Source of the DNA: Alphaproteobacteria bacterium
GTDB taxonomy: Bacteria; Pseudomonadota; Alphaproteobacteria; Sphingomonadales; Sphingomonadaceae
NCBI GenBank assembly: GCA_030424845.1
Contig: JAUHWC010000001.1
Location: forward strand, 434,001 to 498,000
DNA: 64,000 nucleotides
Reading direction: 5' to 3'
Positions within the stretch are counted from its first letter, which is position 1. Each line of letters starts with the position of its first letter. The position numbers and the translations under genes were made by a program. Shown here piece by piece: positions 1 through 64,000 of this stretch. A model generated the notes under the pieces. The model was not told the DNA's origin and ran no database searches. It worked only from the letters and a program-made list of their open reading frames with translations.

Positions 1-534
1 TCGCGCACCTCCAACCTCTTGGTGCTGGACGAGCCGACGAACGACCTTGACCTGGAAACGCTGGACCTGCTGCAGGAAGTGATCGCCGATTATGACGGCA
101 CCGTGCTGATCGTCAGCCATGATCGCGATTTCCTCGATCGCACGGTCACGGTGACGCTGGGCCTCGATGGCAGCGGCTTTGTCGACATCATCGCCGGCGG
201 TTACGAAGACTGGGAAGCCAAGCGCGAGGAACGCCGCAAGCCGGCAAAGAAGGCCGCGAAGGAAGAGCTCGCCGCACCTCCTCCCCCGCCGCCCGCGTCC
301 AAGTCAGGCAAGCTCAGCTACAAGGACCAGCGCGATTACGAGCAACTGCCTGCCCGCATCGAGGAGCTGGAGAAGCTGATCGCCAATGGCGAGGCGGCGC
401 TGGCCGATCCCGACCTCTACAGCCGCGATCCGGACAAGTTCGCGCGCATCAGCAAGTCGCTGGAAATGGCGCGCAACGAGAAGGACGAGGCAGAGCTGCG
501 CTGGCTGGAACTGGCCGAACTGGTCGAAGGCTGA
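1..534 (+). CDS. ABC-F family ATP-binding protein, Uup-like (5' truncated by window edge)
   Basis: Frame open from the window start; LVLDEPTNDLDLETLDLL Walker B, IVSHDRDFLDRT switch, C-terminal coiled-coil DYEQLPARIEELEKLI. Confidence 0.85.
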   Translation, partial: SRTSNLLVLDEPTNDLDLETLDLLQEVIADYDGTVLIVSHDRDFLDRTVTVTLGLDGSGFVDIIAGGYEDWEAKREERRKPAKKAAKEELAAPPPPPPASKSGKLSYKDQRDYEQLPARIEELEKLIANGEAALADPDLYSRDPDKFARISKSLEMARNEKDEAELRWLELAELVEG

Positions 535-598
535 TTTCCGCCGACCGTTTGCGCGCAATCAATTTTGTGCTGCACTGCACAATGTATGTACTTCACCC

Positions 599-820
599 AT
601 GCGCGAATCGATCACTCATGTCGACCTGCCTCCGCACCTCGCCTTTGCCGAGATGTGGATGGCCACTTGGTCGGAAGCCGTGATGGCGGCCACCACCGAG
701 ATGTTCCATTTCTGGTGCATGCCCTTTTGCGAACCGCACCATCACGAGGCGCAAAACCGCTTCCAGATGGAAGTACCCGAACCCTTCGAGGATGACGAGG
801 ATCCCGAACTGTTCGCCTGA
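599..820 (+). CDS. small hypothetical protein (73 aa, acidic C-terminus, possibly phasin-like)
   Basis: ORF MRESITHVDLPPHLAFAEMWMATWSEAVMAATTEMFHFWC...; preceded by TTGTGC-N6-GCACAA palindrome. Confidence 0.5.
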   Translation: MRESITHVDLPPHLAFAEMWMATWSEAVMAATTEMFHFWCMPFCEPHHHEAQNRFQMEVPEPFEDDEDPELFA

Positions 821-833
821 TGGCGGGCCATCG

Positions 834-1307
834 TCAGTTGATACGGTAGAAATCCGCCACCCGGTCCAGCGCCAGTTTCAGCACCAGCTTGCCGCTGCGC
901 GCGGGCCATTGCAGCGCCTTTTCGGCCACCGGCAGTGTCTCGCCCGAGCAGACAACCCGCCACAGGATATCCTGCAAACCCTTGCCCGCTTCCGACAGCG
1001 CACCGTGGAAACGCTGGCGTGCCGCCATGACGCGTTCCGTTTGCGTCAGGCCCTGCTCGCCGGTGGTTTTCACGTTTACCGGGTCCCATCGCATGGTGAC
1101 ATTGGGGCCCAGCTGCGCACGCTCGTAATCGGCGCGCAAGCGCTCGCCGGCATCGAACAACCTGTCCTCCAGGTGGCCGTGGGCGTGCAGCCAGCCAAGT
1201 GGACTTTCGGCAATATTCACGGTCACGCTGCGGCGGCGGCGGGACATGCCCTGCCTGCGGCGCGGGCCTTCGACCGTCAGTTCCCGTTCCACCAGATGCT
1301 GTTTCAT
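834..1307 (-). CDS. DUF6456-like hypothetical protein
   Basis: MKQHLVERELTVEGPRRRQGMSRRRRSVTVNIAESPLGWLHAHGHL...; start chosen inside the longer ORF. Confidence 0.7.
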   Translation of the reverse strand: MKQHLVERELTVEGPRRRQGMSRRRRSVTVNIAESPLGWLHAHGHLEDRLFDAGERLRADYERAQLGPNVTMRWDPVNVKTTGEQGLTQTERVMAARQRFHGALSEAGKGLQDILWRVVCSGETLPVAEKALQWPARSGKLVLKLALDRVADFYRIN

Positions 1308-1403
1308 GTGCGAATCTCCCCGATTGTGGCGGAGGAGGCCTTGCCAAATGGAACAAGTTGTAGGAAAGAAGAAACCAATCTGGTTACCATAGAGGTTCAA
1401 GCG

Positions 1404-1976
1404 ATGATCAACCGCATCCGCGACATCCGCAAGCAGAAGGGCATGACGCTGGCGGAAGTCGCCGCCGCCTGTGAACCGCCCACCACCGCGCAGACGATCG
1501 GGCGGCTGGAAACGGGCATGCGCAACCTCTCCCTCACCTGGATGAACCGCATTGGCGATGCGCTGGGCGTTGATCCGGAACTGCTGGTGAAGAGCGAGGA
1601 CGAAGCCGTGCCGCAGATCGTCGCCAAGCTGACCGAGCACGGCGCGGAAGCGCTCACCAAGCCCCGCGATGCCATCCTGCCGACGCAGTTGAGCGATGGC
1701 GAAGCGCTGATCTGCCTCACCATAGAAGCGCCGCAAGGCGAATATCGCAGCGGGGACCAGCTGTGGATGCGCCAGATTCGGCCCGAGGATGCCGGCAGCA
1801 TCATCAACCGTGACGTGCTTGCCCCGCGCAGTGGCGGGCGCTTTGCCTTCGGGCGTCTGATTGACCGGCAAGGCAGCCTCGTGGGCCTGCTGCCACCGGG
1901 CATGGGCCAGCGCCAGATCGTGATCGACAGCCCGGCTTGGCTCGCCGTGGCCGAGATGCTCGTGCGCAAGCTGTGA
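1404..1976 (+). CDS. XRE-family helix-turn-helix transcriptional regulator
   Basis: IRDIRKQKGMTLAEVAAACEPPTTAQTIGRLETGMRNLSLTWMNRIGDALGV HTH. Confidence 0.85.
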   Translation: MINRIRDIRKQKGMTLAEVAAACEPPTTAQTIGRLETGMRNLSLTWMNRIGDALGVDPELLVKSEDEAVPQIVAKLTEHGAEALTKPRDAILPTQLSDGEALICLTIEAPQGEYRSGDQLWMRQIRPEDAGSIINRDVLAPRSGGRFAFGRLIDRQGSLVGLLPPGMGQRQIVIDSPAWLAVAEMLVRKL

Positions 1977-1998
1977 CGATGAAGGAACGGCTGGCCCG

Positions 1999-3171
1999 AT
2001 GAAGCGCCTTCTTTCGATCGCCACCCTCTATCCCAACGCCCACCAGCCGCGCTTCGGCACCTTCGTGGCGCGGCAGATGGAGGCCTTGGCCGCGCGCGGG
2101 GACTGGGACGTGCAGCTGGTGAACCCGGTAGGCGTGCCGCCGCTTGCGCCTGGCCGCTATGCCCCGCTGGCTGATGCCGCCGTAAGCGGCATGGAGCACG
2201 GCGTGCATGTCCACCGCCCGCGCTTCACGCTGATCCCGGCAGTGGGCGGCCCTTTCAATCCGGCAATGATCGTGCGGGCCGTCCTGCCTTTGGCGAAGCG
2301 GCTGCATGCCATGCAACCCTTCGACGTGGTGGACGCGCAGTTCTTCTATCCCGATGGCCCAGCTGCAGCCCGCATTGCCGCCGAACTGGGCGTGCCTCTT
2401 TCCATCAAGGCGCGCGGAGCGGATATCTCGCTGTGGGGACACAAGTCCTATGCCAATCGCAAGATGGTGGCAGCAGCCCGCCAGGCGGCAGGCCTGCTGG
2501 CCGTCAGCGAGGCGCTGGCCGGGGACAAGGCGGCAATCGGCCTGCCGCGCGACAAGATCACCATCCACTACACCGGACTTGACCATGCGCTGTTCCGCCC
2601 GTTGGGCCGCGAGCGCAGCCGCAAGCGAATGGCGGAAGAATTCGGCATTGGCGCCGATGGCCGGCTGATTGCCACTGTCGGCGCGCTGATCCCGCGCAAG
2701 GGCCAGCATTTCGTGATCGAGGCGCTGGAGCAGTTGCCCGGAGCGCAGCTGGTGCTGGTCGGCAAGGGGGAGGACGAGGCGGCCTTGCGCCAGCTCGCTC
2801 GCGACAAGGGGCTGGAAAACCGCGTCCACTTCCTGGGCCTCCTGGACCACACGCGGCTGCCCGTGGTGCTGAGCGCAGCGGATGCGATGGTACTGCCCTC
2901 TGCCAGCGAAGGGCTCGCCAATGCCTGGGTGGAAGCCCTCGCCTGCGGCACGCCGCTGGTCATCACCAATGCCGGGGGCGCGAAGGAACTGGTGACCAGC
3001 GCCACCGCCGGCCGCATCGTGGAGCGCAACGCGAATGCGATCGCTGCCGGCGTGCAGGAGGTGCTGTCCGCCGGATACGCGCCCGAGGACGTGGCCGCCG
3101 GCGCGGCGCATTTCAGCTGGGACAACAACGCGGCGGCACTGGCGGATTACTACACCACCCTCACCGCCTGA
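1999..3171 (+). CDS. glycosyltransferase family 4 protein
   Basis: GALIPRKGQHFVIEAL, LPSASEGLANAWVEALACGTPLVITNAGGAKELV (GT4 EX7E region). Confidence 0.88.
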   Translation: MKRLLSIATLYPNAHQPRFGTFVARQMEALAARGDWDVQLVNPVGVPPLAPGRYAPLADAAVSGMEHGVHVHRPRFTLIPAVGGPFNPAMIVRAVLPLAKRLHAMQPFDVVDAQFFYPDGPAAARIAAELGVPLSIKARGADISLWGHKSYANRKMVAAARQAAGLLAVSEALAGDKAAIGLPRDKITIHYTGLDHALFRPLGRERSRKRMAEEFGIGADGRLIATVGALIPRKGQHFVIEALEQLPGAQLVLVGKGEDEAALRQLARDKGLENRVHFLGLLDHTRLPVVLSAADAMVLPSASEGLANAWVEALACGTPLVITNAGGAKELVTSATAGRIVERNANAIAAGVQEVLSAGYAPEDVAAGAAHFSWDNNAAALADYYTTLTA

Positions 3172-3180
3172 ACGGCTTGC

Positions 3181-4158
3181 CTACGCCTCGCCGCGCGCCT
3201 TCTTTTCCTGGATGTCCGTGATCGATTCCTGGGGAACGAAGCTGTTGGAAGACACGCCAAGCCAGATCAGGATCGGCGCTGCCATGTAGACCGAACTGTA
3301 GGTACCCACGAAGATGCCCAGCGTGATCGCGGCGGTCAGGCCGAACAGGCTTGCCGGTCCGAAAAGCAGCAGCGGGATCAGCGCCACCAGCAGGGTAAGC
3401 GAGGTCATCACCGTACGCGCCAGCGTCTCGTTCACCGACAGGTCCAGCAGTTCCGGGATCGGCATCTTGCGATACTTCTTCAGGTTCTCGCGGATGCGGT
3501 CGTAAACCACGATGGTATCGTTCAGCGAATAGCCGATGATGGCCAGGATCGCGGCAATGATCTGCAGGTTGAACTCCAGCTGGAACAGCGCGAACATGCC
3601 CAGTGTCAGCGACACGTCGTGGAACAGCGCGAACAGCGCGCCGACGCCGAATTGCCATTCGAAGCGGACCCAGATGTAGAGCGAAATCGCGATCATCGCG
3701 AACAGCAGCGCCAATTGCGCGGTATAGAGAAACTCGCCCGAAACCTTGCCCGAAACGGTGTCCACACCGTCAATGCGCACATCAGGGTGCCCGGCTTCGA
3801 TGGCCGCGATGATCTGGCGGCTGATTTCCTCCGCCGCGCCGGGATTGCCCTCTGCCTCCTCCGGCAGTTTCACGCGGATCGAAACCTCGTTCGGCGCACC
3901 GAAGCGCTGCACCACGGGATCACCATAGCCCAGGCTTCCCACACGTTCGCGCAGCTCCTCGACGGGAGCTTCGGCTTCCTGGGTGAAGGTCGCGCGGATT
4001 TCCTGGCCGCCGGCAAAGTCGACGCCGAAGTTGAGGCCATTGGTGAACACCACCGCCCAGCTGGCGATGATCAGCAGGATGCTGACCACGTAGAACGGCA
4101 TGCGCCATTTCAGGAACTTGATGTTGGTATCGTCAGGGACGAGTTTCAGAAGTCGCAT
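3181..4158 (-). CDS. secF: protein translocase subunit SecF
   Basis: GLNFGVDFAGGQEI, GYSLNDTIVVYDRIRENLK. Confidence 0.97.
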   Translation of the reverse strand: MRLLKLVPDDTNIKFLKWRMPFYVVSILLIIASWAVVFTNGLNFGVDFAGGQEIRATFTQEAEAPVEELRERVGSLGYGDPVVQRFGAPNEVSIRVKLPEEAEGNPGAAEEISRQIIAAIEAGHPDVRIDGVDTVSGKVSGEFLYTAQLALLFAMIAISLYIWVRFEWQFGVGALFALFHDVSLTLGMFALFQLEFNLQIIAAILAIIGYSLNDTIVVYDRIRENLKKYRKMPIPELLDLSVNETLARTVMTSLTLLVALIPLLLFGPASLFGLTAAITLGIFVGTYSSVYMAAPILIWLGVSSNSFVPQESITDIQEKKARGEA

Positions 4159-4174
4159 TTGCTTGCCCTCGCCT

Positions 4175-5767
4175 CTACAAATTCAGGTCCGTGGGCCGCG
4201 CCTTGCGCAGCCAGCCGGCCACCCACATGCGGGTCAGCACCACGGCGGTGAAAACGCTGGTGAACAGGCCGATGATCAGCACCACGGCAAAACCGCGCAC
4301 CGGGCCGGAGCCGAACAGGAACAGCAGCACACCGGCAATGAAGTTGGTGATGTTCGCGTCGTAAATCGCGCGGCTCGCCTCGCGATAGCCGTTCTCCACG
4401 GCGGTCACCACGCGGCGGCCTTTCTTGCGCTCTTCCCTGATGCGTTCGTTGATCAGCACGTTGGCATCCACCGCCGCGCCGATGGTCAGCACGAAACCGG
4501 CGATGCCCGGCAGCGTCAGCGTGGTGTTGAGCGCCGCCATGATGCCAAGGATCATCAGCACGTTGATCACCAGCGCCACGGTGGCATAGATGCCGAAGCG
4601 GCCATAGGCAGCAACCATCAGCGCGATCACCAGCAGCGAGCCGATGCCCATGGCGATGGTCCCGCTCTTGATCGATGCGGCGCCGAGGTCCGGCCCCACG
4701 GTGCGTTCCTCGATCACCGTCAGGTCCACCGGCAGTGCGCCAGAGCCCAGCGCGATCGCCAGCTGCGTTGCCTCGCGCACGGTGAAGCCCCCGGAAATCT
4801 GCGAAGTACCGGACAGGATCGGTTCGCGCACGACCGGAGCAGACAAGACCTCGCCATCGAGGATGATGGCAAACTGCTTGTTGACGTTCTCCGTGGTCAG
4901 GCGGGCGAAGCGCTGCGTGCCGTCGGAATCGAAGGTGATCGAAACGGCGGGCTCGTTGGTCTGCGCATCGAAGGTCTGCGTGGCACTGGTGAGCGAGTCC
5001 CCGCGCACGCCGCCGAGCCGCTTCACGGCGATGACCGCGCCTTCATAGTCACCGCCAACAGCACCGGGAACCAGCTCGCTGCCCGGGCGGGCAATGCCGG
5101 ATTCGATCTGGGCGGGCGATGCCTGTTCGTCCAGCAGCTTGAATTCCAGCCTCGCCGTCTGGCCCAGCAGGTCCTTCAGCTCTTCCGGGTCGGAGAGGCC
5201 AGGCACCTGCACCACGATGCGATCATCACCCTGGCGGATGATGGTCGGTTCGCGCGTGCCGAGGGAGTCGATGCGGCGGCGGACCACGTCCGTTGCGCTG
5301 TCCATCGCGGTGGTGATCGCGTTGTCCAGCCCCGCCTCGGTCTGCGTCAGCACCATGCGGTTGCCATCCAGCACAGCCAAGTTCCATTCGCTGATGATGG
5401 AAGTGCCGTTCATCCACGGCAGGATTGCCTCGCGCGCGGCATCCACCTGCGCAGGATCGTCCAGCGTTACCGACAGGCGACCGTTTGCCGTTGAGACATC
5501 GCCGAAGCCGATATTCTCGTCATCCAGCGCCTGGCGGACGGATTCCTCCATGTTCTCCAGGCGCTGCTGGGCGACCTGGCTCTGGTCTGCTTCCAGCAGG
5601 ATGTGACTGCCACCGGCAAGGTCCAGGCCCAGGTTGACGGTGGGATTGGGCAGCGAATCTGGCCAGCGGATATTGGAGACGCTTGCCAGGGAAGGCAGCG
5701 CCGCGAGCGAAGTGATGAGAACTATCGCCCAGAGGAAGTTCTTCTTCCAGTTGGGGAAATCGAGCAT
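4175..5767 (-). CDS. secD: protein translocase subunit SecD
   Basis: LGLDLAGGSHILLE, TIGAAVDANVLINERIREE; adjacent to secF and yajC; start chosen at MLDFPNWKKN. Confidence 0.96.
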   Translation of the reverse strand: MLDFPNWKKNFLWAIVLITSLAALPSLASVSNIRWPDSLPNPTVNLGLDLAGGSHILLEADQSQVAQQRLENMEESVRQALDDENIGFGDVSTANGRLSVTLDDPAQVDAAREAILPWMNGTSIISEWNLAVLDGNRMVLTQTEAGLDNAITTAMDSATDVVRRRIDSLGTREPTIIRQGDDRIVVQVPGLSDPEELKDLLGQTARLEFKLLDEQASPAQIESGIARPGSELVPGAVGGDYEGAVIAVKRLGGVRGDSLTSATQTFDAQTNEPAVSITFDSDGTQRFARLTTENVNKQFAIILDGEVLSAPVVREPILSGTSQISGGFTVREATQLAIALGSGALPVDLTVIEERTVGPDLGAASIKSGTIAMGIGSLLVIALMVAAYGRFGIYATVALVINVLMILGIMAALNTTLTLPGIAGFVLTIGAAVDANVLINERIREERKKGRRVVTAVENGYREASRAIYDANITNFIAGVLLFLFGSGPVRGFAVVLIIGLFTSVFTAVVLTRMWVAGWLRKARPTDLNL

Positions 5768-5792
5768 TTGATGGCGCGCCCTGGCTTGATGG

Positions 5793-6110
5793 TCAGTCGT
5801 TGGCGGGCTTGCCGCCGGGCTGCAGCACGTCACCGATCATCGACTTGACGACCTGCACGCGCACGCCCTGGGCGATCTCCACCTCGGCGTATTCGTCATC
5901 GACCTTGGTTACCTTGCCGACGATACCGCTCGAGGTAACGATCTTGTCGTTGCGCTTCACGGCGGAAACCTTTTCCCGATGCGCCTTCTGCTGCTTCATC
6001 TGCGGACGGATGATAAGGAACCAGAAGATCAGCACCATGCCGATAATCGGGATGAAGCCGATCAGGCCTCCCCCTGCGGAGGCACCACCGGCGGCGAGGA
6101 AATCAAGCAT
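5793..6110 (-). CDS. yajC: preprotein translocase subunit YajC
   Basis: FWFLIIRPQMKQQKAHREKVSAVKRNDKIVTSSGIVGKV. Confidence 0.95.
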   Translation of the reverse strand: MLDFLAAGGASAGGGLIGFIPIIGMVLIFWFLIIRPQMKQQKAHREKVSAVKRNDKIVTSSGIVGKVTKVDDEYAEVEIAQGVRVQVVKSMIGDVLQPGGKPAND

Positions 6111-6311
6111 AGTTCTGGCCCATCACGTCTGTGAAACACGAAGCACGTTAGATGGCGGTAAACCTTGCATCTTCAAGCCCTCTCCCGCCATGTGCGCGCA
6201 GCGCCTAGCAGCATTGCCCGCACAGGGCAATCGAGCGGGACGATCATCCGGCAACAGATGCGCTTGCCATCGTCAATCTCGATGCCTATAGGCCCGGCTC
6301 TCCACTGGTAT

Positions 6312-6388
6312 CGGGACGTGGCGCAGTCTGGTAGCGCACTATACTGGGGGTGTAGGGGTCGCTGGTTCGAATCCAGTCGTCCCGACCA
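6312..6388 (+). tRNA. tRNA-Pro (anticodon GGG)
   Basis: Cloverleaf CGGGACG..GCGC..GCGC..CTATA-CTGGGGG-TGTAG..GCTGG-TTCGAAT-CCAGT-CGTCCCG-ACCA. Confidence 0.95.
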
Positions 6389-6436
6389 GTGGATATCCCC
6401 TCACACATCCAGCACCGGCACTTGCGGCAAGAGCGC

Positions 6437-7738
6437 TCAGCGAGTCGCGTCGAAGGCGAACTGCACCCTCACGCTGCCGGCAAGGCCTGCCGCACTCTCT
6501 CCCGTGCCGACGGAAAATGCGTTGCGATCGATCGTGGCATTGCCGCTGACCGATCTGCGTGCGCCACTGCCTGACAGGGTGAAGGTGATCGTTTGCGGAC
6601 GGCTGACACCCTTGAGGGAGAGCGTCCCGGTCGCACGATAGGAATTGGCACCAGTCCGTTCCACGCTGGTGGAGCGATAGGTGGCCGTGGGGAAGGCAGC
6701 AGTCGAGAAGAACTCCGCCCCCTGCAGCATCTGGTCCTGCGTGGCATCGCCAAGCGATGCACTGGCCAGTTCGATCGTGATCGCGATGTTGGAGCCAGCC
6801 GGATTCTCCGGATCCATCGTGATCGATCCGTCCCAACGGCGGAAACTGCCATTGATGGCACTGCCGCCATTATCGACCGTAAAGGTGAGCGAGCCGCCCG
6901 GCTGGATATCCCAACTGGGCGGAGGGCCGGCGGCAACGGGTTCGTCAGCAGGCTCTTCCTCTGCCACCGTTTCTTCAGCAGCAGCTTCCTCGGCAACCTC
7001 ATCCTCTTCACTCGCCCCGGCATCTTCGGCAGCGGCTTCGCCCTCGACCGCATCTTCGCCCCCGGCATCCTCTACCGCGAGCACGATCTCGCTGGCGTTC
7101 TCTTCGCCCTCATCCGCGTGATCGCCGTTGCCCGGCAGGGACAGGAATACCCCGCCGCCCAGCACCACGGTTGCCGCCAAAAGCGCCATGGCAGCGCCCG
7201 CCGAACCGCGTGGAGCCATGCGGGCGAGCAATCCGTCGCGCAGCATCACGTGGTGCCGCAAGGCACCTGCAACATGCAGCACGAACAGCGCCAATCCCAT
7301 GAAGGCGAGCAGTTCATGCACTTCCTTCATCGCGGGGTTGATGCTGCCGGGCAAAGGTAGGTGCGGCCACGGGACCAATCCGTAAAGGACCGTCGGCACG
7401 TTCAGCTCGTCAGTGGAAACGATTGCCCAGCCCGTCAGCGGTGCACCAAGCATGAACACGTAGAGCAAGACGTGCACGGCCTTGGCCAGCAAGCCATTGA
7501 AGCCGCCTTCCAGTGCCGGAGGCGTCTTGTGGGTCAGCCGCCAGACGATTCGCAGCACCGTCAACGCCAGGATCGTGATACCCAGGCTCTTGTGAAACTG
7601 GAACAATTCGAAACCGCTGGCATCGTGCGGCATGCCGAAACCGATCGCGATCTCCGCCGCCAGCGCAAGCGCGATCAGCCAATGCAGGAGGATGGCCCCG
7701 CGGCTGTAGCGTTGGACAGGATTTCCCAGCATTGTCAC
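6437..7738 (-). CDS. cytochrome b561 / YceI-domain fusion protein
   Basis: N-terminal b561 helices (RGAILLHWLIALAL, FHKSLGI, LLAFMGLALFVLHVAGALRHH), acidic Ala/Glu linker, C-terminal YceI (GSLTFTVDNGGSAINGSF..FSTAAFPTATYRS..LSLKGVSRP). Confidence 0.88.
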   Translation of the reverse strand: MTMLGNPVQRYSRGAILLHWLIALALAAEIAIGFGMPHDASGFELFQFHKSLGITILALTVLRIVWRLTHKTPPALEGGFNGLLAKAVHVLLYVFMLGAPLTGWAIVSTDELNVPTVLYGLVPWPHLPLPGSINPAMKEVHELLAFMGLALFVLHVAGALRHHVMLRDGLLARMAPRGSAGAAMALLAATVVLGGGVFLSLPGNGDHADEGEENASEIVLAVEDAGGEDAVEGEAAAEDAGASEEDEVAEEAAAEETVAEEEPADEPVAAGPPPSWDIQPGGSLTFTVDNGGSAINGSFRRWDGSITMDPENPAGSNIAITIELASASLGDATQDQMLQGAEFFSTAAFPTATYRSTSVERTGANSYRATGTLSLKGVSRPQTITFTLSGSGARRSVSGNATIDRNAFSVGTGESAAGLAGSVRVQFAFDATR

Positions 7739-7826
7739 ATCACTCCCAGAAGTTATTCAGCACGCCTTGGTCCGGCGCTTTCCAATTTGACAAGGGGCAG
7801 CACAAGCACTTGCCGAGGACTTTCCA

Positions 7827-8363
7827 CTAGGCCGTTGCGGAACGGCCGGCCTCTTCGGCGAGCACGTCTTCCATCAGCTTGTCCGCCCTTACGATCATTT
7901 CCTCGATCACCCGCCGCATCGCTGCGATATCGTCGGGATCGATACCTTCGGTCAGGATCCGGTCGCGTTCCTTCGCCCGTTCGACCATCCGCGCCCAGAC
8001 CTTGCGGCCTTCCGGCGCCAGCGTGATCTCGATCTCCGGCCCGCCCGGCTTGCGGGCCCGCTTGAGCAGGTTGCGTTCCACCATGCCCTTGACCGCGCGG
8101 CTGAGTTGCCCGCGATCCTGGATCAGCGCATCGGCCAGGTCATTGAGCGAGAGCGGCTTGTCGCCGCCCATCTTGGTCATGATGCGCCATTCGATCTCGG
8201 AGAGGTTGAACAGCCGCCGCTGGCTGAGGATCGTGCTGCGCCGCATGAGGTTGAACAGCACGACCATGCGCATGCTCACCAGTGGCTCCAGCGGACCCGG
8301 CTCGGCTGGGGCCTGCCCCGCCGCCGCCTTCTCATCCTCGCACCGAGCTGCCTGTCTACTCAT
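7827..8363 (-). CDS. MarR-family transcriptional regulator
   Basis: SEIEWRIMTKMGGDKPLSLNDLADALIQDRGQLSRAVKGMVERNLLKRARKPGGPEIEITL winged HTH. Confidence 0.9.
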   Translation of the reverse strand: MSRQAARCEDEKAAAGQAPAEPGPLEPLVSMRMVVLFNLMRRSTILSQRRLFNLSEIEWRIMTKMGGDKPLSLNDLADALIQDRGQLSRAVKGMVERNLLKRARKPGGPEIEITLAPEGRKVWARMVERAKERDRILTEGIDPDDIAAMRRVIEEMIVRADKLMEDVLAEEAGRSATA

Positions 8364-8400
8364 CTGTCACCCCAAGTCGCCATCATCGTGCCGGCTATTT

Positions 8401-8415
8401 TTTGAGTTTGTCAAA
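8401..8415. promoter_or_regulatory. putative MarR operator upstream of marR
   Basis: TTTGAGTTTGTCAAA, near-perfect inverted repeat 38 bp upstream of the marR start. Confidence 0.55.
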
Positions 8416-8509
8416 ATAGGCAAGTCCCGGCAATGCCATTTCATCCTTAAAGCATGAACCCGGAAAGGCCAGTGGCCTGCCCGCCTGCAGGCACGCCGCT
8501 GCCGCTCCG

Positions 8510-9874
8510 TCAGGCTTCCTCGGCTTGCAATCGCTCGATCTCGCGCCGATAGGGCCGCCAGCCCAACAGAGTGACTGCCAAGGCCGCTGGCAGGAAGATG
8601 ATGTGCAGCAACAGCATCGACCAGCGCAGGTCTTCGGGCGAGGTGAAGAGGTAATCGGTCGTCAGGCCCGTGATCACCGGTCCCAGCCCCTGGCCGACCA
8701 GGGTGTAGATGAACAGGTAGAGCGCCATCACCTGCCCGCGCACCTGGCTGGGCGTGACGATCAGCATCACCGCGTTCAACATCGGCCCGTTCATTCCCAA
8801 CAGCACGAAAGTGACCGCGTAGCAGGCCATCGACAACTCGGGTGTCGGCATGATCGGCATGGCGATGGCAAAGGGGATATTGAGCGCGCGGGAGTAGATT
8901 ACGATGCGGAAGGGAGCATCGTGGTGGCCGCGCGCCTGGAGCCGGTCGATCCAGCGGATCCCGATCCACAGTCCCAGCAGCATGGCCACGATCGACATCG
9001 TTCCGGCGATCATGCCATAGGTGGCCGGCCCCCAACCGTAGGTGCGCTCGAAGAAGGGGGCACCCCAGGCCCTGCCGCCACTGTCCAGTGCACCTAGCGT
9101 CAGCCCCAGGAACAGCGGCCCGAACACCGCGACGTGCAGCCAGATGTATTTGAGCGCGCCGAATACCGGGACACGCGAAACCTCGTGCTCCCGGAATGTC
9201 TGGCGGGGTGGTTCCTTCACCGTGGTCAATAACAGCGCCACCAGCACGCCCGGCAGGCCAACAGCCATGAGCACCACCTGCCAGGGACGCAATTCACCGA
9301 TAACGGGCAGGCTGGGCGTGCCGATGGCAGCGATGATCGTGATCATTGTCGCGCCAAGCAACAGCGACAGGCCGTTACCGGCCACGGCACCGATCTGCAG
9401 CCGATAGATCGCCCGCGGCAGCGTCTTGCGCGGAAAATAATCGGACACGATGGAATAGGAGGTGGCACCGTTCACGGATTCCCCGGCGCCCACCAGCATG
9501 CGCATGGCAAACAGCTGCCAGAAGCTGGAGGCAAGGCCGCAGGCAGCCGTCGCCAGGCTCCACACGGTCACGCCGATGGCGATTATGCGGGTGCGCACCC
9601 AGCGATCGATGAAAGGGGAAAGCGGTATGCCGACCAGCACATAGACAAAGGCAAAGGCGGGGCCCAGCAAGAGGCTGGCCTGGGTATCGGTCAGGCTGAA
9701 ATCCTCGATGATCTGCTGGATCAGCAGGCTGAGGATTCCCTGGTCGAGCTGGGCAAAGGTTGTTGTCAGCGCAAGGATGCCAACCGCGTACCAGCCCTGC
9801 CGCGCGGGCGGAAAGACATGCGGCCGGCGCGCATGGCACTGCTGCGCTTCTGGCTCGCCAGAAACTGTCTGCAT
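8510..9874 (-). CDS. MFS transporter (spinster-like)
   Basis: Twelve-TM-like hydrophobic protein; DQGILSLLIQQIIEDFSLTDTQASLLLGPAFAF; upstream Met at 9916 is an alternative start. Confidence 0.85.
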   Translation of the reverse strand: MQTVSGEPEAQQCHARRPHVFPPARQGWYAVGILALTTTFAQLDQGILSLLIQQIIEDFSLTDTQASLLLGPAFAFVYVLVGIPLSPFIDRWVRTRIIAIGVTVWSLATAACGLASSFWQLFAMRMLVGAGESVNGATSYSIVSDYFPRKTLPRAIYRLQIGAVAGNGLSLLLGATMITIIAAIGTPSLPVIGELRPWQVVLMAVGLPGVLVALLLTTVKEPPRQTFREHEVSRVPVFGALKYIWLHVAVFGPLFLGLTLGALDSGGRAWGAPFFERTYGWGPATYGMIAGTMSIVAMLLGLWIGIRWIDRLQARGHHDAPFRIVIYSRALNIPFAIAMPIMPTPELSMACYAVTFVLLGMNGPMLNAVMLIVTPSQVRGQVMALYLFIYTLVGQGLGPVITGLTTDYLFTSPEDLRWSMLLLHIIFLPAALAVTLLGWRPYRREIERLQAEEA

Positions 9875-10040
9875 CGATCCCCCGCTCTCGCCCCTCGCAA
9901 AGGGGCTTGGCGGCACCCTAGGCGGCTTGCGTGCGGACTACAACATCGCACTTTGCACAAGCAAAATGGTGCGCCGGACAAATGATCCGACGCACCAGGA
10001 TCGGGCAGATTCCATTGGGGAGGAATTGCCGCTTGATTGC

Positions 10041-10835
10041 TCAGAGATAGAGGGTTTCGCAGTTCTCGTTTACCGGGTTGCGGTCATTCTCGGCACACTG
10101 GAACTCGATCAGCGCGCCATGCCGGTCCCGGCGATAGCTCACTGTCACCTCATAGGGTCCTGAAAATGCCAGCGGATCGGTCATCACCATGTCGTTGACG
10201 AGGACATCGGGATCGTCGGGGGAGATGTAGATCCTCTCCACCAGCCGGAACTGGTCGGAGTGCTTGCCGCCCTCGCCCACCTCCATCCGGTCGGAAATGC
10301 CGATGGTATCCACCACCAGCGTTTCACCCTCCCAGTGGCCGATCGAATGGCCGTGATAGGAGGGATCGGGATCCTCGGGATGCTCGCGCCCGTCAGTCCA
10401 GATCGTGCGCGTCTGCATCCATGCTTCCTGGTTGATGGTGACCCGGCCCGGCGTGAACAGGAATTCGTAAGGGTACTGCGCCAGCTGCATGATGCGCGGC
10501 AGGCCCGGCGGGCTGCAATTGGATCGGCTGCGCAATTCCACGCCGTCATTCGCCTGCACCTGGTCGCGCCAGCGTTCCCATTGCTCAAGGTATTCGCCCT
10601 TGAGCGGCGGCTGCGGCAAGCGTCCACCGCGTTGCAGGAACCAGATGCCGCCCCAGTCGGGCAGCTGGTCGAGCTCGGCATATTTGCCCTTGGCAAAGCC
10701 GGCGCTGTCCTCGGCCTCGATGCCCGGAGGAACCGGCGAAGTGAACGCAGCCCCCAGTTCGGTCTGTGCCGCAGCGCCGAAACCGAACAGGCTGGCCCCG
10801 GCAAGACCCGCCATCATCACACGCTTCATGCTCAT
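10041..10835 (-). CDS. exported hypothetical protein, 'DGREH...GHWEG' family, copy 2
   Basis: Signal peptide; WTDGREHPEDPDPSYHGHSIGHWEGETLVVDT..RLVERI. Confidence 0.8.
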   Translation of the reverse strand: MSMKRVMMAGLAGASLFGFGAAAQTELGAAFTSPVPPGIEAEDSAGFAKGKYAELDQLPDWGGIWFLQRGGRLPQPPLKGEYLEQWERWRDQVQANDGVELRSRSNCSPPGLPRIMQLAQYPYEFLFTPGRVTINQEAWMQTRTIWTDGREHPEDPDPSYHGHSIGHWEGETLVVDTIGISDRMEVGEGGKHSDQFRLVERIYISPDDPDVLVNDMVMTDPLAFSGPYEVTVSYRRDRHGALIEFQCAENDRNPVNENCETLYL

Positions 10836-10865
10836 CTCGTGATCCTCTCCCCCTGCAACGCCGTG

Positions 10866-11246
10866 TCAGTCCGTGCTGACGTCGCCAAGCGTGGAGCCGT
10901 CAGCCTTGCGCACGCCGACATAGCTGCCGCCACGTGCACCGCTGCGCAAGGGGTGGACATAGAGCTGCACGCGATCGCCCTGGCGCAAAGTGGTGCGGGT
11001 CCAGCCTTCCTGGACGAGGTTGTTCGGGCTGGTCATTTCGATCGACCACTCCTCGCGCTCCCCGCCAGCCGCCACCTGCACGCGAATGAAGGCATGCGGG
11101 TTCTGCCACTTGAACTGCATCACGGTGGCATCGAGCACGACCGTGCGCTGCATGTCGAACATGGAATAGCTGTGATGGGCTGCGGCAGGGACTGCCAGCG
11201 GAGCCATGATTGCGGCGCCGAGCGCCAGCTTGTGTGCCAGTTTCAT
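10866..11246 (-). CDS. DUF6152-type exported protein, copy b
   Basis: MKLAHKLALGAAIMAPLAVPAAA|HHSYSMFD..QFKWQNPHAFIRV..RSGARGGSYVGVRKADG. Confidence 0.82.
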   Translation of the reverse strand: MKLAHKLALGAAIMAPLAVPAAAHHSYSMFDMQRTVVLDATVMQFKWQNPHAFIRVQVAAGGEREEWSIEMTSPNNLVQEGWTRTTLRQGDRVQLYVHPLRSGARGGSYVGVRKADGSTLGDVSTD

Positions 11247-11268
11247 TGCATGATCTCCTTCGATCACT

Positions 11269-11682
11269 TCAGAATTGCGGCACGTTGACCGGTTCCCCGT
11301 TCTTGGGGAGGCCGGAATCGAGCAAGGTGCCGTCCGCCTTGCGCAGGTCAAGGAACAGTCCGCCCGGCTCGCCATTGCGCAGCGGCGCCATCCGCAAGGT
11401 CACCTGGTCACCCGGATGCAGCGAATTGCGGTTCCATCCCTGGCGGCTCAGGTTGTTCGGGCTGTTCAGCTCGATGCTGTAATGGCGCGTCGCACGGCCC
11501 TGGCGAACCTCCAGTTCGATGAAGGCATGCGGGTTGGTCCACTGGAATTCCACCACCCGTCCTTCCAGCGTCATGATCTGGCGCTGGTCGAACATGGCGA
11601 AACTGTGATGGGACTGTGCCGGCCCCGCCATCGCCAGCACGGCGCCTGCGGCGGCCAGCGCAAGGGCGGTCATCCTAATCAT
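11269..11682 (-). CDS. DUF6152-type exported protein, copy a
   Basis: GPAQS|HHSFAMFDQRQIMTLEGRVVEFQWTNPHAFIELEV; overlaps the upstream gene by 8 bp. Confidence 0.82.
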   Translation of the reverse strand: MIRMTALALAAAGAVLAMAGPAQSHHSFAMFDQRQIMTLEGRVVEFQWTNPHAFIELEVRQGRATRHYSIELNSPNNLSRQGWNRNSLHPGDQVTLRMAPLRNGEPGGLFLDLRKADGTLLDSGLPKNGEPVNVPQF

Positions 11683-12619
11683 CGTCTCTTACTCCTTCCA
11701 CATTGCTCAACCCGCGCTCCTCCGCCTCTGCCCGGCCAAGGTTCGTGCCCGGCAGGTTGGCGTTGTAGGCCAGGATGCAGTTGCTTTCGTTGACGTCGGT
11801 ATAATCCTGCCGGTTGAAGCGCTTGGTAGAACGCCACTCGCCTTCCCAAAGCTCCGGATCGGTCATGATGTATTCGACTTCCATCACCGTGCCGTCCTCC
11901 AGCAGGCGGATACGCTCCACGATCTCGGTGTCGAAGGACATGGGGATGCCGTAATCGATGTAATGGTTGTCAGCCTCGAAATACTTGGTCGTCACGACCA
12001 GCGTATCGCCTTCCCAATGGCCGATACTCTCGCCGTTGTAGCTGGGTACGACGAGGTTGGAATCCGAATGCTCGCGCCCGTCGAGATAGATGATCCGCAC
12101 GGAATTGTTGAAACCCGAGATCATGTAGATCGCCGTAGGCAGCTGGATGAAGGCGTGCGGCCAGACGCGCGTCATGATCATCGGCATGCCCGGCGGGTAG
12201 CACTGCCCGATCGCATCGCGATAGGTCTCGCCGCGCTGCTGCGCTGCGGCGGAATCGATCAGCGCCTCGATCCCTTCGGGTCCGAACTTGGGATAGGGCG
12301 GGCCGAACAGGAAATGCAGGAAACCATCGGACAGGTCGATGAACCACGTGCCGGTGAGGTTGATCGGTGCCGGCGGGCGCTCGGCATTGAGGTTGGCCGG
12401 TGCCAGCGCACCAAGGTATCCCGGATGCTTGGGCACCATGTTGTAGAGGCGTTCCTCGCTCAGCGGCACATATTCGCGCACCACTTCGGGCTGGACCAGC
12501 TCTTCGCCTTCAGCTTCCTGCGCGAAGGCCGAACCCTGGCCCAGCGCCAGACCGGCGGCCAAGGCCACCGCCAGCGCCTTGCGCCTGTTTGCCTTCAAGA
12601 TCCTCTTGCTCTGCATCAT
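11675..12619 (-). CDS. exported hypothetical protein, 'DGREH...GHWEG' family, copy 1
   Basis: Signal peptide; YLDGREHSDSNLVVPSYNGESIGHWEGDTLVVTTKYF..EIVERIRLLEDG. Confidence 0.8.
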   Translation of the reverse strand: MMQSKRILKANRRKALAVALAAGLALGQGSAFAQEAEGEELVQPEVVREYVPLSEERLYNMVPKHPGYLGALAPANLNAERPPAPINLTGTWFIDLSDGFLHFLFGPPYPKFGPEGIEALIDSAAAQQRGETYRDAIGQCYPPGMPMIMTRVWPHAFIQLPTAIYMISGFNNSVRIIYLDGREHSDSNLVVPSYNGESIGHWEGDTLVVTTKYFEADNHYIDYGIPMSFDTEIVERIRLLEDGTVMEVEYIMTDPELWEGEWRSTKRFNRQDYTDVNESNCILAYNANLPGTNLGRAEAEERGLSNVEGVRDDD

Positions 12620-12638
12620 CTTCCCATACCCCAGGCTT

Positions 12639-12653
12639 TTTGACTATGTCAAA
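12639..12653. promoter_or_regulatory. putative MarR operator (perfect palindrome)
   Basis: TTTGAC-TAT-GTCAAA 20 bp upstream of the 12619 start; overlaps a TTGACA -35-like hexamer on the minus strand. Confidence 0.55.
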
Positions 12654-12716
12654 TTGGATTACGCCAGCATGAACGGAAGGACGCAACGCCAAGCGCGCCC
12701 TTCCGGCAATTGTTCT

Positions 12717-12747
12717 CCCCGCCCGCAAGGCATGCTTGCAGGCGGGG
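12717..12747 (-). terminator. stem-loop between the TonB receptor and the next gene
   Basis: CCCCGCCcGCAAGgcatgCTTGCaGGCGGGG; long stem, no U-tract. Confidence 0.45.
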
Positions 12748-12756
12748 ATCAGGCTA

Positions 12757-15216
12757 TCAGAAGTCGTACTGGAGCGTCAGCCCCACTTCACGCGGCTTTC
12801 CACGCACCACGAACAAGGCGGAGCGTTCCGGTGCCGAGAGCGGGATCTGGATTCGGGTCGGCCCGCCACGGTCCCAGTAGCCGCCACCGAAGCGCGTGGC
12901 ATAGCTGGCATAGGTGTTGTCCAGCAGGTTGTTGGCAAACAGGCTGACCGTGACCGGCGCGTTGTCCGGCTGGAAGCGGATGCGTGCATTGACCAGGTCG
13001 ATCGCCGGCAGCTGGTAGGCGGAATCCCCTTCATCCGTGGGATGGGTGGCCTGGCTGCTGGTATGGGCAAAGTTGACGTTGAAGGTCAGTTCACCCGGCC
13101 CGACATCGGCCATGTAGGTTGCGCCGATGTTGAAGCTGAACTTGGGCGGCCCCGGGAACAGGTTGGGACCGCTGTTGGCGACTTCGTCCTTGACGTCGTA
13201 GCCGGTGTAGCCAGCACTACCGTCAAGCCAGAAATCATCGGTCAGGTAGACCTGCGCATCCAGTTCGACACCATAGATGTCGACATCCCCGGTATTGATC
13301 AGCGCGATGCGGAAGCCGGGCGGTTCGGGGCAGCCCACCTCGCCGGAACACTGCACCTGGCGAGCCGCCTGGCGGTTGGTCCACTGCATGTAGAACGCCG
13401 TCGGGTTGAACCGCAGGCGTCCGTCGAGAGCCTCGATGCGCATACCGGTTTCGTAGTTGCGCACCTTTTCCGGGTCGATCGGCCGCAGCACTGCACTCTG
13501 CGCTTCGCCGGTTGCGTTGTCGGCGATTTCCACCCCGCCATAGGAGCCTGCCTTGTAGGCCTTGGACACGGTTGCGTACCACATCCAGTCGGGGGTCAGC
13601 TCATAGTCGATGGTGGCGCGCCAATCGAGCTGGTCCCAGCTTGCATCACTCGTCACCGTCGTGCGGTCGGTACCCGGTGCCGGCGTGAAGGTCTCGTGAG
13701 CATACTCGGTTGACGTGTAGTCCTTGCGGTCATGCGCATAACGAAGGCCGCCCGTGAAGTTCAGGCCATCGGTGATGTGCCAGGTGCCGCTGGCGAAGAT
13801 GCCGAAGGAATCGGACTTCTGGACCGTGTCGGTATCCGTGCGGGTGAACAGGCCCAGGTCGGCATTGCCATTGGGCCGCAGCGTGTTCGCGAAGGGCCCG
13901 CCGCGCGGCACGTCGCTGGTACCGCGACGGTTGACCACATATTCGTCATTCGACGACTTTTCGTGGAAATAGCTGCCACCCAGGATGAAATCGACTGCCC
14001 CTTCGAACAGTTCGGCGTTGAGCTGGATTTCCTGGTAGAACACATCGGACTTGATGTTGTTCATGCGGGTTTCGGTGCCGAGATACTGCCAGTCGAGATT
14101 GCTGGCATTATCGAGGTTGGAAAGGCCGCTGATGCTCGAAATGGTCAGGGTGTCCGACAGGTCGTATTCGAGGTTGAGCGATGCCTGCCAGTAATCGGTG
14201 TTGTCATACTGGAGGCAGGAATCGTCGAAATCGGGATCGAAATCGTCGATCAGGCAGAATGCGGGCGCGGTGAAATCATCGATCACGATGCGCGGATCGT
14301 TGTAGGCCGCGATCTGCTCCTGGCCGTCGGCAATGAGCGCATCGCCCAGCCAGTCGCCGTAGTTGCCTTCCCAGAAACCTTCGCCAATGCCCGGGCGCAT
14401 GTCGAATTCCTCGAACACGTGCGGCGTGCCGTTGCTCTTGTTCTTGGAATAGATGAAGCCGAGGTCGACCGTCAGGTCGCTGGAGGGCTCGAAACGCAGG
14501 TCGGCGCGCCCGATGTAATCGGTGGTGCGGCCAAGATCCTGCGGACCGCGCTGCACCCAGCCACCCTGGTTCAGGTAAGCCCCCTGCACGCGCAGTGCCG
14601 CATCGTCACCCAGTGGCAGGTTCAGTGCACCGACAAGGTCATGCCGTTCCATGTTGGCGATGGTCGCGCGGACATAGCCTTCGGTCACACCCACTTCGGG
14701 ACGCTTGGTGAAGTAGCGGATCGCACCACCGGTGGAGTTGCGGCCGAACAGGGTGCCTTGAGGTCCGCGCAGCACTTCGACACGTTCGATATCGAGCACG
14801 CGCAGCACCGAACCGTTGGTACGGGGGATGTAGACCCCGTCAAGATATAGGCCGACACCGCGTTCGCCGGTGGCACCGCCACCGCCAGCGATACCGCGGA
14901 TGGAGAACTGCGGGTTGGAATTGCCGCTGCCGCGGCCGCCGGTGATGTTGAGGTTGGGCGTGAAGGTGGCGAGGTCCTCAAGATCCTCGATACCCTTGGC
15001 ATCGATGGTTTCCGGCGTGACCGCCACGATCGACAGCGGCGTTTCCTGCAGGTTGGTCTCGCGGCGTTCGGCCGTCACGATGATGCTGGTGCCCGGCCGC
15101 GTCGCCCGCTCTCCCTCTGCCTCCTGCGCATGGGAAGGCGCCGCAACAGCCATGGCCATCACTGCGCAAGACGCAGCCAAAGCTGTCCTGCGGCCAAGAA
15201 TCTTGTCCGTTTTCAT
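12757..15216 (-). CDS. TonB-dependent receptor
   Basis: IIVTAERRETNLQETPLSI plug, VEVLRGPQGTLFGRNSTGGAIRY, C-terminal F (REVGLTLQYDF); start chosen after an AGGGAG RBS. Confidence 0.95.
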   Translation of the reverse strand: MKTDKILGRRTALAASCAVMAMAVAAPSHAQEAEGERATRPGTSIIVTAERRETNLQETPLSIVAVTPETIDAKGIEDLEDLATFTPNLNITGGRGSGNSNPQFSIRGIAGGGGATGERGVGLYLDGVYIPRTNGSVLRVLDIERVEVLRGPQGTLFGRNSTGGAIRYFTKRPEVGVTEGYVRATIANMERHDLVGALNLPLGDDAALRVQGAYLNQGGWVQRGPQDLGRTTDYIGRADLRFEPSSDLTVDLGFIYSKNKSNGTPHVFEEFDMRPGIGEGFWEGNYGDWLGDALIADGQEQIAAYNDPRIVIDDFTAPAFCLIDDFDPDFDDSCLQYDNTDYWQASLNLEYDLSDTLTISSISGLSNLDNASNLDWQYLGTETRMNNIKSDVFYQEIQLNAELFEGAVDFILGGSYFHEKSSNDEYVVNRRGTSDVPRGGPFANTLRPNGNADLGLFTRTDTDTVQKSDSFGIFASGTWHITDGLNFTGGLRYAHDRKDYTSTEYAHETFTPAPGTDRTTVTSDASWDQLDWRATIDYELTPDWMWYATVSKAYKAGSYGGVEIADNATGEAQSAVLRPIDPEKVRNYETGMRIEALDGRLRFNPTAFYMQWTNRQAARQVQCSGEVGCPEPPGFRIALINTGDVDIYGVELDAQVYLTDDFWLDGSAGYTGYDVKDEVANSGPNLFPGPPKFSFNIGATYMADVGPGELTFNVNFAHTSSQATHPTDEGDSAYQLPAIDLVNARIRFQPDNAPVTVSLFANNLLDNTYASYATRFGGGYWDRGGPTRIQIPLSAPERSALFVVRGKPREVGLTLQYDF

Positions 15217-15299
15217 CCAGATATCTCCCTCACCCCTACCGCCGGTATCTTTTTTCCAGTGGCCCGGCAGGCGGTATGCCGAAGTCACCAATCAATGTT

Positions 15300-15337
15300 T
15301 TTGACTTCCGCAAATGTATATTTTTGACATCCGCAAA
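15300..15337. promoter_or_regulatory. tandem putative MarR operators upstream of the TonB receptor
   Basis: TTTGACTTCCGCAAA (15300-15314) and TTTGACATCCGCAAA (15323-15337), 23 bp period; overlaps minus-strand TTGCGT-N16-TATACA promoter-like elements. Confidence 0.55.
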
Positions 15338-15458
15338 CGCAAGCCATTATTCCAAGCTTGTTGATATCTCCACACTTTGACGAGGCAAATCCGCGCTTTC
15401 CTACAACCGTGCCGCTCAGCCAATGCCGCCGCGACTCGAACACGCACGGAGTTTGCCA

Positions 15459-15872
15459 ATGGCCCTGCTCGAAACCCTTATCGGCCCCCTCACCTCGATC
15501 ATCGACAAGGTGATCCCGGACAAGGCCGCGCGAGACAGGGCCAAGCTGGAGCTTCTCAAGCTGGAAGGCACGCAGGAACTGGCGCTTATCGAGACGCAGA
15601 TCTCGGCCATCATCGCTGAAGCGAATTCGCGCGATCCGTGGACCAGCCGCGCCCGGCCCAGCTTCCTCTATGTGATGTATGTCCTGCTGTTGTTCGCCCT
15701 GCCGATGGGCGTGCTGGCAGCCTTTCGCCCCGATACCGCGCATGACATCGCCAAGGGCATGAACGATTACCTGGGCGGCCTGCCTGAACCGCTCTACGCC
15801 CTCTTCGGCACCGGCTATCTGGGCTACACGGCTGCGCGCCAGTGGGGGAAGATCAAGGGTGTCGAGAAATAG
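15459..15872 (+). CDS. GTA-type 3TM holin family protein
   Basis: MALLETLIGPLTSIIDKVIPDKAARDRAKLELLKLEG..AEANSRDPWTSRARPSFLYVMYVLLLFALPMG, typical of the GTA_holin_3TM family. Confidence 0.8.
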   Translation: MALLETLIGPLTSIIDKVIPDKAARDRAKLELLKLEGTQELALIETQISAIIAEANSRDPWTSRARPSFLYVMYVLLLFALPMGVLAAFRPDTAHDIAKGMNDYLGGLPEPLYALFGTGYLGYTAARQWGKIKGVEK

Positions 15873-15875
15873 GCA

Positions 15876-16943
15876 TCACACCTTGCGTGCCAGCCGCGCA
15901 TCCAGTTGCCCGGACAACGCAGCCTCATCCAGTGCTCCTGCCTCGTCGCGCATGATCCAGCCCGGAAAGGCGGGAAAGTCGCAATCCTCGAAAATGGCGA
16001 CCGGCTCGCCGAGCAATGCCGCGACATAGCTGAAGCAGCTCTTCGACATCACCAGCACGTCCGCGGCGGCAAGCTGTGCCAGGGCATCGAACGGATCGGT
16101 GTCCAACCGCAGGTCCGGGGCATGATCGTGCAAGGCCGCGAAATCGGCATCCTTTCCCTGTGAAAAGACCAGCAGGCGATAAGCCACGCCGCGCTGTTCC
16201 AATTGCGCCGTGACGGTGCGCAGCGTGCGCGCAAAGCTGTCCAGCCCGGTCCACATGTCTTGACGATCCGGCCCCACGTCGCCGCGCCGGATGTGGACGG
16301 CGATGGTGAACGGCTGTTGCCCGGCAAGCGGCTTGTTGCGGCGATAGCGGGCGCGAAATTCGGGCAGTTGCGCCCTGATCGTCTCGACGAACAGCTCCCT
16401 TTGCGCTGCACGCAGCTCCTCATCCGCGATCCGGCGAATATCGGTGTAGTACTGCGCTCGCTCGCTCGGCACGGGCGGGTGCAGGTACTGGGTCAGGTCG
16501 CGCCCGCCCGGTCCTTCCATGAAAGTCAGTTCGAACAGGTCGAAGCTCTCGCCCTCCACCTCACTTGAAGGCAATTCACCTTCCCCCAGGTTGAAGAAGC
16601 GCTCCCAGCCTTCGTCCCATGCCCGCTGGTCGCCGACGGCATGGTTGAGGCCGGAAAAGGGCGTGTGGCGGTATTCCAGCCCGTAACGGCGGCAGAAGCC
16701 GATGGTGAACATGGTCATCAGCGCGCGCGATCCTGCGCCTTCGCGCTGGTGGAAGTCCCTGACAGTCAGGCGCGTGAACGGCTTGCCTGACAGGAGATGG
16801 CGCAAGTGCCGAGCCACGAAACGATGCTGGTCGCCGTGCCATGCATTGCGTCCGGTGGCCCGCTTGAGCAGGTTCTTGCCCGCATTGATCCCCGTCCCCG
16901 CGACCAGCCGGGCAACAAGGGCGGCATAGCTGTTGCGTGTCAT
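15876..16943 (-). CDS. putative fucosyltransferase-like protein
   Basis: AVHIRRGDVGPDRQ motif and LVMSKSCFSYVAALLGEPVAI C-terminal region. Confidence 0.55.
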   Translation of the reverse strand: MTRNSYAALVARLVAGTGINAGKNLLKRATGRNAWHGDQHRFVARHLRHLLSGKPFTRLTVRDFHQREGAGSRALMTMFTIGFCRRYGLEYRHTPFSGLNHAVGDQRAWDEGWERFFNLGEGELPSSEVEGESFDLFELTFMEGPGGRDLTQYLHPPVPSERAQYYTDIRRIADEELRAAQRELFVETIRAQLPEFRARYRRNKPLAGQQPFTIAVHIRRGDVGPDRQDMWTGLDSFARTLRTVTAQLEQRGVAYRLLVFSQGKDADFAALHDHAPDLRLDTDPFDALAQLAAADVLVMSKSCFSYVAALLGEPVAIFEDCDFPAFPGWIMRDEAGALDEAALSGQLDARLARKV

Positions 16944-17120
16944 TGCAGCATGTTTCCCTGCCCGTCGGGCGATCCAGCAAACCGCGCCTCCTGCCTGATG
17001 CCTAACGCGAAAATGCCCCTTGTGCGAGGGGGCCTTCGCAACAGGCTGCCAACCTCGCCGCTTTACCCCTGCCCTGCCTTGCCGCTATGGGGGCTGCCGA
17101 GATGGAGGAAAACGGCTGAC

Positions 17121-17555
17121 ATGGCAGACACGGTATACGTCCTGAACGGCCCCAATCTGAACCTGCTGGGGATGCGCGAGCCGGAGATTTACGGCTCGGA
17201 CACGCTTGATGACGTGGCATCGCGCCTGGAAGACAGGGCCAAGGCGCTTGGCCTGGTGGTGGACGTGCGCCAGTCGAACCACGAAGGCCATCTTTGCGAC
17301 TGGATGCACGAAGCGCAGGCGGAAGGCGCCAAGGCGATCCTCCTCAATGCCGGTGCGCTCACCCATACCAGCATCGCGCTGTATGACGCGATCCGGTCGA
17401 TCTCCGTGCCGGTGATCGAAGTGCATATCTCCAACCCGCATGCACGCGAGGCATATCGCCACAAGAGCTATGTCGGCATGGCCGCCAAGGGCTCCGTCAT
17501 GGGGCTTGGCACATACGGATACGAGCTGGCGCTGGAAGCTGCGGCGAAACTCTGA
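17121..17555 (+). CDS. aroQ: type II 3-dehydroquinate dehydratase
   Basis: [52 protein letters not shown]. Confidence 0.97.
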
Positions 17556-17646
17556 TCGCCACAGCGGTTTGCGCGCGGCCCCTTGCCTTGCAGGGCCGCA
17601 GCATCTAGCGCCGATTGCAACACGAAAAACCCATCAAGAGGAACGC

Positions 17647-18144
17647 ATGGCCGATAACAAAGGGTCTTCCAGGCGCAGCGGCGCCATGAATATCGACGCA
17701 AAGCTGGTTCGCGAATTGGCGGACATGCTGGCCGATACCGGCCTGACCGAGATCGAGGTCGAGGATGGTGACCGCAAGATCCGCGTATCGCGCGGTGGTG
17801 GCGTGGCTGCACCGGCCGCTGTCGTGGCTGCGCCTGTCGCGGCCCCTGCTCCCGCGGCAGCACCTGCGGCAGAGGCGGCAGCTCCCGAAGCAGCGCCCGC
17901 GCCGGACCTCGCCAATGCCGTGAAGTCCCCCATGGTCGGGACCGCCTATCTCACGCCGGAACCGGGCGCTGATCCCTTCGTGAAGGTGGGAGACAGCGTG
18001 AAAGCCGGGGACACGCTGCTGATCGTGGAAGCGATGAAGGTGATGAACCCCATCACCGCCCCGCGCGATGGCACGGTGAAGCAGCTGCTGATCGACCACG
18101 GCCAGCCGGTCGAATTCGACCAGCCGCTGGTCGTGATCGGCTGA
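17647..18144 (+). CDS. accB: acetyl-CoA carboxylase biotin carboxyl carrier protein
   Basis: Ala/Pro linker and biotinyl motif VEAMKVMN. Confidence 0.97.
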
Positions 18145-18152
18145 GGCGAACA

Positions 18153-19505
18153 ATGGCAATCAAGCGCATCCTTATCGCCAACCGCGGCGAAATCGCCCTG
18201 CGCATCCATCGCGCAGCCCATGAAATGGGGATCGAGACGGTGGCGGTGCATTCCACCGCCGATGCCGAAGCCATGCACGTGCGGCTGGCGGACCACGCCG
18301 TCTGCATCGGCCCGCCCTCTGCCACCGAGAGCTATCTCAACCATGCCGCGATCATTTCCGCGGCCGAGATCACCGGCGCGGACGCGATCCACCCCGGCTA
18401 CGGCTTCCTGTCCGAAAACGCGCAGTTCGCCGACATCGTCGAAGCCCATGACATCAAGTGGATCGGCCCCAAGCCCGAACATATCCGCACCATGGGTGAC
18501 AAGGTGCAGGCGAAGAAGACGGCTGGTGCACTGGGCCTGCCTCTCGTCCCGGGTTCGGACGGCGCGATCTCCGATTTTGACGAGATGCGCCGCATTGCCG
18601 ACGAGATCGGCTACCCCGTTATCGCCAAGGCTGCCGCAGGTGGCGGCGGGCGCGGGATGCAGGTCATCCCCGACGCGGAATCGATGGAACCGCTGGTCAA
18701 GCGCGCCATGAGCGAGGCAAAGGCCGCTTTCGGCGACGATACGATGTATCTGGAAAAGTACCTCGGCAATCCGCGCCACATCGAGTTCCAGGTCTTCGGG
18801 GACGGCAATGGCAACGCCATCCACCTCGGCGAGCGGGACTGTTCGCTCCAGCGCCGCCACCAGAAGGTGTTCGAGGAAGCGCCGAGCCCGGTGATCACCC
18901 CGGAAGAGCGCGAGCGCATGGGCGGCATCGTGGCCAAGGCGATGGCCGACATGGGCTATCGCGGTGCCGGCACGATCGAGTTCCTGTGGGAAGACGGCGA
19001 ATTCTACTTCATCGAAATGAACACCCGCCTGCAGGTGGAGCACCCGGTGACCGAAGCGATCACCGGCATGGACCTGGTGCGCGAACAGATCCGCATCGCG
19101 GACGGCAAGCCGCTGTCCGTGAGGCAGGAGGAACTGCGCTTCACCGGCCACGCGATCGAATGCCGCATCAACGCGGAAGACCCGTTCAACTTCACTCCCA
19201 GCCCCGGCAAGATCACCGCCTACCACCCGGCAGGCGGCATGCACGTGCGCGTCGATAGCGGGCTCTACGCCGGCTATTCGATCCCGCCCTATTATGATTC
19301 CATGATCGCCAAGCTGATCGTCTATGGCCGCACCCGCGAAGGCTGCATCATGCGGCTGAAGCGCGCGCTGGAGGAAATGGTGATAGAGGGCGTGAAAACC
19401 TCGATCCCGCTGCATGAAGAGCTGATCAAGCAGCCCGACGTGCTGTCCGGCGACTACACGATCAAGTGGCTGGAAGAATACCTGGCAAAGCGCGAGGCGG
19501 ATTAA
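18153..19505 (+). CDS. accC: acetyl-CoA carboxylase biotin carboxylase subunit
   Basis: [50 protein letters not shown]. Confidence 0.98.
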
Positions 19506-19539
19506 TCCGCCGCAAGCAATCTGCTAGGGTCGGCATCGC

Positions 19540-20532
19540 ATGACCGATATCATCCTGCTCATAGCCGGCTTTGCCATGCTTCTGCTTGGCGGGGACGTGC
19601 TGGTGCGCGGTGCGGTGCGCTTGTCCGAAAGGCTGGGCATGTCACCGCTGCTGATCGGCCTCGTGATCGTGGGACTTGGCACCTCCCTGCCCGAACTGGC
19701 GACATCGGTGCAGGCCGCGATCATCGGCGCGCCGGGCATCGCGCTTGGCAATATCGTTGGCTCCAACATGGCCAATACGCTGTTGATCCTAGGCGCCGTC
19801 GCCCTGATCCAGCCGATGTTGGTCGAGCGCAAGGTGCTCTGGCGAGACGGCGGAGTTGGCCTTGCCGCCACGATCATTCTCTATGGGGCAGGGCTGACAC
19901 TGGGCCTCGACCGGATCTTCGGCTTCGCCCTGCTGCTGGTCCTTACCGGCTACCTGGTTCATGCCTACCGCACCGAGCAGCAACCGATGCCGGCACAGGC
20001 CGATCACAGCGCCGCTTATGACCGCGCCATGGCGGCAGAGGACGTGGACCCGGCTTTCGTCCCGCAGGAAGAGCCCGCGGCCCCGCTGGCAAAGGCGCTT
20101 GTGCTGTTGATCGTCGGCCTGCTGATCGTGGTTGGCGGCGGCGTGGTGCTGGTGGATGCAGCCATCGCCATCGCGCTGACATACGGCATCTCCGAAAGCG
20201 TCATCGGCCTGACCATCGTCGCCTTCGGCACCTCGGCGCCGGAGCTGGCAACCTCGGTGATTGCCGCCATCCGGGGCAAGTCCGACATTGCGCTGGGCAA
20301 TGTGCTGGGCTCCAACCTCTACAACGTGGCCCTGATCGGCGGCCTGACCGGACTTGTCGCGCCGGGCGAAATTCCGCAAAAGATCATGCAGCTGGACCTG
20401 CCCCTGATGATGGCGGGGCTGCTCGCGCTGATCCTGTTTGCCTACAGCGGCGCGCGCTTGAACCGGGCAGAAGGCGCGGTCCTGCTGGTTGGCTACTTCG
20501 GCTACATCGCCTGGACCGCCGGGCTGCTCTAG
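19540..20532 (+). CDS. calcium/sodium antiporter (CaCA family)
   Basis: Two repeats LVIVGLGTSLPELATSV..GNIVGSNMANTLLILG and TIVAFGTSAPELATSV..GNVLGSNLYNVALIGG. Confidence 0.93.
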   Translation: MTDIILLIAGFAMLLLGGDVLVRGAVRLSERLGMSPLLIGLVIVGLGTSLPELATSVQAAIIGAPGIALGNIVGSNMANTLLILGAVALIQPMLVERKVLWRDGGVGLAATIILYGAGLTLGLDRIFGFALLLVLTGYLVHAYRTEQQPMPAQADHSAAYDRAMAAEDVDPAFVPQEEPAAPLAKALVLLIVGLLIVVGGGVVLVDAAIAIALTYGISESVIGLTIVAFGTSAPELATSVIAAIRGKSDIALGNVLGSNLYNVALIGGLTGLVAPGEIPQKIMQLDLPLMMAGLLALILFAYSGARLNRAEGAVLLVGYFGYIAWTAGLL

Positions 20533-20551
20533 TCCGGAGCGCTCGCGCGCC

Positions 20552-21295
20552 TCAGTCCTGCCCGATCTGCTGGTACTCCACGGCAAAGCTGGGATCGCAC
20601 TCATAGGGATAGACGTGGTCATCGCGCCTTTCCCAGCTGATGAAGCGCGCGCCGTCATTTTCCAGCACGTTGCGGTCCGAGAACCATTGCGTGGCCATCA
20701 GGCGCGAGCCGTCTTGCGACAGGCGATAACGCTCGCGCGTCACGATCTCGTCGGTATGGTCGAGCCCGTTGTTGGTGATCGTGCTGGCGGCAATGTGGGT
20801 GGTCTCGATCACCAGTTCATCGCCTTCCCAATGGCCGGTGGAATAACCCATCTTGGTGTGGGGGTAATCCTCGCCCGGGTGCTCGCGCCCGTCCATGTAG
20901 ACCAGCCGCGTCTGGTCGAAATATTCATAGCGGATGATAATCACATCCTGCATCTGTATGATTTCAAAGGGAAACGGTCCTTGCAAGGAATAGACGATGC
21001 TGGGTGCAAGACACACCCGCCCCAGTGTCATCTCGTCCTGTGCTTCCCATTCCAGGGCCTTGGCCAGCGCATCCGGCGTGAGGCGCAATGCGCCGAATTC
21101 CCCCTTCGGGAATTCCTCGATCCCGGTGTCCTCCACCATCGCCGTGCCTTCGGGCAGCTTGTCCAGCATGTCTTGCGGGCGTTCGCCCTGGCCGTATTGC
21201 GGAGCCCAGAAACCCGTCAGGTCAGGATGGTCCTGCGCGGCAACGGGAACGCTGCAAGATACCGCCAGCGCTGCGGCCAGCAACAGGCTGCGCAT
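20552..21295 (-). CDS. exported hypothetical protein, 'DGREH...GHWEG' family, copy 3
   Basis: Signal peptide; VYMDGREHPGEDYPHTKMGYSTGHWEGDELVIETTHI. Confidence 0.8.
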   Translation of the reverse strand: MRSLLLAAALAVSCSVPVAAQDHPDLTGFWAPQYGQGERPQDMLDKLPEGTAMVEDTGIEEFPKGEFGALRLTPDALAKALEWEAQDEMTLGRVCLAPSIVYSLQGPFPFEIIQMQDVIIIRYEYFDQTRLVYMDGREHPGEDYPHTKMGYSTGHWEGDELVIETTHIAASTITNNGLDHTDEIVTRERYRLSQDGSRLMATQWFSDRNVLENDGARFISWERRDDHVYPYECDPSFAVEYQQIGQD

Positions 21296-21690
21296 CAATT
21301 GTCTCCCATGCCGAAGGACTGCCCGATCTGCGCGCCATCGGCATCGAAGGCCCGGCGCAGGCGGATGTAGGGCTTGCCGTCCCGGCTCAGCCAACCGTCA
21401 AGCCGCACGCGCTGGCCGGGTTGCAGGCTGCGCCGCGACCAGCCGCGCCGTTGCAGGATGACCGGCGCGTTGGTCTCCGCCCGCCAGCGGGTGACGCTGC
21501 CATCCTCGCCCGTCACATCCAGTGCAATGGTGGCGTGCGGGTTGGTGAAGCGGAAGGACACCACCTCCCCTTCGATAGAGACCTCGTTGGTTTCATCGAA
21601 GAACACGGCAAAGGAATGATGCGCCGCCACAACGGCAGGCACGGACAGCGCCATTGCCGCGGGCACAACGCATTTGAGCAGGATTTTCAT
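21295..21690 (-). CDS. DUF6152-type exported protein, copy c
   Basis: MKILLKCVVPAAMALSVPAVVAA|HHSFAVFF..VVSFRFTNPHATIALDV; stop overlaps next start (TGATG). Confidence 0.8.
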   Translation of the reverse strand: MKILLKCVVPAAMALSVPAVVAAHHSFAVFFDETNEVSIEGEVVSFRFTNPHATIALDVTGEDGSVTRWRAETNAPVILQRRGWSRRSLQPGQRVRLDGWLSRDGKPYIRLRRAFDADGAQIGQSFGMGDN

Positions 21691-21756
21691 CGGTCCACCT
21701 CTCCCTCGGAACGGAAGGGGTAACACCGCACATTGCAGGCCGCAACGCGGCTGCGA

Positions 21757-22221
21757 TCAATCGAGCGGAACGCCTGGTTCGTACTTGGCGGTGCGGATGG
21801 TCAGCGACGTCTTCACGCTGGCGACGTTGGGCGCCGGCGTCAGCTTGCTGGTCAGGAACTCCTGGAAGCTCTGCAAGTCCCGGCTGACGATCTTGAGGAT
21901 GAAATCGATCTCGCCATTGAGCATGTGGCATTCGCGCACTTCCGGAAGGGTCTGGATGTGCTCCTCGAAACCGCGCAGGTCCTCCTCCGCCTGGCTGCGC
22001 AGCGAAACCATCGAGAAAACGGTGATGGCGAAACCCAGTTTCGAAGGATCGAGATCTGCGTGATAGCCGCGGATCACGCCCGCTTCTTCCAGTGCGCGGA
22101 CACGGCGCAGGCAGGGCGGCGCTGTCAGGCCCACACGCTTGGCAAGGTCCACATTGGTGACCCGGCCTTCCGCCTGCAGCTCCGCCAGCAGTTTCCGGTC
22201 GATTTCGTCAAGACTCGCCAT
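21757..22221 (-). CDS. Lrp/AsnC family transcriptional regulator
   Basis: LDEIDRKLLAELQAEGRVTNVDLAKRVGLTAPPCLRRVRALEEAGVI. Confidence 0.95.
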   Translation of the reverse strand: MASLDEIDRKLLAELQAEGRVTNVDLAKRVGLTAPPCLRRVRALEEAGVIRGYHADLDPSKLGFAITVFSMVSLRSQAEEDLRGFEEHIQTLPEVRECHMLNGEIDFILKIVSRDLQSFQEFLTSKLTPAPNVASVKTSLTIRTAKYEPGVPLD

Positions 22222-22436
22222 TGCCAGGCCCCGCATCAATTGAAACTGTTTAGTCGGCAAGCGCGAAACGAAATGCGCACAAGGCAAGGCCTGCCAGTAA
22301 CATTATTGTGTATGACGGTAATTGTCCCGCTTTGCAACGCACGAAGCGGCACGCATGTGCCCTTGCCCGGAACCGTCTATTGCCAGCCTGCGGGCAAGTG
22401 TGCCCATGCCAATTCGGGATTCGCGGCTTCACGCCC

Positions 22437-24266
22437 ATGCATTTTGACGATCGCCTTGCCACTGTGTTGCGCTCCGACGTGGGCGGGGACAGGGCTGCGC
22501 GCACGCAGTTCCGGCAGTTGCTGGACCTGCTGGGCGCGGCAAGGGCGGAAGATGCAGGCCTTCCGGCGGCAACCTCTCGAGCGCTGGCACAACAGGTCGA
22601 AGGCCTATCCCGGCAGGAGATGGATGCGCAATTGCTCCATCCCGCCCTCGAGCGGCGCGATCACAAGCTGCTGACTTTCCTTGCCTATCACCGGATTTCC
22701 GAATTGTCCGGGGTCATCCCGGCAGAGGAGCGTTCGCGCATCATCCGCGAACCGGGCCTGCGCCTGCGCAACCGGCGGCTGGTGGCATTCCTTGCCGATG
22801 GCGATGCCAAGCCCGCTGCGGCCGTTGTGGCCACCGCCCGCCTGACCGAGGATGACTGGCTGGCCCTGGTCCCGCAACTGCCGGTCATGGCGCGCGGATT
22901 CCTGCGCCATCGTCGCGACTTGCCGCCCAGCGTGAAGGCGCTGCTGGCCCAGATGGGCGTGCGCGACAATGTGCTGCCCCTGCCCGAAAGCGCGATCGTG
23001 GAGGAAGGTGAAGCGGCGGAAGATGTCCTTCCGGCCGTCCCTGTTCCGACTGGCGAGACTGGCTCGCGCAAACCGGCACGGGAAGCCACGACAGAAAAGG
23101 CCGGCGGGATCGGCGAACTGCGCCGCCGGATCGAAGCCTTCCGCGAAGCGCGCAGGGAAACCCCGAAGGATCCGCAACTGCCGCTCGGCGACGCCGGCGA
23201 GATCGAAACGGCTGCCCGGGTGGATACCGTCGACTTCACGCTCGACAGCAACGGCCGGATCGACTGGGCCGATGAAGCGGTGGCCCCTTTCCTGGTAGGC
23301 GTGAAGCCCGGCAGCGCCCATTCGCCCGCCATCGCCCGCCTTGCCGATACCGCGCTGCTTGCGCTGGACCGCAGGCAGGTGCTGCGCGGGGTGCAGATGG
23401 AGCTTGCCGCTCCTCCGATCCTTGCTGGCGCGTGGCGGGTGGATGCCGCGCCGCAGTTCTCGGACTAGACGGGTTCCTTCACCGGTCATGTCGGCCGGAT
23501 GCGGCGCATGGCACCGCCATTGGCGGCAACAGAGGCACCGGCGGCAGACGAGACGCAGGCGGACCGGATGCGCCAGTTGCTGCACGAATTGCGCACCCCG
23601 GTAAACGCGATCCAGGGCTTTGCGGAGATCATCCAGCAGCAGATCTTCGGCCCCGCCCCCAATGAATACCGTGCCCATGCCGCCGCCATCGCGGTGGATG
23701 CCGCCAAGCTGCTGGCCGGTTTTGACGAGGTTGACCGGCTGTCCAAGCTGCAGACCGGCGCGATGGAGCTGGAGGCAGGCAACGGTGACATGCGCGAAGT
23801 GGTTGGCGAAACGCTCGCCCGGCTGGAGGGCGTGCTGCGTTCGCGCAATTCGGGTTTCCAGCTGAAGGTAAAGGGCGATGGTTTCTCGACCGGCATCGAC
23901 CGGCAGGACCTGCTGGCGATCTGCTGGCGCATCTTCGCCAGCCTTGCCGCGTCCCTCGCCCCTTCCGAGGTGGTGAAGGTGAAGCTGGCCAGCGATGGCG
24001 AACGGATCACCATGCGCTGCCGCCTTCCCGCATCGCTCGCCGCCTGTGACGACATCCTCGCCGCGCCCGTGCCCGACAAGCGCCCGGCAATTTCCGCCGG
24101 CATGTTCGGCAGCGGCTTCTCCTTGCGGCTGGCGCGGGCGGAAGTGTCCAGCGCAGGCGGAGCCTTCACGGTGGAGAAGGACCGGATCGTGGTTAACCTT
24201 CCGGTGTTGACCGGTGGCGGCAAGGACCATAGCACGCTGGCAGGGGACGACGACGCAGCAGCCTGA
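22437..24266 (+). pseudogene. PAS/HisKA sensor histidine kinase-like gene interrupted by an in-frame TAG at 23466-23468
   Basis: ORFs 22308-23468 and 23499-24266 share one frame; N-part ends in a PAS-like segment (VDFTLDSNGRIDWADEA), frame continues TGSFTGHVGRMRR then H-box MRQLLHELRTPVNAIQGFAEII. Confidence 0.7.
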
Positions 24267-24309
24267 CCGGTCCAGAGTCGGCCGCACGCAAAACTAGGGG
24301 AGTATCCGG

Positions 24310-25308
24310 GTGCGCAGCCTTATCCAGCACCCTCCGCGAGAGGCGATGGCGCAATTCGCGCCCGGCTTCGGCCAGCGCTTCATCGTCACCATCGATACCG
24401 AGGAAGAGTTCGACTGGGACGCGCCGCTTTCGCGTGACAACCAGGACCATCGCCACATCTCCATGATCGAGGGCTTCCAGCAATTCTGCGAGAATTGCGG
24501 GATCGTGCCGATCTGGCTGGTGGACTGGCCCATCGCCACCTCTGCCCTGGCGCCGCAGATCCTCAAGCCCCGCCTCGCTGACGGCCGCGCGGAGATCGGC
24601 GTGCAGCTCCACCCCTGGGTGAACCCGCCTTTCGACGAAGAGGTGGGCCAGCACAATTCCTTTGCCGGCAACCTGCCAAGGGAGCTGGAGGAGGCGAAAT
24701 TCGCCAACTTGCGCGACAAGATCGAGGAGAGCTTCGGCATCGCCCCGCTGATCTATCGCGCCGGTCGATACGGCCTTGGCCCGCACACCGCGCAATTGCT
24801 GGCGGAACAGGGGCTGGCAATCGACAGTTCGGTGCGCCCGCTGTTCGATTATTCGTCCGCCGGCGGGCCGGATTACCGCAAGTTCCCCCTCGCCCCCTAT
24901 TGGCTGGATGATGACAGGACGCTGCTCGAACTGCCGCTGACGACCAGCTTCTGGGGGATGTTGCGACGGCAGGGAGACCTGATCTTCCCGCGCCTTTGGC
25001 GGATGCCCGAGCTGCGCGGCGTGCTGGCGCGATTGGGCATGCTGGAGCGCATTCCGCTGACGCCGGAGGGCATTACGGTGGAAGAGGCGATCCGCGGGAT
25101 CGACATGGCGCTTGATGACGGGCTGCCGCTGCTGGTCTTTTCGTTCCATTCGCCCTCGCTGGCCCCGGGGCATACGCCCTACGTCCGCAACGAGGATGAC
25201 CTTGACGCATTGTATGACTGGTGGCGGCAAATCTTCGCCTATCTCGAGGGGCGCGGCGTGAAGCCCAGCTGCGTTTCCGACGTGATGGCCAATGTCATCC
25301 GTGATTAG
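24310..25308 (+). CDS. polysaccharide deacetylase-like protein
   Basis: RFIVTIDTEEEFDWD, EIGVQLHPWVNPPF, YRAGRYGLG, LVFSFHSPSLAPG. Confidence 0.8.
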   Translation: MRSLIQHPPREAMAQFAPGFGQRFIVTIDTEEEFDWDAPLSRDNQDHRHISMIEGFQQFCENCGIVPIWLVDWPIATSALAPQILKPRLADGRAEIGVQLHPWVNPPFDEEVGQHNSFAGNLPRELEEAKFANLRDKIEESFGIAPLIYRAGRYGLGPHTAQLLAEQGLAIDSSVRPLFDYSSAGGPDYRKFPLAPYWLDDDRTLLELPLTTSFWGMLRRQGDLIFPRLWRMPELRGVLARLGMLERIPLTPEGITVEEAIRGIDMALDDGLPLLVFSFHSPSLAPGHTPYVRNEDDLDALYDWWRQIFAYLEGRGVKPSCVSDVMANVIRD

Positions 25309-25382
25309 CGTGTTTCATCGCTTGCCACGCGGCGGTGCTGCGGCTACTTCCGCGCCCGCGGTGGGGTGACCCATTTGGTGAA

Positions 25383-25458
25383 GGGCCTGTAGCTCAGCGG
25401 TTAGAGCTGGCCGCTCATAACGGCTAGGTCGCGGGTTCGAATCCTGCCGGGCCCACCA
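25383..25458 (+). tRNA. tRNA with CAU anticodon (tRNA-Ile2 likely; elongator tRNA-Met possible)
   Basis: GGGCCTG..GCTC..GAGC..GGCCG-CTCATAA-CGGCT..GCGGG-TTCGAAT-CCTGC-CGGGCCC-ACCA. Confidence 0.92.
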
Positions 25459-25474
25459 ACCGCACGAAATCGGT

Positions 25475-25551
25475 CGGGGAGTGGCGCAGCCTGGTAGCGC
25501 ACTTGTTTTGGGTACAAGGGGTCGCTGGTTCGAATCCAGTCTCCCCGACCA
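25475..25551 (+). tRNA. tRNA-Pro (anticodon TGG)
   Basis: CGGGGAG..GCGC..GCGC..CTTGT-TTTGGGT-ACAAG..GCTGG-TTCGAAT-CCAGT-CTCCCCG-ACCA. Confidence 0.95.
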
Positions 25552-25692
25552 GTTTCGGCGGGAAGCCACCAGCACAAGCATCCCCGCACAGTTGATCGAT
25601 CCCCGGCTCAACCACCTTGCCCCGCCCGCAGTTAGCCCCTATCTGCGCGGGCAAATCCGCAAGACACGAATTTCCCCTGAAAAGGACGACGA

Positions 25693-27366
<1,674 letters not shown>

Positions 27367-27372
27367 CAAGAG

Positions 27373-27397
27373 AAGGGGCGAGATCACCTCGCCCCTT
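27373..27397 (+). terminator. terminator-like hairpin after ettA
   Basis: AAGGGGCGAG-ATCAC-CTCGCCCCTT, perfect 10-bp stem. Confidence 0.65.
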
Positions 27398-27460
27398 CCG
27401 GTCAGGCCAAAAGCCAGACCAGCAAGACAATTGCTCGCGCAAGCGCGGCATGAATATGGT

Positions 27461-27549
27461 CCGTTCGCCCTGAGCTTCTCGAAGGGCCGCAATTCCCTCC
27501 GCTTCTGTTCCGGACGGTAGCGGTGCTTCGACAAGCTCGGAACGAACGG
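27461..27549. repeat. REPIN-like inverted pair with GAGCTTSTCGAAG cores
   Basis: CCGTTCGCCCTGAGCTTCTCGAAGGGC and, inverted, CCGTTCGTTCCGAGCTTGTCGAAGCAC (reverse complement of 27523-27549). Confidence 0.7.
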
Positions 27550-27740
27550 GTATCGCAGTGTTGTGCTATCCTACACCCGCAGCCTTGCGCCAGCATCGCG
27601 GCATGACCGCACTTCGACTCTTCCCCCAACACCGCAAGCAGCGCCCGCAATCCCGCGCCCGCACCGGCCGGGGATTTGCCTTTCCAATACCGTGTTCCAT
27701 GCGTTCCAAGCGTGCCGCAGTTGCGACAGGCCGAGCGTGT

Positions 27741-28325
27741 CTACGGCACCACCCAGCGCCCCGCCCATTCTCCCGGGCCGCCGGTGAACCGGGCGCGGCG
27801 GTGGCCGTTGTGCGCAAGCCACAGCCAGTCGAGCGTGTGCAGTTCCACCAGCAGCACCGCAAAGTTCTCGCGCGCGGGGACAAGCTGCTCGTCATCAGGC
27901 TTGATGCCTTCCACCACGGCAGGAAGGCCCGAGGTCGCCTCTTCGCTCAATGTGCCGGGCGCGCCCTGCGCAAGGTAGCAGCGCCGGGCGTAATTGCTCG
28001 CCGCCTCCCACGCCGCATCGGCCACGGGGCCCTGCGTTTCGATCCGGCCAATGCCCTTCGTGCGGATCTGGATCTTGGCATCGGGATCATGGAACAGCAG
28101 CCCCACAGGCGCGCCCTTGCCGATGGCTTCGCACTTGGGCGAGCGGGCATCGGTGTGCAGGCGGCAGGTCCAGCATTTGCGATCGAAGGCGCGCAGCACC
28201 ATGATCCGCACATCGGCATCAGCCGTGCCGACAACCGGCGTGTGCATGGGCGAGCGGCGGTTGCTGGCCGCTTCGGACAGGCTCTTGGCGATATCCTCTG
28301 CGACCTGGTCGAGCGTTTCAAACAT
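27741..28325 (-). CDS. pyridoxamine 5'-phosphate oxidase family protein
   Basis: ADVRIMVLRAFDRKCWTCRLHTDARSPKCEAIGKGAPVGLLFHDPDAKIQIRTKGIG..ENFAVLLVELHTLDWLWL. Confidence 0.82.
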   Translation of the reverse strand: MFETLDQVAEDIAKSLSEAASNRRSPMHTPVVGTADADVRIMVLRAFDRKCWTCRLHTDARSPKCEAIGKGAPVGLLFHDPDAKIQIRTKGIGRIETQGPVADAAWEAASNYARRCYLAQGAPGTLSEEATSGLPAVVEGIKPDDEQLVPARENFAVLLVELHTLDWLWLAHNGHRRARFTGGPGEWAGRWVVP

Positions 28326-28521
28326 CGCCCTTTCCTGCGCGCTCGGCCGCGATGTTGCAACACGGACCTTGCGCCCCGACGTTCAGGAAAGACGATTCAA
28401 AGATGAACGTTAAACAAACAACCCGGTTCAGTTAACGGACAGGGCGACTCGCGTATCAGAACTGTATCACAAGGGCCGCAACCCACTCGGCGGCAACACC
28501 AGACCGAAGGAGGATGCCGCC

Positions 28522-29571
28522 ATGCGTCTTGCAAAACTCTTGAAATCCAGCGGAATCGCCGCCCTTGCCGTGGCGATGGCCGTTCCGGCGATCCCGGCGC
28601 AGGCCGCCGGCTCTGCCGCCAGTACCGCAGCCGAACAGCAGGCCGACCGCCAGGTACGCGGGGAGAACCGCGGCAATCGCGGCGAGGCCCGCCAGAACAA
28701 CCGCGGCGACCGCCAGCAGGCCCGGCAGGAACGCCGGTCCGGCAATGACGGCAACCGTGGCCAGATGCGCCAGGCACGCCAGGAAGCCCGCCAGGTCGAA
28801 CGCCAGGCAGATCGCCGAGCAGAGCGTGTCGAGAACCGGGGCGACCGCCGTGCAGCCGACCTGCGCCGGCAGGATCGCCCGCGCGCCGCAGCTCAGGTCG
28901 ATCGCCGCAGCGAGCGTCGTGCCGAGAGGATCGACCGCCAGGGCGAGCGCCGGGCGGCCGAAATCCGCCAGGCAGCGCGCCAGGACCGTGACTGGAACCG
29001 TGATCGCGACACCCGCAACGAGCGTCCGCGCAACCTTGGCGAACGCCTTGGCGCAACGGACAGCCGGGCCATCGACCGGGCAGAACGCCGTGAAAACCGC
29101 CGTGACCGGGACGTGCGCAATGTGAACAGCCGGGCCTATCGCGACAATGACCGCAACCGCGACTATCGCGATCGTGACCGCAACCGGTCTTACCGCGATC
29201 GCAACGGCTCCTATCGCGATGGCTACAGGGATGCCCGGCGCAATGCCCGCAGGGACTATCGCCGGTGGGATCGCAGGTGGCGTGACAACAACCGCTACAA
29301 CTGGAACCGCTATCGCTATTCCAACCGCAACATCTACCGCCTGGGCCGCTATTACGCGCCTAACCGGAACTACAACTATCGCCGCCTGAGCATCGGCTTC
29401 TACATCGACAGCCTGTTCTTCGGCAGCCGCTACTGGATTTCCGACCCGTGGCAGTATCGCCTGCCCGCCGTCTACGGCCCCTATCGCTGGGTGCGCTATT
29501 ATGACGACGTGCTGCTGGTGGATACCTACACCGGCGAGGTGGTGGACGTGATCTACGACTTCTTCTGGTAA
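28522..29571 (+). CDS. RcnB family protein with very Arg-rich low-complexity N-terminal region
   Basis: Signal peptide; long R/D/N-rich tract; C-terminal YRLPAVYGPYRWVRYYDDVLLVDTYTGEVVDVIYDFFW. Confidence 0.85.
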   Translation: MRLAKLLKSSGIAALAVAMAVPAIPAQAAGSAASTAAEQQADRQVRGENRGNRGEARQNNRGDRQQARQERRSGNDGNRGQMRQARQEARQVERQADRRAERVENRGDRRAADLRRQDRPRAAAQVDRRSERRAERIDRQGERRAAEIRQAARQDRDWNRDRDTRNERPRNLGERLGATDSRAIDRAERRENRRDRDVRNVNSRAYRDNDRNRDYRDRDRNRSYRDRNGSYRDGYRDARRNARRDYRRWDRRWRDNNRYNWNRYRYSNRNIYRLGRYYAPNRNYNYRRLSIGFYIDSLFFGSRYWISDPWQYRLPAVYGPYRWVRYYDDVLLVDTYTGEVVDVIYDFFW

Positions 29572-29618
29572 GCCGCCCTTCGACAGGCCGTTGCCGGAAG
29601 AGTGGCCGGCATTCGGAA

Positions 29619-29648
29619 CCCCCGCCTTCCCCTGAGGGCGGGGGTTTT
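29619..29648 (+). terminator. rho-independent terminator
   Basis: CCCCCGCC-ttcccctgag-GGCGGGGG-TTTT. Confidence 0.85.
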
Positions 29649-29707
29649 GGCGTGGCGGGTCACGCGGGGGCTTTCCTACGTCCGGCCGCAGGGTTAGGAC
29701 CAGCTCC

Positions 29708-30409
29708 ATGGCAGTGAAGGTGAGAAAGGAATTCCTCGCGGACCAGCCGCGCTTGCGCCGGTTGGGCAAGGAAGTGCGCGAGCGGCTGGCAGCCAATCCG
29801 AAGGTCTGGAAATTCCCCTCGGACGAGGCGGAGCTCTATGCCGTGGCCGATTTCATGACACCGGAGGAATGCGAGCGCCTGATCGCCATGATCGATTCGG
29901 TGGCCAAGCCATCCACCGTGTTCGATACCGAAAGCCGCGACGGATTGCGCACCCACTACGCCGATGGTTATCGCACCTCCTATTCGGGCGATGTCGATCC
30001 GCATGATCCCTTCGTGAAGAAGATCAACCGGCGGCTGAACGACCTGATGGGGATCGAGCCCGAATATGGCGAGACGATCCAGGGCCAGCGCTACATGCCC
30101 GGGCAGGAATTCAAGGACCATCACGACTGGTTCCATCCCAACACCAATTACTGGGATTTCGAAATGAGCCGCGGAGGCCAGCGCGCCTATACCGCAATGG
30201 TGTTCCTGAACACGGTCGAGGAAGGTGGCACCACCGATTTCACCGAGCTGGAGATCTCGATCGAGCCGCGGCCCGGCGTGCTCTTGCTGTGGAACAATGC
30301 CGATGCCGACGGGCTGCCCAACCGCAAGACCTTGCACGCAGGGCGGCCGGTGGTGAAAGGCACCAAATACGTCTTCACCAAGTGGTACCGGGCGCAGCGC
30401 TGGCGCTGA
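29708..30409 (+). CDS. 2OG-Fe(II) oxygenase (prolyl 4-hydroxylase-like)
   Basis: DHHDWFHPNTNYWDFEMSRGGQRAYTAMVFLNTVEEGGTTDFTELEISIEPRPGVLLLWNN..LHAGRPVVKGTKYVFTKWYR. Confidence 0.9.
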   Translation: MAVKVRKEFLADQPRLRRLGKEVRERLAANPKVWKFPSDEAELYAVADFMTPEECERLIAMIDSVAKPSTVFDTESRDGLRTHYADGYRTSYSGDVDPHDPFVKKINRRLNDLMGIEPEYGETIQGQRYMPGQEFKDHHDWFHPNTNYWDFEMSRGGQRAYTAMVFLNTVEEGGTTDFTELEISIEPRPGVLLLWNNADADGLPNRKTLHAGRPVVKGTKYVFTKWYRAQRWR

Positions 30410-30416
30410 CGCCCCG

Positions 30417-32039
30417 TCAGGCTTTCGCCAGCGCGTCCGCGATCAGCTTGCGGCTGTTCTCGATGCCGTAAAGGGCGATGAAGCTGCCCATGCGCGGCCC
30501 CTGGTCGCTGCCCAGCAGCGTCTGGTAAAGCGCCTTGAACCAGTCGCGCAGGCTCTCGAAGCCGTATTCTTCCTTCTTGCCGATTTCATAGACCTGCGTC
30601 TGCATCTCCTCGGCAGGCGTATCGGCAGCGATCCCGGCAAGATAGGCATCCAGCTCGCGCAGGGCGGAAGCCTCCGTCGCACTCGGAGCACGGCGGTTCA
30701 GCGTCGGCGCCACGAAATCGCGGTTGTAGGCAAGAGCCGTGCCCACCAGCACATCGAGGTCGGGATAGGCTTCGGGCGTTGCATCCTGCACGTAATTGGC
30801 AAGGTATGCCCACACCTGCTCGCGCGTGGCTTCCGCGCCCAGCACGCTGACAAGGTTGAGCAGCAGGCCGTAGGTCACGGGCAAGGTATCGCCCGCGCCT
30901 TCGTCATTGCCCGCGGCGTGCAGCAGGTTCCACGCCGGGTTGCCCAGCCGCTTGTCCCAGTCCTGCTCGGGAATGCGCTCGCGGAACTGCCAGTACTCGT
31001 CCACGGCGCGCGGGATCACGCCGATATGCAGCTGCTTGGCACTCTTGGGATTGGCAAAGAGGTAATGGCCAAGGCTTTCCTCGCTGCCGTAGGTCAGCCA
31101 TTCCTCGATCGAGAGGCCGTTGCCCTTCGACTTGGAAATCTTCTCGCCGTTCGCATCGAGGAACAGTTCGTAGATCATGCCCTCGGGCTTCTTGCCACCC
31201 AACACCTGCACGATCCGGCCGGACTGGGTTACGCTGTCGGTCAGGTCCTTGCCGCACATTTCGTAATCCACGCCCAGCGCATACCAGCGCATGGCCCAGT
31301 CCACCTTCCATTGCAGCTTGGCCTGTCCGCCGAAGATGCAGTGTTCGATGATCTCGCCTTCGTCCTCGAAGCGCACGATACCGTTCTCGGCATCGACCAC
31401 CTCGACCGGAACCTGCAACACGATCCCGCTCTTGGGGCTAACGGGCAGGACCGGCGAATAGGTCTTGCGGCGTTCCTCGCGCAGCGTGGGCAGCATGATC
31501 GCCTGGATGTCGTCATACTTGCGCAGCACCTGGCGCAGCGCATCGTCAAACGCGCCGGAATTGTAGCGGTCGCTGGCAGAGACGAATTCGTAATCGAAGC
31601 CGAACCGGTCAAGGAATTCGCGCAGGCGGCGGTTGTTGGTCCCGGCAAAGCTGTCATTCGATCCGAAAGGGTCGGGAATGCGGCTCAACGGCATGCCGAG
31701 GTGCTTTGCCAGCATGTCCTTGTTGGGCACGTTGTCAGGCACCTTGCGCAGGCCGTCCATGTCATCGCTGAAGGCGACGAGGCGCGTGGGTGCTGGCGTG
31801 CTGTCCTCGCTCGCCACGATCTCGTAGGCGCGCCGGACCAGCGTGGTGCGCAGCACCTCCTGGAAGGTGCCGATGTGCGGCAGGCCGGAGGGGCCGTATC
31901 CGGTTTCGAACAGTACCGGCACGACCTTGCCGTCCTGGTCCTTCTTGGAACCATTGAACCGCTTCACGAGTTTCATAGCCTCCTGGAAAGGCCATGCCTT
32001 GGAGGATCGGGCGGCAGAAATCAGTGCTTCGTCGAACAT
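30417..32039 (-). CDS. lysS: class I lysyl-tRNA synthetase
   Basis: ETGYGPSGLPHIGTFQEVLRTTLV and KISKSKGNGLSIEEWL (KMSKS-like) class I motifs; start chosen at MFDEAL. Confidence 0.95.
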   Translation of the reverse strand: MFDEALISAARSSKAWPFQEAMKLVKRFNGSKKDQDGKVVPVLFETGYGPSGLPHIGTFQEVLRTTLVRRAYEIVASEDSTPAPTRLVAFSDDMDGLRKVPDNVPNKDMLAKHLGMPLSRIPDPFGSNDSFAGTNNRRLREFLDRFGFDYEFVSASDRYNSGAFDDALRQVLRKYDDIQAIMLPTLREERRKTYSPVLPVSPKSGIVLQVPVEVVDAENGIVRFEDEGEIIEHCIFGGQAKLQWKVDWAMRWYALGVDYEMCGKDLTDSVTQSGRIVQVLGGKKPEGMIYELFLDANGEKISKSKGNGLSIEEWLTYGSEESLGHYLFANPKSAKQLHIGVIPRAVDEYWQFRERIPEQDWDKRLGNPAWNLLHAAGNDEGAGDTLPVTYGLLLNLVSVLGAEATREQVWAYLANYVQDATPEAYPDLDVLVGTALAYNRDFVAPTLNRRAPSATEASALRELDAYLAGIAADTPAEEMQTQVYEIGKKEEYGFESLRDWFKALYQTLLGSDQGPRMGSFIALYGIENSRKLIADALAKA

Positions 32040-32134
32040 GGCGGGCGCTTTTGCCCAAAGATACGCGTTTCGCAAGCGCGAAAGCCCGCAAATGGCGTTC
32101 CAGCAACAACAAGGATCACAATCAGGAGCCCGTT

Positions 32135-33016
32135 TTGGATCTCATTACCCCCATTCGCGATCAGGCAGAATCCATGCTGCTTGGCGCGGTTTCCATCATT
32201 CCCAACCTCGTCCTGGCCCTCATCACCATCATCCTCACCTGGATCGTGGCGAAGTTCGCGGTGCGCATCGCCAACCGGTTGGTCGGCAAGACCAATGTCC
32301 GTACGGACCTCAAGAACCTCGCCGCCACTCTGGTGCGGGTGCTGATCTGGATTTTCGGCCTGCTCATCGCCGCCGCCGTGGCCATCCCGGGCTTCACCCC
32401 GGCCGGCATGATCGCCGGCCTCGGCGTTGGTGCGCTGGCCATCGGTTTCGCCTTCCAGGACATTTTCGAGAACTTCCTCGCCGGTGTGCTGATCATGCTG
32501 CGCGACAAGATGAATATCGGTGACTACATTGAGGCTGACGGGATTGACGGCACGGTGGAGCAGATCACCCTGCGCGAAACGCATATCCGCCAGTTCTCCG
32601 GCGAACTGACCATCCTGCCCAATTCGATGATCTTCAAGAATGCCGTGAAGATCTATTCCGAGCGCCCGCAGCGCCGTTTCCAGCTGATGGTGGGCGTGTC
32701 CTATGACACCGACCTCGCCCATGCCGAGAAGGTCATACGCGCCGCCGTGGAAGGCGTCGCAACGATCGATCCCGAAAAGGGAGTGGACGTGCAGGCCAAT
32801 GCCTTTGGCGGCAGTTCGCTCGATTTCCTCGTCCGCTGGTGGGTCAATACCGAAGAAAACAGCCTGTTCATGGTCCATCACGAAGTGGTGCTGGCGATCA
32901 AGAAGGCGCTCGACGAGGCGCGGATCGACATCCCCTTCCCCATCGTCACGAACATGTTTGCCGAATCCTTGCCGGTGGAAGGCAAGGTCAAGCAGATCGA
33001 GCCCGCTCCGGCATAG
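32135..33016 (+). CDS. mechanosensitive ion channel family protein (MscS)
   Basis: GVGALAIGFAFQDIFENFLAGVLIMLRDKMNIGDYIE, LPNSMIFKNAV; TTG start assumed after CAGGAG. Confidence 0.92.
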   Translation: MDLITPIRDQAESMLLGAVSIIPNLVLALITIILTWIVAKFAVRIANRLVGKTNVRTDLKNLAATLVRVLIWIFGLLIAAAVAIPGFTPAGMIAGLGVGALAIGFAFQDIFENFLAGVLIMLRDKMNIGDYIEADGIDGTVEQITLRETHIRQFSGELTILPNSMIFKNAVKIYSERPQRRFQLMVGVSYDTDLAHAEKVIRAAVEGVATIDPEKGVDVQANAFGGSSLDFLVRWWVNTEENSLFMVHHEVVLAIKKALDEARIDIPFPIVTNMFAESLPVEGKVKQIEPAPA

Positions 33017-33037
33017 TCCCGAAACAGATTGGCATGA

Positions 33038-33063
33038 AAGGGCGGCCTTTGCGGGCCGCCCTT
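33038..33063 (+). terminator. terminator-like hairpin after mscS
   Basis: AAGGGCGGCC-tttgcg-GGCCGCCCTT. Confidence 0.6.
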
Positions 33064-33088
33064 GGTCATGCGCCGACCAGGGACCGCT

Positions 33089-33589
33089 TCAAACGAGTGC
33101 GACCTCGCTGATCACCCAGCCATCGCCGCGCTTGGCGAATTGCGCGACGAGCGTCTTGCTTGCGGAGTGGATGCTGGCTGCATTGCCTTGCAAGCGCGCC
33201 ATCTGGACGATGGTTTCGCTGCCTTCAAGCTGCTCGGCGAGATCGACCTTGCAGGCAATGCGCGCGGTGGCACTGGCCCCGTCCTCAGCAATGGCCAGAT
33301 CGCTGGCGGAATCTTCGCGCGCCAGCTTGCTCACAGCCTCGCCCAGCGCAGGGGCCTTGCCATTGGCGAAAAGCTTGCTCGTGCCCTTCGCCCCGCTGGC
33401 GTTGAACGCGCGCAGGAAGTCCTGCGCCAACTCTTCGACGGCGCGTTCGTCCTGCATCCGCGCCAGCGCGGCCTTGCTGCCATCGTCTGCGAGCGCAGCT
33501 ACCGGAAGGCCCATTGCGGCAGCCGGGGTGGCAACCAACGCACTCACTTTCAGGAAGTTGCGGCGCGACGTGTCCGTTGCCTTGCTCAT
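33089..33589 (-). CDS. Tat-exported hypothetical protein (possibly NTF2-like)
   Basis: Twin-arginine signal SRRNFLKVSALVATPAAAMGLPVAALA; MQDERAVEELAQDFLRAFNASG; 4-bp ATGA overlap with upstream gene. Confidence 0.7.
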   Translation of the reverse strand: MSKATDTSRRNFLKVSALVATPAAAMGLPVAALADDGSKAALARMQDERAVEELAQDFLRAFNASGAKGTSKLFANGKAPALGEAVSKLAREDSASDLAIAEDGASATARIACKVDLAEQLEGSETIVQMARLQGNAASIHSASKTLVAQFAKRGDGWVISEVALV

Positions 33590-35388
33590 GCCCTTTCTCC
33601 CCTCGTTTGTTGTTCGAAGAACCGCTTCAGGTCGAACTGGCCCGCATGGCGCAACAGCGCGCTGACCGGGCTCATGCTCAGCCCCTCGGTTCCGCAGTGA
33701 TAGCCGATGCCGATATCGTGCATCGTGCGCATGTTCAGCAGGATCGTGCCGAGCGTGCCGTTGCAGGCTTCCTCCACCCAGTAGAGGAAATAGAGCCCGT
33801 CGCGGATCTTCACCTGTGCGCCCGATCCCGACCATTGCAGGCCGGCCGACCGTTCCGGAGTAAAGATGATCCAGCTGGTCGTGCCCGGCGTGGAATAGAG
33901 ATGCATCGAAGTAAGGCCGGGCTGGTAGGAATAGGTGATGCAGCGGCCCAGCATGTCGAGCGTGTATTCATGCCGCGCATCGCCCGGATCTGGCGCGCCA
34001 TCGGCAATCAGCTTGCCGAACAGGTGGCGACAGCCTGCCTCGTTGGCGATGTAGGGCGTGTTGAGATAGCCGTTGTAGCAGGTCGCCTTGCCTTCCTCGA
34101 AGTCGAGCACGGCGATATGGCCATCGTGGTTGGGTTCGCCCGACAGAGCATGGCCCATCAGGAACACGCCGTCGATCGCTTCCCATGCGTGATAACGTGC
34201 GGGTGTCCATGCGCCGCCATCCTTGCGGTATCGCAGTTCGTCCACGCTGGTGAAGTGGTACTCCATCACCGGGCCATCGTCATAGCGGATCGTGACATCG
34301 CGCCCGACCAGGCCTTCGCTGGGGCTTTCGACATGATAGGCCATGCCGGTGGCACCGCTGCCCTCGCCCACGCGGCGGGCAAAGACATGGGTGTTGTCCG
34401 GCACCACGGCATCCACCTCCGCCTTGGTCATGGTCCGATAGGTTTCCATCGGCCGGTAGACCGCCCGCGCGCCCTTGGCCGTGGCATCGACATCAGCAGT
34501 CTGGCCCGGTCCGGGGCGAGGCAGCATCGGGCCGCCGGCCGTCTCTCCGAAATCCTCGAACTTGGCGATCTGGCCGAGCCATTCGCCGTTGCCGCGGAAG
34601 ACGTAATACTCCAGCTCGTCCGCCGCGTTGAAACCGAGCCTCAGCCCCACCTGCTCCAGCGCATTCACATCGAAGGCATAGGCAGAGAAGATACCTGAGA
34701 ACTCGCATTCGGTGCGGGTGTAGATGTATCTGCCGTGGCCGATCTCGATATAGTCGGCAGGCGCGCAATAGCCTTGCGAGCGGTCCATCCGGGTGAGTTC
34801 GACCCAATGGGTGTAGGCAATGGAATCGTAGAATTCGAGCGTCTCGGCACCCGTATCCTGCGTCCAGTGATAGGCGGCACCTTCCAGCCGGTTGTTGAAT
34901 TCGTGCCGCTTGGTGGGCGCAGGCTCGCCGTCGACCTCGACATAGCCCTGATAGACCTCGCGCATCACCTCGCGCTTGCGCTTGTCATAGCCGCCGAACC
35001 ACGTCTCGATCACGGTGGCGATGCGCGTGCCATTGTCCAGAACCACCGCGTATCCGCGCGATGCTCCGGGAATCATGTGCGCAAAGAAGGTCAGGTCACC
35101 AAGGTCCTGCGCAACGTAACCGCACTGTGCCACGGTGCGCGGGTTCTCGCTGATCGTCGCATTGGTTTCGCTGGGGAAGGAATAGGACAGGCGCGGCCCG
35201 TCAGTGCCTGTTGTGCCCTTGTCGCACACGATCCGCAGCGACTTGCCGACCAGCGAATGCGAAACCGGCGATGCGCATTGCGGCCCCGTGCCCGTTACCG
35301 CATCCACTTTCCGCCGGATCTCCTCATCGCTCATGGCGGTCCAGTCGATGCGGAACAGCGGCAAGTCCGGATATGCCTCTCCCGTCAT
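33586..35388 (-). CDS. MoaF-like protein with tandem internal duplication
   Basis: Two MoaF-like units: SHSLVGKSLRIVCDKGT..LSYSF and SEGLVGRDVTIRYDDGPVMEYHF; C-terminal YFLYWVEEACNGTLGTILLNMRTMHDIGIGYHCG. Confidence 0.7.
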   Translation of the reverse strand: MTGEAYPDLPLFRIDWTAMSDEEIRRKVDAVTGTGPQCASPVSHSLVGKSLRIVCDKGTTGTDGPRLSYSFPSETNATISENPRTVAQCGYVAQDLGDLTFFAHMIPGASRGYAVVLDNGTRIATVIETWFGGYDKRKREVMREVYQGYVEVDGEPAPTKRHEFNNRLEGAAYHWTQDTGAETLEFYDSIAYTHWVELTRMDRSQGYCAPADYIEIGHGRYIYTRTECEFSGIFSAYAFDVNALEQVGLRLGFNAADELEYYVFRGNGEWLGQIAKFEDFGETAGGPMLPRPGPGQTADVDATAKGARAVYRPMETYRTMTKAEVDAVVPDNTHVFARRVGEGSGATGMAYHVESPSEGLVGRDVTIRYDDGPVMEYHFTSVDELRYRKDGGAWTPARYHAWEAIDGVFLMGHALSGEPNHDGHIAVLDFEEGKATCYNGYLNTPYIANEAGCRHLFGKLIADGAPDPGDARHEYTLDMLGRCITYSYQPGLTSMHLYSTPGTTSWIIFTPERSAGLQWSGSGAQVKIRDGLYFLYWVEEACNGTLGTILLNMRTMHDIGIGYHCGTEGLSMSPVSALLRHAGQFDLKRFFEQQTRGERA

Positions 35389-35548
35389 GGATTCTCCCCT
35401 CTTCAATCCTCGGTCAGGAAACCTAACATGCGCTTGGGCGCAGTCCAGCGCCAAGTCGGGGGAGCGACACACTGTTACAGAACTTGTTGTTGGCAGGCGC
35501 TTGGACCGCAGCTAGCTTCCAGCGCAAATCGATAAGGGGAGAGGAACC

Positions 35549-37042
35549 TTGAAGAAACTTGCCGCTGTCAGCCTGACAGCCCTTGCGCTCGCCGCCTGCA
35601 CGGGTGGAGACGGTGAAACCGCTACCATGATCGTGACTACCGCGGAGGATTGCGCGGCTTTCGACACCACGCTGATTGCGGGCAACGGCACCGCCGAGTG
35701 GGTGGAAGCGACCGAGGATCATCCCGCCTTTTGCGAGCTGAAGGGCACGGAATCTCCAGCCGAGGGATCCAGCATCGGCGTCGTCTATCGCTTTCCCGCC
35801 GAATGGAACGGAAAGCTCCTGGGCCTGGGTGGCGGCGGCTGGGCCGGCAATGTCACGCTTCAGGCCGCGATGCAGGGCCTTTCCAAGGGCTATGCCACCA
35901 TGCAGACCGATGGCGGCAATGACGGCACGGACGTATGGGCCAACAGCTGGGTGGCCGAACGTCCCGAGAGTGCGATGGATTTCAGCCATCGCGCGATCCA
36001 TATCATGACAGTGACCGGCAAGGCCTTTGCCGAGAAATACTATGGCCAGCCGCACAGCATGGCGATCTTCCAGGGTTGCTCCACCGGTGGTCGCATGGCG
36101 CTGATGGAAGCCCAGCGTTACCCGACCGATTACGATGCGATCATCTCCGGCGCGCCGGTCTACACGCTGCAGGTGCAGACCAGCGCGGTGTTCCGCAACC
36201 AGACCTTCGCGCAGAGCGGCGGCTTCTCCATGGAAGACCTGCAACTGGTGCAATCCTCCGCCCTCGCCCAGTGTGACGCGAAGGACGGGGTCGAGGACGG
36301 CATCATCAACGATCCGGCATCCTGCGACTGGCAGCCCGCCAACCTGCAATGCGAAGGCGGCAAGGATGCGAGCTGCCTGACTTCGGGCCAGGTTGCCGCG
36401 CTGGAAGCAGTCTATAACGGCACCAAGGCATCCGATGCCAGTTGGATGATGCACCCCATGCGTCGCGGCGGTGAAGCCGGCTGGGCCTTCTTCGTCGGCA
36501 CCGATGGCAGCGGCGCGGACCCGACCGGCGGCGGCGGCCTTGCCAACCTGTTCCCGCTGTTCTTCGGCGCGAACAGCAGCGTGACGCTGGCCAACTACAA
36601 CGAGGCGAACTACCTCACCACGCGCAGCAGCGAGTTTGCGCAGATGTACGAGGCGCAAAGCGCCGACCTCAGCGAATTCTTCGCCAATGGCGGGCGGCTG
36701 ATGCTGTGGCATGGCGAAAGCGATCCCGGCCCCAGCCCGGTCGGATCGAACGAATATGCCCAGGCCGTGATGGCGCAGAACCCGGCAGCAGCTGACCAGT
36801 TCCGCTACTTCACCTTGCCCGGCGTGGGCCACTGCGCCGGTGGACCGGGGGCTGACATGGTCGATTACATCGATGCAATGGACAGCTGGGTTTCCAGCGG
36901 CACCGCCCCCGAACGCCTGATCGGCACCAAGGCGGACGGCTCGCTCACCCTCCCGCATTGCGCATGGCCCAATGTCGCCCGTTTCGAGGGCGAAGGCGAT
37001 GCCAACGATCCCGACGCGTGGAGCTGCGTGCCGCGCACCTGA
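35549..37042 (+). CDS. tannase/feruloyl esterase family lipoprotein
   Basis: Lipobox LALAACTGG; GCSTGGRMALMEAQRYPTDYDAIISGAP, LMLWHGESDPGPSP, GVGHCAGGPG. Confidence 0.92.
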   Translation: MKKLAAVSLTALALAACTGGDGETATMIVTTAEDCAAFDTTLIAGNGTAEWVEATEDHPAFCELKGTESPAEGSSIGVVYRFPAEWNGKLLGLGGGGWAGNVTLQAAMQGLSKGYATMQTDGGNDGTDVWANSWVAERPESAMDFSHRAIHIMTVTGKAFAEKYYGQPHSMAIFQGCSTGGRMALMEAQRYPTDYDAIISGAPVYTLQVQTSAVFRNQTFAQSGGFSMEDLQLVQSSALAQCDAKDGVEDGIINDPASCDWQPANLQCEGGKDASCLTSGQVAALEAVYNGTKASDASWMMHPMRRGGEAGWAFFVGTDGSGADPTGGGGLANLFPLFFGANSSVTLANYNEANYLTTRSSEFAQMYEAQSADLSEFFANGGRLMLWHGESDPGPSPVGSNEYAQAVMAQNPAAADQFRYFTLPGVGHCAGGPGADMVDYIDAMDSWVSSGTAPERLIGTKADGSLTLPHCAWPNVARFEGEGDANDPDAWSCVPRT

Positions 37043-37064
37043 TCGGCCAAGAACCGGCACAAGC

Positions 37065-37092
37065 AAGGGCGGCATCGCAAGGTGCCGCCCTT
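37065..37092 (+). terminator. terminator-like hairpin after the esterase
   Basis: AAGGGCGGCA-tcgcaagg-TGCCGCCCTT followed by cttctt. Confidence 0.65.
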
Positions 37093-37156
37093 CTTCTTCC
37101 GGGCAAAGGCCCGGTGCGCTTGTTTACTTTTCGTTCCGCCCTGCGCATGGTCGGCA

Positions 37157-39895
37157 ATGATGGCCGCACTGCCCCTTCCCGCACTCCATGCCAGCCATGC
37201 CGGATGCTGGTTGCGCCCCGCCGATGGCGAGACGCGCGCGCTTGGCAAGGGCGAGGCGGTGATGGCGGCGGCAGACACGCCGCTGCTGATGGTGAACGCA
37301 CCGCTGGTGGCCACGCGGCTCGGATATCCGGACCTGTCCGGGCTGGACCTGCTGGAACTCTTCGCCTTCATCCATCCCGCCCGCTTCTGCGTACCCACGC
37401 CAAAGGGCCTTGCCCATGCGCTGGAGCTGGAGGAGCCGAAGGAAGGGGACGAAGTGCCGCGCTTCCTGCAGCAGGCAGCAGGCAAGTTGCTGGCAACCTG
37501 CGAAAGCCCGGATTGGGCAGAGCGCGAAGGCGCGTGGAGCACGCTGCAATCGCTTGCCCGGTTGCGCTGGCCCTGGGCTGGCGTGATCGCGCCCTGCATT
37601 GCCAGGCCCGATCGTGCGGAAAAGTGGCTGTTCTCACGCCTGCCGGAATGGGAAGAACACGGCGAGCGCCCGCAACCCCGGCAGGTCGAGCTGCCCGAAG
37701 ACGCAGTGGAACAGCAGCTATCCCGCCTGACGGGGGACGGATCCGAATACCGCGAGGGCCAGCACCATTATGCGCAGGAAGTGGCGCGCATCTTCGCCCC
37801 GCGTGACAAGCGCGATGTGCCCCACATGCTGCTGGCCCAGGCGGGCACGGGCATCGGCAAGACGCTGGGTTATCTTGCCCCCGCCTCGCTCTGGGCCGGG
37901 GCATCGGGCGGCACCGTCTGGGTTTCCACCTATACCAAGAACCTGCAGCGCCAGCTGCGCAGCGAGAGTGCGCGGGCATGGCCGGAAGATCGGCCCGATG
38001 GATCGCGCCCGGTGGTGATCCGCAAGGGGCGCGAGAACTACCTGTGCCTGCTCAACCTGGAAGACGCGCTGCAAGGGGGCTTTGGCGGGAGGGCGGCCAT
38101 CCTCGCGCAACTGGTGGCGCGCTGGGCCGCCTACAGCCGCGACGGGGACATGATCGGCGGCGATTTGCCCGGCTGGCTGGGTACGCTGTTCCGCAGCCGC
38201 GCGATCAAGTCGCTGACGGACCAGCGCGGCGAATGCGTCTATGCCGGGTGCCCGCACTACCGCAAATGCTTCATCGAACATGCTGCACGCGCCAGCGCGC
38301 AGGCCGATCTGGTGATTGCCAACCATGCGCTGGTGATGGTGAACGCCGCACGCGGTCGTGACCATGCGCAGCGACCGACACGCATCATATTTGACGAGGG
38401 CCACCATGTTTTCGAAGCAGCCGATTCCACCTTCTCTGCTGCCTTGACCGGCATGGAAGCCATCGAACTGAAGCGCTGGCTGCTGGGGCCCGAGCGCGGC
38501 TCCAAGGGCCGCCGCCGGGGCTTGTCCGCGCGGCTGGCGGATATCTCCAGCTATGACGAGCAGGGCGGCAAGGCCATCGCGGCGGCTTGCCAGGCGGCAG
38601 AGGCCCTGCCCGGTGGCGGCTGGTTGCAACGCCTTGCCGATGGCGAACCCTCCGGCCCGGTGGAGGAACTGCTCGCAGCGGTGCGCGCCACCACCTATGC
38701 CCGCGACGAAAGCGGCGGGCAGGAAGCAGGCTACGGCATCGAGACAGAAGCCGCACAGCTCGATGGCAAGCTGGTGGAACTGGCACAGCAGGCCGCCGTC
38801 GCCTTGGCCGAAATCCGCCAACCGCTGATCCGGCTCGGCATCCGGCTTGAAGCGATCGCCGAGGATGCGCCCGACTGGCTCGATACCCAGGGTCGCGCCC
38901 GCCTTGACGGGGTGCGCCTTTCGCTGGGCTGGCGGATCGACATGCTTGGTGCGTGGGAAGCGCTGCTCGAACGCCTCGGCGGTCCGGCCAGCCCCGATTT
39001 CGTGGATTGGCTCGCCGTCGCCCGCTCCGATGCACGCGAATACGACGTGGGCCTGTATCGTCACTTCCTGGATCCGATGGAGCCATTCGCACGCACCGTT
39101 CTGGCCGGCACGCACGGCGTGATGCTGACCAGTGCCACCCTGTGCGATCGCGGTGCCGAGGGGGAGGACTGGGACAGCGCCATCGCCCGCTCCGGTGCCC
39201 GATATCTCGAGACGCCGCCGCTGATGACACAGGCCGAAAGTCCCTTCGATTATGCCAGCAATGCCGAGGTGCTGATCGTCACCGACGTGAAGAAGGGCGA
39301 CCTTGCCGGCCTTGCCGGGGCCTATGCCCGGATCATCGAGGCATCCGGCGGAGGCGTGCTGGGCCTGTTTACCGCCATCCGCCGGCTGCGCGCCGTGCAT
39401 GGCCGCATTGCCGACAGGCTGGCACGCGCGGGCCTGCCGCTGTTCGCCCAGCACGTCGACCCGATCGACACCGGCACCCTGGTGGATATCTTCCGCGACG
39501 ATCCTTCTTCCAGCCTGCTCGGCACCGATGCCTTGCGCGACGGGGTGGACGTGCCGGGAGAATCGCTCCGCTGCGTGGTGATGGAACAGGTGCCATGGCC
39601 CAAGCCCAGCATCCTGCACCGTGCCCGCCGCGCGGCGAACGGCGGTTCGGCCTATGATGACCGCATCATCCGTGCCCGGCTTGCCCAGGCCTTCGGCCGC
39701 CTCATCCGCAGCAAGGATGACCGCGGACACTTCATCGTGCTGTCATCCGCATTTCCGTCCCGGCTCCTGTCTGCCTTTCCACCCGGCACGCCTGTCACTC
39801 GACTGACCCTTGAGGAGGCTTTACAACGGGTGAGCGCCAGTGTTTGGGTTGAACGCGAAGACGCGACCATTTCCGGGGAAGAGATCAAGCCGTGA
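37157..39895 (+). CDS. ATP-dependent DNA helicase, DinG/Rad3-like
   Basis: AQAGTGIGKTLGYLAPA (Walker A), YAGCPHYRKCFIEHAA, IIFDEGHHVFEAAD (DEAH-like), C-terminal helicase motifs. Confidence 0.92.
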   Translation: MMAALPLPALHASHAGCWLRPADGETRALGKGEAVMAAADTPLLMVNAPLVATRLGYPDLSGLDLLELFAFIHPARFCVPTPKGLAHALELEEPKEGDEVPRFLQQAAGKLLATCESPDWAEREGAWSTLQSLARLRWPWAGVIAPCIARPDRAEKWLFSRLPEWEEHGERPQPRQVELPEDAVEQQLSRLTGDGSEYREGQHHYAQEVARIFAPRDKRDVPHMLLAQAGTGIGKTLGYLAPASLWAGASGGTVWVSTYTKNLQRQLRSESARAWPEDRPDGSRPVVIRKGRENYLCLLNLEDALQGGFGGRAAILAQLVARWAAYSRDGDMIGGDLPGWLGTLFRSRAIKSLTDQRGECVYAGCPHYRKCFIEHAARASAQADLVIANHALVMVNAARGRDHAQRPTRIIFDEGHHVFEAADSTFSAALTGMEAIELKRWLLGPERGSKGRRRGLSARLADISSYDEQGGKAIAAACQAAEALPGGGWLQRLADGEPSGPVEELLAAVRATTYARDESGGQEAGYGIETEAAQLDGKLVELAQQAAVALAEIRQPLIRLGIRLEAIAEDAPDWLDTQGRARLDGVRLSLGWRIDMLGAWEALLERLGGPASPDFVDWLAVARSDAREYDVGLYRHFLDPMEPFARTVLAGTHGVMLTSATLCDRGAEGEDWDSAIARSGARYLETPPLMTQAESPFDYASNAEVLIVTDVKKGDLAGLAGAYARIIEASGGGVLGLFTAIRRLRAVHGRIADRLARAGLPLFAQHVDPIDTGTLVDIFRDDPSSSLLGTDALRDGVDVPGESLRCVVMEQVPWPKPSILHRARRAANGGSAYDDRIIRARLAQAFGRLIRSKDDRGHFIVLSSAFPSRLLSAFPPGTPVTRLTLEEALQRVSASVWVEREDATISGEEIKP

Positions 39896-40425
39896 AGCTG
39901 CTCGGCATCCTGCGCCATGCCAAGTCCGACTGGGACGACCTTTCGCTGCGCGATTTCGACCGCGGGCTGAATGACCGGGGGCGCAAGGGCGCCAGGCTGA
40001 TGGGCGATCATATCACCGATCACGGGGTGAAGTGGGAAGCGATCATCGCCAGCCCGGCGGAACGGGTGAAGCAGACTCTGGCAGCGAGCGGCCTGCCCCA
40101 GCCGATCACCTTCGACCAGGACGCCTACATGGCCGATCCGCAAACGCTGGTGCGCCTCGTCCGGCAATATGCGGGCAATGTGGATGCCCTGCTGCTGGCG
40201 GCCCACAATCCGGGCTTGCAGGAGCTCGCGCTTGAACTGGTCCCTCCCGAGAAGGAGGATCCGCTGTTTGGCGAGGTTATGGAGAAGTTCCCGACGGCAG
40301 CATTCGCCGTGTTCGAACTCGATATCGATAGCTGGGATGATTTCGGCCCCGGCTGCGGCAAAATGGTGCATTTCGCCCGGCCGCGGGATCTCGATCCGGA
40401 ACTCGGCCCCCAGTCACCTGATTAG
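39892..40425 (+). CDS. SixA-like histidine phosphatase family protein
   Basis: LLGILRHAKSDWDD (RHxxS), LLAAHNPGLQELA; 4-bp overlap with upstream helicase. Confidence 0.9.
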   Translation: MKLLGILRHAKSDWDDLSLRDFDRGLNDRGRKGARLMGDHITDHGVKWEAIIASPAERVKQTLAASGLPQPITFDQDAYMADPQTLVRLVRQYAGNVDALLLAAHNPGLQELALELVPPEKEDPLFGEVMEKFPTAAFAVFELDIDSWDDFGPGCGKMVHFARPRDLDPELGPQSPD

Positions 40426-40464
40426 GAGGGTTCCTGCGTGCCGCTGGGTATCGTTAGGTGCCTG

Positions 40465-40866
40465 TCAGGCCGCTTCCAGTGCCGCAGCAAGCCGGCGGCG
40501 AATTGCCTTGAGCTGTTGTAGCGCCTCTGCGGGCAGGTCGTCCGAAGTGGAAGAACGTGCAGCAGCTTGCGGCTCGGGTGCAGGCCCGGCAGCCTTGCCC
40601 TTGCCTTCCACCACCTGCCTTGCTCCCTTGAGGGTGTAGCCTTCGTGATTGACCAACCGGTCAATCTGCATGACCAGCGCCACGTCTTCCGGCCGATAGA
40701 GCCGGCGGCCACCGCTGCGTTTCAATGGGTTGAGGGTGGGAAACTGCTGCTCCCAATAACGCAGGATATGCTGCTTGATGCCAAGCCCCCGCGCCACTTC
40801 CCCGATGGTGCGCATGGCATCAGCCGCCTTGCCATCATCAAAGGAAGTGGCGTCAGGCGCAGTCAT
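40465..40866 (-). CDS. MerR family transcriptional regulator
   Basis: [43 protein letters not shown]. Confidence 0.92.
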
Positions 40867-41171
40867 GAGGCGGACGCGATCCGCTCTTTCAGCTTCTGGC
40901 TGGCACGGAATGTCATCACCCTGCGCGGGGTGATCGGCACTTCGACACCGGTCTTGGGATTGCGGCCGATGCGTTCATTCTTGTCCCGCAGCACGAAGCT
41001 GCCGAAACCGGAAATCTTCACGTTCTCGCCGTCTTCCATCGCATCACACATCTTGCCAAGAATGGCTTCGACAAGTTCAAGGCTCTCCGAACGCGAAAAA
41101 CCCATTTTTCTGTTTATAGTTTCCGCCAGATCGGCGCGGGTGAGTGTCCCGACAGAGCGCATTGAATCCAT
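40863..41171 (-). CDS. ihfA: integration host factor subunit alpha
   Basis: [81 protein letters not shown]. Confidence 0.93.
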
Positions 41172-41285
41172 GCGTGCCTTCTCCTCGTTCATTATGCGAC
41201 CCGCAACAATAATGCAGGAATCCCCGCCCCTTGGCAAGGTTAGCAATCGAACGATCCACCGTGGCGGAACTGGAAATCAGGGGGC

Positions 41286-42251
41286 CTAGACGCGCAGCAG
41301 GCTGGCGCCCCAGGTGAAGCCGCCGCCCATGGCTTCCAGCATCACCAGGTCCCCCCGCTTGATGCGCCCGTCGCGCCACGCCTCGTCAAAGGCCAGCGGA
41401 ACCGATGCCGCCGATGTATTTGCATGGCGATCGACAGTGATCACCACCTTGTCCATCCCCAGGCCCAGCTTGCGTGCGGTGGCATCGAGGATGCGGAAAT
41501 TGGCCTGGTGCGGCACGACCCAGTCGATCGCCGAGGCCGGATAGCCTGTCTTTTCAAGCACATCCTTGAGGACCTGGGCAAGGTTGGTCACCGCGTGGCG
41601 GAACACTTCGCGGCCCTTCATCCGCAGGTGACCCACCGTCTGCGTGCTCGAGGGGCCACCATCGACGTAGAGCATGTCCTTGTACTCTCCGTCAGCATGC
41701 AGTTGCGATCCGAGTATGCCCGGCCCGTCTTCAGCGACATCTTCCGCCGACAGGACAAAGGCTCCTGCACCATCGCCGAACAGCACGCAGGTGGCGCGGT
41801 CTTCCCAGTCGAGAATCCGGCTCATGGTTTCCGCGCCGATCACCAGCGCATTCTTCGCCATTCCGCCGCGCAGCATCGAGTCGGCAGTGCCCAGCGCATA
41901 CAGGAAACCCGAACACACGGCAGCCACATCGAAAGCGGGAAAGCCCGAACCGCCCAGTTCCTTCTGCACGATGGTGGCGGTAGCCGGGAAGGTGACATCG
42001 GGCGTGCAGGTGCCGAGCACGATCAGGTCGATATCGGCAATCGTCATGCCGGCATTCTCGAGCGCTTTGCGCGCCGCTTCGACAGCCAGGGTAGAGGTGG
42101 TTTCGCCCTCGCCCGCGATATAGCGCTGGGTGATACCGGTGCGTTCGCGAATCCATTCGTCGCTTGTATCGACCCTCTGCGCCAGCTCGTCATTGGTGAC
42201 ACATGTCTTGGGCAAGGCTGAACCCGATCCCTTGAAGACGCTGCGGATCAC
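41286..42251 (-). CDS. fabH: beta-ketoacyl-ACP synthase III
   Basis: [62 protein letters not shown]. Confidence 0.96.
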
Positions 42252-43300
42252 TTGGCTCCAGCTCCATTGTCGCGCAGCCGGTCCTCACCGAGTTCGGCAA
42301 GGTCGGCAGTGATGCGTTCGGTCAGATTTTCTTCGAGCAGGCGCGCCGTCACTTCCACGGCATTGGCCACGCCTTGCGTATTGGCGCTGCCGTGCGACTT
42401 CACCACCACGCCGTTCAGGCCCAGGAACACCCCGCCATTGTGGTTGTTCGGATCGAGGTGATGGCGCAGCAGTTCGGTGGCAGGGCGCGAGACGAGAAAG
42501 CCGATCTTCGAGCGCAGGGAAGAGGTGAAGGCCGATTTCAGCAGGTCGGTAACGAAACGGGCGGAACCTTCGATGGCCTTCAAGGCAATATTGCCGGAGA
42601 AACCGTCCGTCACCACCACATCCACTTCGCCGCGATTGATCTTGTCGGCTTCCACGAACCCCTCGAAGGCGAGCGAGAGGCCGGTTGCTTCACGCAACAG
42701 CGCGGCGGCATCCTGCAGGTCCGTCTTGCCCTTGGTTTCCTCCGTGCCGATGTTGAGCAGGCGAACGCGCGGCGCCTCCAGCCCGGTGACGATGCGGGAA
42801 TAGGCCGCACCCATGATCGCGAACTGGACAAGGTTGCGGGCATCGCATTCGGTGTTGGCACCCAGGTCCAGCATGATCACGTCATTGTCGCCCAGAGTGG
42901 GCATCAACGCAGCGAGCGCCGGCCGATCGATCCCGGGCATGGTGCGAAGCGCAAGCTTGCTCATGGCCATCAGCGCGCCGGTATTGCCGCCACTGACAGC
43001 AGCAGCACACTCACCGGTCTTCACCGCGTTGATCGCCAGCCCCATGCTGGTGGTCTTGGCGCGGCGCAGCGCCTGGGTGGGCCGCTCATCACCGCCCACC
43101 ACATCATCGCAATGCAGGATTTCGGATGCACCCGCCATGCCCGGGTGCTGGTCAAGCGCCGCCTTGATCCGCGCTTCGTCGCCGACAAGCAGGAAACGGA
43201 ACTGGTCATGGCGACGGCGAGCAAGCGCCGCGCCGGAGACCATAACGCGCACGCCCTCGTCACCGCCCATCGCATCGATAGCGATACGCGGCAGGCTCAT
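42248..43300 (-). CDS. plsX: phosphate acyltransferase PlsX
   Basis: [47 protein letters not shown]; upstream of fabH. Confidence 0.96.
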
Positions 43301-43330
43301 ACGCGATTCTCCCCCCGTCAACTTGAGGCT

Positions 43331-43513
43331 TTAAAGGCCCTTGGGCTCGAGAATCTGGCGGCCGTTGTAATGGCCGCAAGCGTTGCACAGCATGTGCGGA
43401 CGCTTCAGCTCGCCACAGTTGGAGCATTCGTGGAAGGCTTCGACCTTCAGCGAATCATGACCACGACGATTGCCACGACGATGCGGCGAAACTTTTCTTT
43501 TAGGGACAGCCAT
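43331..43513 (-). CDS. rpmF: 50S ribosomal protein L32
   Basis: [47 protein letters not shown]. Confidence 0.97.
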
Positions 43514-43707
43514 GGCGGCACCTGTTCCTTGAAATCTAAAACTGTATGGCAGCCGCCCTAGGGCAAGCATCGCAACCGCGCAAGCGCGGCAGATGGCAGC
43601 CACAGGATACGGCGAAGGCGCGCGCTATAGAGGATTCTGCCCGCGTTGCAAGCCACCTTCTGACCGCCTATCACCTGCTGACGGGACAGGATCGGGAGAT
43701 AAGCCTC

Positions 43708-44100
43708 ATGTTCATGCAAGTCACGCTGATTTCCAGCGCCGCCGCCGCGCTAATTGCCATATGGCTGGGTATCCGTTGCGGACAGGTGCGCGGCAAGGAG
43801 AAGATCCTGCATGGAGACGGCGGAAACGCCCTGCTTGCACGGCGCATGCGCGCCCAGTCCAACTTCGTCGAATACACGCCTTTTGCCCTTGTCCTCATCG
43901 GAGCGCTGGAGGTGGTCGGCCACGGCGGGCTGGTGCTCGCCCTGACGGCGGCGATCTTCCTGCTTGGCCGCGTGCTGCACGCTTTCGGCATGGACAGCGA
44001 CACGGTCGCCAAGCCGCGCGTTGCAGGCATGTTCATGACGTTGCTACCAATGCTCGGGCTGGTGATTGCAGCGGTGCTGGCAGCACTGGGCGCGATCTAG
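43708..44100 (+). CDS. MAPEG family protein
   Basis: LARRMRAQSNFVEYTPFALVLIGALE..GRVLHAFGM. Confidence 0.92.
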   Translation: MFMQVTLISSAAAALIAIWLGIRCGQVRGKEKILHGDGGNALLARRMRAQSNFVEYTPFALVLIGALEVVGHGGLVLALTAAIFLLGRVLHAFGMDSDTVAKPRVAGMFMTLLPMLGLVIAAVLAALGAI

Positions 44101-44772
44101 CTAGCCCCGCGCAAGCGCCGCGTCACTGACGAAGGCGTTGGTCTTTCGTTCCTGGCCGAAGGTGCTCGGCTGGCCGTGGCCGGGCACGAAGGTCACCTCG
44201 TCACCCAGGGGCCAAAGCTTCTTCGTGATCGCATCGATCAGGTCCTGGTGATTGCTCATCGGGAAATCGGTGCGACCGATGGAGCCGGCAAAGATCACGT
44301 CCCCTACGAAGGCGAACCTGGTGGGCCGGTGGAAAAAGATGACGTGGCCGGGCGTGTGGCCTGGGCAGTGGATCACCTCCATTTCGACCTCACCGAAAGT
44401 CACGGTGTCGCCATCTTTCAGCCAGCGGTCGGATTCGAATATCTCGCAATGCATGCCGAAACGCGGGCCATCGTCCTCAAGGCGGCTGATCCAGAAGCGG
44501 TCATCCTCGTGCGGGCCTTCGATCGGGATGCCCAGTTCCTTGGCGAGCATGCCCGACTGGCCGCAATGATCGGCATGGCCGTGGGTGAGCAGGATCTTCT
44601 CCACGCTCACACCTGAACGGGCGATCGCGTCCTTGATCTTGGCGAGGTCCCCGCCCGGATCGATGAGAGCGCCCTTCATGGTCTTCGAACACCAGACGAG
44701 CGAGCAGTTCTGCTCGAAAGCGGTAACGGGGATGATGGCAGCGCGCATCGGCGCTTCGTTCACGGCAGTCAT
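44101..44772 (-). CDS. MBL-fold metallo-hydrolase (glyoxalase II-like)
   Basis: LLTHGHADHCGQSG, CPGHTPGHVIF, FVGDVIFAGSIGRTDFP. Confidence 0.92.
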   Translation of the reverse strand: MTAVNEAPMRAAIIPVTAFEQNCSLVWCSKTMKGALIDPGGDLAKIKDAIARSGVSVEKILLTHGHADHCGQSGMLAKELGIPIEGPHEDDRFWISRLEDDGPRFGMHCEIFESDRWLKDGDTVTFGEVEMEVIHCPGHTPGHVIFFHRPTRFAFVGDVIFAGSIGRTDFPMSNHQDLIDAITKKLWPLGDEVTFVPGHGQPSTFGQERKTNAFVSDAALARG

Positions 44773-44801
44773 GCTGCCTTAGTGGCAATGGCGGCAGGGA
44801 A

Positions 44802-45428
44802 TTACAATCGCCCGCTCTTCCACACCACGCGGCCGACCAGGTCGATTTCCTCGACCTGCACCGACAGCGGCGGGTAGGACAGGTTCTGGCTGAGCAGCGA
44901 GAAGCGCCCTCCCCCTTGCGAGGTGACGCGCTTGACCAGCAGGCTGTCATCCAGCCGCACGACATAGATGCCGTCGCGGAAAGGCTTGCCGCTCATGTCC
45001 ACCAGCAGGTCGTCCCCTTCGCGCAGCAGCGGTTCCATCGAATCGCCGATCACGCGGACAGCAGAGAGCTTGTCTGATTCCAGACCCTGTTCGCGAAGCC
45101 ATTTGCGCGAGAAACGGAAGCTGTCGAAGGAAGTCTCGCCATTGGACATGGCACCCGGACCGGCAGAGGCCTCCACCGCAAGGCGCGGCACTTCGACCCA
45201 GTCTCCTTCAAAAGCGTAGGAAATTTCCTTCGGTGCGCCGAGCTCAGCCTCGGATACATCAAAGAAACGCGCCAGCTTGCGACGGTCATCCTCTTCGAGC
45301 TTACGCGGTGAACCCTTAGAGATATATTGCTGTAAATACGTAGTATTACGGCCAAGCATGCGGGAAAGGGAAGCCAGGCTACTCCCCTTCTCCCGCGCCA
45401 GTTCGGCCAATCTCTCTCGCGTGCCCAT
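44802..45428 (-). CDS. XRE/S24 family (CI/LexA-like) repressor
   Basis: N-terminal HTH SSLASLSRMLGRNTTYLQQYI; S24 dyad IGDSMEPLLREGD and DSLLVKRV. Confidence 0.88.
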   Translation of the reverse strand: MGTRERLAELAREKGSSLASLSRMLGRNTTYLQQYISKGSPRKLEEDDRRKLARFFDVSEAELGAPKEISYAFEGDWVEVPRLAVEASAGPGAMSNGETSFDSFRFSRKWLREQGLESDKLSAVRVIGDSMEPLLREGDDLLVDMSGKPFRDGIYVVRLDDSLLVKRVTSQGGGRFSLLSQNLSYPPLSVQVEEIDLVGRVVWKSGRL

Positions 45429-45457
45429 ATGCTACTACCCCGTATCCTTGCAGAAAA

Positions 45458-45493
45458 CGACATAGTCGAAGTATTTTTCCTAGACAAGTAGGA
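45458..45493. promoter_or_regulatory. two inverted repeats in the divergent promoter region
   Basis: CGAC-ATA-GTCG (45458-45468) and TCCTA-N6-TAGGA (45478-45493) between divergent regulators. Confidence 0.4.
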
Positions 45494-45569
45494 TTTCGGG
45501 AGACAGCAATGTGACACGGCGATTCGTCACGCCGGACACGCGAAGAAGGACACAGAGAGAGGTAACGCG

Positions 45570-45758
45570 ATGTTGATCCGCAAGATCGAAGTCTTCCTGC
45601 GCCGCACAGGGATGCCCGCCACAAAGTTCGGTCGGCTGGCGACCAGCGATCCACGCTTTGTGCTGGGCCTGCGCAACGGAAGGACTCCGCGTTCTGCAAC
45701 AGAAGCACGGGTGGAACATTTCATGAACGAATACCGGGAGCGCACGCATGCTTATTGA
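45570..45758 (+). CDS. small Cro-like HTH protein (62 aa)
   Basis: FLRRTGMPATKFGRLATSDPRFVLGLRNGRTPRSATEARVEHFM resembles a minimal HTH. Confidence 0.65.
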   Translation: MLIRKIEVFLRRTGMPATKFGRLATSDPRFVLGLRNGRTPRSATEARVEHFMNEYRERTHAY

Positions 45759-46104
45759 AACCAAGTCCGCAAGGCCAGCGAAGCCTGTCCGCCGCCGCAC
45801 GCCAAGCGAAAGGTTGCTAGAGGCGCTGCAAGAGCTCGCCGGGAACAAGGCGCAGCTCATCCATCACACGGAGCGCAGCTGGGCCAGCATCACCTTTGCC
45901 GGAACGCGCCACAAGGTGCAGCTGGCCTTTGAAGGGAAGGACGCGATCGATGCGGGCGAGTGCTTCATCGCCTTCCTGCCGGAGCACGAATTCACGATCC
46001 CCGGCCAACTGGTGGCGGACGCGGCGATTGTCGCGGTGGACCACCAGGCCACCCCGCCCCGGATGGTCGTCACCTGCGAATTGCTGATGCTGGAGGAGGG
46101 GTGA
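45748..46104 (+). CDS. conserved hypothetical protein
   Basis: 118-aa ORF overlapping the 62-aa gene by 11 nt; no family recognised. Confidence 0.65.
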   Translation: MLIETKSARPAKPVRRRTPSERLLEALQELAGNKAQLIHHTERSWASITFAGTRHKVQLAFEGKDAIDAGECFIAFLPEHEFTIPGQLVADAAIVAVDHQATPPRMVVTCELLMLEEG

Positions 46105-46127
46105 TCCCCTCCTCCTTCGAGGAACCG

Positions 46128-47561
46128 TCAGACGCGGCGGATGACCAGGTTCCGGATCTCGGTCATGTCCTCCATGGCAAAGCGGATGCCTTCGCGGCCG
46201 AGACCCGAATCCTTCACCCCGCCATAGGGCATGTTGTCCACGCGGTAGGAGGAGACATCGTTCACCACCACACCGCCGACATCGAGCACATCCCAGGCCT
46301 CCAGCACCTTGTGGATGTCGCTGGTGAAGATGCCCGCCTGAAGGCCGAACTTGGAATTGTTGACCTCGGCCAGCGCCTCGTCCCAGTCCGAGAATTTCGA
46401 TAGGTTGGCGAGCGGGCCGAAGGCTTCCTCGGTCACCGCATCGCAGGACGGGTTCACGCCTTCGAGCAAGGTCGCCTCCAGCATCGCGCCATCCAGCCCG
46501 CCGCCGCACAGCAGAGTGGCTCCCGCAGCAATGGCATCGTCGATCCAGCCCTTGAGGCGGGTAGCTTCCTTCACCGAGATCATCGGGCCGATGAAGGTCT
46601 CCCGATCCTTGGGGTCGCCCGCCTTCAAGGTGGCTGTCCTGGAGACGAGCATGTCCCTGAACTCGTCGTACACATCCTCGTGGATGATGATGCGCTGCAC
46701 GCCGATGCAGCTCTGGCCGGACTGGTAGAAGGCACCGAAGATGATGCGCTCCATCGCGTGGTCGAGGTCCGCATCCTTGTCCACGATCACCGCGGCGTTG
46801 CCGCCCAGTTCCAGCACCACGGGTTTCTTGCCCGCCTTGGCCTTCAGCGCCCAGCCCACGCCGGGAGAACCGGTGAAGCTGAGCAGCTTGAGCCTTTCGT
46901 CCGTCGTGAACAGGTCCGCCCCGTCGCGGCTGGCGGGCAGGATCGAGAATGCGCCTTCGGGAAGCACGTCACACTCGGCCAGCACCTCGCCCATGATGAT
47001 CGCGCCCAGCGGTGTCATGCTGGCCGGTTTCATAACGAAGGGGCAGCCTACCGCGATGGCAGGTGCGATCTTGTGCGCGGCAAGGTTGAGCGGGAAGTTG
47101 AAGGGCGAAATGAAGCTGCACGGCCCGATCGGCACGCGCTTCCACATCCCCATGTAGCCCTTGGCGCGCGGACTGATGTCGAGCGGCTGGACTTCGCCGT
47201 AATTGCGCGTCGCCTCTTCGGCTGCGATCTTGAAGGTATCGATCAGGCGGCCGACTTCGCCTTCCGCGTCGTTGATCGGCTTTCCCGCCTCGATGCACAG
47301 CGCATGGGCCAGTTCGTCAAACCGCTCGCGAAAGCGGGCGACGCAATGTTCCAGCACATCGCGCTTCTCGAAGCTGGCGAGCCGCGCCATCGGCTCGGCG
47401 GCGCGGGCCGCCCCGGCAATGGCCTCCTCTATGATGTCAGGCGTGGCGAGCGCGGTGCGAAAGGCGACTTCGCCGGTGTATTTGTCCAGCACCTCGAGAT
47501 CGGTGTTGGGCTGCACGGCCTTGTTGTTGAGGTAGAGCGGATAGGTATCTTTCAATTGCAT
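46128..47561 (-). CDS. aldehyde dehydrogenase family protein
   Basis: SFTGSPGVGWALKAKAGKKPVVLELGGNAAVIVDKDADL, FYQSGQSCIGVQRIII, EEAFGPLANL. Confidence 0.95.
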   Translation of the reverse strand: MQLKDTYPLYLNNKAVQPNTDLEVLDKYTGEVAFRTALATPDIIEEAIAGAARAAEPMARLASFEKRDVLEHCVARFRERFDELAHALCIEAGKPINDAEGEVGRLIDTFKIAAEEATRNYGEVQPLDISPRAKGYMGMWKRVPIGPCSFISPFNFPLNLAAHKIAPAIAVGCPFVMKPASMTPLGAIIMGEVLAECDVLPEGAFSILPASRDGADLFTTDERLKLLSFTGSPGVGWALKAKAGKKPVVLELGGNAAVIVDKDADLDHAMERIIFGAFYQSGQSCIGVQRIIIHEDVYDEFRDMLVSRTATLKAGDPKDRETFIGPMISVKEATRLKGWIDDAIAAGATLLCGGGLDGAMLEATLLEGVNPSCDAVTEEAFGPLANLSKFSDWDEALAEVNNSKFGLQAGIFTSDIHKVLEAWDVLDVGGVVVNDVSSYRVDNMPYGGVKDSGLGREGIRFAMEDMTEIRNLVIRRV

Positions 47562-47562
47562 G

Positions 47563-47632
47563 TCGTCATCTCGGCAAAGGCCGGGAACTGCTCCCGGCGA
47601 CTGACTGGCCCCCGGCCTGGGCCGGGGTGACG
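47563..47632. repeat. REPIN-like inverted pair, CGTCA..CGGC..GCCGGG type
   Basis: CGTCATCTCGGCAAAGGCCGGGA and, inverted, GGCCCCCGGCCTGGGCCGGGGTGACG in the ALDH/ALS intergenic gap. Confidence 0.65.
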
Positions 47633-47640
47633 CGAAAGGA

Positions 47641-49302
47641 TCAAAGCTCCGCGCTCAGCTTCTTGATATCGATATTCAGGATCTGGTCGTTCTTCGAATA
47701 ATCGACCGGACAATCCACCAGGTGCACACCCGGCGTATCGCGGCAATGGGCCAGCACTTCGCGCAAGTGATCGCTTGATTCCACGCGGTGGCCATGTGCG
47801 CCGAAACTCTCGGCAAACTTCACGAAGTCGGGGTTGCCATAGGTCAGCCCCCAATCCTTGAAGCCCATGTTGGCCTGCTTCCAGCGGATCATGCCATAGG
47901 CACTGTCATTCAGGATCAGTACCGTCAGATTGAGGCCGAGGCGGACCGCGGTTTCCATCTCCTGGTCATTCATCATGAAGCCGCCATCGCCGCAGATCGC
48001 CATGACCTTGCGATCGGGATAGAGCATCGCGCTCATCATCGCGGAGGGCAGGCCCGCCCCCATCGTGGCCAGCGCATTGTCCAGCAGCACGGTGTTGGGC
48101 AGGTAGGCTTCATACCCACGGGCGAACCAGATCTTGTAGACGCCATTGTCGAGGCAGATGATCCCGTCATGCGGCATGCAATCGCGCACCTGTTGGACCA
48201 GGTGCGGCGGGAAGATCGGGAAGCGGGCATCGCGGGCAAGGCCGCCGGTATGCTCAACCTCCGCCTTGCGATAGGCAAGCATGTGGTCGAAATTCCAGCT
48301 GCGGTTGGGGGCGATGTCTTCCTTGATCTGCCAGATGGCATTGGCGATATCGCCGATCACCTCGATCTGGGGGAAATAGACCGGGTCTACCTCCGCCGTC
48401 TTGGTGGACACGTGGATCACGCAAGGCCCGCCGGCCTTCATGAAGAAAGGCGGCTTCTCGATCACGTCATGGCCGACGTTGATGATGCAGTCCGAATCCT
48501 CCACCGCACGGTGGACGAAGTCGCCGGCAGACAGCGCCGCACAGCCCAGGAACAGCGGGTGTCGTTCGTCGATCACGCCCTTGCCCATCTGTGTCGTCAG
48601 GAAGGGGATGCCCGTCTTTTCCACGAACTGCAGCAACATGCGCCCCGTCATCTTGCGATTGGCACCTGCGCCGATCACCAGCACCGGAGCCTTGGCCTTC
48701 TCGATCGCCTCCACGGCCTGGCGCACGGCCTTCGGTTCTGCCGAGGGGCGCCGCGCCACGGAACGCGGGATGGGCCTGGCGTCGGTCTGCTCGTCGGCAA
48801 TGTCCTCAGGCAGCTCGAGGTGCACCGCGCCCGGCTTTTCCTCTTCCGCCAGGCGATAGGCTTCGCGCACGCGGCTGGGAATATTGTCGCCTGCTGCCAG
48901 CTGGTGGGTGTACTTGGTGATCGGGTCCATCATGGCGACCACGTCCAGGATCTGGAACCGGCCCTGCTTGGACTTCTTGATCGGCTTCTGGCCGGTGATC
49001 ATCATCATCGGCATGCCGCCCAGCTGGGCATAGGCAGCGGCCGTCACGAAATTGGTCGCACCCGGCCCCAGCGTGGCGATGCAGACGCCGGTCTTGCCCG
49101 TATGCCGGCCATAAGTCGCAGCCATGAAACCTGCGCCCTGTTCGTGGCGTGTCAGGACAAGCTTGATCTTGTCGGAACGGGATAGCGAATCCAGGAAATC
49201 GAGGTTCTCCTCCCCCGGAACGCCGAAGATGTATTCGCAGCCTTCTTCTTCAAGGCATTGGATGAAAAGGTCCGACGCTTTCTGCTTGCCGGTGTCTGAC
49301 AT
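47641..49302 (-). CDS. acetolactate synthase large subunit-like TPP enzyme
   Basis: YIFGVPGEENLDFLDSL, LTRHEQGAGFMAATYGR, GDGGFMMNDQEMETAVRLGLNLTVLILND. Confidence 0.92.
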   Translation of the reverse strand: MSDTGKQKASDLFIQCLEEEGCEYIFGVPGEENLDFLDSLSRSDKIKLVLTRHEQGAGFMAATYGRHTGKTGVCIATLGPGATNFVTAAAYAQLGGMPMMMITGQKPIKKSKQGRFQILDVVAMMDPITKYTHQLAAGDNIPSRVREAYRLAEEEKPGAVHLELPEDIADEQTDARPIPRSVARRPSAEPKAVRQAVEAIEKAKAPVLVIGAGANRKMTGRMLLQFVEKTGIPFLTTQMGKGVIDERHPLFLGCAALSAGDFVHRAVEDSDCIINVGHDVIEKPPFFMKAGGPCVIHVSTKTAEVDPVYFPQIEVIGDIANAIWQIKEDIAPNRSWNFDHMLAYRKAEVEHTGGLARDARFPIFPPHLVQQVRDCMPHDGIICLDNGVYKIWFARGYEAYLPNTVLLDNALATMGAGLPSAMMSAMLYPDRKVMAICGDGGFMMNDQEMETAVRLGLNLTVLILNDSAYGMIRWKQANMGFKDWGLTYGNPDFVKFAESFGAHGHRVESSDHLREVLAHCRDTPGVHLVDCPVDYSKNDQILNIDIKKLSAEL

Positions 49303-49438
49303 GGTCTGTGATCCCCCCAAGACCGCAGGCCCCGCCCCCATTTACAGGGCCTTTCACGGTTTCCAGATTGTCGCGACCACCGGAGCTTATCGCGCTCCAC
49401 CCAGGGAGCCTATCATAGCCTTGGCGCAGAGTCAGGCG

Positions 49439-50383
49439 CTAATAACCGAGTGCCAGATCGACCTGCGGAGCCAGCGGCCGGCCGGAAAGGTAGTTCTCGC
49501 AATTGGCGATGAACCGCTCTGCGGCGGCCTTGCGGCTCGCATCCGTTGGCAGCCCGGCAATGTGCATGGTGACATGCGCACCGGGCGCATCCCACAGGGG
49601 ATGGTCGGACGGCAGCGGCTCGGGATCGGTCAGGTCAAGGATCGCACCACCCAGCTTGCGGGCATGGAGAGCTTCGATCAGCGCATCCTGGTCGACGATA
49701 TCGGCGCGGGCGACATTCACCAGCACCGCATCGCCCTTCATAGCGCCGATCACATCAGCCGTGAACATCCCGCGCGTTTCCTGGGTTCCGGGCATGGCCA
49801 GCACCACCCAGTCGAACTCGCCGATGCGGGCTTGCCATTCATCCGGGCCAAGCGCCCCCTCGCCGCCGCTGCGCCGCACCGGCGTTACCTCTGCCCTGAA
49901 GCCTTGCAGCGTGCGACCGATCGCCCGCCCGATCTCGCCATAGCCCATCACCAGCACACGCGATCCGGCCAGCTCGCGCTTCGTGCCGGTCATCTGCGGG
50001 TCAAGCCATTGCTTCTTGTCCTGCGCCCGCACGATATCGGCATGGCCGCGGGCAAAGGCGAGCATCGCCATCAGCGTGAATTCCGCCACCGTATTGGCAT
50101 TGAGGCCGGAGCCATTGGTCAGCACCACATTGCGCGCGGCAAGGTCATCCAGCGGCAGCCAGTCCACCCCGGCGAAGAAGCTGTTGAGCCACTTGAGATT
50201 TTTCGCCAGCCGGATGGCTTCGAGCGGTGCGGCCTTGTCGAACATGTCGAACCAGCCAATCTCCGCATCGGGAGCCAGTGCCACCAGTTCTTCGCCCGTT
50301 TCCCACCAGCGCGCTTCAATGCCAGCGGGCAGCCTGCCTTCGACAAGCGGCCGGGTGAGTGCGGGAAGGACGGCGATGGTCAT
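49439..50383 (-). CDS. D-2-hydroxyacid dehydrogenase
   Basis: VLVMGYGEIGRAIGRTLQGF, VLVNVARADIVDQDALIEAL, DLTDPEPLPSDHPLWDAPGAHVTMHIAG. Confidence 0.93.
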   Translation of the reverse strand: MTIAVLPALTRPLVEGRLPAGIEARWWETGEELVALAPDAEIGWFDMFDKAAPLEAIRLAKNLKWLNSFFAGVDWLPLDDLAARNVVLTNGSGLNANTVAEFTLMAMLAFARGHADIVRAQDKKQWLDPQMTGTKRELAGSRVLVMGYGEIGRAIGRTLQGFRAEVTPVRRSGGEGALGPDEWQARIGEFDWVVLAMPGTQETRGMFTADVIGAMKGDAVLVNVARADIVDQDALIEALHARKLGGAILDLTDPEPLPSDHPLWDAPGAHVTMHIAGLPTDASRKAAAERFIANCENYLSGRPLAPQVDLALGY

Positions 50384-51870
50384 GCCAGCTTCCACTCCCA
50401 GCCCAGCGGATCGCCATCCATCACATCCACGCCTTTGGCCATCAGTTCATCGCGCAGCGCGTCGGACGTGGCGAAATCCTTTTCGGCACGTGCAGCCTTG
50501 CGGCGCTCCAACGCGTCCTCAATCTCCGCCTCGGTAATCGCGGTGTCTTTGGGGGCGATGCGCAAGTCCTTGCGATCCAGCGTCATGACGCCAAGCCCCA
50601 GCACCGCGTCCATCGCCGCGAGCGCCTGCAGCTTGTGGACCGGATCGGCCTTCTTCATGCCCAGCAATTCCTCGAACACGGTCAGCGCCTGCGGGGAATT
50701 GAGGTCATCGGACATCGCCTCGTCAAAGCGGTGCAGCAACGGCAGCAGCGCGCCGCCGATTTCGTCCTGCGCCTGTTCAAGCGTCCAGCCGCCTTCAGGC
50801 TCGGCTGGCAAATCCTCGACACGGGCCTTGGCCTTTTCCATGCCGATCAGGATACGCTTGAGGCGGGTGAGTGCCGCTTCCAGCCCTTCCCAGCTGAATT
50901 CCAGTTCGCTGCGATAATGCGCCTGCAAGCACATCATGCGGTAAGCGAGCGGCGCGTAGCCCTTGTCGATCAGCAATTGCAGGCGCAGGAACTCGCCCGA
51001 GGACTTGCTCATCTTGCCGCTGCGTTCGACGAGGAAGTTGTTGTGCATCCACACCCGCGCGCCGGAATTTGCCGCGTCCGACAAGCCGCCACAGCCGCAG
51101 AACGCCTGGTTCTGCGCAATCTCGTTCGGGTGGTGAATTTCGCGGTGGTCGATGCCGCCGGTATGAATATCGAAGGGAAAGCCCAGCAGCTTGCCGCTCA
51201 TAACCGAACATTCAAGATGCCAGCCGGGAGCGCCCTTGCCCCAAGGGCTGTCCCATTCCATCTGCCGCTTTTCGCCCGGCGGGGTTTTGCGCCAGATGGC
51301 GAAATCCGCCGCATTGCGCTTGCCCTCGACCGCGTCGATCCGGCCCTCACCCTCTTCGGTAACAGCGCGGGCAAGACGCCCGTAATCCTCAACCGAAGCG
51401 ACATCGAAATAGAGGCCAGACTCCAGCTCGTAGCAATGCTTGTCCGCAATGGATTTCGCGAACTCCAGCATCTCGTCGATATAGTCCGTGGCGATGGACC
51501 AGTGCGCCGGCTGGCGGATGTTGAGCGCCTTCACATCCGCCCAATACGCCTCGGTATAATGCTTCGCGATGTCCCAGATGGACTGCGCCTTTTCGGCCGC
51601 CATCTTCTCCATCTTGTCCTCGCCCTGATCGGCATCGTCCGTCAGGTGGCCCACATCGGTGATGTTGATCACATGGGTGAGCTTGTAGCCCTTCCAGCTC
51701 AGCGTGCGGCCCAATAGATCTGCAAACACATAAGCGCGCATGTTGCCGATATGCGGATAGTTATAGACCGTGGGTCCGCAGGTATAAACGCGCGCCTCAT
51801 GGGCGTGGACGGACTGGAAGGCCTCCGGCTGGCGGGTCAGCGAATTGAAGAGCTTGAGCGGCTTGGTCAT
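50380..51870 (-). CDS. cysS: cysteinyl-tRNA synthetase
   Basis: VYTCGPTVYNYPHIGNMRAYVFADLL, GWHLECSVM, KMSKSSGEFLRL. Confidence 0.98.
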   Translation of the reverse strand: MTKPLKLFNSLTRQPEAFQSVHAHEARVYTCGPTVYNYPHIGNMRAYVFADLLGRTLSWKGYKLTHVINITDVGHLTDDADQGEDKMEKMAAEKAQSIWDIAKHYTEAYWADVKALNIRQPAHWSIATDYIDEMLEFAKSIADKHCYELESGLYFDVASVEDYGRLARAVTEEGEGRIDAVEGKRNAADFAIWRKTPPGEKRQMEWDSPWGKGAPGWHLECSVMSGKLLGFPFDIHTGGIDHREIHHPNEIAQNQAFCGCGGLSDAANSGARVWMHNNFLVERSGKMSKSSGEFLRLQLLIDKGYAPLAYRMMCLQAHYRSELEFSWEGLEAALTRLKRILIGMEKAKARVEDLPAEPEGGWTLEQAQDEIGGALLPLLHRFDEAMSDDLNSPQALTVFEELLGMKKADPVHKLQALAAMDAVLGLGVMTLDRKDLRIAPKDTAITEAEIEDALERRKAARAEKDFATSDALRDELMAKGVDVMDGDPLGWEWKLA

Positions 51871-52053
51871 GGCGGCAGGCTCTAGGTCGCATTTCCGGCT
51901 TCGACAAGCCGGGGGCGATGGAACACATGGAACACTGTTCTGGAGCGAAAAAACTGACGGGGCGCAAATGGCGGTTTTGCGCGTGGTTGGAGGGGAGAAC
52001 AGCAGGTCATGGCAGGCGTGTGGACCTGCCCGATGCCGGTAGGAAAGCAGCCG

Positions 52054-52557
52054 TCAGAACTGCGCCATCTGCACGCCAACAAGATCCCAGCCGATCCCGT
52101 CACGCTCAAACACCATCACCGGACCGGATGATCCGTCTTCCCATGTGGACACACCGCGGAACCGGTTCAGGCTATCGCGTTCCACATCCCATTTCAGTTC
52201 CTGCCCGCGGAACCTGTCCGGCACAAAAGGCAGCGCGATGCCGCCCACGGTCACCACATTGGCAATCCCGCGCGGGGTCAGCGCATTTTCCACGGCACTT
52301 TCAGCAATCTCGCCCGCAATACCGCCGCCGATCTGCTCCAGCACACCGCCATCCTGCGTGCGCTCGGCAATTTCTGCGGTGATCTGGCTGCTCGCTTCTG
52401 CCTGCAAGCGATCGAAATCGATCCGCTCGTCCAGCGCGGCAAGATCACCCGCCTGCGCAGCATCGACAATCCCCTTCATCGCGAGCCACGGCGAAGCGAA
52501 AAACCAGCCGCCGGTGACCGCAGCGACGAACAGGATCAGGAGCACGAGCTTCTTCAT
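52054..52557 (-). CDS. DUF2939-like hypothetical protein
   Basis: FFASPWLAMKGIVDAAQAGDLAALDERIDFDRLQ. Confidence 0.8.
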   Translation of the reverse strand: MKKLVLLILFVAAVTGGWFFASPWLAMKGIVDAAQAGDLAALDERIDFDRLQAEASSQITAEIAERTQDGGVLEQIGGGIAGEIAESAVENALTPRGIANVVTVGGIALPFVPDRFRGQELKWDVERDSLNRFRGVSTWEDGSSGPVMVFERDGIGWDLVGVQMAQF

Positions 52558-54377
52558 CAATCCACCTCGAACAGATCCGCCAGCTGCTCGATAATCGTGC
52601 CGCCGAGTTGTTCGGCGTCCATGATAGTCACGGCGCGCTTGTAATAGCGGGTCACGTCATGGCCGATGCCGATGGCGACGAGCTGGACCGGGCTTTGTTT
52701 CTCAATCCATTCGATCACCTTCCTCAGGTGCGTTTCGAGATAGCCGGCATTGTTCACGCTGAGCGTTGAATCGTCGACCGGCGCGCCATCCGAAATCACC
52801 ATCATGATGCGGCGATCTTCAGGGCGTGCCAGCAAGCGGTCATGCGCCCAGAGCAGCGCCTCACCGTCGATGTTCTCCTTCAGCAGCCCTTCGCGCATCA
52901 TCAGGCCGAGGTTGCGGCGCGCGCGGCGCATCGGCTCGTCGGCCTTCTTGTAGATGATGTGGCGCAAGTCGTTGAGGCGGCCGGGGTTCTGCGGCTTGCC
53001 GTCTGCCAGCCAGCGCTCGCGGCTTTGCCCGCCCTTCCACGCGCGGGTGGTGAAGCCGAGGATTTCCACCTTCACCCCGCAACGTTCCAGCGTGCGGGCA
53101 AGGATATCCGCGCTGATCGCGGCGATGGAGATCGGACGCCCCCGCATGGAGCCGGAATTGTCGATCAGCAGGGTGACGACGGTATCCTTGAACTCCTGGT
53201 CCTGCTCCACCTTGTAGGATAGCGAATGGCCGGGGCTGACGACCACGCGGGCCAGCCGCGCAGCATCGAGCAGGCCTTCTTCCTGGTCGAAATCCCAGCT
53301 GCGGTTCTGCTGTGCCATAAGGCGGCGCTGCAAGCGGTTGGCGAGGCGCGTGACGACACCCGCGAGGCCTGCCAGCTGGCTGTCCAGATAGGCGCGCAGC
53401 CGGTCCAGCTCCTCGTAATCGCACAAGTCCTGCGCTTCGACCACTTCGTCAAAAGCGGTGGTGAAGACCTTGTAATCGAAGGATTCGGGCAGGTCCGTCC
53501 ACGGGCGATTGGGGCGCACGGGCATCATGCCCTCTTCCCCGTCCTCGCCGGGCTCGCCCTCGGTCATCTCCGTTTCTTGTTCGACTTCCTGCGTCTCTTC
53601 GGATTCGCCCTCGCCCTCGGACTGTTCGCCGGGGACCTGCTGCTGCTGGCTGTCCGCATCGAGCTGGTCGTCATCGCCGTCCTGCTCGTTCTCGTCGGCA
53701 CCGTCATCATCGATGCCTTCATCGTCCTCGCCATCCTCGTCCACCTCTTCCTGGCGGACGAGTTCGAGGTGACGCAGCATGTCCATCGCCTGCGACTGGA
53801 AGGCCTTCTGGTCATCGATGGAAAGCGCCAGCCGCTCGAAATCCTCGTGCACGGCTTCCTCGATCCACTCGCGCACCATGTCGACGCCGGCTTCCGCATT
53901 GGCGGGGATCGGCTGGCCGGTCAGCTTTTCGCGCAGCAGCAGGGCCAGCGCGGTCTGGATCGGCACATCATCGCGCGTGCTGGCCCGGGTGATCGGGTCC
54001 GCCGCCAGCCGCATCGCCTGCGCAGAACCCAGGTTGCGGCGCATGCCGGTGTAATTGTTGGAGCCGAGCGCCTCGTACCGCACCTGCTCGACCGCGTCAT
54101 AGCAAGCGCGGGCCTCGGGCTCGACAGGTGCATTGCGGTTATGGAGGGCGGCGTTGTGGTGCCGCATCTTGAGCGCGAAACTGTCCGCAAAACCGCGCGC
54201 CTGCATCGCCTGGTCCGGTGGCAGGTTGCGGCCCGGCATGGGCACGCGGAGCGCCTTGCCCTGCACGTTCGGGGTCTCGGCAGTCCACGAAACCTCGGCC
54301 TCCGGTTCCTTGCCGATGGCACGGGCAGCGCCGGTCAGCGCCAGTTTGAAGCGATCAAGTGGGGATTCGTTGGCCAC
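52557..54377 (-). CDS. cobT: cobaltochelatase subunit CobT
   Basis: Acidic central region plus [62 protein letters not shown]. Confidence 0.95.
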
Positions 54378-54429
54378 GGTGTCGCTATAGGTCGCACAAC
54401 GCGGCTGGGAAACCCCGCCCTTTCAGCCG

Positions 54430-55122
54430 TTACAGGTAGCTTGCGCCGCCGAACACGCCGATCAGCAGCGGATCATTGGTGGATTGCGGATTGGCCCGGA
54501 TCGCGGCTTCCTCCACCCCGATTTCCTGCCAGATGACGTTATTCACGCGCGTGGACAGCGTGCTGCTGACCCTGGCGACGTCCACCCCGGTCAGTTCGTT
54601 CAGGATCTGCGCCACCAGCGGTTCCTGCGCCACGCGCATGGCATCGCCCACTTCGGGCACCATCGCTTCCACCAGGGCATTGCCCATTTCGCCGCGCAGG
54701 AAGCCGGTGGCCGCAGTCGGCCCGCCGTTGACCAGCGCCACGGCATTCTCGATGCCGATCACACGCACGGCATCCGCCACCAGCGGTGCCGCCCTTCGCG
54801 AGCCGCGTTCGGCAATATCGATGAAGGCCCGGTCCAGCCGGCTCTTCAACAGGCTGGAGGTGAGGATGGAGGCAAGCACGCCGCCTCTGCTGCCGAAGAT
54901 ATTGTCGAGGCCGAGCAGTTCCACGCCCTCGTCCCAATAGCCGCCATCGGCCGTCAGGCGGGCAAAGGCGCGGCTGGAGGAAAGGAACAGCAAATGGCGG
55001 ATCGCATCGACCAGGCTGAAACCGCCAAAGCTGGAACAACCCGGCAAGGCCAGCGCGCTCGCGCCCAGCATTCCTGCCAGCACCCCGCGGCGGCTGGCGG
55101 CAGTCTTTTCAATCATTGTCAT
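54430..55122 (-). CDS. DUF4197-like protein
   Basis: LVDAIRHLLFLSSSRAFARLTADGGYWDEGVELLGL.. APLVADAVRVIGIENAVALVNGGPTAATGFLR. Confidence 0.8.
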   Translation of the reverse strand: MTMIEKTAASRRGVLAGMLGASALALPGCSSFGGFSLVDAIRHLLFLSSSRAFARLTADGGYWDEGVELLGLDNIFGSRGGVLASILTSSLLKSRLDRAFIDIAERGSRRAAPLVADAVRVIGIENAVALVNGGPTAATGFLRGEMGNALVEAMVPEVGDAMRVAQEPLVAQILNELTGVDVARVSSTLSTRVNNVIWQEIGVEEAAIRANPQSTNDPLLIGVFGGASYL

Positions 55123-55180
55123 CGCATATCTCCTCTCCGGCGCTTGCGGGCCTTGCCCTTCATTCCCCATATCGGGGCTG

Positions 55181-57358
55181 ATGAAACGCGCCCGCCTCCT
55201 TGTCTTCAACGCCGCCCTCAGAACGCTAGATTACCGCGTTCCGGACGGTATGGAAGTGCAACAAGGCAGCGTGGTGGTCGCACCGCTGGGTCCACGTCAA
55301 GTCATTGGTATAGTGTGGGATCCTGAACGGTTGCCGACTGACGAGGTGCCGGAGAGCAAGCTGCGCCCGCTGATCGGCGTGCTGCCGGTGCCGCCGCTGA
55401 AACCGGAACTGATGCGGCTGATAGAATGGACGGCCGATTATTATTGCGCCAGCATGGTCTCGGTCGCCCGCATGGTGCTGTCCAGCGGCGGGGCGCTGAA
55501 GGGCCCCGCCACCATGACCGAATATCGCCTGTCCGGCGGCATGCCCGAGCGCATGACCCCTCAGCGCGAAGCCGCGATCGAGGCGCTGGATGGCGAACAG
55601 GCGACCATCCGCGAACTGGCGGGCATCGCGGGCGTTTCCGAAGGCGTGCTGCGCGGGCTGGTGAACCAGGGCGTGCTGGAGCCGGTGGAGGTCGATTGCG
55701 ACCGCCCCTACCCCCGCGCCAGGGCCGATTTCGACCAACCCGAACTGAGCAGGGAGCAGCGCGAAGTGGCAGACCGGCTGGTGGAGGCCGTGAAAGCCCA
55801 CGGCTTTGCCCCCTTCCTGCTCGACGGGGTGACCGGATCAGGCAAGACCGAAACCTATTTCGAGGCCATCGCCGCAGCTATTGCCGAAGACCGGCAAGTG
55901 CTCGTCCTGCTGCCGGAAATCGCGCTGACAGAGGCCTTCCTCAAGCGTTTCGAGACGCGCTTCGGCACGCCGCCGGTCCTGTGGCACTCATCGCTCAAGG
56001 CCACCGAGCGTCGCCGTGCATGGCGCGCCATCGCCAGCGGCCCGAAAGACGGTGGGGCGCAGGTGGTTGTCGGCGCGCGCTCCGCCTTGTTTCTGCCCTA
56101 TGACCGGCTCGGCCTGATCGTCGTCGATGAAGCGCACGAGATCAGCTTCAAGCAGGATGATGGCGTGCGCTACAACGCCCGCGATATTGCCGTGATGCGC
56201 GCCAGGTTCGAGAAGTTCCCCGTCGTCCTTGCCAGCGCCACGCCTGCGCTGGAAAGCCTGACCATGGCGGACCAGGGCGTATACGAGAAGCTGGTGCTTC
56301 CCAGCCGCTTCGGCGGTGCGCAACTGCCCGATATCTCCACCGTGGACCTCACGAAAGAAGTGCCGCCGCGCCAGCACTGGATCGCGCCGCCCCTGGTGGC
56401 GGCATTGAAGGACCGGCTGGAAAAGGGCGAGCAGTCGCTGCTGTTCCTCAATCGCCGAGGCTATGCCCCGCTGACCTTGTGTCGCAATTGCGGTCACCGG
56501 TTCAAATGCCCCAATTGCAGCGCATGGCTGGTGGAACACCGCTTGTCGCAGCGGCTCGCCTGCCACCATTGCGGGCTGGAAACATCCCCGCCCGATGCCT
56601 GCCCGGAATGCGGCGAGGCCGATTGCCTCGTTGCCTGCGGACCCGGGGTGGAGCGCATTGCGGACGAGGTGGCCCAGATCCTGCCCGAAGCGCGCGTGGC
56701 CATCGCCACGTCCGACACGCTCAATTCGCCCGAGAAAGCCGCCGAGTTCATCGCCATGGCCGAAGCAGGCGCGATTGACGTGATCGTGGGCACGCAGCTC
56801 GTCACCAAGGGCTTCCACTTCCCCGAACTGACGCTGGTCGGCGTGATCGACGCGGACCTTGGCCTTGAAGGCGGGGACTTGCGCGCTGCCGAGCGCACGT
56901 ACCAGCAGGTGGCGCAAGTGGCGGGCCGCGCCGGTCGCGGCGCCAAGCCCGGCGAAGTGCTGATCCAGACGCGCCACCCGCAAGCGCCGGTGATCGCCGC
57001 GCTCGCCAATGGTGATCGCGATGCCTTCTATGAAGCCGAGACCGCAGCGCGCCGCGATGCCGGAGCCCCGCCCTTTGGCCGCTGGGCCGCGATCATCATC
57101 TCCAGCGAAGATGACCGCGAAGCACGCGAGGCTGCCAACCGCATCGGCGCTGCCCGCCCCAACCTCGACGATGTGATGATCCTTGGTCCGGCCTCTGCCC
57201 CCATGGCGCTGCTGCGGGGCCGCTATCGCTATCGCCTGCTGATCAACGCCAGGCGCAGCGCCAATGTGCAGGACGTGATCCGCCAGTGGCTCGGCGCGCT
57301 GGATTTCCCGCCCGGCGTGCGCGTCAGCGTGGACATTGATCCATATAGTTTCGTGTGA
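55181..57358 (+). CDS. priA: primosomal protein N' (replication restart helicase PriA)
   Basis: LLDGVTGSGKTETYFEAI, VVDEAHEISFKQDDGVRYNARDIAVMRA, zinc-binding CRNCGHRFKCPNCSAWL..CHHCG..CPECG. Confidence 0.98.
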   Translation: MKRARLLVFNAALRTLDYRVPDGMEVQQGSVVVAPLGPRQVIGIVWDPERLPTDEVPESKLRPLIGVLPVPPLKPELMRLIEWTADYYCASMVSVARMVLSSGGALKGPATMTEYRLSGGMPERMTPQREAAIEALDGEQATIRELAGIAGVSEGVLRGLVNQGVLEPVEVDCDRPYPRARADFDQPELSREQREVADRLVEAVKAHGFAPFLLDGVTGSGKTETYFEAIAAAIAEDRQVLVLLPEIALTEAFLKRFETRFGTPPVLWHSSLKATERRRAWRAIASGPKDGGAQVVVGARSALFLPYDRLGLIVVDEAHEISFKQDDGVRYNARDIAVMRARFEKFPVVLASATPALESLTMADQGVYEKLVLPSRFGGAQLPDISTVDLTKEVPPRQHWIAPPLVAALKDRLEKGEQSLLFLNRRGYAPLTLCRNCGHRFKCPNCSAWLVEHRLSQRLACHHCGLETSPPDACPECGEADCLVACGPGVERIADEVAQILPEARVAIATSDTLNSPEKAAEFIAMAEAGAIDVIVGTQLVTKGFHFPELTLVGVIDADLGLEGGDLRAAERTYQQVAQVAGRAGRGAKPGEVLIQTRHPQAPVIAALANGDRDAFYEAETAARRDAGAPPFGRWAAIIISSEDDREAREAANRIGAARPNLDDVMILGPASAPMALLRGRYRYRLLINARRSANVQDVIRQWLGALDFPPGVRVSVDIDPYSFV

Positions 57359-57385
57359 CGCCTGCCCGCTAAGCAGCGGACAACC

Positions 57386-58942
57386 ATGGCCAGACCTGTC
57401 CTCGTACCCATCCTCGGCGACCAGCTGACCCGCACCCTCGCCAGCCTGCGCGGTCAGGCCAAGGAGGATACGGTCATCCTCATGATGGAGGTGTGGGACG
57501 AGGCGACATATGTGCGCCACCACAAGCAGAAGATCGCGCTGGTCTTTTCCGCCATGCGCCACTTTGCAGCAGAATTGCGCGATGCCGGGTGGCAGGTCGA
57601 CTACGTCAGGCTCGACGAACCGGACAATTCGGGCAGTTTCACCGGCGAAGTCGCCCGCGCCATCGAGCGGCACGATCCGCGCGAAATCCGCGTGGTCGAG
57701 GCGGGCGAATTTCGCGTGGCGCAGGCCATCGGGGAATGGCCGGACAAGTTTGCCTGCCCGGTCGAAGTGCTGCCCGATGACCGCTTCATCGCCAGCATTG
57801 CCGAATTTCGCGACTGGGCCAGGGACCGCAAGGCGCTGCGCATGGAGCATTTTTATCGCGAGATGCGTCGCAAGACGGGCCTCCTGATGGACGACGATGA
57901 ACCCGAAGGCGGCAAGTGGAACTACGACCACGACAACCGCGAACCGCCCGGGAAGGGATTGTTTGCCCCGTCACGCCCGCTGTTCGCGCCTGACGAGATC
58001 ACCTGCGAAGTGATCGGATTGGTGCAGGATCGTTTCGGTGACCATTTCGGCAATCTTGCAAGCTTCCACTGGCCGGTCACCCGCGATCAGGCGGAAGAGG
58101 CCGCGGATGCCTTCTTCTCCGAGCGGCTGCCCGATTTCGGCAAGTACCAGGACGCGATGGTATGCGGCGAGGACGACCTGTTCCACTCCATGCTCTCGAC
58201 CAGCATCAACCTCGGCCTGCTCGATCCGCTCGATCTGTGCCGGCGTGCCGAAGAGGAATACCGCAAGGGCAAGGCTCCTCTGAACAGCGTGGAAGGTTTC
58301 ATCCGCCAGATCATCGGCTGGCGCGAATATGTCCGCGGCTTCTACTGGCATTTCATGCCGGGGCTGGAGGAAGCGAACGAACTGAATGCCACGCGTGACC
58401 TGCCCGAATTCTACTGGACCGGTGAAACCGACATGCGCTGCCTTGCCGATTGCGTGCGTTCGACGCGGGACAACGCCCATGCCCACCACATCCAGCGGCT
58501 GATGGTGCTGGGCAATTTCGCGCTGGTCGCGGGGATCGCGCCGCGCCAGGTGCAGGACTGGTTCCTGGTGGTCTATGCCGATGCCTATGATTGGGTCGAA
58601 CTGCCAAATGTTGCCGCGATGGCGCTCTATGCCGATGGCGGAAGGCTCGCCTCCAAGCCCTATGCGGCGAGCGGCAACTACATCAACAAGATGTCCGACT
58701 ATTGCGGCCAGTGCCGCTATTCCCCATCCCGCAAGACCGGCGAAGATGCCTGCCCCTTCAACCCGCTCTACTGGCATTTCATGCACCGCAATCGCGATCG
58801 GCTGGAGGCCAATCACCGTATCGGCAGGATCTACTCGACATGGGACCGGATGGACGAACACAAACGGGCCGAATATCTCGACAGCGCGGAAAAATTCCTT
58901 TCTTCTCTGGAGCCTGCAAACAAGCGTTGGGCGCGCAAATGA
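57386..58942 (+). CDS. cryptochrome/photolyase family protein (FeS-BCP / PhrB-like)
   Basis: VLVPILGDQLT N-terminus; GWREYVRGFYWHFMP, NAHAHHIQRLMVLGNFALVAGI, cysteine motif CGQCRYSPSRKTGEDACPFNPLYW. Confidence 0.92.
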   Translation: MARPVLVPILGDQLTRTLASLRGQAKEDTVILMMEVWDEATYVRHHKQKIALVFSAMRHFAAELRDAGWQVDYVRLDEPDNSGSFTGEVARAIERHDPREIRVVEAGEFRVAQAIGEWPDKFACPVEVLPDDRFIASIAEFRDWARDRKALRMEHFYREMRRKTGLLMDDDEPEGGKWNYDHDNREPPGKGLFAPSRPLFAPDEITCEVIGLVQDRFGDHFGNLASFHWPVTRDQAEEAADAFFSERLPDFGKYQDAMVCGEDDLFHSMLSTSINLGLLDPLDLCRRAEEEYRKGKAPLNSVEGFIRQIIGWREYVRGFYWHFMPGLEEANELNATRDLPEFYWTGETDMRCLADCVRSTRDNAHAHHIQRLMVLGNFALVAGIAPRQVQDWFLVVYADAYDWVELPNVAAMALYADGGRLASKPYAASGNYINKMSDYCGQCRYSPSRKTGEDACPFNPLYWHFMHRNRDRLEANHRIGRIYSTWDRMDEHKRAEYLDSAEKFLSSLEPANKRWARK

Positions 58943-58962
58943 GTAATTTCCTTTGAAATTAC
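58943..58962. promoter_or_regulatory. perfect AT-rich palindrome downstream of photolyase / upstream of next gene
   Basis: GTAATTTC-CTTT-GAAATTAC, nested in an outer GAGTAA(58941-58946)..TTACTC(58971-58976) pair. Confidence 0.5.
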
Positions 58963-59031
58963 CTGTTCAGTTACTCATGACTATGGCTAACATCGCCAAT
59001 CCGAATCGCATCGAACCGGGGACTCTTATTC

Positions 59032-60633
59032 ATGCGTAGACTGCTTGCGGCTGTTGCCGTGTCGTGCCTTGCCGCACTTGGCCTTGCCTCGCCGGCCGCC
59101 GCTCGTGACTGGTACGTGGCCGAAACCAACAACTTCATCGTCAAGTCCGAGGATGATGAGGAAGGCACCCGCCAGTTCGCCATCGAACTGGAACGCTTCG
59201 ACATGGCCCTTCGCACCCTGCAGAACCTGCCGATCGGCGAAGACCAGCCCACCCGCGCCACCAAGCTGACCGTTTACCGCTTCGGGGACGTCAGCGACAT
59301 CGGCCGCATGGCGGGGGCCAACGGCGTGGCCGGCTTCTATATCCCCCGTGCCGGCGATTCCGTCGCCTTCACTCCTGCGCGCGAACAGCGTCGCCGGTCG
59401 ATGTCCGTAACCAACCCCGAGCGCCGTCGTCGGGAACTGCAGCGGCTCGATGCCGTCAGCGTGTTGCAGCACGAATATGTCCACTATTTCATGATGCAGC
59501 ATTTCCCGGCTGCCTATCCGGCCTGGTATGTCGAAGGCTATGCCGAGCTTCTCGCCACGATCCGTTTCAACGAAGACGGTTCTTTCCACGTGGGCGATCC
59601 GCCGCAGTATCGTGCCTACCAGATCTTCCAGATGCGCCAGTTCCCGCTGGAGGACATGCTGGATGCCGAACACAAGCTGGGCGCGCGCGAGGCCTACCAG
59701 TTCTACGGCACCGGCTGGCTGCTGGCGCATTACCTCAACTTCAACCGTTACGAGGAACTAAACGAGTACCTCACCGCCATCGGCCAGGGCGAGGACAGCC
59801 TGGAAGCCGCGCGGCGGATTTTCGGCGACCTCGATGCAATCGACCGCGAACTGCTCAGCTATCGCAGCGGCAACTTCCCCGGCTACAGCGTCCGGCCCGA
59901 AGGCTATGTCGAACCGACCGTCTCCCTGCGCGCCATGACCGACATCGAAGAGGCGCTGATCCAGGAGGAAATGCGCTTGCGTCGCGGGGTGGACAAGGAT
60001 GAAGCGGCAAGCATCGCATCCAAGATCCGCAGCACCATGGGCAGCTCTTCAAGCGACCTTTATGCACTGAACCTGCTGACCCGCGCGGAATACAATGCCG
60101 AGAATTACGAGGCCGCAGAAGCGGCCGCCCGGCGCGTGCTGGAGATCGATCAGGATTCCTTCGAAGGCAATCTCATGATGAGCTTTGTCGCCATCGAGCG
60201 GATCGAGGATGATCCCAACTGGGCCGAAACGGCGCGCGAGTATGCGCTCAAGGCGGCTTCGCTCGACCTCGATGATCCGCGCGCGCGCGTCGCCTATTAC
60301 TACTCCTTTCTCAAAGAGCGGCAGGAGCCGACGGAGAACGCGATCATCGCGCTCGAGGGCGCTTACGATCACGCCGGCTCCGATCCCGCCTACCGCATTT
60401 TCCTGGCGCGCCAGCTGATCGCCGAGAATTCGCTGGATACGGCAGAAACCGTCCTGCTCCCCATCGCGTTCCGCGGCCACAACCAGGGCGATGACGAGGA
60501 GGATGCAGACGAGGAAGACAACAACGATCCGCCTTCGCTCGACGATATCCTCGATGCCATCAAGGCGGATGATCGCGACCTTGCCCTGTCCCAGATGGAC
60601 GAGCTGATCCATTGGGAACCGGAAGAAGAGTAA
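59032..60633 (+). CDS. exported TPR protein with gluzincin-like HExxH (DUF1570-like)
   Basis: Signal peptide; VLQHEYVHYFMMQHFPAAYPAWYVEGYAELLA; C-terminal helical repeats. Confidence 0.75.
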   Translation: MRRLLAAVAVSCLAALGLASPAAARDWYVAETNNFIVKSEDDEEGTRQFAIELERFDMALRTLQNLPIGEDQPTRATKLTVYRFGDVSDIGRMAGANGVAGFYIPRAGDSVAFTPAREQRRRSMSVTNPERRRRELQRLDAVSVLQHEYVHYFMMQHFPAAYPAWYVEGYAELLATIRFNEDGSFHVGDPPQYRAYQIFQMRQFPLEDMLDAEHKLGAREAYQFYGTGWLLAHYLNFNRYEELNEYLTAIGQGEDSLEAARRIFGDLDAIDRELLSYRSGNFPGYSVRPEGYVEPTVSLRAMTDIEEALIQEEMRLRRGVDKDEAASIASKIRSTMGSSSSDLYALNLLTRAEYNAENYEAAEAAARRVLEIDQDSFEGNLMMSFVAIERIEDDPNWAETAREYALKAASLDLDDPRARVAYYYSFLKERQEPTENAIIALEGAYDHAGSDPAYRIFLARQLIAENSLDTAETVLLPIAFRGHNQGDDEEDADEEDNNDPPSLDDILDAIKADDRDLALSQMDELIHWEPEEE

Positions 60634-60657
60634 CCTTCCACCGATTGCGCGGCGGGA

Positions 60658-61485
60658 TCAGCCTTCGCCGGCTTCCCGCCGCAGCAAGGCACGCTTGATA
60701 GCCTCGCCATAGGCATAGCCGCCCAGCGATCCATCCGCCGCGATCACGCGGTGGCACGGCACCAGCACGGCAACCGGGTTGGCCCCGTTCACCCCGCCCA
60801 CCGCGCGGCTGGCTTTCGGATTGCCCACCGCTGCGGCAATCTCGGCGTAGGAGCGGGTCTCGCCCCTCGGGATGGCGCGCAGCTGCGCCCACACCCGCCG
60901 CTGGAACGCGGTTCCGCCGGTATCGAGCGGCACATCGCCAGATGCGCCATGGCCTTCGACCTGCCTCAGGACCCGCTCCAGCAAGCCGTCGGGCAAGCCG
61001 CCTTCGACCAGCTCTGCTGCGGGAAAATGGTCGCGCAGGTCAGCCTCGCCCTCGTTGAAGGACAAGCGGCACACACCCTTGTCGGTCGCCGCCAGCAACA
61101 TCGGCCCGAGCGAGGTTTCCACCACCCGCCAACCGATCCGCACGCCCGCACCGCCCTTGCGCCAGGCGGAAGGGCTCATGCCCAACCGCTCGCGCATGGC
61201 CGCATAGAAGCGCGCCGGGCTCTCGTAACCGGCATCATATATGGCATCGGTCACCCGCCCGCCCTGTTCGAGCGCGCGCACTGCGCGTTCCTCGCGCAGG
61301 GCGCGGGCAAACGCGGCAGGAGAAAGGCCCGTCACCTGCTTGAAGGCGCGCTGCAGGTGCCCCGGCGACTTGCCCACTCTGGCTGCGAGCTGCTCAAGGG
61401 AAGGCGCCTTGCCTTCATCGTCGAGCATATGCGCAACATGCCAGACCGTCTGCTCCTTGGCGCTCGCTGTCTCGGGAATCGTCAT
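60658..61485 (-). CDS. AraC HTH / methylated-DNA-cysteine methyltransferase fusion (Ada-like lacking the N-terminal Zn domain)
   Basis: AraC HTH LEQLAARVGKSPGHLQRAFKQVTGLSP; active-site VLVPCHRVI. Confidence 0.92.
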   Translation of the reverse strand: MTIPETASAKEQTVWHVAHMLDDEGKAPSLEQLAARVGKSPGHLQRAFKQVTGLSPAAFARALREERAVRALEQGGRVTDAIYDAGYESPARFYAAMRERLGMSPSAWRKGGAGVRIGWRVVETSLGPMLLAATDKGVCRLSFNEGEADLRDHFPAAELVEGGLPDGLLERVLRQVEGHGASGDVPLDTGGTAFQRRVWAQLRAIPRGETRSYAEIAAAVGNPKASRAVGGVNGANPVAVLVPCHRVIAADGSLGGYAYGEAIKRALLRREAGEG

Positions 61486-61563
61486 GGCCCGCGATGATAA
61501 GCGGAAAGTCATGGATTACTTCTCGAATCTTGCTTTGGCGCGCGCGCCCTGAAATGAGGGAGC

Positions 61564-63147
61564 ATGGTTTCGCATTTTCTCCCCCGACGCATCCTGGCAC
61601 TTGCCATGATGGTTCTTGCAGCAACGCTGGCGCAACCCGCGCAGGCCGATCCGGCTGATATCGATGCGGCCGCACGCGGCGTGGTGCGCGTGATCGTTGT
61701 CGGGCGTGATGGCGACACGGTCTTCCCGCTGAGCCATGGCACCGGCTTTGCGGTGAACGGGGAGACAATCGTCACCAACGCCCATGTGCTGGAACCGGCG
61801 ATGCAGGATAGCCGCCTGTCGATCGGCATCGTGCCTTCGGGCGGCGGGGAGGCCGTGTATGGCCGGGTCATTTCGGTCAGCCCGCGCAACGACCTTGCGC
61901 TGGTGACCACCACCAGCCCGCTGCGCTTGCCGCCACTGACCCTGTCGGGCACCACGCCCAATGGATCGGGGGCGGTAACCGCCATCGGCTATCCCCTGAA
62001 TGTCGACCAGGCGCAGGGTCTCGGCGAGGAGGACATCTTCCGCGCACAGCCACCCGTGACCAGCCAGGGCTTCCTTTCAGGCCGACGGCCGAGCCGCGAA
62101 TTCGATACCGTGCTGCACACCGCCCCCATCGCGCGCGGCAACAGCGGTGGCCCGCTGGTGGACAGCTGTGGCCGCGTGGTGGGGGTCAATTCCTTCGGCG
62201 CGGAAAGCCAGGGGACCGAAGCCGAGTTCTTCTTTGCCGTGACCATGCGCGAGCTGGTGCCGTTCCTGCGCGCCAACAACATCACCCCGCAGATCAACTC
62301 CCTGCCCTGCCGCAGCCTGGCCGAGCTGGAGGAGGAGGAACGCCTGCGCGAGGAGCGGCGGCAGATGGTTGCCCGGCAACAGGCCGAAGCGGACGAGGAA
62401 GCGCTGGCCCAGCGCCGGGCGGAAATTCGCCGATCCATAGAATATGCCATTTTCGATGAGCGCTCGAACCTGGGGTTCCTTTCGCTGATCGCGCTGATCC
62501 TGTTTGCGGCAGCGGCTGGCCATGCCCACCGCGCGCATCGTGATGGGGACATGCGCCTGCGCGCCATTGCCGGTTCGATTGCGGTGGTGGCGATACTGGT
62601 GGCGGCCATCGCATGGCTCAGCCGCCCGTCCTTCACCGAAGTGCCTGACCGGCTGGAAGAGCAGCTGCGCGAGGAAATGGAGGGCGAGGATACCGGCATC
62701 ATCGAGACGCCGTCTGCAAATGGCGCCCTGTACTGCACGCTCGATACCGATCGCAGCCGCGTGCTGGGCGCACCGATTGAAACCCTGACCCTTGAATGGG
62801 GGGAAGATGGCTGCGTCAATTCACGCACCCAATATGGCCTCGACGGTGCGGAATGGGTGCGCGTGCTGGTTCCCGCCACTGAAGAGGCTGTCTCCAAGAA
62901 CAGTTTCGATTCGCAGTCGGGCGAATATGTTGTCGAGCGCTACCTGCTCGATCGCGAGGCGATGTCCGCCGCGCGTGCAGCGCGCGGCGAGTTCGAGGCA
63001 CCGGCCTGCGGGGCGGGTGAAGAATCGGTTCGCCAGCTGGGAGCAGACCAGCGCAGCATCCTGACCCTCCTGCCCGCCAGCCCCAACGAAAGGCTCGTCT
63101 ACAGTTGCAACGCTGCCGCAGAAGACGAGATCGTGACGGGGAATTGA
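61564..63147 (+). CDS. trypsin-like serine protease with C-terminal transmembrane segment
   Basis: Catalytic contexts IVTNAHVLEPA, PRNDLALV, ARGNSGGPLVDSCGRVVGVNSF; TM helix LSLIALILFAAAAGHAH. Confidence 0.88.
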   Translation: MVSHFLPRRILALAMMVLAATLAQPAQADPADIDAAARGVVRVIVVGRDGDTVFPLSHGTGFAVNGETIVTNAHVLEPAMQDSRLSIGIVPSGGGEAVYGRVISVSPRNDLALVTTTSPLRLPPLTLSGTTPNGSGAVTAIGYPLNVDQAQGLGEEDIFRAQPPVTSQGFLSGRRPSREFDTVLHTAPIARGNSGGPLVDSCGRVVGVNSFGAESQGTEAEFFFAVTMRELVPFLRANNITPQINSLPCRSLAELEEEERLREERRQMVARQQAEADEEALAQRRAEIRRSIEYAIFDERSNLGFLSLIALILFAAAAGHAHRAHRDGDMRLRAIAGSIAVVAILVAAIAWLSRPSFTEVPDRLEEQLREEMEGEDTGIIETPSANGALYCTLDTDRSRVLGAPIETLTLEWGEDGCVNSRTQYGLDGAEWVRVLVPATEEAVSKNSFDSQSGEYVVERYLLDREAMSAARAARGEFEAPACGAGEESVRQLGADQRSILTLLPASPNERLVYSCNAAAEDEIVTGN

Positions 63148-63296
63148 ACTCAGTCGGCCACTTTCCCCACCCCTGACTTGCATCCCTGCCACCCCGGTGC
63201 TAGGCGCGCGCCAACCTTGCCGGGGCGTCTTTGTTGAGTCCCGTTCATGGCAAGTGAAACCTATCGTTTTCGGTAACCTCACAAGGGACCATACGC

Positions 63297-63854
63297 GTGG
63301 AGCTTTCCGCCGGTATCAAGGCCAGCCTAGCGGGGCGTTATGCCTCTGCCCTGTTCGATCTCGCTAGCGAGGCCGGCACGGTAACTGCAGTCGAATCAGA
63401 CCTCGAGAACCTCGAGGCCGCCCTCGCCGAATCGGCTGAACTGCGGGCGCTGATCAAGAACCCGGAAGTCAGCCGGAGCGCGCTTGGCAAGGTGATGGCG
63501 GGTATCGCTGCCCACCTGAAGCTGTCCGACCTGACCGGCAACTTCCTTGGCGTCCTTGCCGAAAACCGCCGCGTGGCAGACCTGCCCGCCATGATCCGCG
63601 CCTTCACCGCCATTGCCGCTGCACAGCGCGGCGAGGTGAATGCAGAGGTGGCCAGCGCCCATCCGCTGACTGACGCACAGCTTGCCGAACTGGAAAAGAA
63701 GCTGCGCGCTCGCGAAGGCCGCACCGTCAAACTGAAATCCCGCGTAGACGCCGACTTGCTCGGTGGTCTCGTTGTCACCATTGGTTCGAAGCGTATCGAC
63801 AGCTCGATCCGCACCCGTCTCAATTCTCTTGCCAACGCAATGAAGAGCGCCTGA
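63297..63854 (+). CDS. atpH: F1F0 ATP synthase subunit delta
   Basis: [60 protein letters not shown] start. Confidence 0.96.
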
Positions 63855-63877
63855 AGGCTCACTTGAAAGGCTGATAA

Positions 63878-64000
<123 letters not shown>

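What the first reader, a model, noticed from the sequence alone, without database searches (positions are those of the whole stretch)
7827..15389. Candidate undescribed exported system: TonB receptor, MFS transporter, MarR and two DUF6152 / GHWEG-family pairs
Seen: on the minus strand, in transcription order, TonB receptor, GHWEG copy 1, DUF6152 a, DUF6152 b, GHWEG copy 2, MFS transporter, MarR. Copy 1 and DUF6152 a overlap by 8 bp. Both small families have signal peptides. The GHWEG proteins share DGREH...GHWEG(D/E)xLVV...T and an ER.R/I segment. Known: TonB receptors plus MFS transporters plus a local regulator usually indicate uptake of a specific ligand. Inference: the two exported families form a periplasmic module acting on, or binding, the imported compound. 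I recognise no characterised function for either family.
Basis: partly seen in the sequence, partly recalled or inferred. Interest (0 to 1): 0.75.

Follow-up and report, generated by a model that had tools for sequence, protein, structure and literature searches.

The report
Conserved exported quartet, candidate copper module
A bacterium carries a four-gene block of two uncharacterised exported protein families, kept together across at least two bacterial phyla and apparently switched with an outer-membrane uptake receptor by a shared DNA operator; sequence evidence suggests one family holds a metal ion (probably copper) at its very first amino acid and the other is a greasy-molecule-binding barrel.

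Summary
On the minus strand lie a TonB receptor, GHWEG1, DUF6152a, DUF6152b, GHWEG2, an MFS transporter and a MarR regulator. The core is the GHWEG1-DUF6152a-DUF6152b-GHWEG2 quartet: intact in 9/9 other genus genomes carrying the tandem DUF6152 pair. Quartets of the same two GHWEG types also occur in Gammaproteobacteria and Acidobacteriota. TonB and MarR come and go together (6/9); the MFS is optional.

A palindrome, TTTGAC-N3-GTCAAA, precedes TonB, GHWEG1 and MarR. It is present wherever the MarR is present and absent in the 4 quartet loci lacking both MarR and TonB, which supports co-regulation.

GHWEG has no Pfam or NCBIfam model (0/97 members) and models as a calycin-like barrel with a GxW motif. 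DUF6152 models as an OB fold. Its predicted mature N-terminus is invariably His-His, followed by an invariant Pro-His: a candidate histidine-brace metal site, not demonstrated. A third family, DUF6644 (4-TM), tracks DUF6152 across genomes.

Best reading: a co-regulated exported module that binds, and perhaps oxidatively processes, a hydrophobic compound. Co-function is well supported; copper and catalysis are inference.

The parts
12757..15216 (-). TonB-dependent outer-membrane receptor (PF07715 + PF00593)
   Evidence: E 1.9e-40 and 7.6e-19; orthologue in 6/9 other genus quartet loci
11675..12619 (-). GHWEG1: exported protein of an unnamed family, ancient clade 1
   Evidence: no Pfam/NCBIfam hit
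11269..11682 (-). DUF6152a; predicted mature N-terminus HHSFAMFD (residue 25), NPH at mature residues 26-28; OB-fold model
   Evidence: PF19649 116.5 bits; conservation; model
10866..11246 (-). DUF6152b; predicted mature N-terminus HHSYSMFD
   Evidence: PF19649 111.2 bits
10041..10835 (-). GHWEG2: exported protein, ancient clade 2; calycin-like beta-barrel model
8510..9874 (-). MFS transporter (optional member)
   Evidence: PF07690 124 bits; orthologue in only one of nine other genus loci, L064; L066 has a gene of similar size at the same place
7827..8363 (-). MarR-type regulator
   Evidence: PF12802 26.7 bits, just under the cut-off; homologue annotated MarR
12639..12653 (.). Perfect palindrome TTTGAC-N3-GTCAAA upstream of GHWEG1 (candidate MarR operator); the only perfect copy in the genome
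15300..15337 (.). Two imperfect copies of the palindrome (15300, 15323) upstream of TonB
8401..8415 (.). Palindrome with one mismatch upstream of MarR
12694..12750 (-). GC-rich hairpin (CCCCGCC...GGCGGGG) between TonB and GHWEG1, possible terminator; similar hairpins at this place in L058, L061, L063, L064
   Evidence: read from the sequence; not scored
21295..21690 (-). Second DUF6152 locus in the window (DUF6152c)
20552..21295 (-). GHWEG paralogue paired with DUF6152c, 1-bp overlap

Best explanation
GHWEG1-DUF6152a-DUF6152b-GHWEG2 is one exported (periplasmic) functional unit. A MarR regulator controls it together with the TonB receptor through TTTGAC-N3-GTCAAA operators. Proposed mechanism: the TonB receptor brings in a hydrophobic small molecule (possibly a plant- or lignin-type aromatic). 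The GHWEG proteins, calycin-like barrels locked by a probable disulfide, hold it. The DUF6152 proteins, OB folds whose mature N-terminal His-His plus a Pro-His build a metal site (most likely Cu), act on the bound ligand or deliver metal for a redox step. Shown: gene set, co-conservation, two ancient types of GHWEG in quartets, shared operator sequence. Predicted by models: both folds. Inferred: N-terminal processing, metal, copper, ligand class, catalysis.
For: Quartet kept in 9/9 genus genomes and in another genus. Quartets with one GHWEG of each ancient clade in Alpha- and Gammaproteobacteria and Acidobacteriota. 69/80 DUF6152 loci have GHWEG within 1 kb. D and G co-diverge (Mantel r 0.57, largest shuffle 0.13). 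Same 8 plasmids hold both. Operator in every locus with the MarR and none in the 4 quartet loci lacking both MarR and TonB (p about 0.001); 2 of the 5 near-perfect genomic sites lie in this locus. DUF6152 H1, H2, P27, H28 invariant; in a Pfam-anchored set every sequence has His-His after A/S. DUF6644 genomes are a subset of DUF6152 genomes, 11 of 11. GHWEG model pLDDT 88.5 with CRABP-type matches and GxW, Cys84 and Cys224 conserved. GHWEG fused to an esterase domain; copies next to RPE65/lignostilbene-type dioxygenases and FAD oxidases.
Against: No metal, ligand or activity was measured, and no coordinates were available to measure His-His distances. Foldseek matches are weak (GHWEG TM 0.5-0.6 on the target, rmsd 7-8 A; DUF6152 matches nucleic-acid-binding OB folds). 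Neighbouring genes are diverse, so no single substrate emerges. TonB and MarR are missing from a third of the genus quartets. Relatedness inflates the co-occurrence and operator statistics. The N-terminal His was inferred from the A-x-A rule, not sequenced.
Confidence: 0.42

Rival explanations
1. Metal-free periplasmic binding module: GHWEG lipocalin-like carriers and DUF6152 OB-fold co-binders only ferry a hydrophobic ligand from the TonB receptor to the inner membrane.
For: TonB receptor and MarR shared operator; calycin-like model; OB-fold hits are binders, not enzymes of their own.
Against: Does not explain the invariant His-His at the mature N-terminus and the invariant Pro-His, nor the tie to DUF6644 outside uptake loci.
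Confidence: 0.25
2. DUF6152 is a periplasmic copper chaperone with DUF6644 as its membrane partner (working like CopC/CopD), and in catabolic loci it only metallates another cuproenzyme or handles copper.
For: DUF6152 and DUF6644 are adjacent and nested in genomes; known bacterial His-brace variants (CopC, PmoF1, YcnI) are linked to copper transport (PMC10952591).
Against: No copper-homeostasis family (CopD, CusA, copper ATPases) among the most frequent neighbour families (only the first 25 shown). Up to 8 copies per genome in substrate-type clusters with GHWEG argue for a substrate-specific job. The window locus itself has no DUF6644.
Confidence: 0.2
3. GHWEG is the enzyme (a lipocalin-fold isomerase, hydratase or lyase) and DUF6152 is a small structural or specificity subunit; the histidines are structural or catalytic without metal.
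For: GHWEG copies sit with different catabolic genes, are fused to an esterase in two genomes and occur without DUF6152 at several loci of the genome.
Against: GHWEG invariants are mostly structural (G, W, L, C); no catalytic pattern recognised.
Confidence: 0.13

Closest known systems
DUF6152 (Pfam PF19649)
   Same: DUF6152a and b are clear members
   Different: Pfam assigns no function; no paper in the searched library names it. Its N-terminal His-His/Pro-His, its link to GHWEG and DUF6644 and its two subtypes (HHS.. with GHWEG; HHGW with DUF6644) are described here.
Copper histidine-brace proteins (CopC, LPMOs, pMMO subunit B, PmoF1, X325, YcnI variant)
   Same: Exported, with a predicted His at mature residue 1 and a second invariant His; a 4-TM partner family recalls CopC/CopD
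   Different: OB fold in the model; no CopC or LPMO among the top fold matches; copper binding untested; placed in catabolic-type rather than copper loci
CusF-type OB-fold copper chaperone (from own knowledge)
   Same: Small periplasmic OB-fold protein
   Different: CusF binds Cu(I) with His/Met/Trp of the barrel, not with an N-terminal His; not among the listed fold matches
Lipocalins / FABP / CRABP (calycins)
   Same: Antiparallel barrel model and GxW near the first strand
   Different: No sequence match to any solved structure or Pfam family; extra helices and about 100 more residues; weak TM-scores
TonB receptor plus MarR aromatic-uptake loci of sphingomonads (e.g. DdvT of Sphingobium SYK-6, PMC8599685, abstract only)
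   Same: TonB receptor for a lignin-derived aromatic in a related bacterium
   Different: The quartet is not part of the described pathways; searched texts on pinoresinol, beta-5 dimers and lignin dimers mention neither family

Membership tests
DUF6152 (PF19649) | Match above the curated Pfam cut-off | tested here: met
   116.5 and 111.2 bits vs 27
Copper histidine-brace proteins | Histidine as mature N-terminal residue | tested here: inconclusive
   All sequences of the Pfam-anchored set have His-His right after an A/S at an A-x-A-type site; cleavage not measured
Copper histidine-brace proteins | Second conserved His as ligand | tested here: inconclusive
   P27-H28 invariant in 102 sequences; geometry not measurable without coordinates
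Copper histidine-brace proteins | Binds copper in T-shaped geometry | not testable with these tools
   needs protein
CopC / LPMO (as families) | Shared fold or sequence homology | tested here: not met
   OB-fold matches only in the top 50; no CopC/LPMO Pfam or PDB sequence match
CopD (for the DUF6644 partner) | CopD Pfam match | tested here: not met
   Only DUF6644/DUF2214 matches; one membrane His is invariant in 12/12
Lipocalin/calycin | GxW motif at the first strand | tested here: met
   G40 in 93/97, W42 in 92/97; first strand 41-45
Lipocalin/calycin | Calycin barrel fold | tested here: inconclusive
   CRABP/CRBP top hits E 8e-5, TM on target 0.47-0.59, rmsd 7-8 A
Lipocalin/calycin | Match to a lipocalin family model | tested here: not met
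   0 of 97 members match any Pfam model
TonB-dependent receptor | Plug and barrel domains | tested here: met
MarR regulator | MarR Pfam cut-off | tested here: inconclusive
   26.7 vs 27 bits; homologue annotated MarR; linked palindrome
MFS transporter | MFS_1 Pfam cut-off | tested here: met
   124 vs 33 bits

The most novel reading that the evidence does not exclude
DUF6152 is a new family of N-terminal-histidine (histidine-brace) copper proteins built on an OB fold. Together with the lipocalin-like GHWEG family it forms a multi-paralogue periplasmic copper oxygenase or peroxygenase system for hydrophobic small molecules, with DUF6644 as an inner-membrane partner; an unrecognised copper chemistry in Proteobacteria and Acidobacteriota.
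Probability: 0.17. Interest if true: 0.87.

Novelty: new variant of a known kind. Interest (0 to 1): 0.62.

Why it matters
It ties three uncharacterised families (one without any Pfam or NCBIfam model) into one testable system found in several bacterial classes and at least two phyla, with up to 8 copies of DUF6152 per genome. It predicts exact residues (His1, His2, His28 of mature DUF6152) and an exact operator. If DUF6152 is a copper histidine-brace protein, that chemistry would extend to a new fold and to degradation of hydrophobic organic compounds, perhaps lignin-type.

Tried and rejected
(1) Single operon of all seven genes: set aside, because TonB and MarR have their own operator copies and a hairpin separates TonB from GHWEG1. 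(2) MFS as a core member: rejected, optional. (3) Lignin-dimer pathway membership: three papers searched, neither family mentioned; lignin-type genes lie beside some own-genome copies only, so the substrate stays open. (4) GHWEG as polyketide cyclase (E 0.044) or in other Pfam/NCBIfam/PDB families: no support. (5) Nucleic-acid binding for DUF6152 despite OB-fold hits: unlikely for an exported protein. (6) A first simple gene caller gave 62/80 adjacency; six-frame profile search corrected it to 69/80. (7) The 80-locus set was seeded with HHSFAM-like patterns, so N-terminal conservation was rechecked on Pfam-anchored loci. (9) PDB sequence searches for DUF6152: nothing meaningful.

Full report
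What is there. The seven genes are as described, on the minus strand. The TonB receptor and MFS are clear Pfam members, the MarR sits at the edge of its model, both DUF6152 proteins are far above the PF19649 cut-off, and the two GHWEG proteins are homologous to each other but match no Pfam, NCBIfam or PDB sequence family. None of 97 diverse GHWEG members does either, so the family is undescribed in those libraries.

Paralogues at home. The genome (2.83 Mb) holds 7 DUF6152 and about 14 GHWEG genes. Every DUF6152 lies beside a GHWEG, often with 1-2 bp gaps or overlaps, including a second pair inside this window (20552-21690). GHWEG genes without DUF6152 lie beside an RPE65-type (lignostilbene/carotenoid) dioxygenase with FAD-linked oxidase, MFS and MarR genes; by a monooxygenase-like gene; and by PQQ dehydrogenases. 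Part of this labelling was read by eye from sequence starts.

Conservation of the block. In all nine other genomes of the genus that have the tandem DUF6152 pair, the order GHWEG1-DUF6152a-DUF6152b-GHWEG2 is intact, though the surroundings vary. TonB and MarR are both present in six and both absent in three; the MFS orthologue occurs in one of the nine, and L066 has a gene of similar size at that place. Another genus of the family also has the quartet. From the genome collection of 85,462 species, 80 DUF6152 loci were fetched; 69 have a GHWEG within 1 kb. Quartets also occur in Gammaproteobacteria and Acidobacteriota, there as G(-)D(+)D(+)G(-). A tree shows that GHWEG1 and GHWEG2 belong to two old clades and that quartets of all these groups hold one of each, with positions exchanged. 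The DUF6152 tree rests on few columns and is less clear. Neighbouring D and G co-diverge (Mantel r 0.57 against at most 0.13 in shuffles), though shared ancestry contributes.

Co-occurrence. Of 150 Pseudomonadota genomes, 16 have DUF6152, 5 have GHWEG and 11 have DUF6644; all GHWEG and all DUF6644 genomes are among the 16 (hypergeometric 7e-6 and 3e-13, uncorrected for kinship). Of 72,556 plasmids the same 8 hold both GHWEG and DUF6152; one, from Croceibacterium atlanticum, carries DUF6152 x2, GHWEG, TonB and MarR between two G8/CEMIP-type genes.

Regulation. A palindrome TTTGAC-N3-GTCAAA stands perfectly before GHWEG1 and imperfectly before TonB (two copies) and MarR. Loci with the MarR (window, L058-L061, L063, L064, L066, L067, L070, and the plasmid L197) have 1-5 sites where 0.07-0.37 are expected; L057, L062, L065 and L076, quartet loci lacking both MarR and TonB, have none. 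L067 and L070 may be near-copies of fetched genus loci, so these are not all independent. L068, L069 and L084, which lack the MarR nearby, do show some imperfect sites, so the rule is not absolute. In the whole genome the only perfect site is the GHWEG1 one, and two of five sites with at most one mismatch lie in this locus. This is good evidence for a MarR regulon. A hairpin after TonB suggests separate transcripts rather than one operon.

Nature of DUF6152. In 102 sequences H1, H2, S3, P27 and H28 are invariant, with Ala before H1 in 94 of 99. Because those loci were fetched partly with an HHSFAM pattern, the check was repeated on Pfam-anchored loci: all 64 distinct sequences show His-His right after A or S (46 A|HHS, 12 A|HHG, 4 S|HHS, 1 A|HHA, and one A|HHP), followed by a Pro-His some 20-30 residues on in those displayed. 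Many of these are close relatives from one genus. The model (pLDDT 90.9) is a five-stranded OB fold. An exported protein whose predicted first residue is an invariant His, with a second invariant His, is what copper histidine-brace proteins look like (PMC10952591); DUF6152 is not in that review's table. It is not a CopC or LPMO by fold. Copper is inference.

A third partner. DUF6644, a 4-TM family with one invariant membrane His in the 12 sequences aligned, stands alone beside the divergent HHGW-type DUF6152 (about 150-180 bp away in seven genomes) and as a tandem pair near GHWEG-type loci. This recalls CopC/CopD in arrangement only.

Nature of GHWEG. The model (pLDDT 88.5) is an antiparallel barrel whose best solved matches are retinoid-binding proteins, with modest scores. 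GxW, two near-invariant cysteines (84, 224), G-x-S-x-G-x-W and E-R are conserved. In two gammaproteobacterial genomes GHWEG is fused to a PHB-depolymerase-type esterase, and in a third the two genes are adjacent. A hydrophobic-ligand barrel is the most economical reading.

Mechanism and confidence. Co-function of the quartet: about 0.9. Shared MarR control with TonB: about 0.8. GHWEG binds a hydrophobic ligand: about 0.55. DUF6152 binds a metal at its N-terminus: about 0.55, copper about 0.45. Redox processing of the ligand: about 0.2-0.25. The stated overall confidence, 0.42, is for the combined picture with metal-assisted handling of a ligand.

Literature. DUF6152 and DUF6644 give no paper in the searched open-access library; three lignin-dimer pathway papers mention neither family in the passages searched. 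Subscription journals were not covered.

Noticed in passing
window 20552-21690 (-): A second DUF6152-GHWEG pair with 1-bp overlap, downstream of an Lrp/AsnC-like regulator (21757-22221).
   Followed up: partly
L115:4336-7449 and L122:9599-12478: GHWEG fused in one reading frame to a PHB-depolymerase-type esterase; in L135 the two are adjacent genes.
   Followed up: partly
L149-L158, L165: A divergent DUF6152 subtype starting HHGW, usually directly beside a single DUF6644-type 4-TM protein and without GHWEG.
   Followed up: partly
L068:8968-11428, L069:536-2981: Tandem DUF6152 pair without GHWEG, followed by two glutathione-S-transferase genes and a TonB receptor, with operator-like palindromes.
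   Followed up: no
G000:C7:648000-680000 (L021, L022): Cluster of PQQ dehydrogenases, cytochrome c, three tandem GHWEG genes, a DUF6644 pair, GHWEG, DUF6152 and an esterase.
   Followed up: partly
L197 (Croceibacterium atlanticum plasmid NZ_CP011453.2): DUF6152 x2, GHWEG2, TonB and MarR lie between two large G8/CEMIP beta-helix proteins.
   Followed up: no
window 15459-15872 (+): GTA_holin_3TM protein (PF11351) next to the TonB promoter, part of the conserved aroQ-accB neighbourhood.
   Followed up: no
window 6437-7738 (-): Cytochrome b561-YceI fusion next to MarR; also near the quartet in L057, L059, L063 and L064, probably an ancestral neighbour.
   Followed up: no
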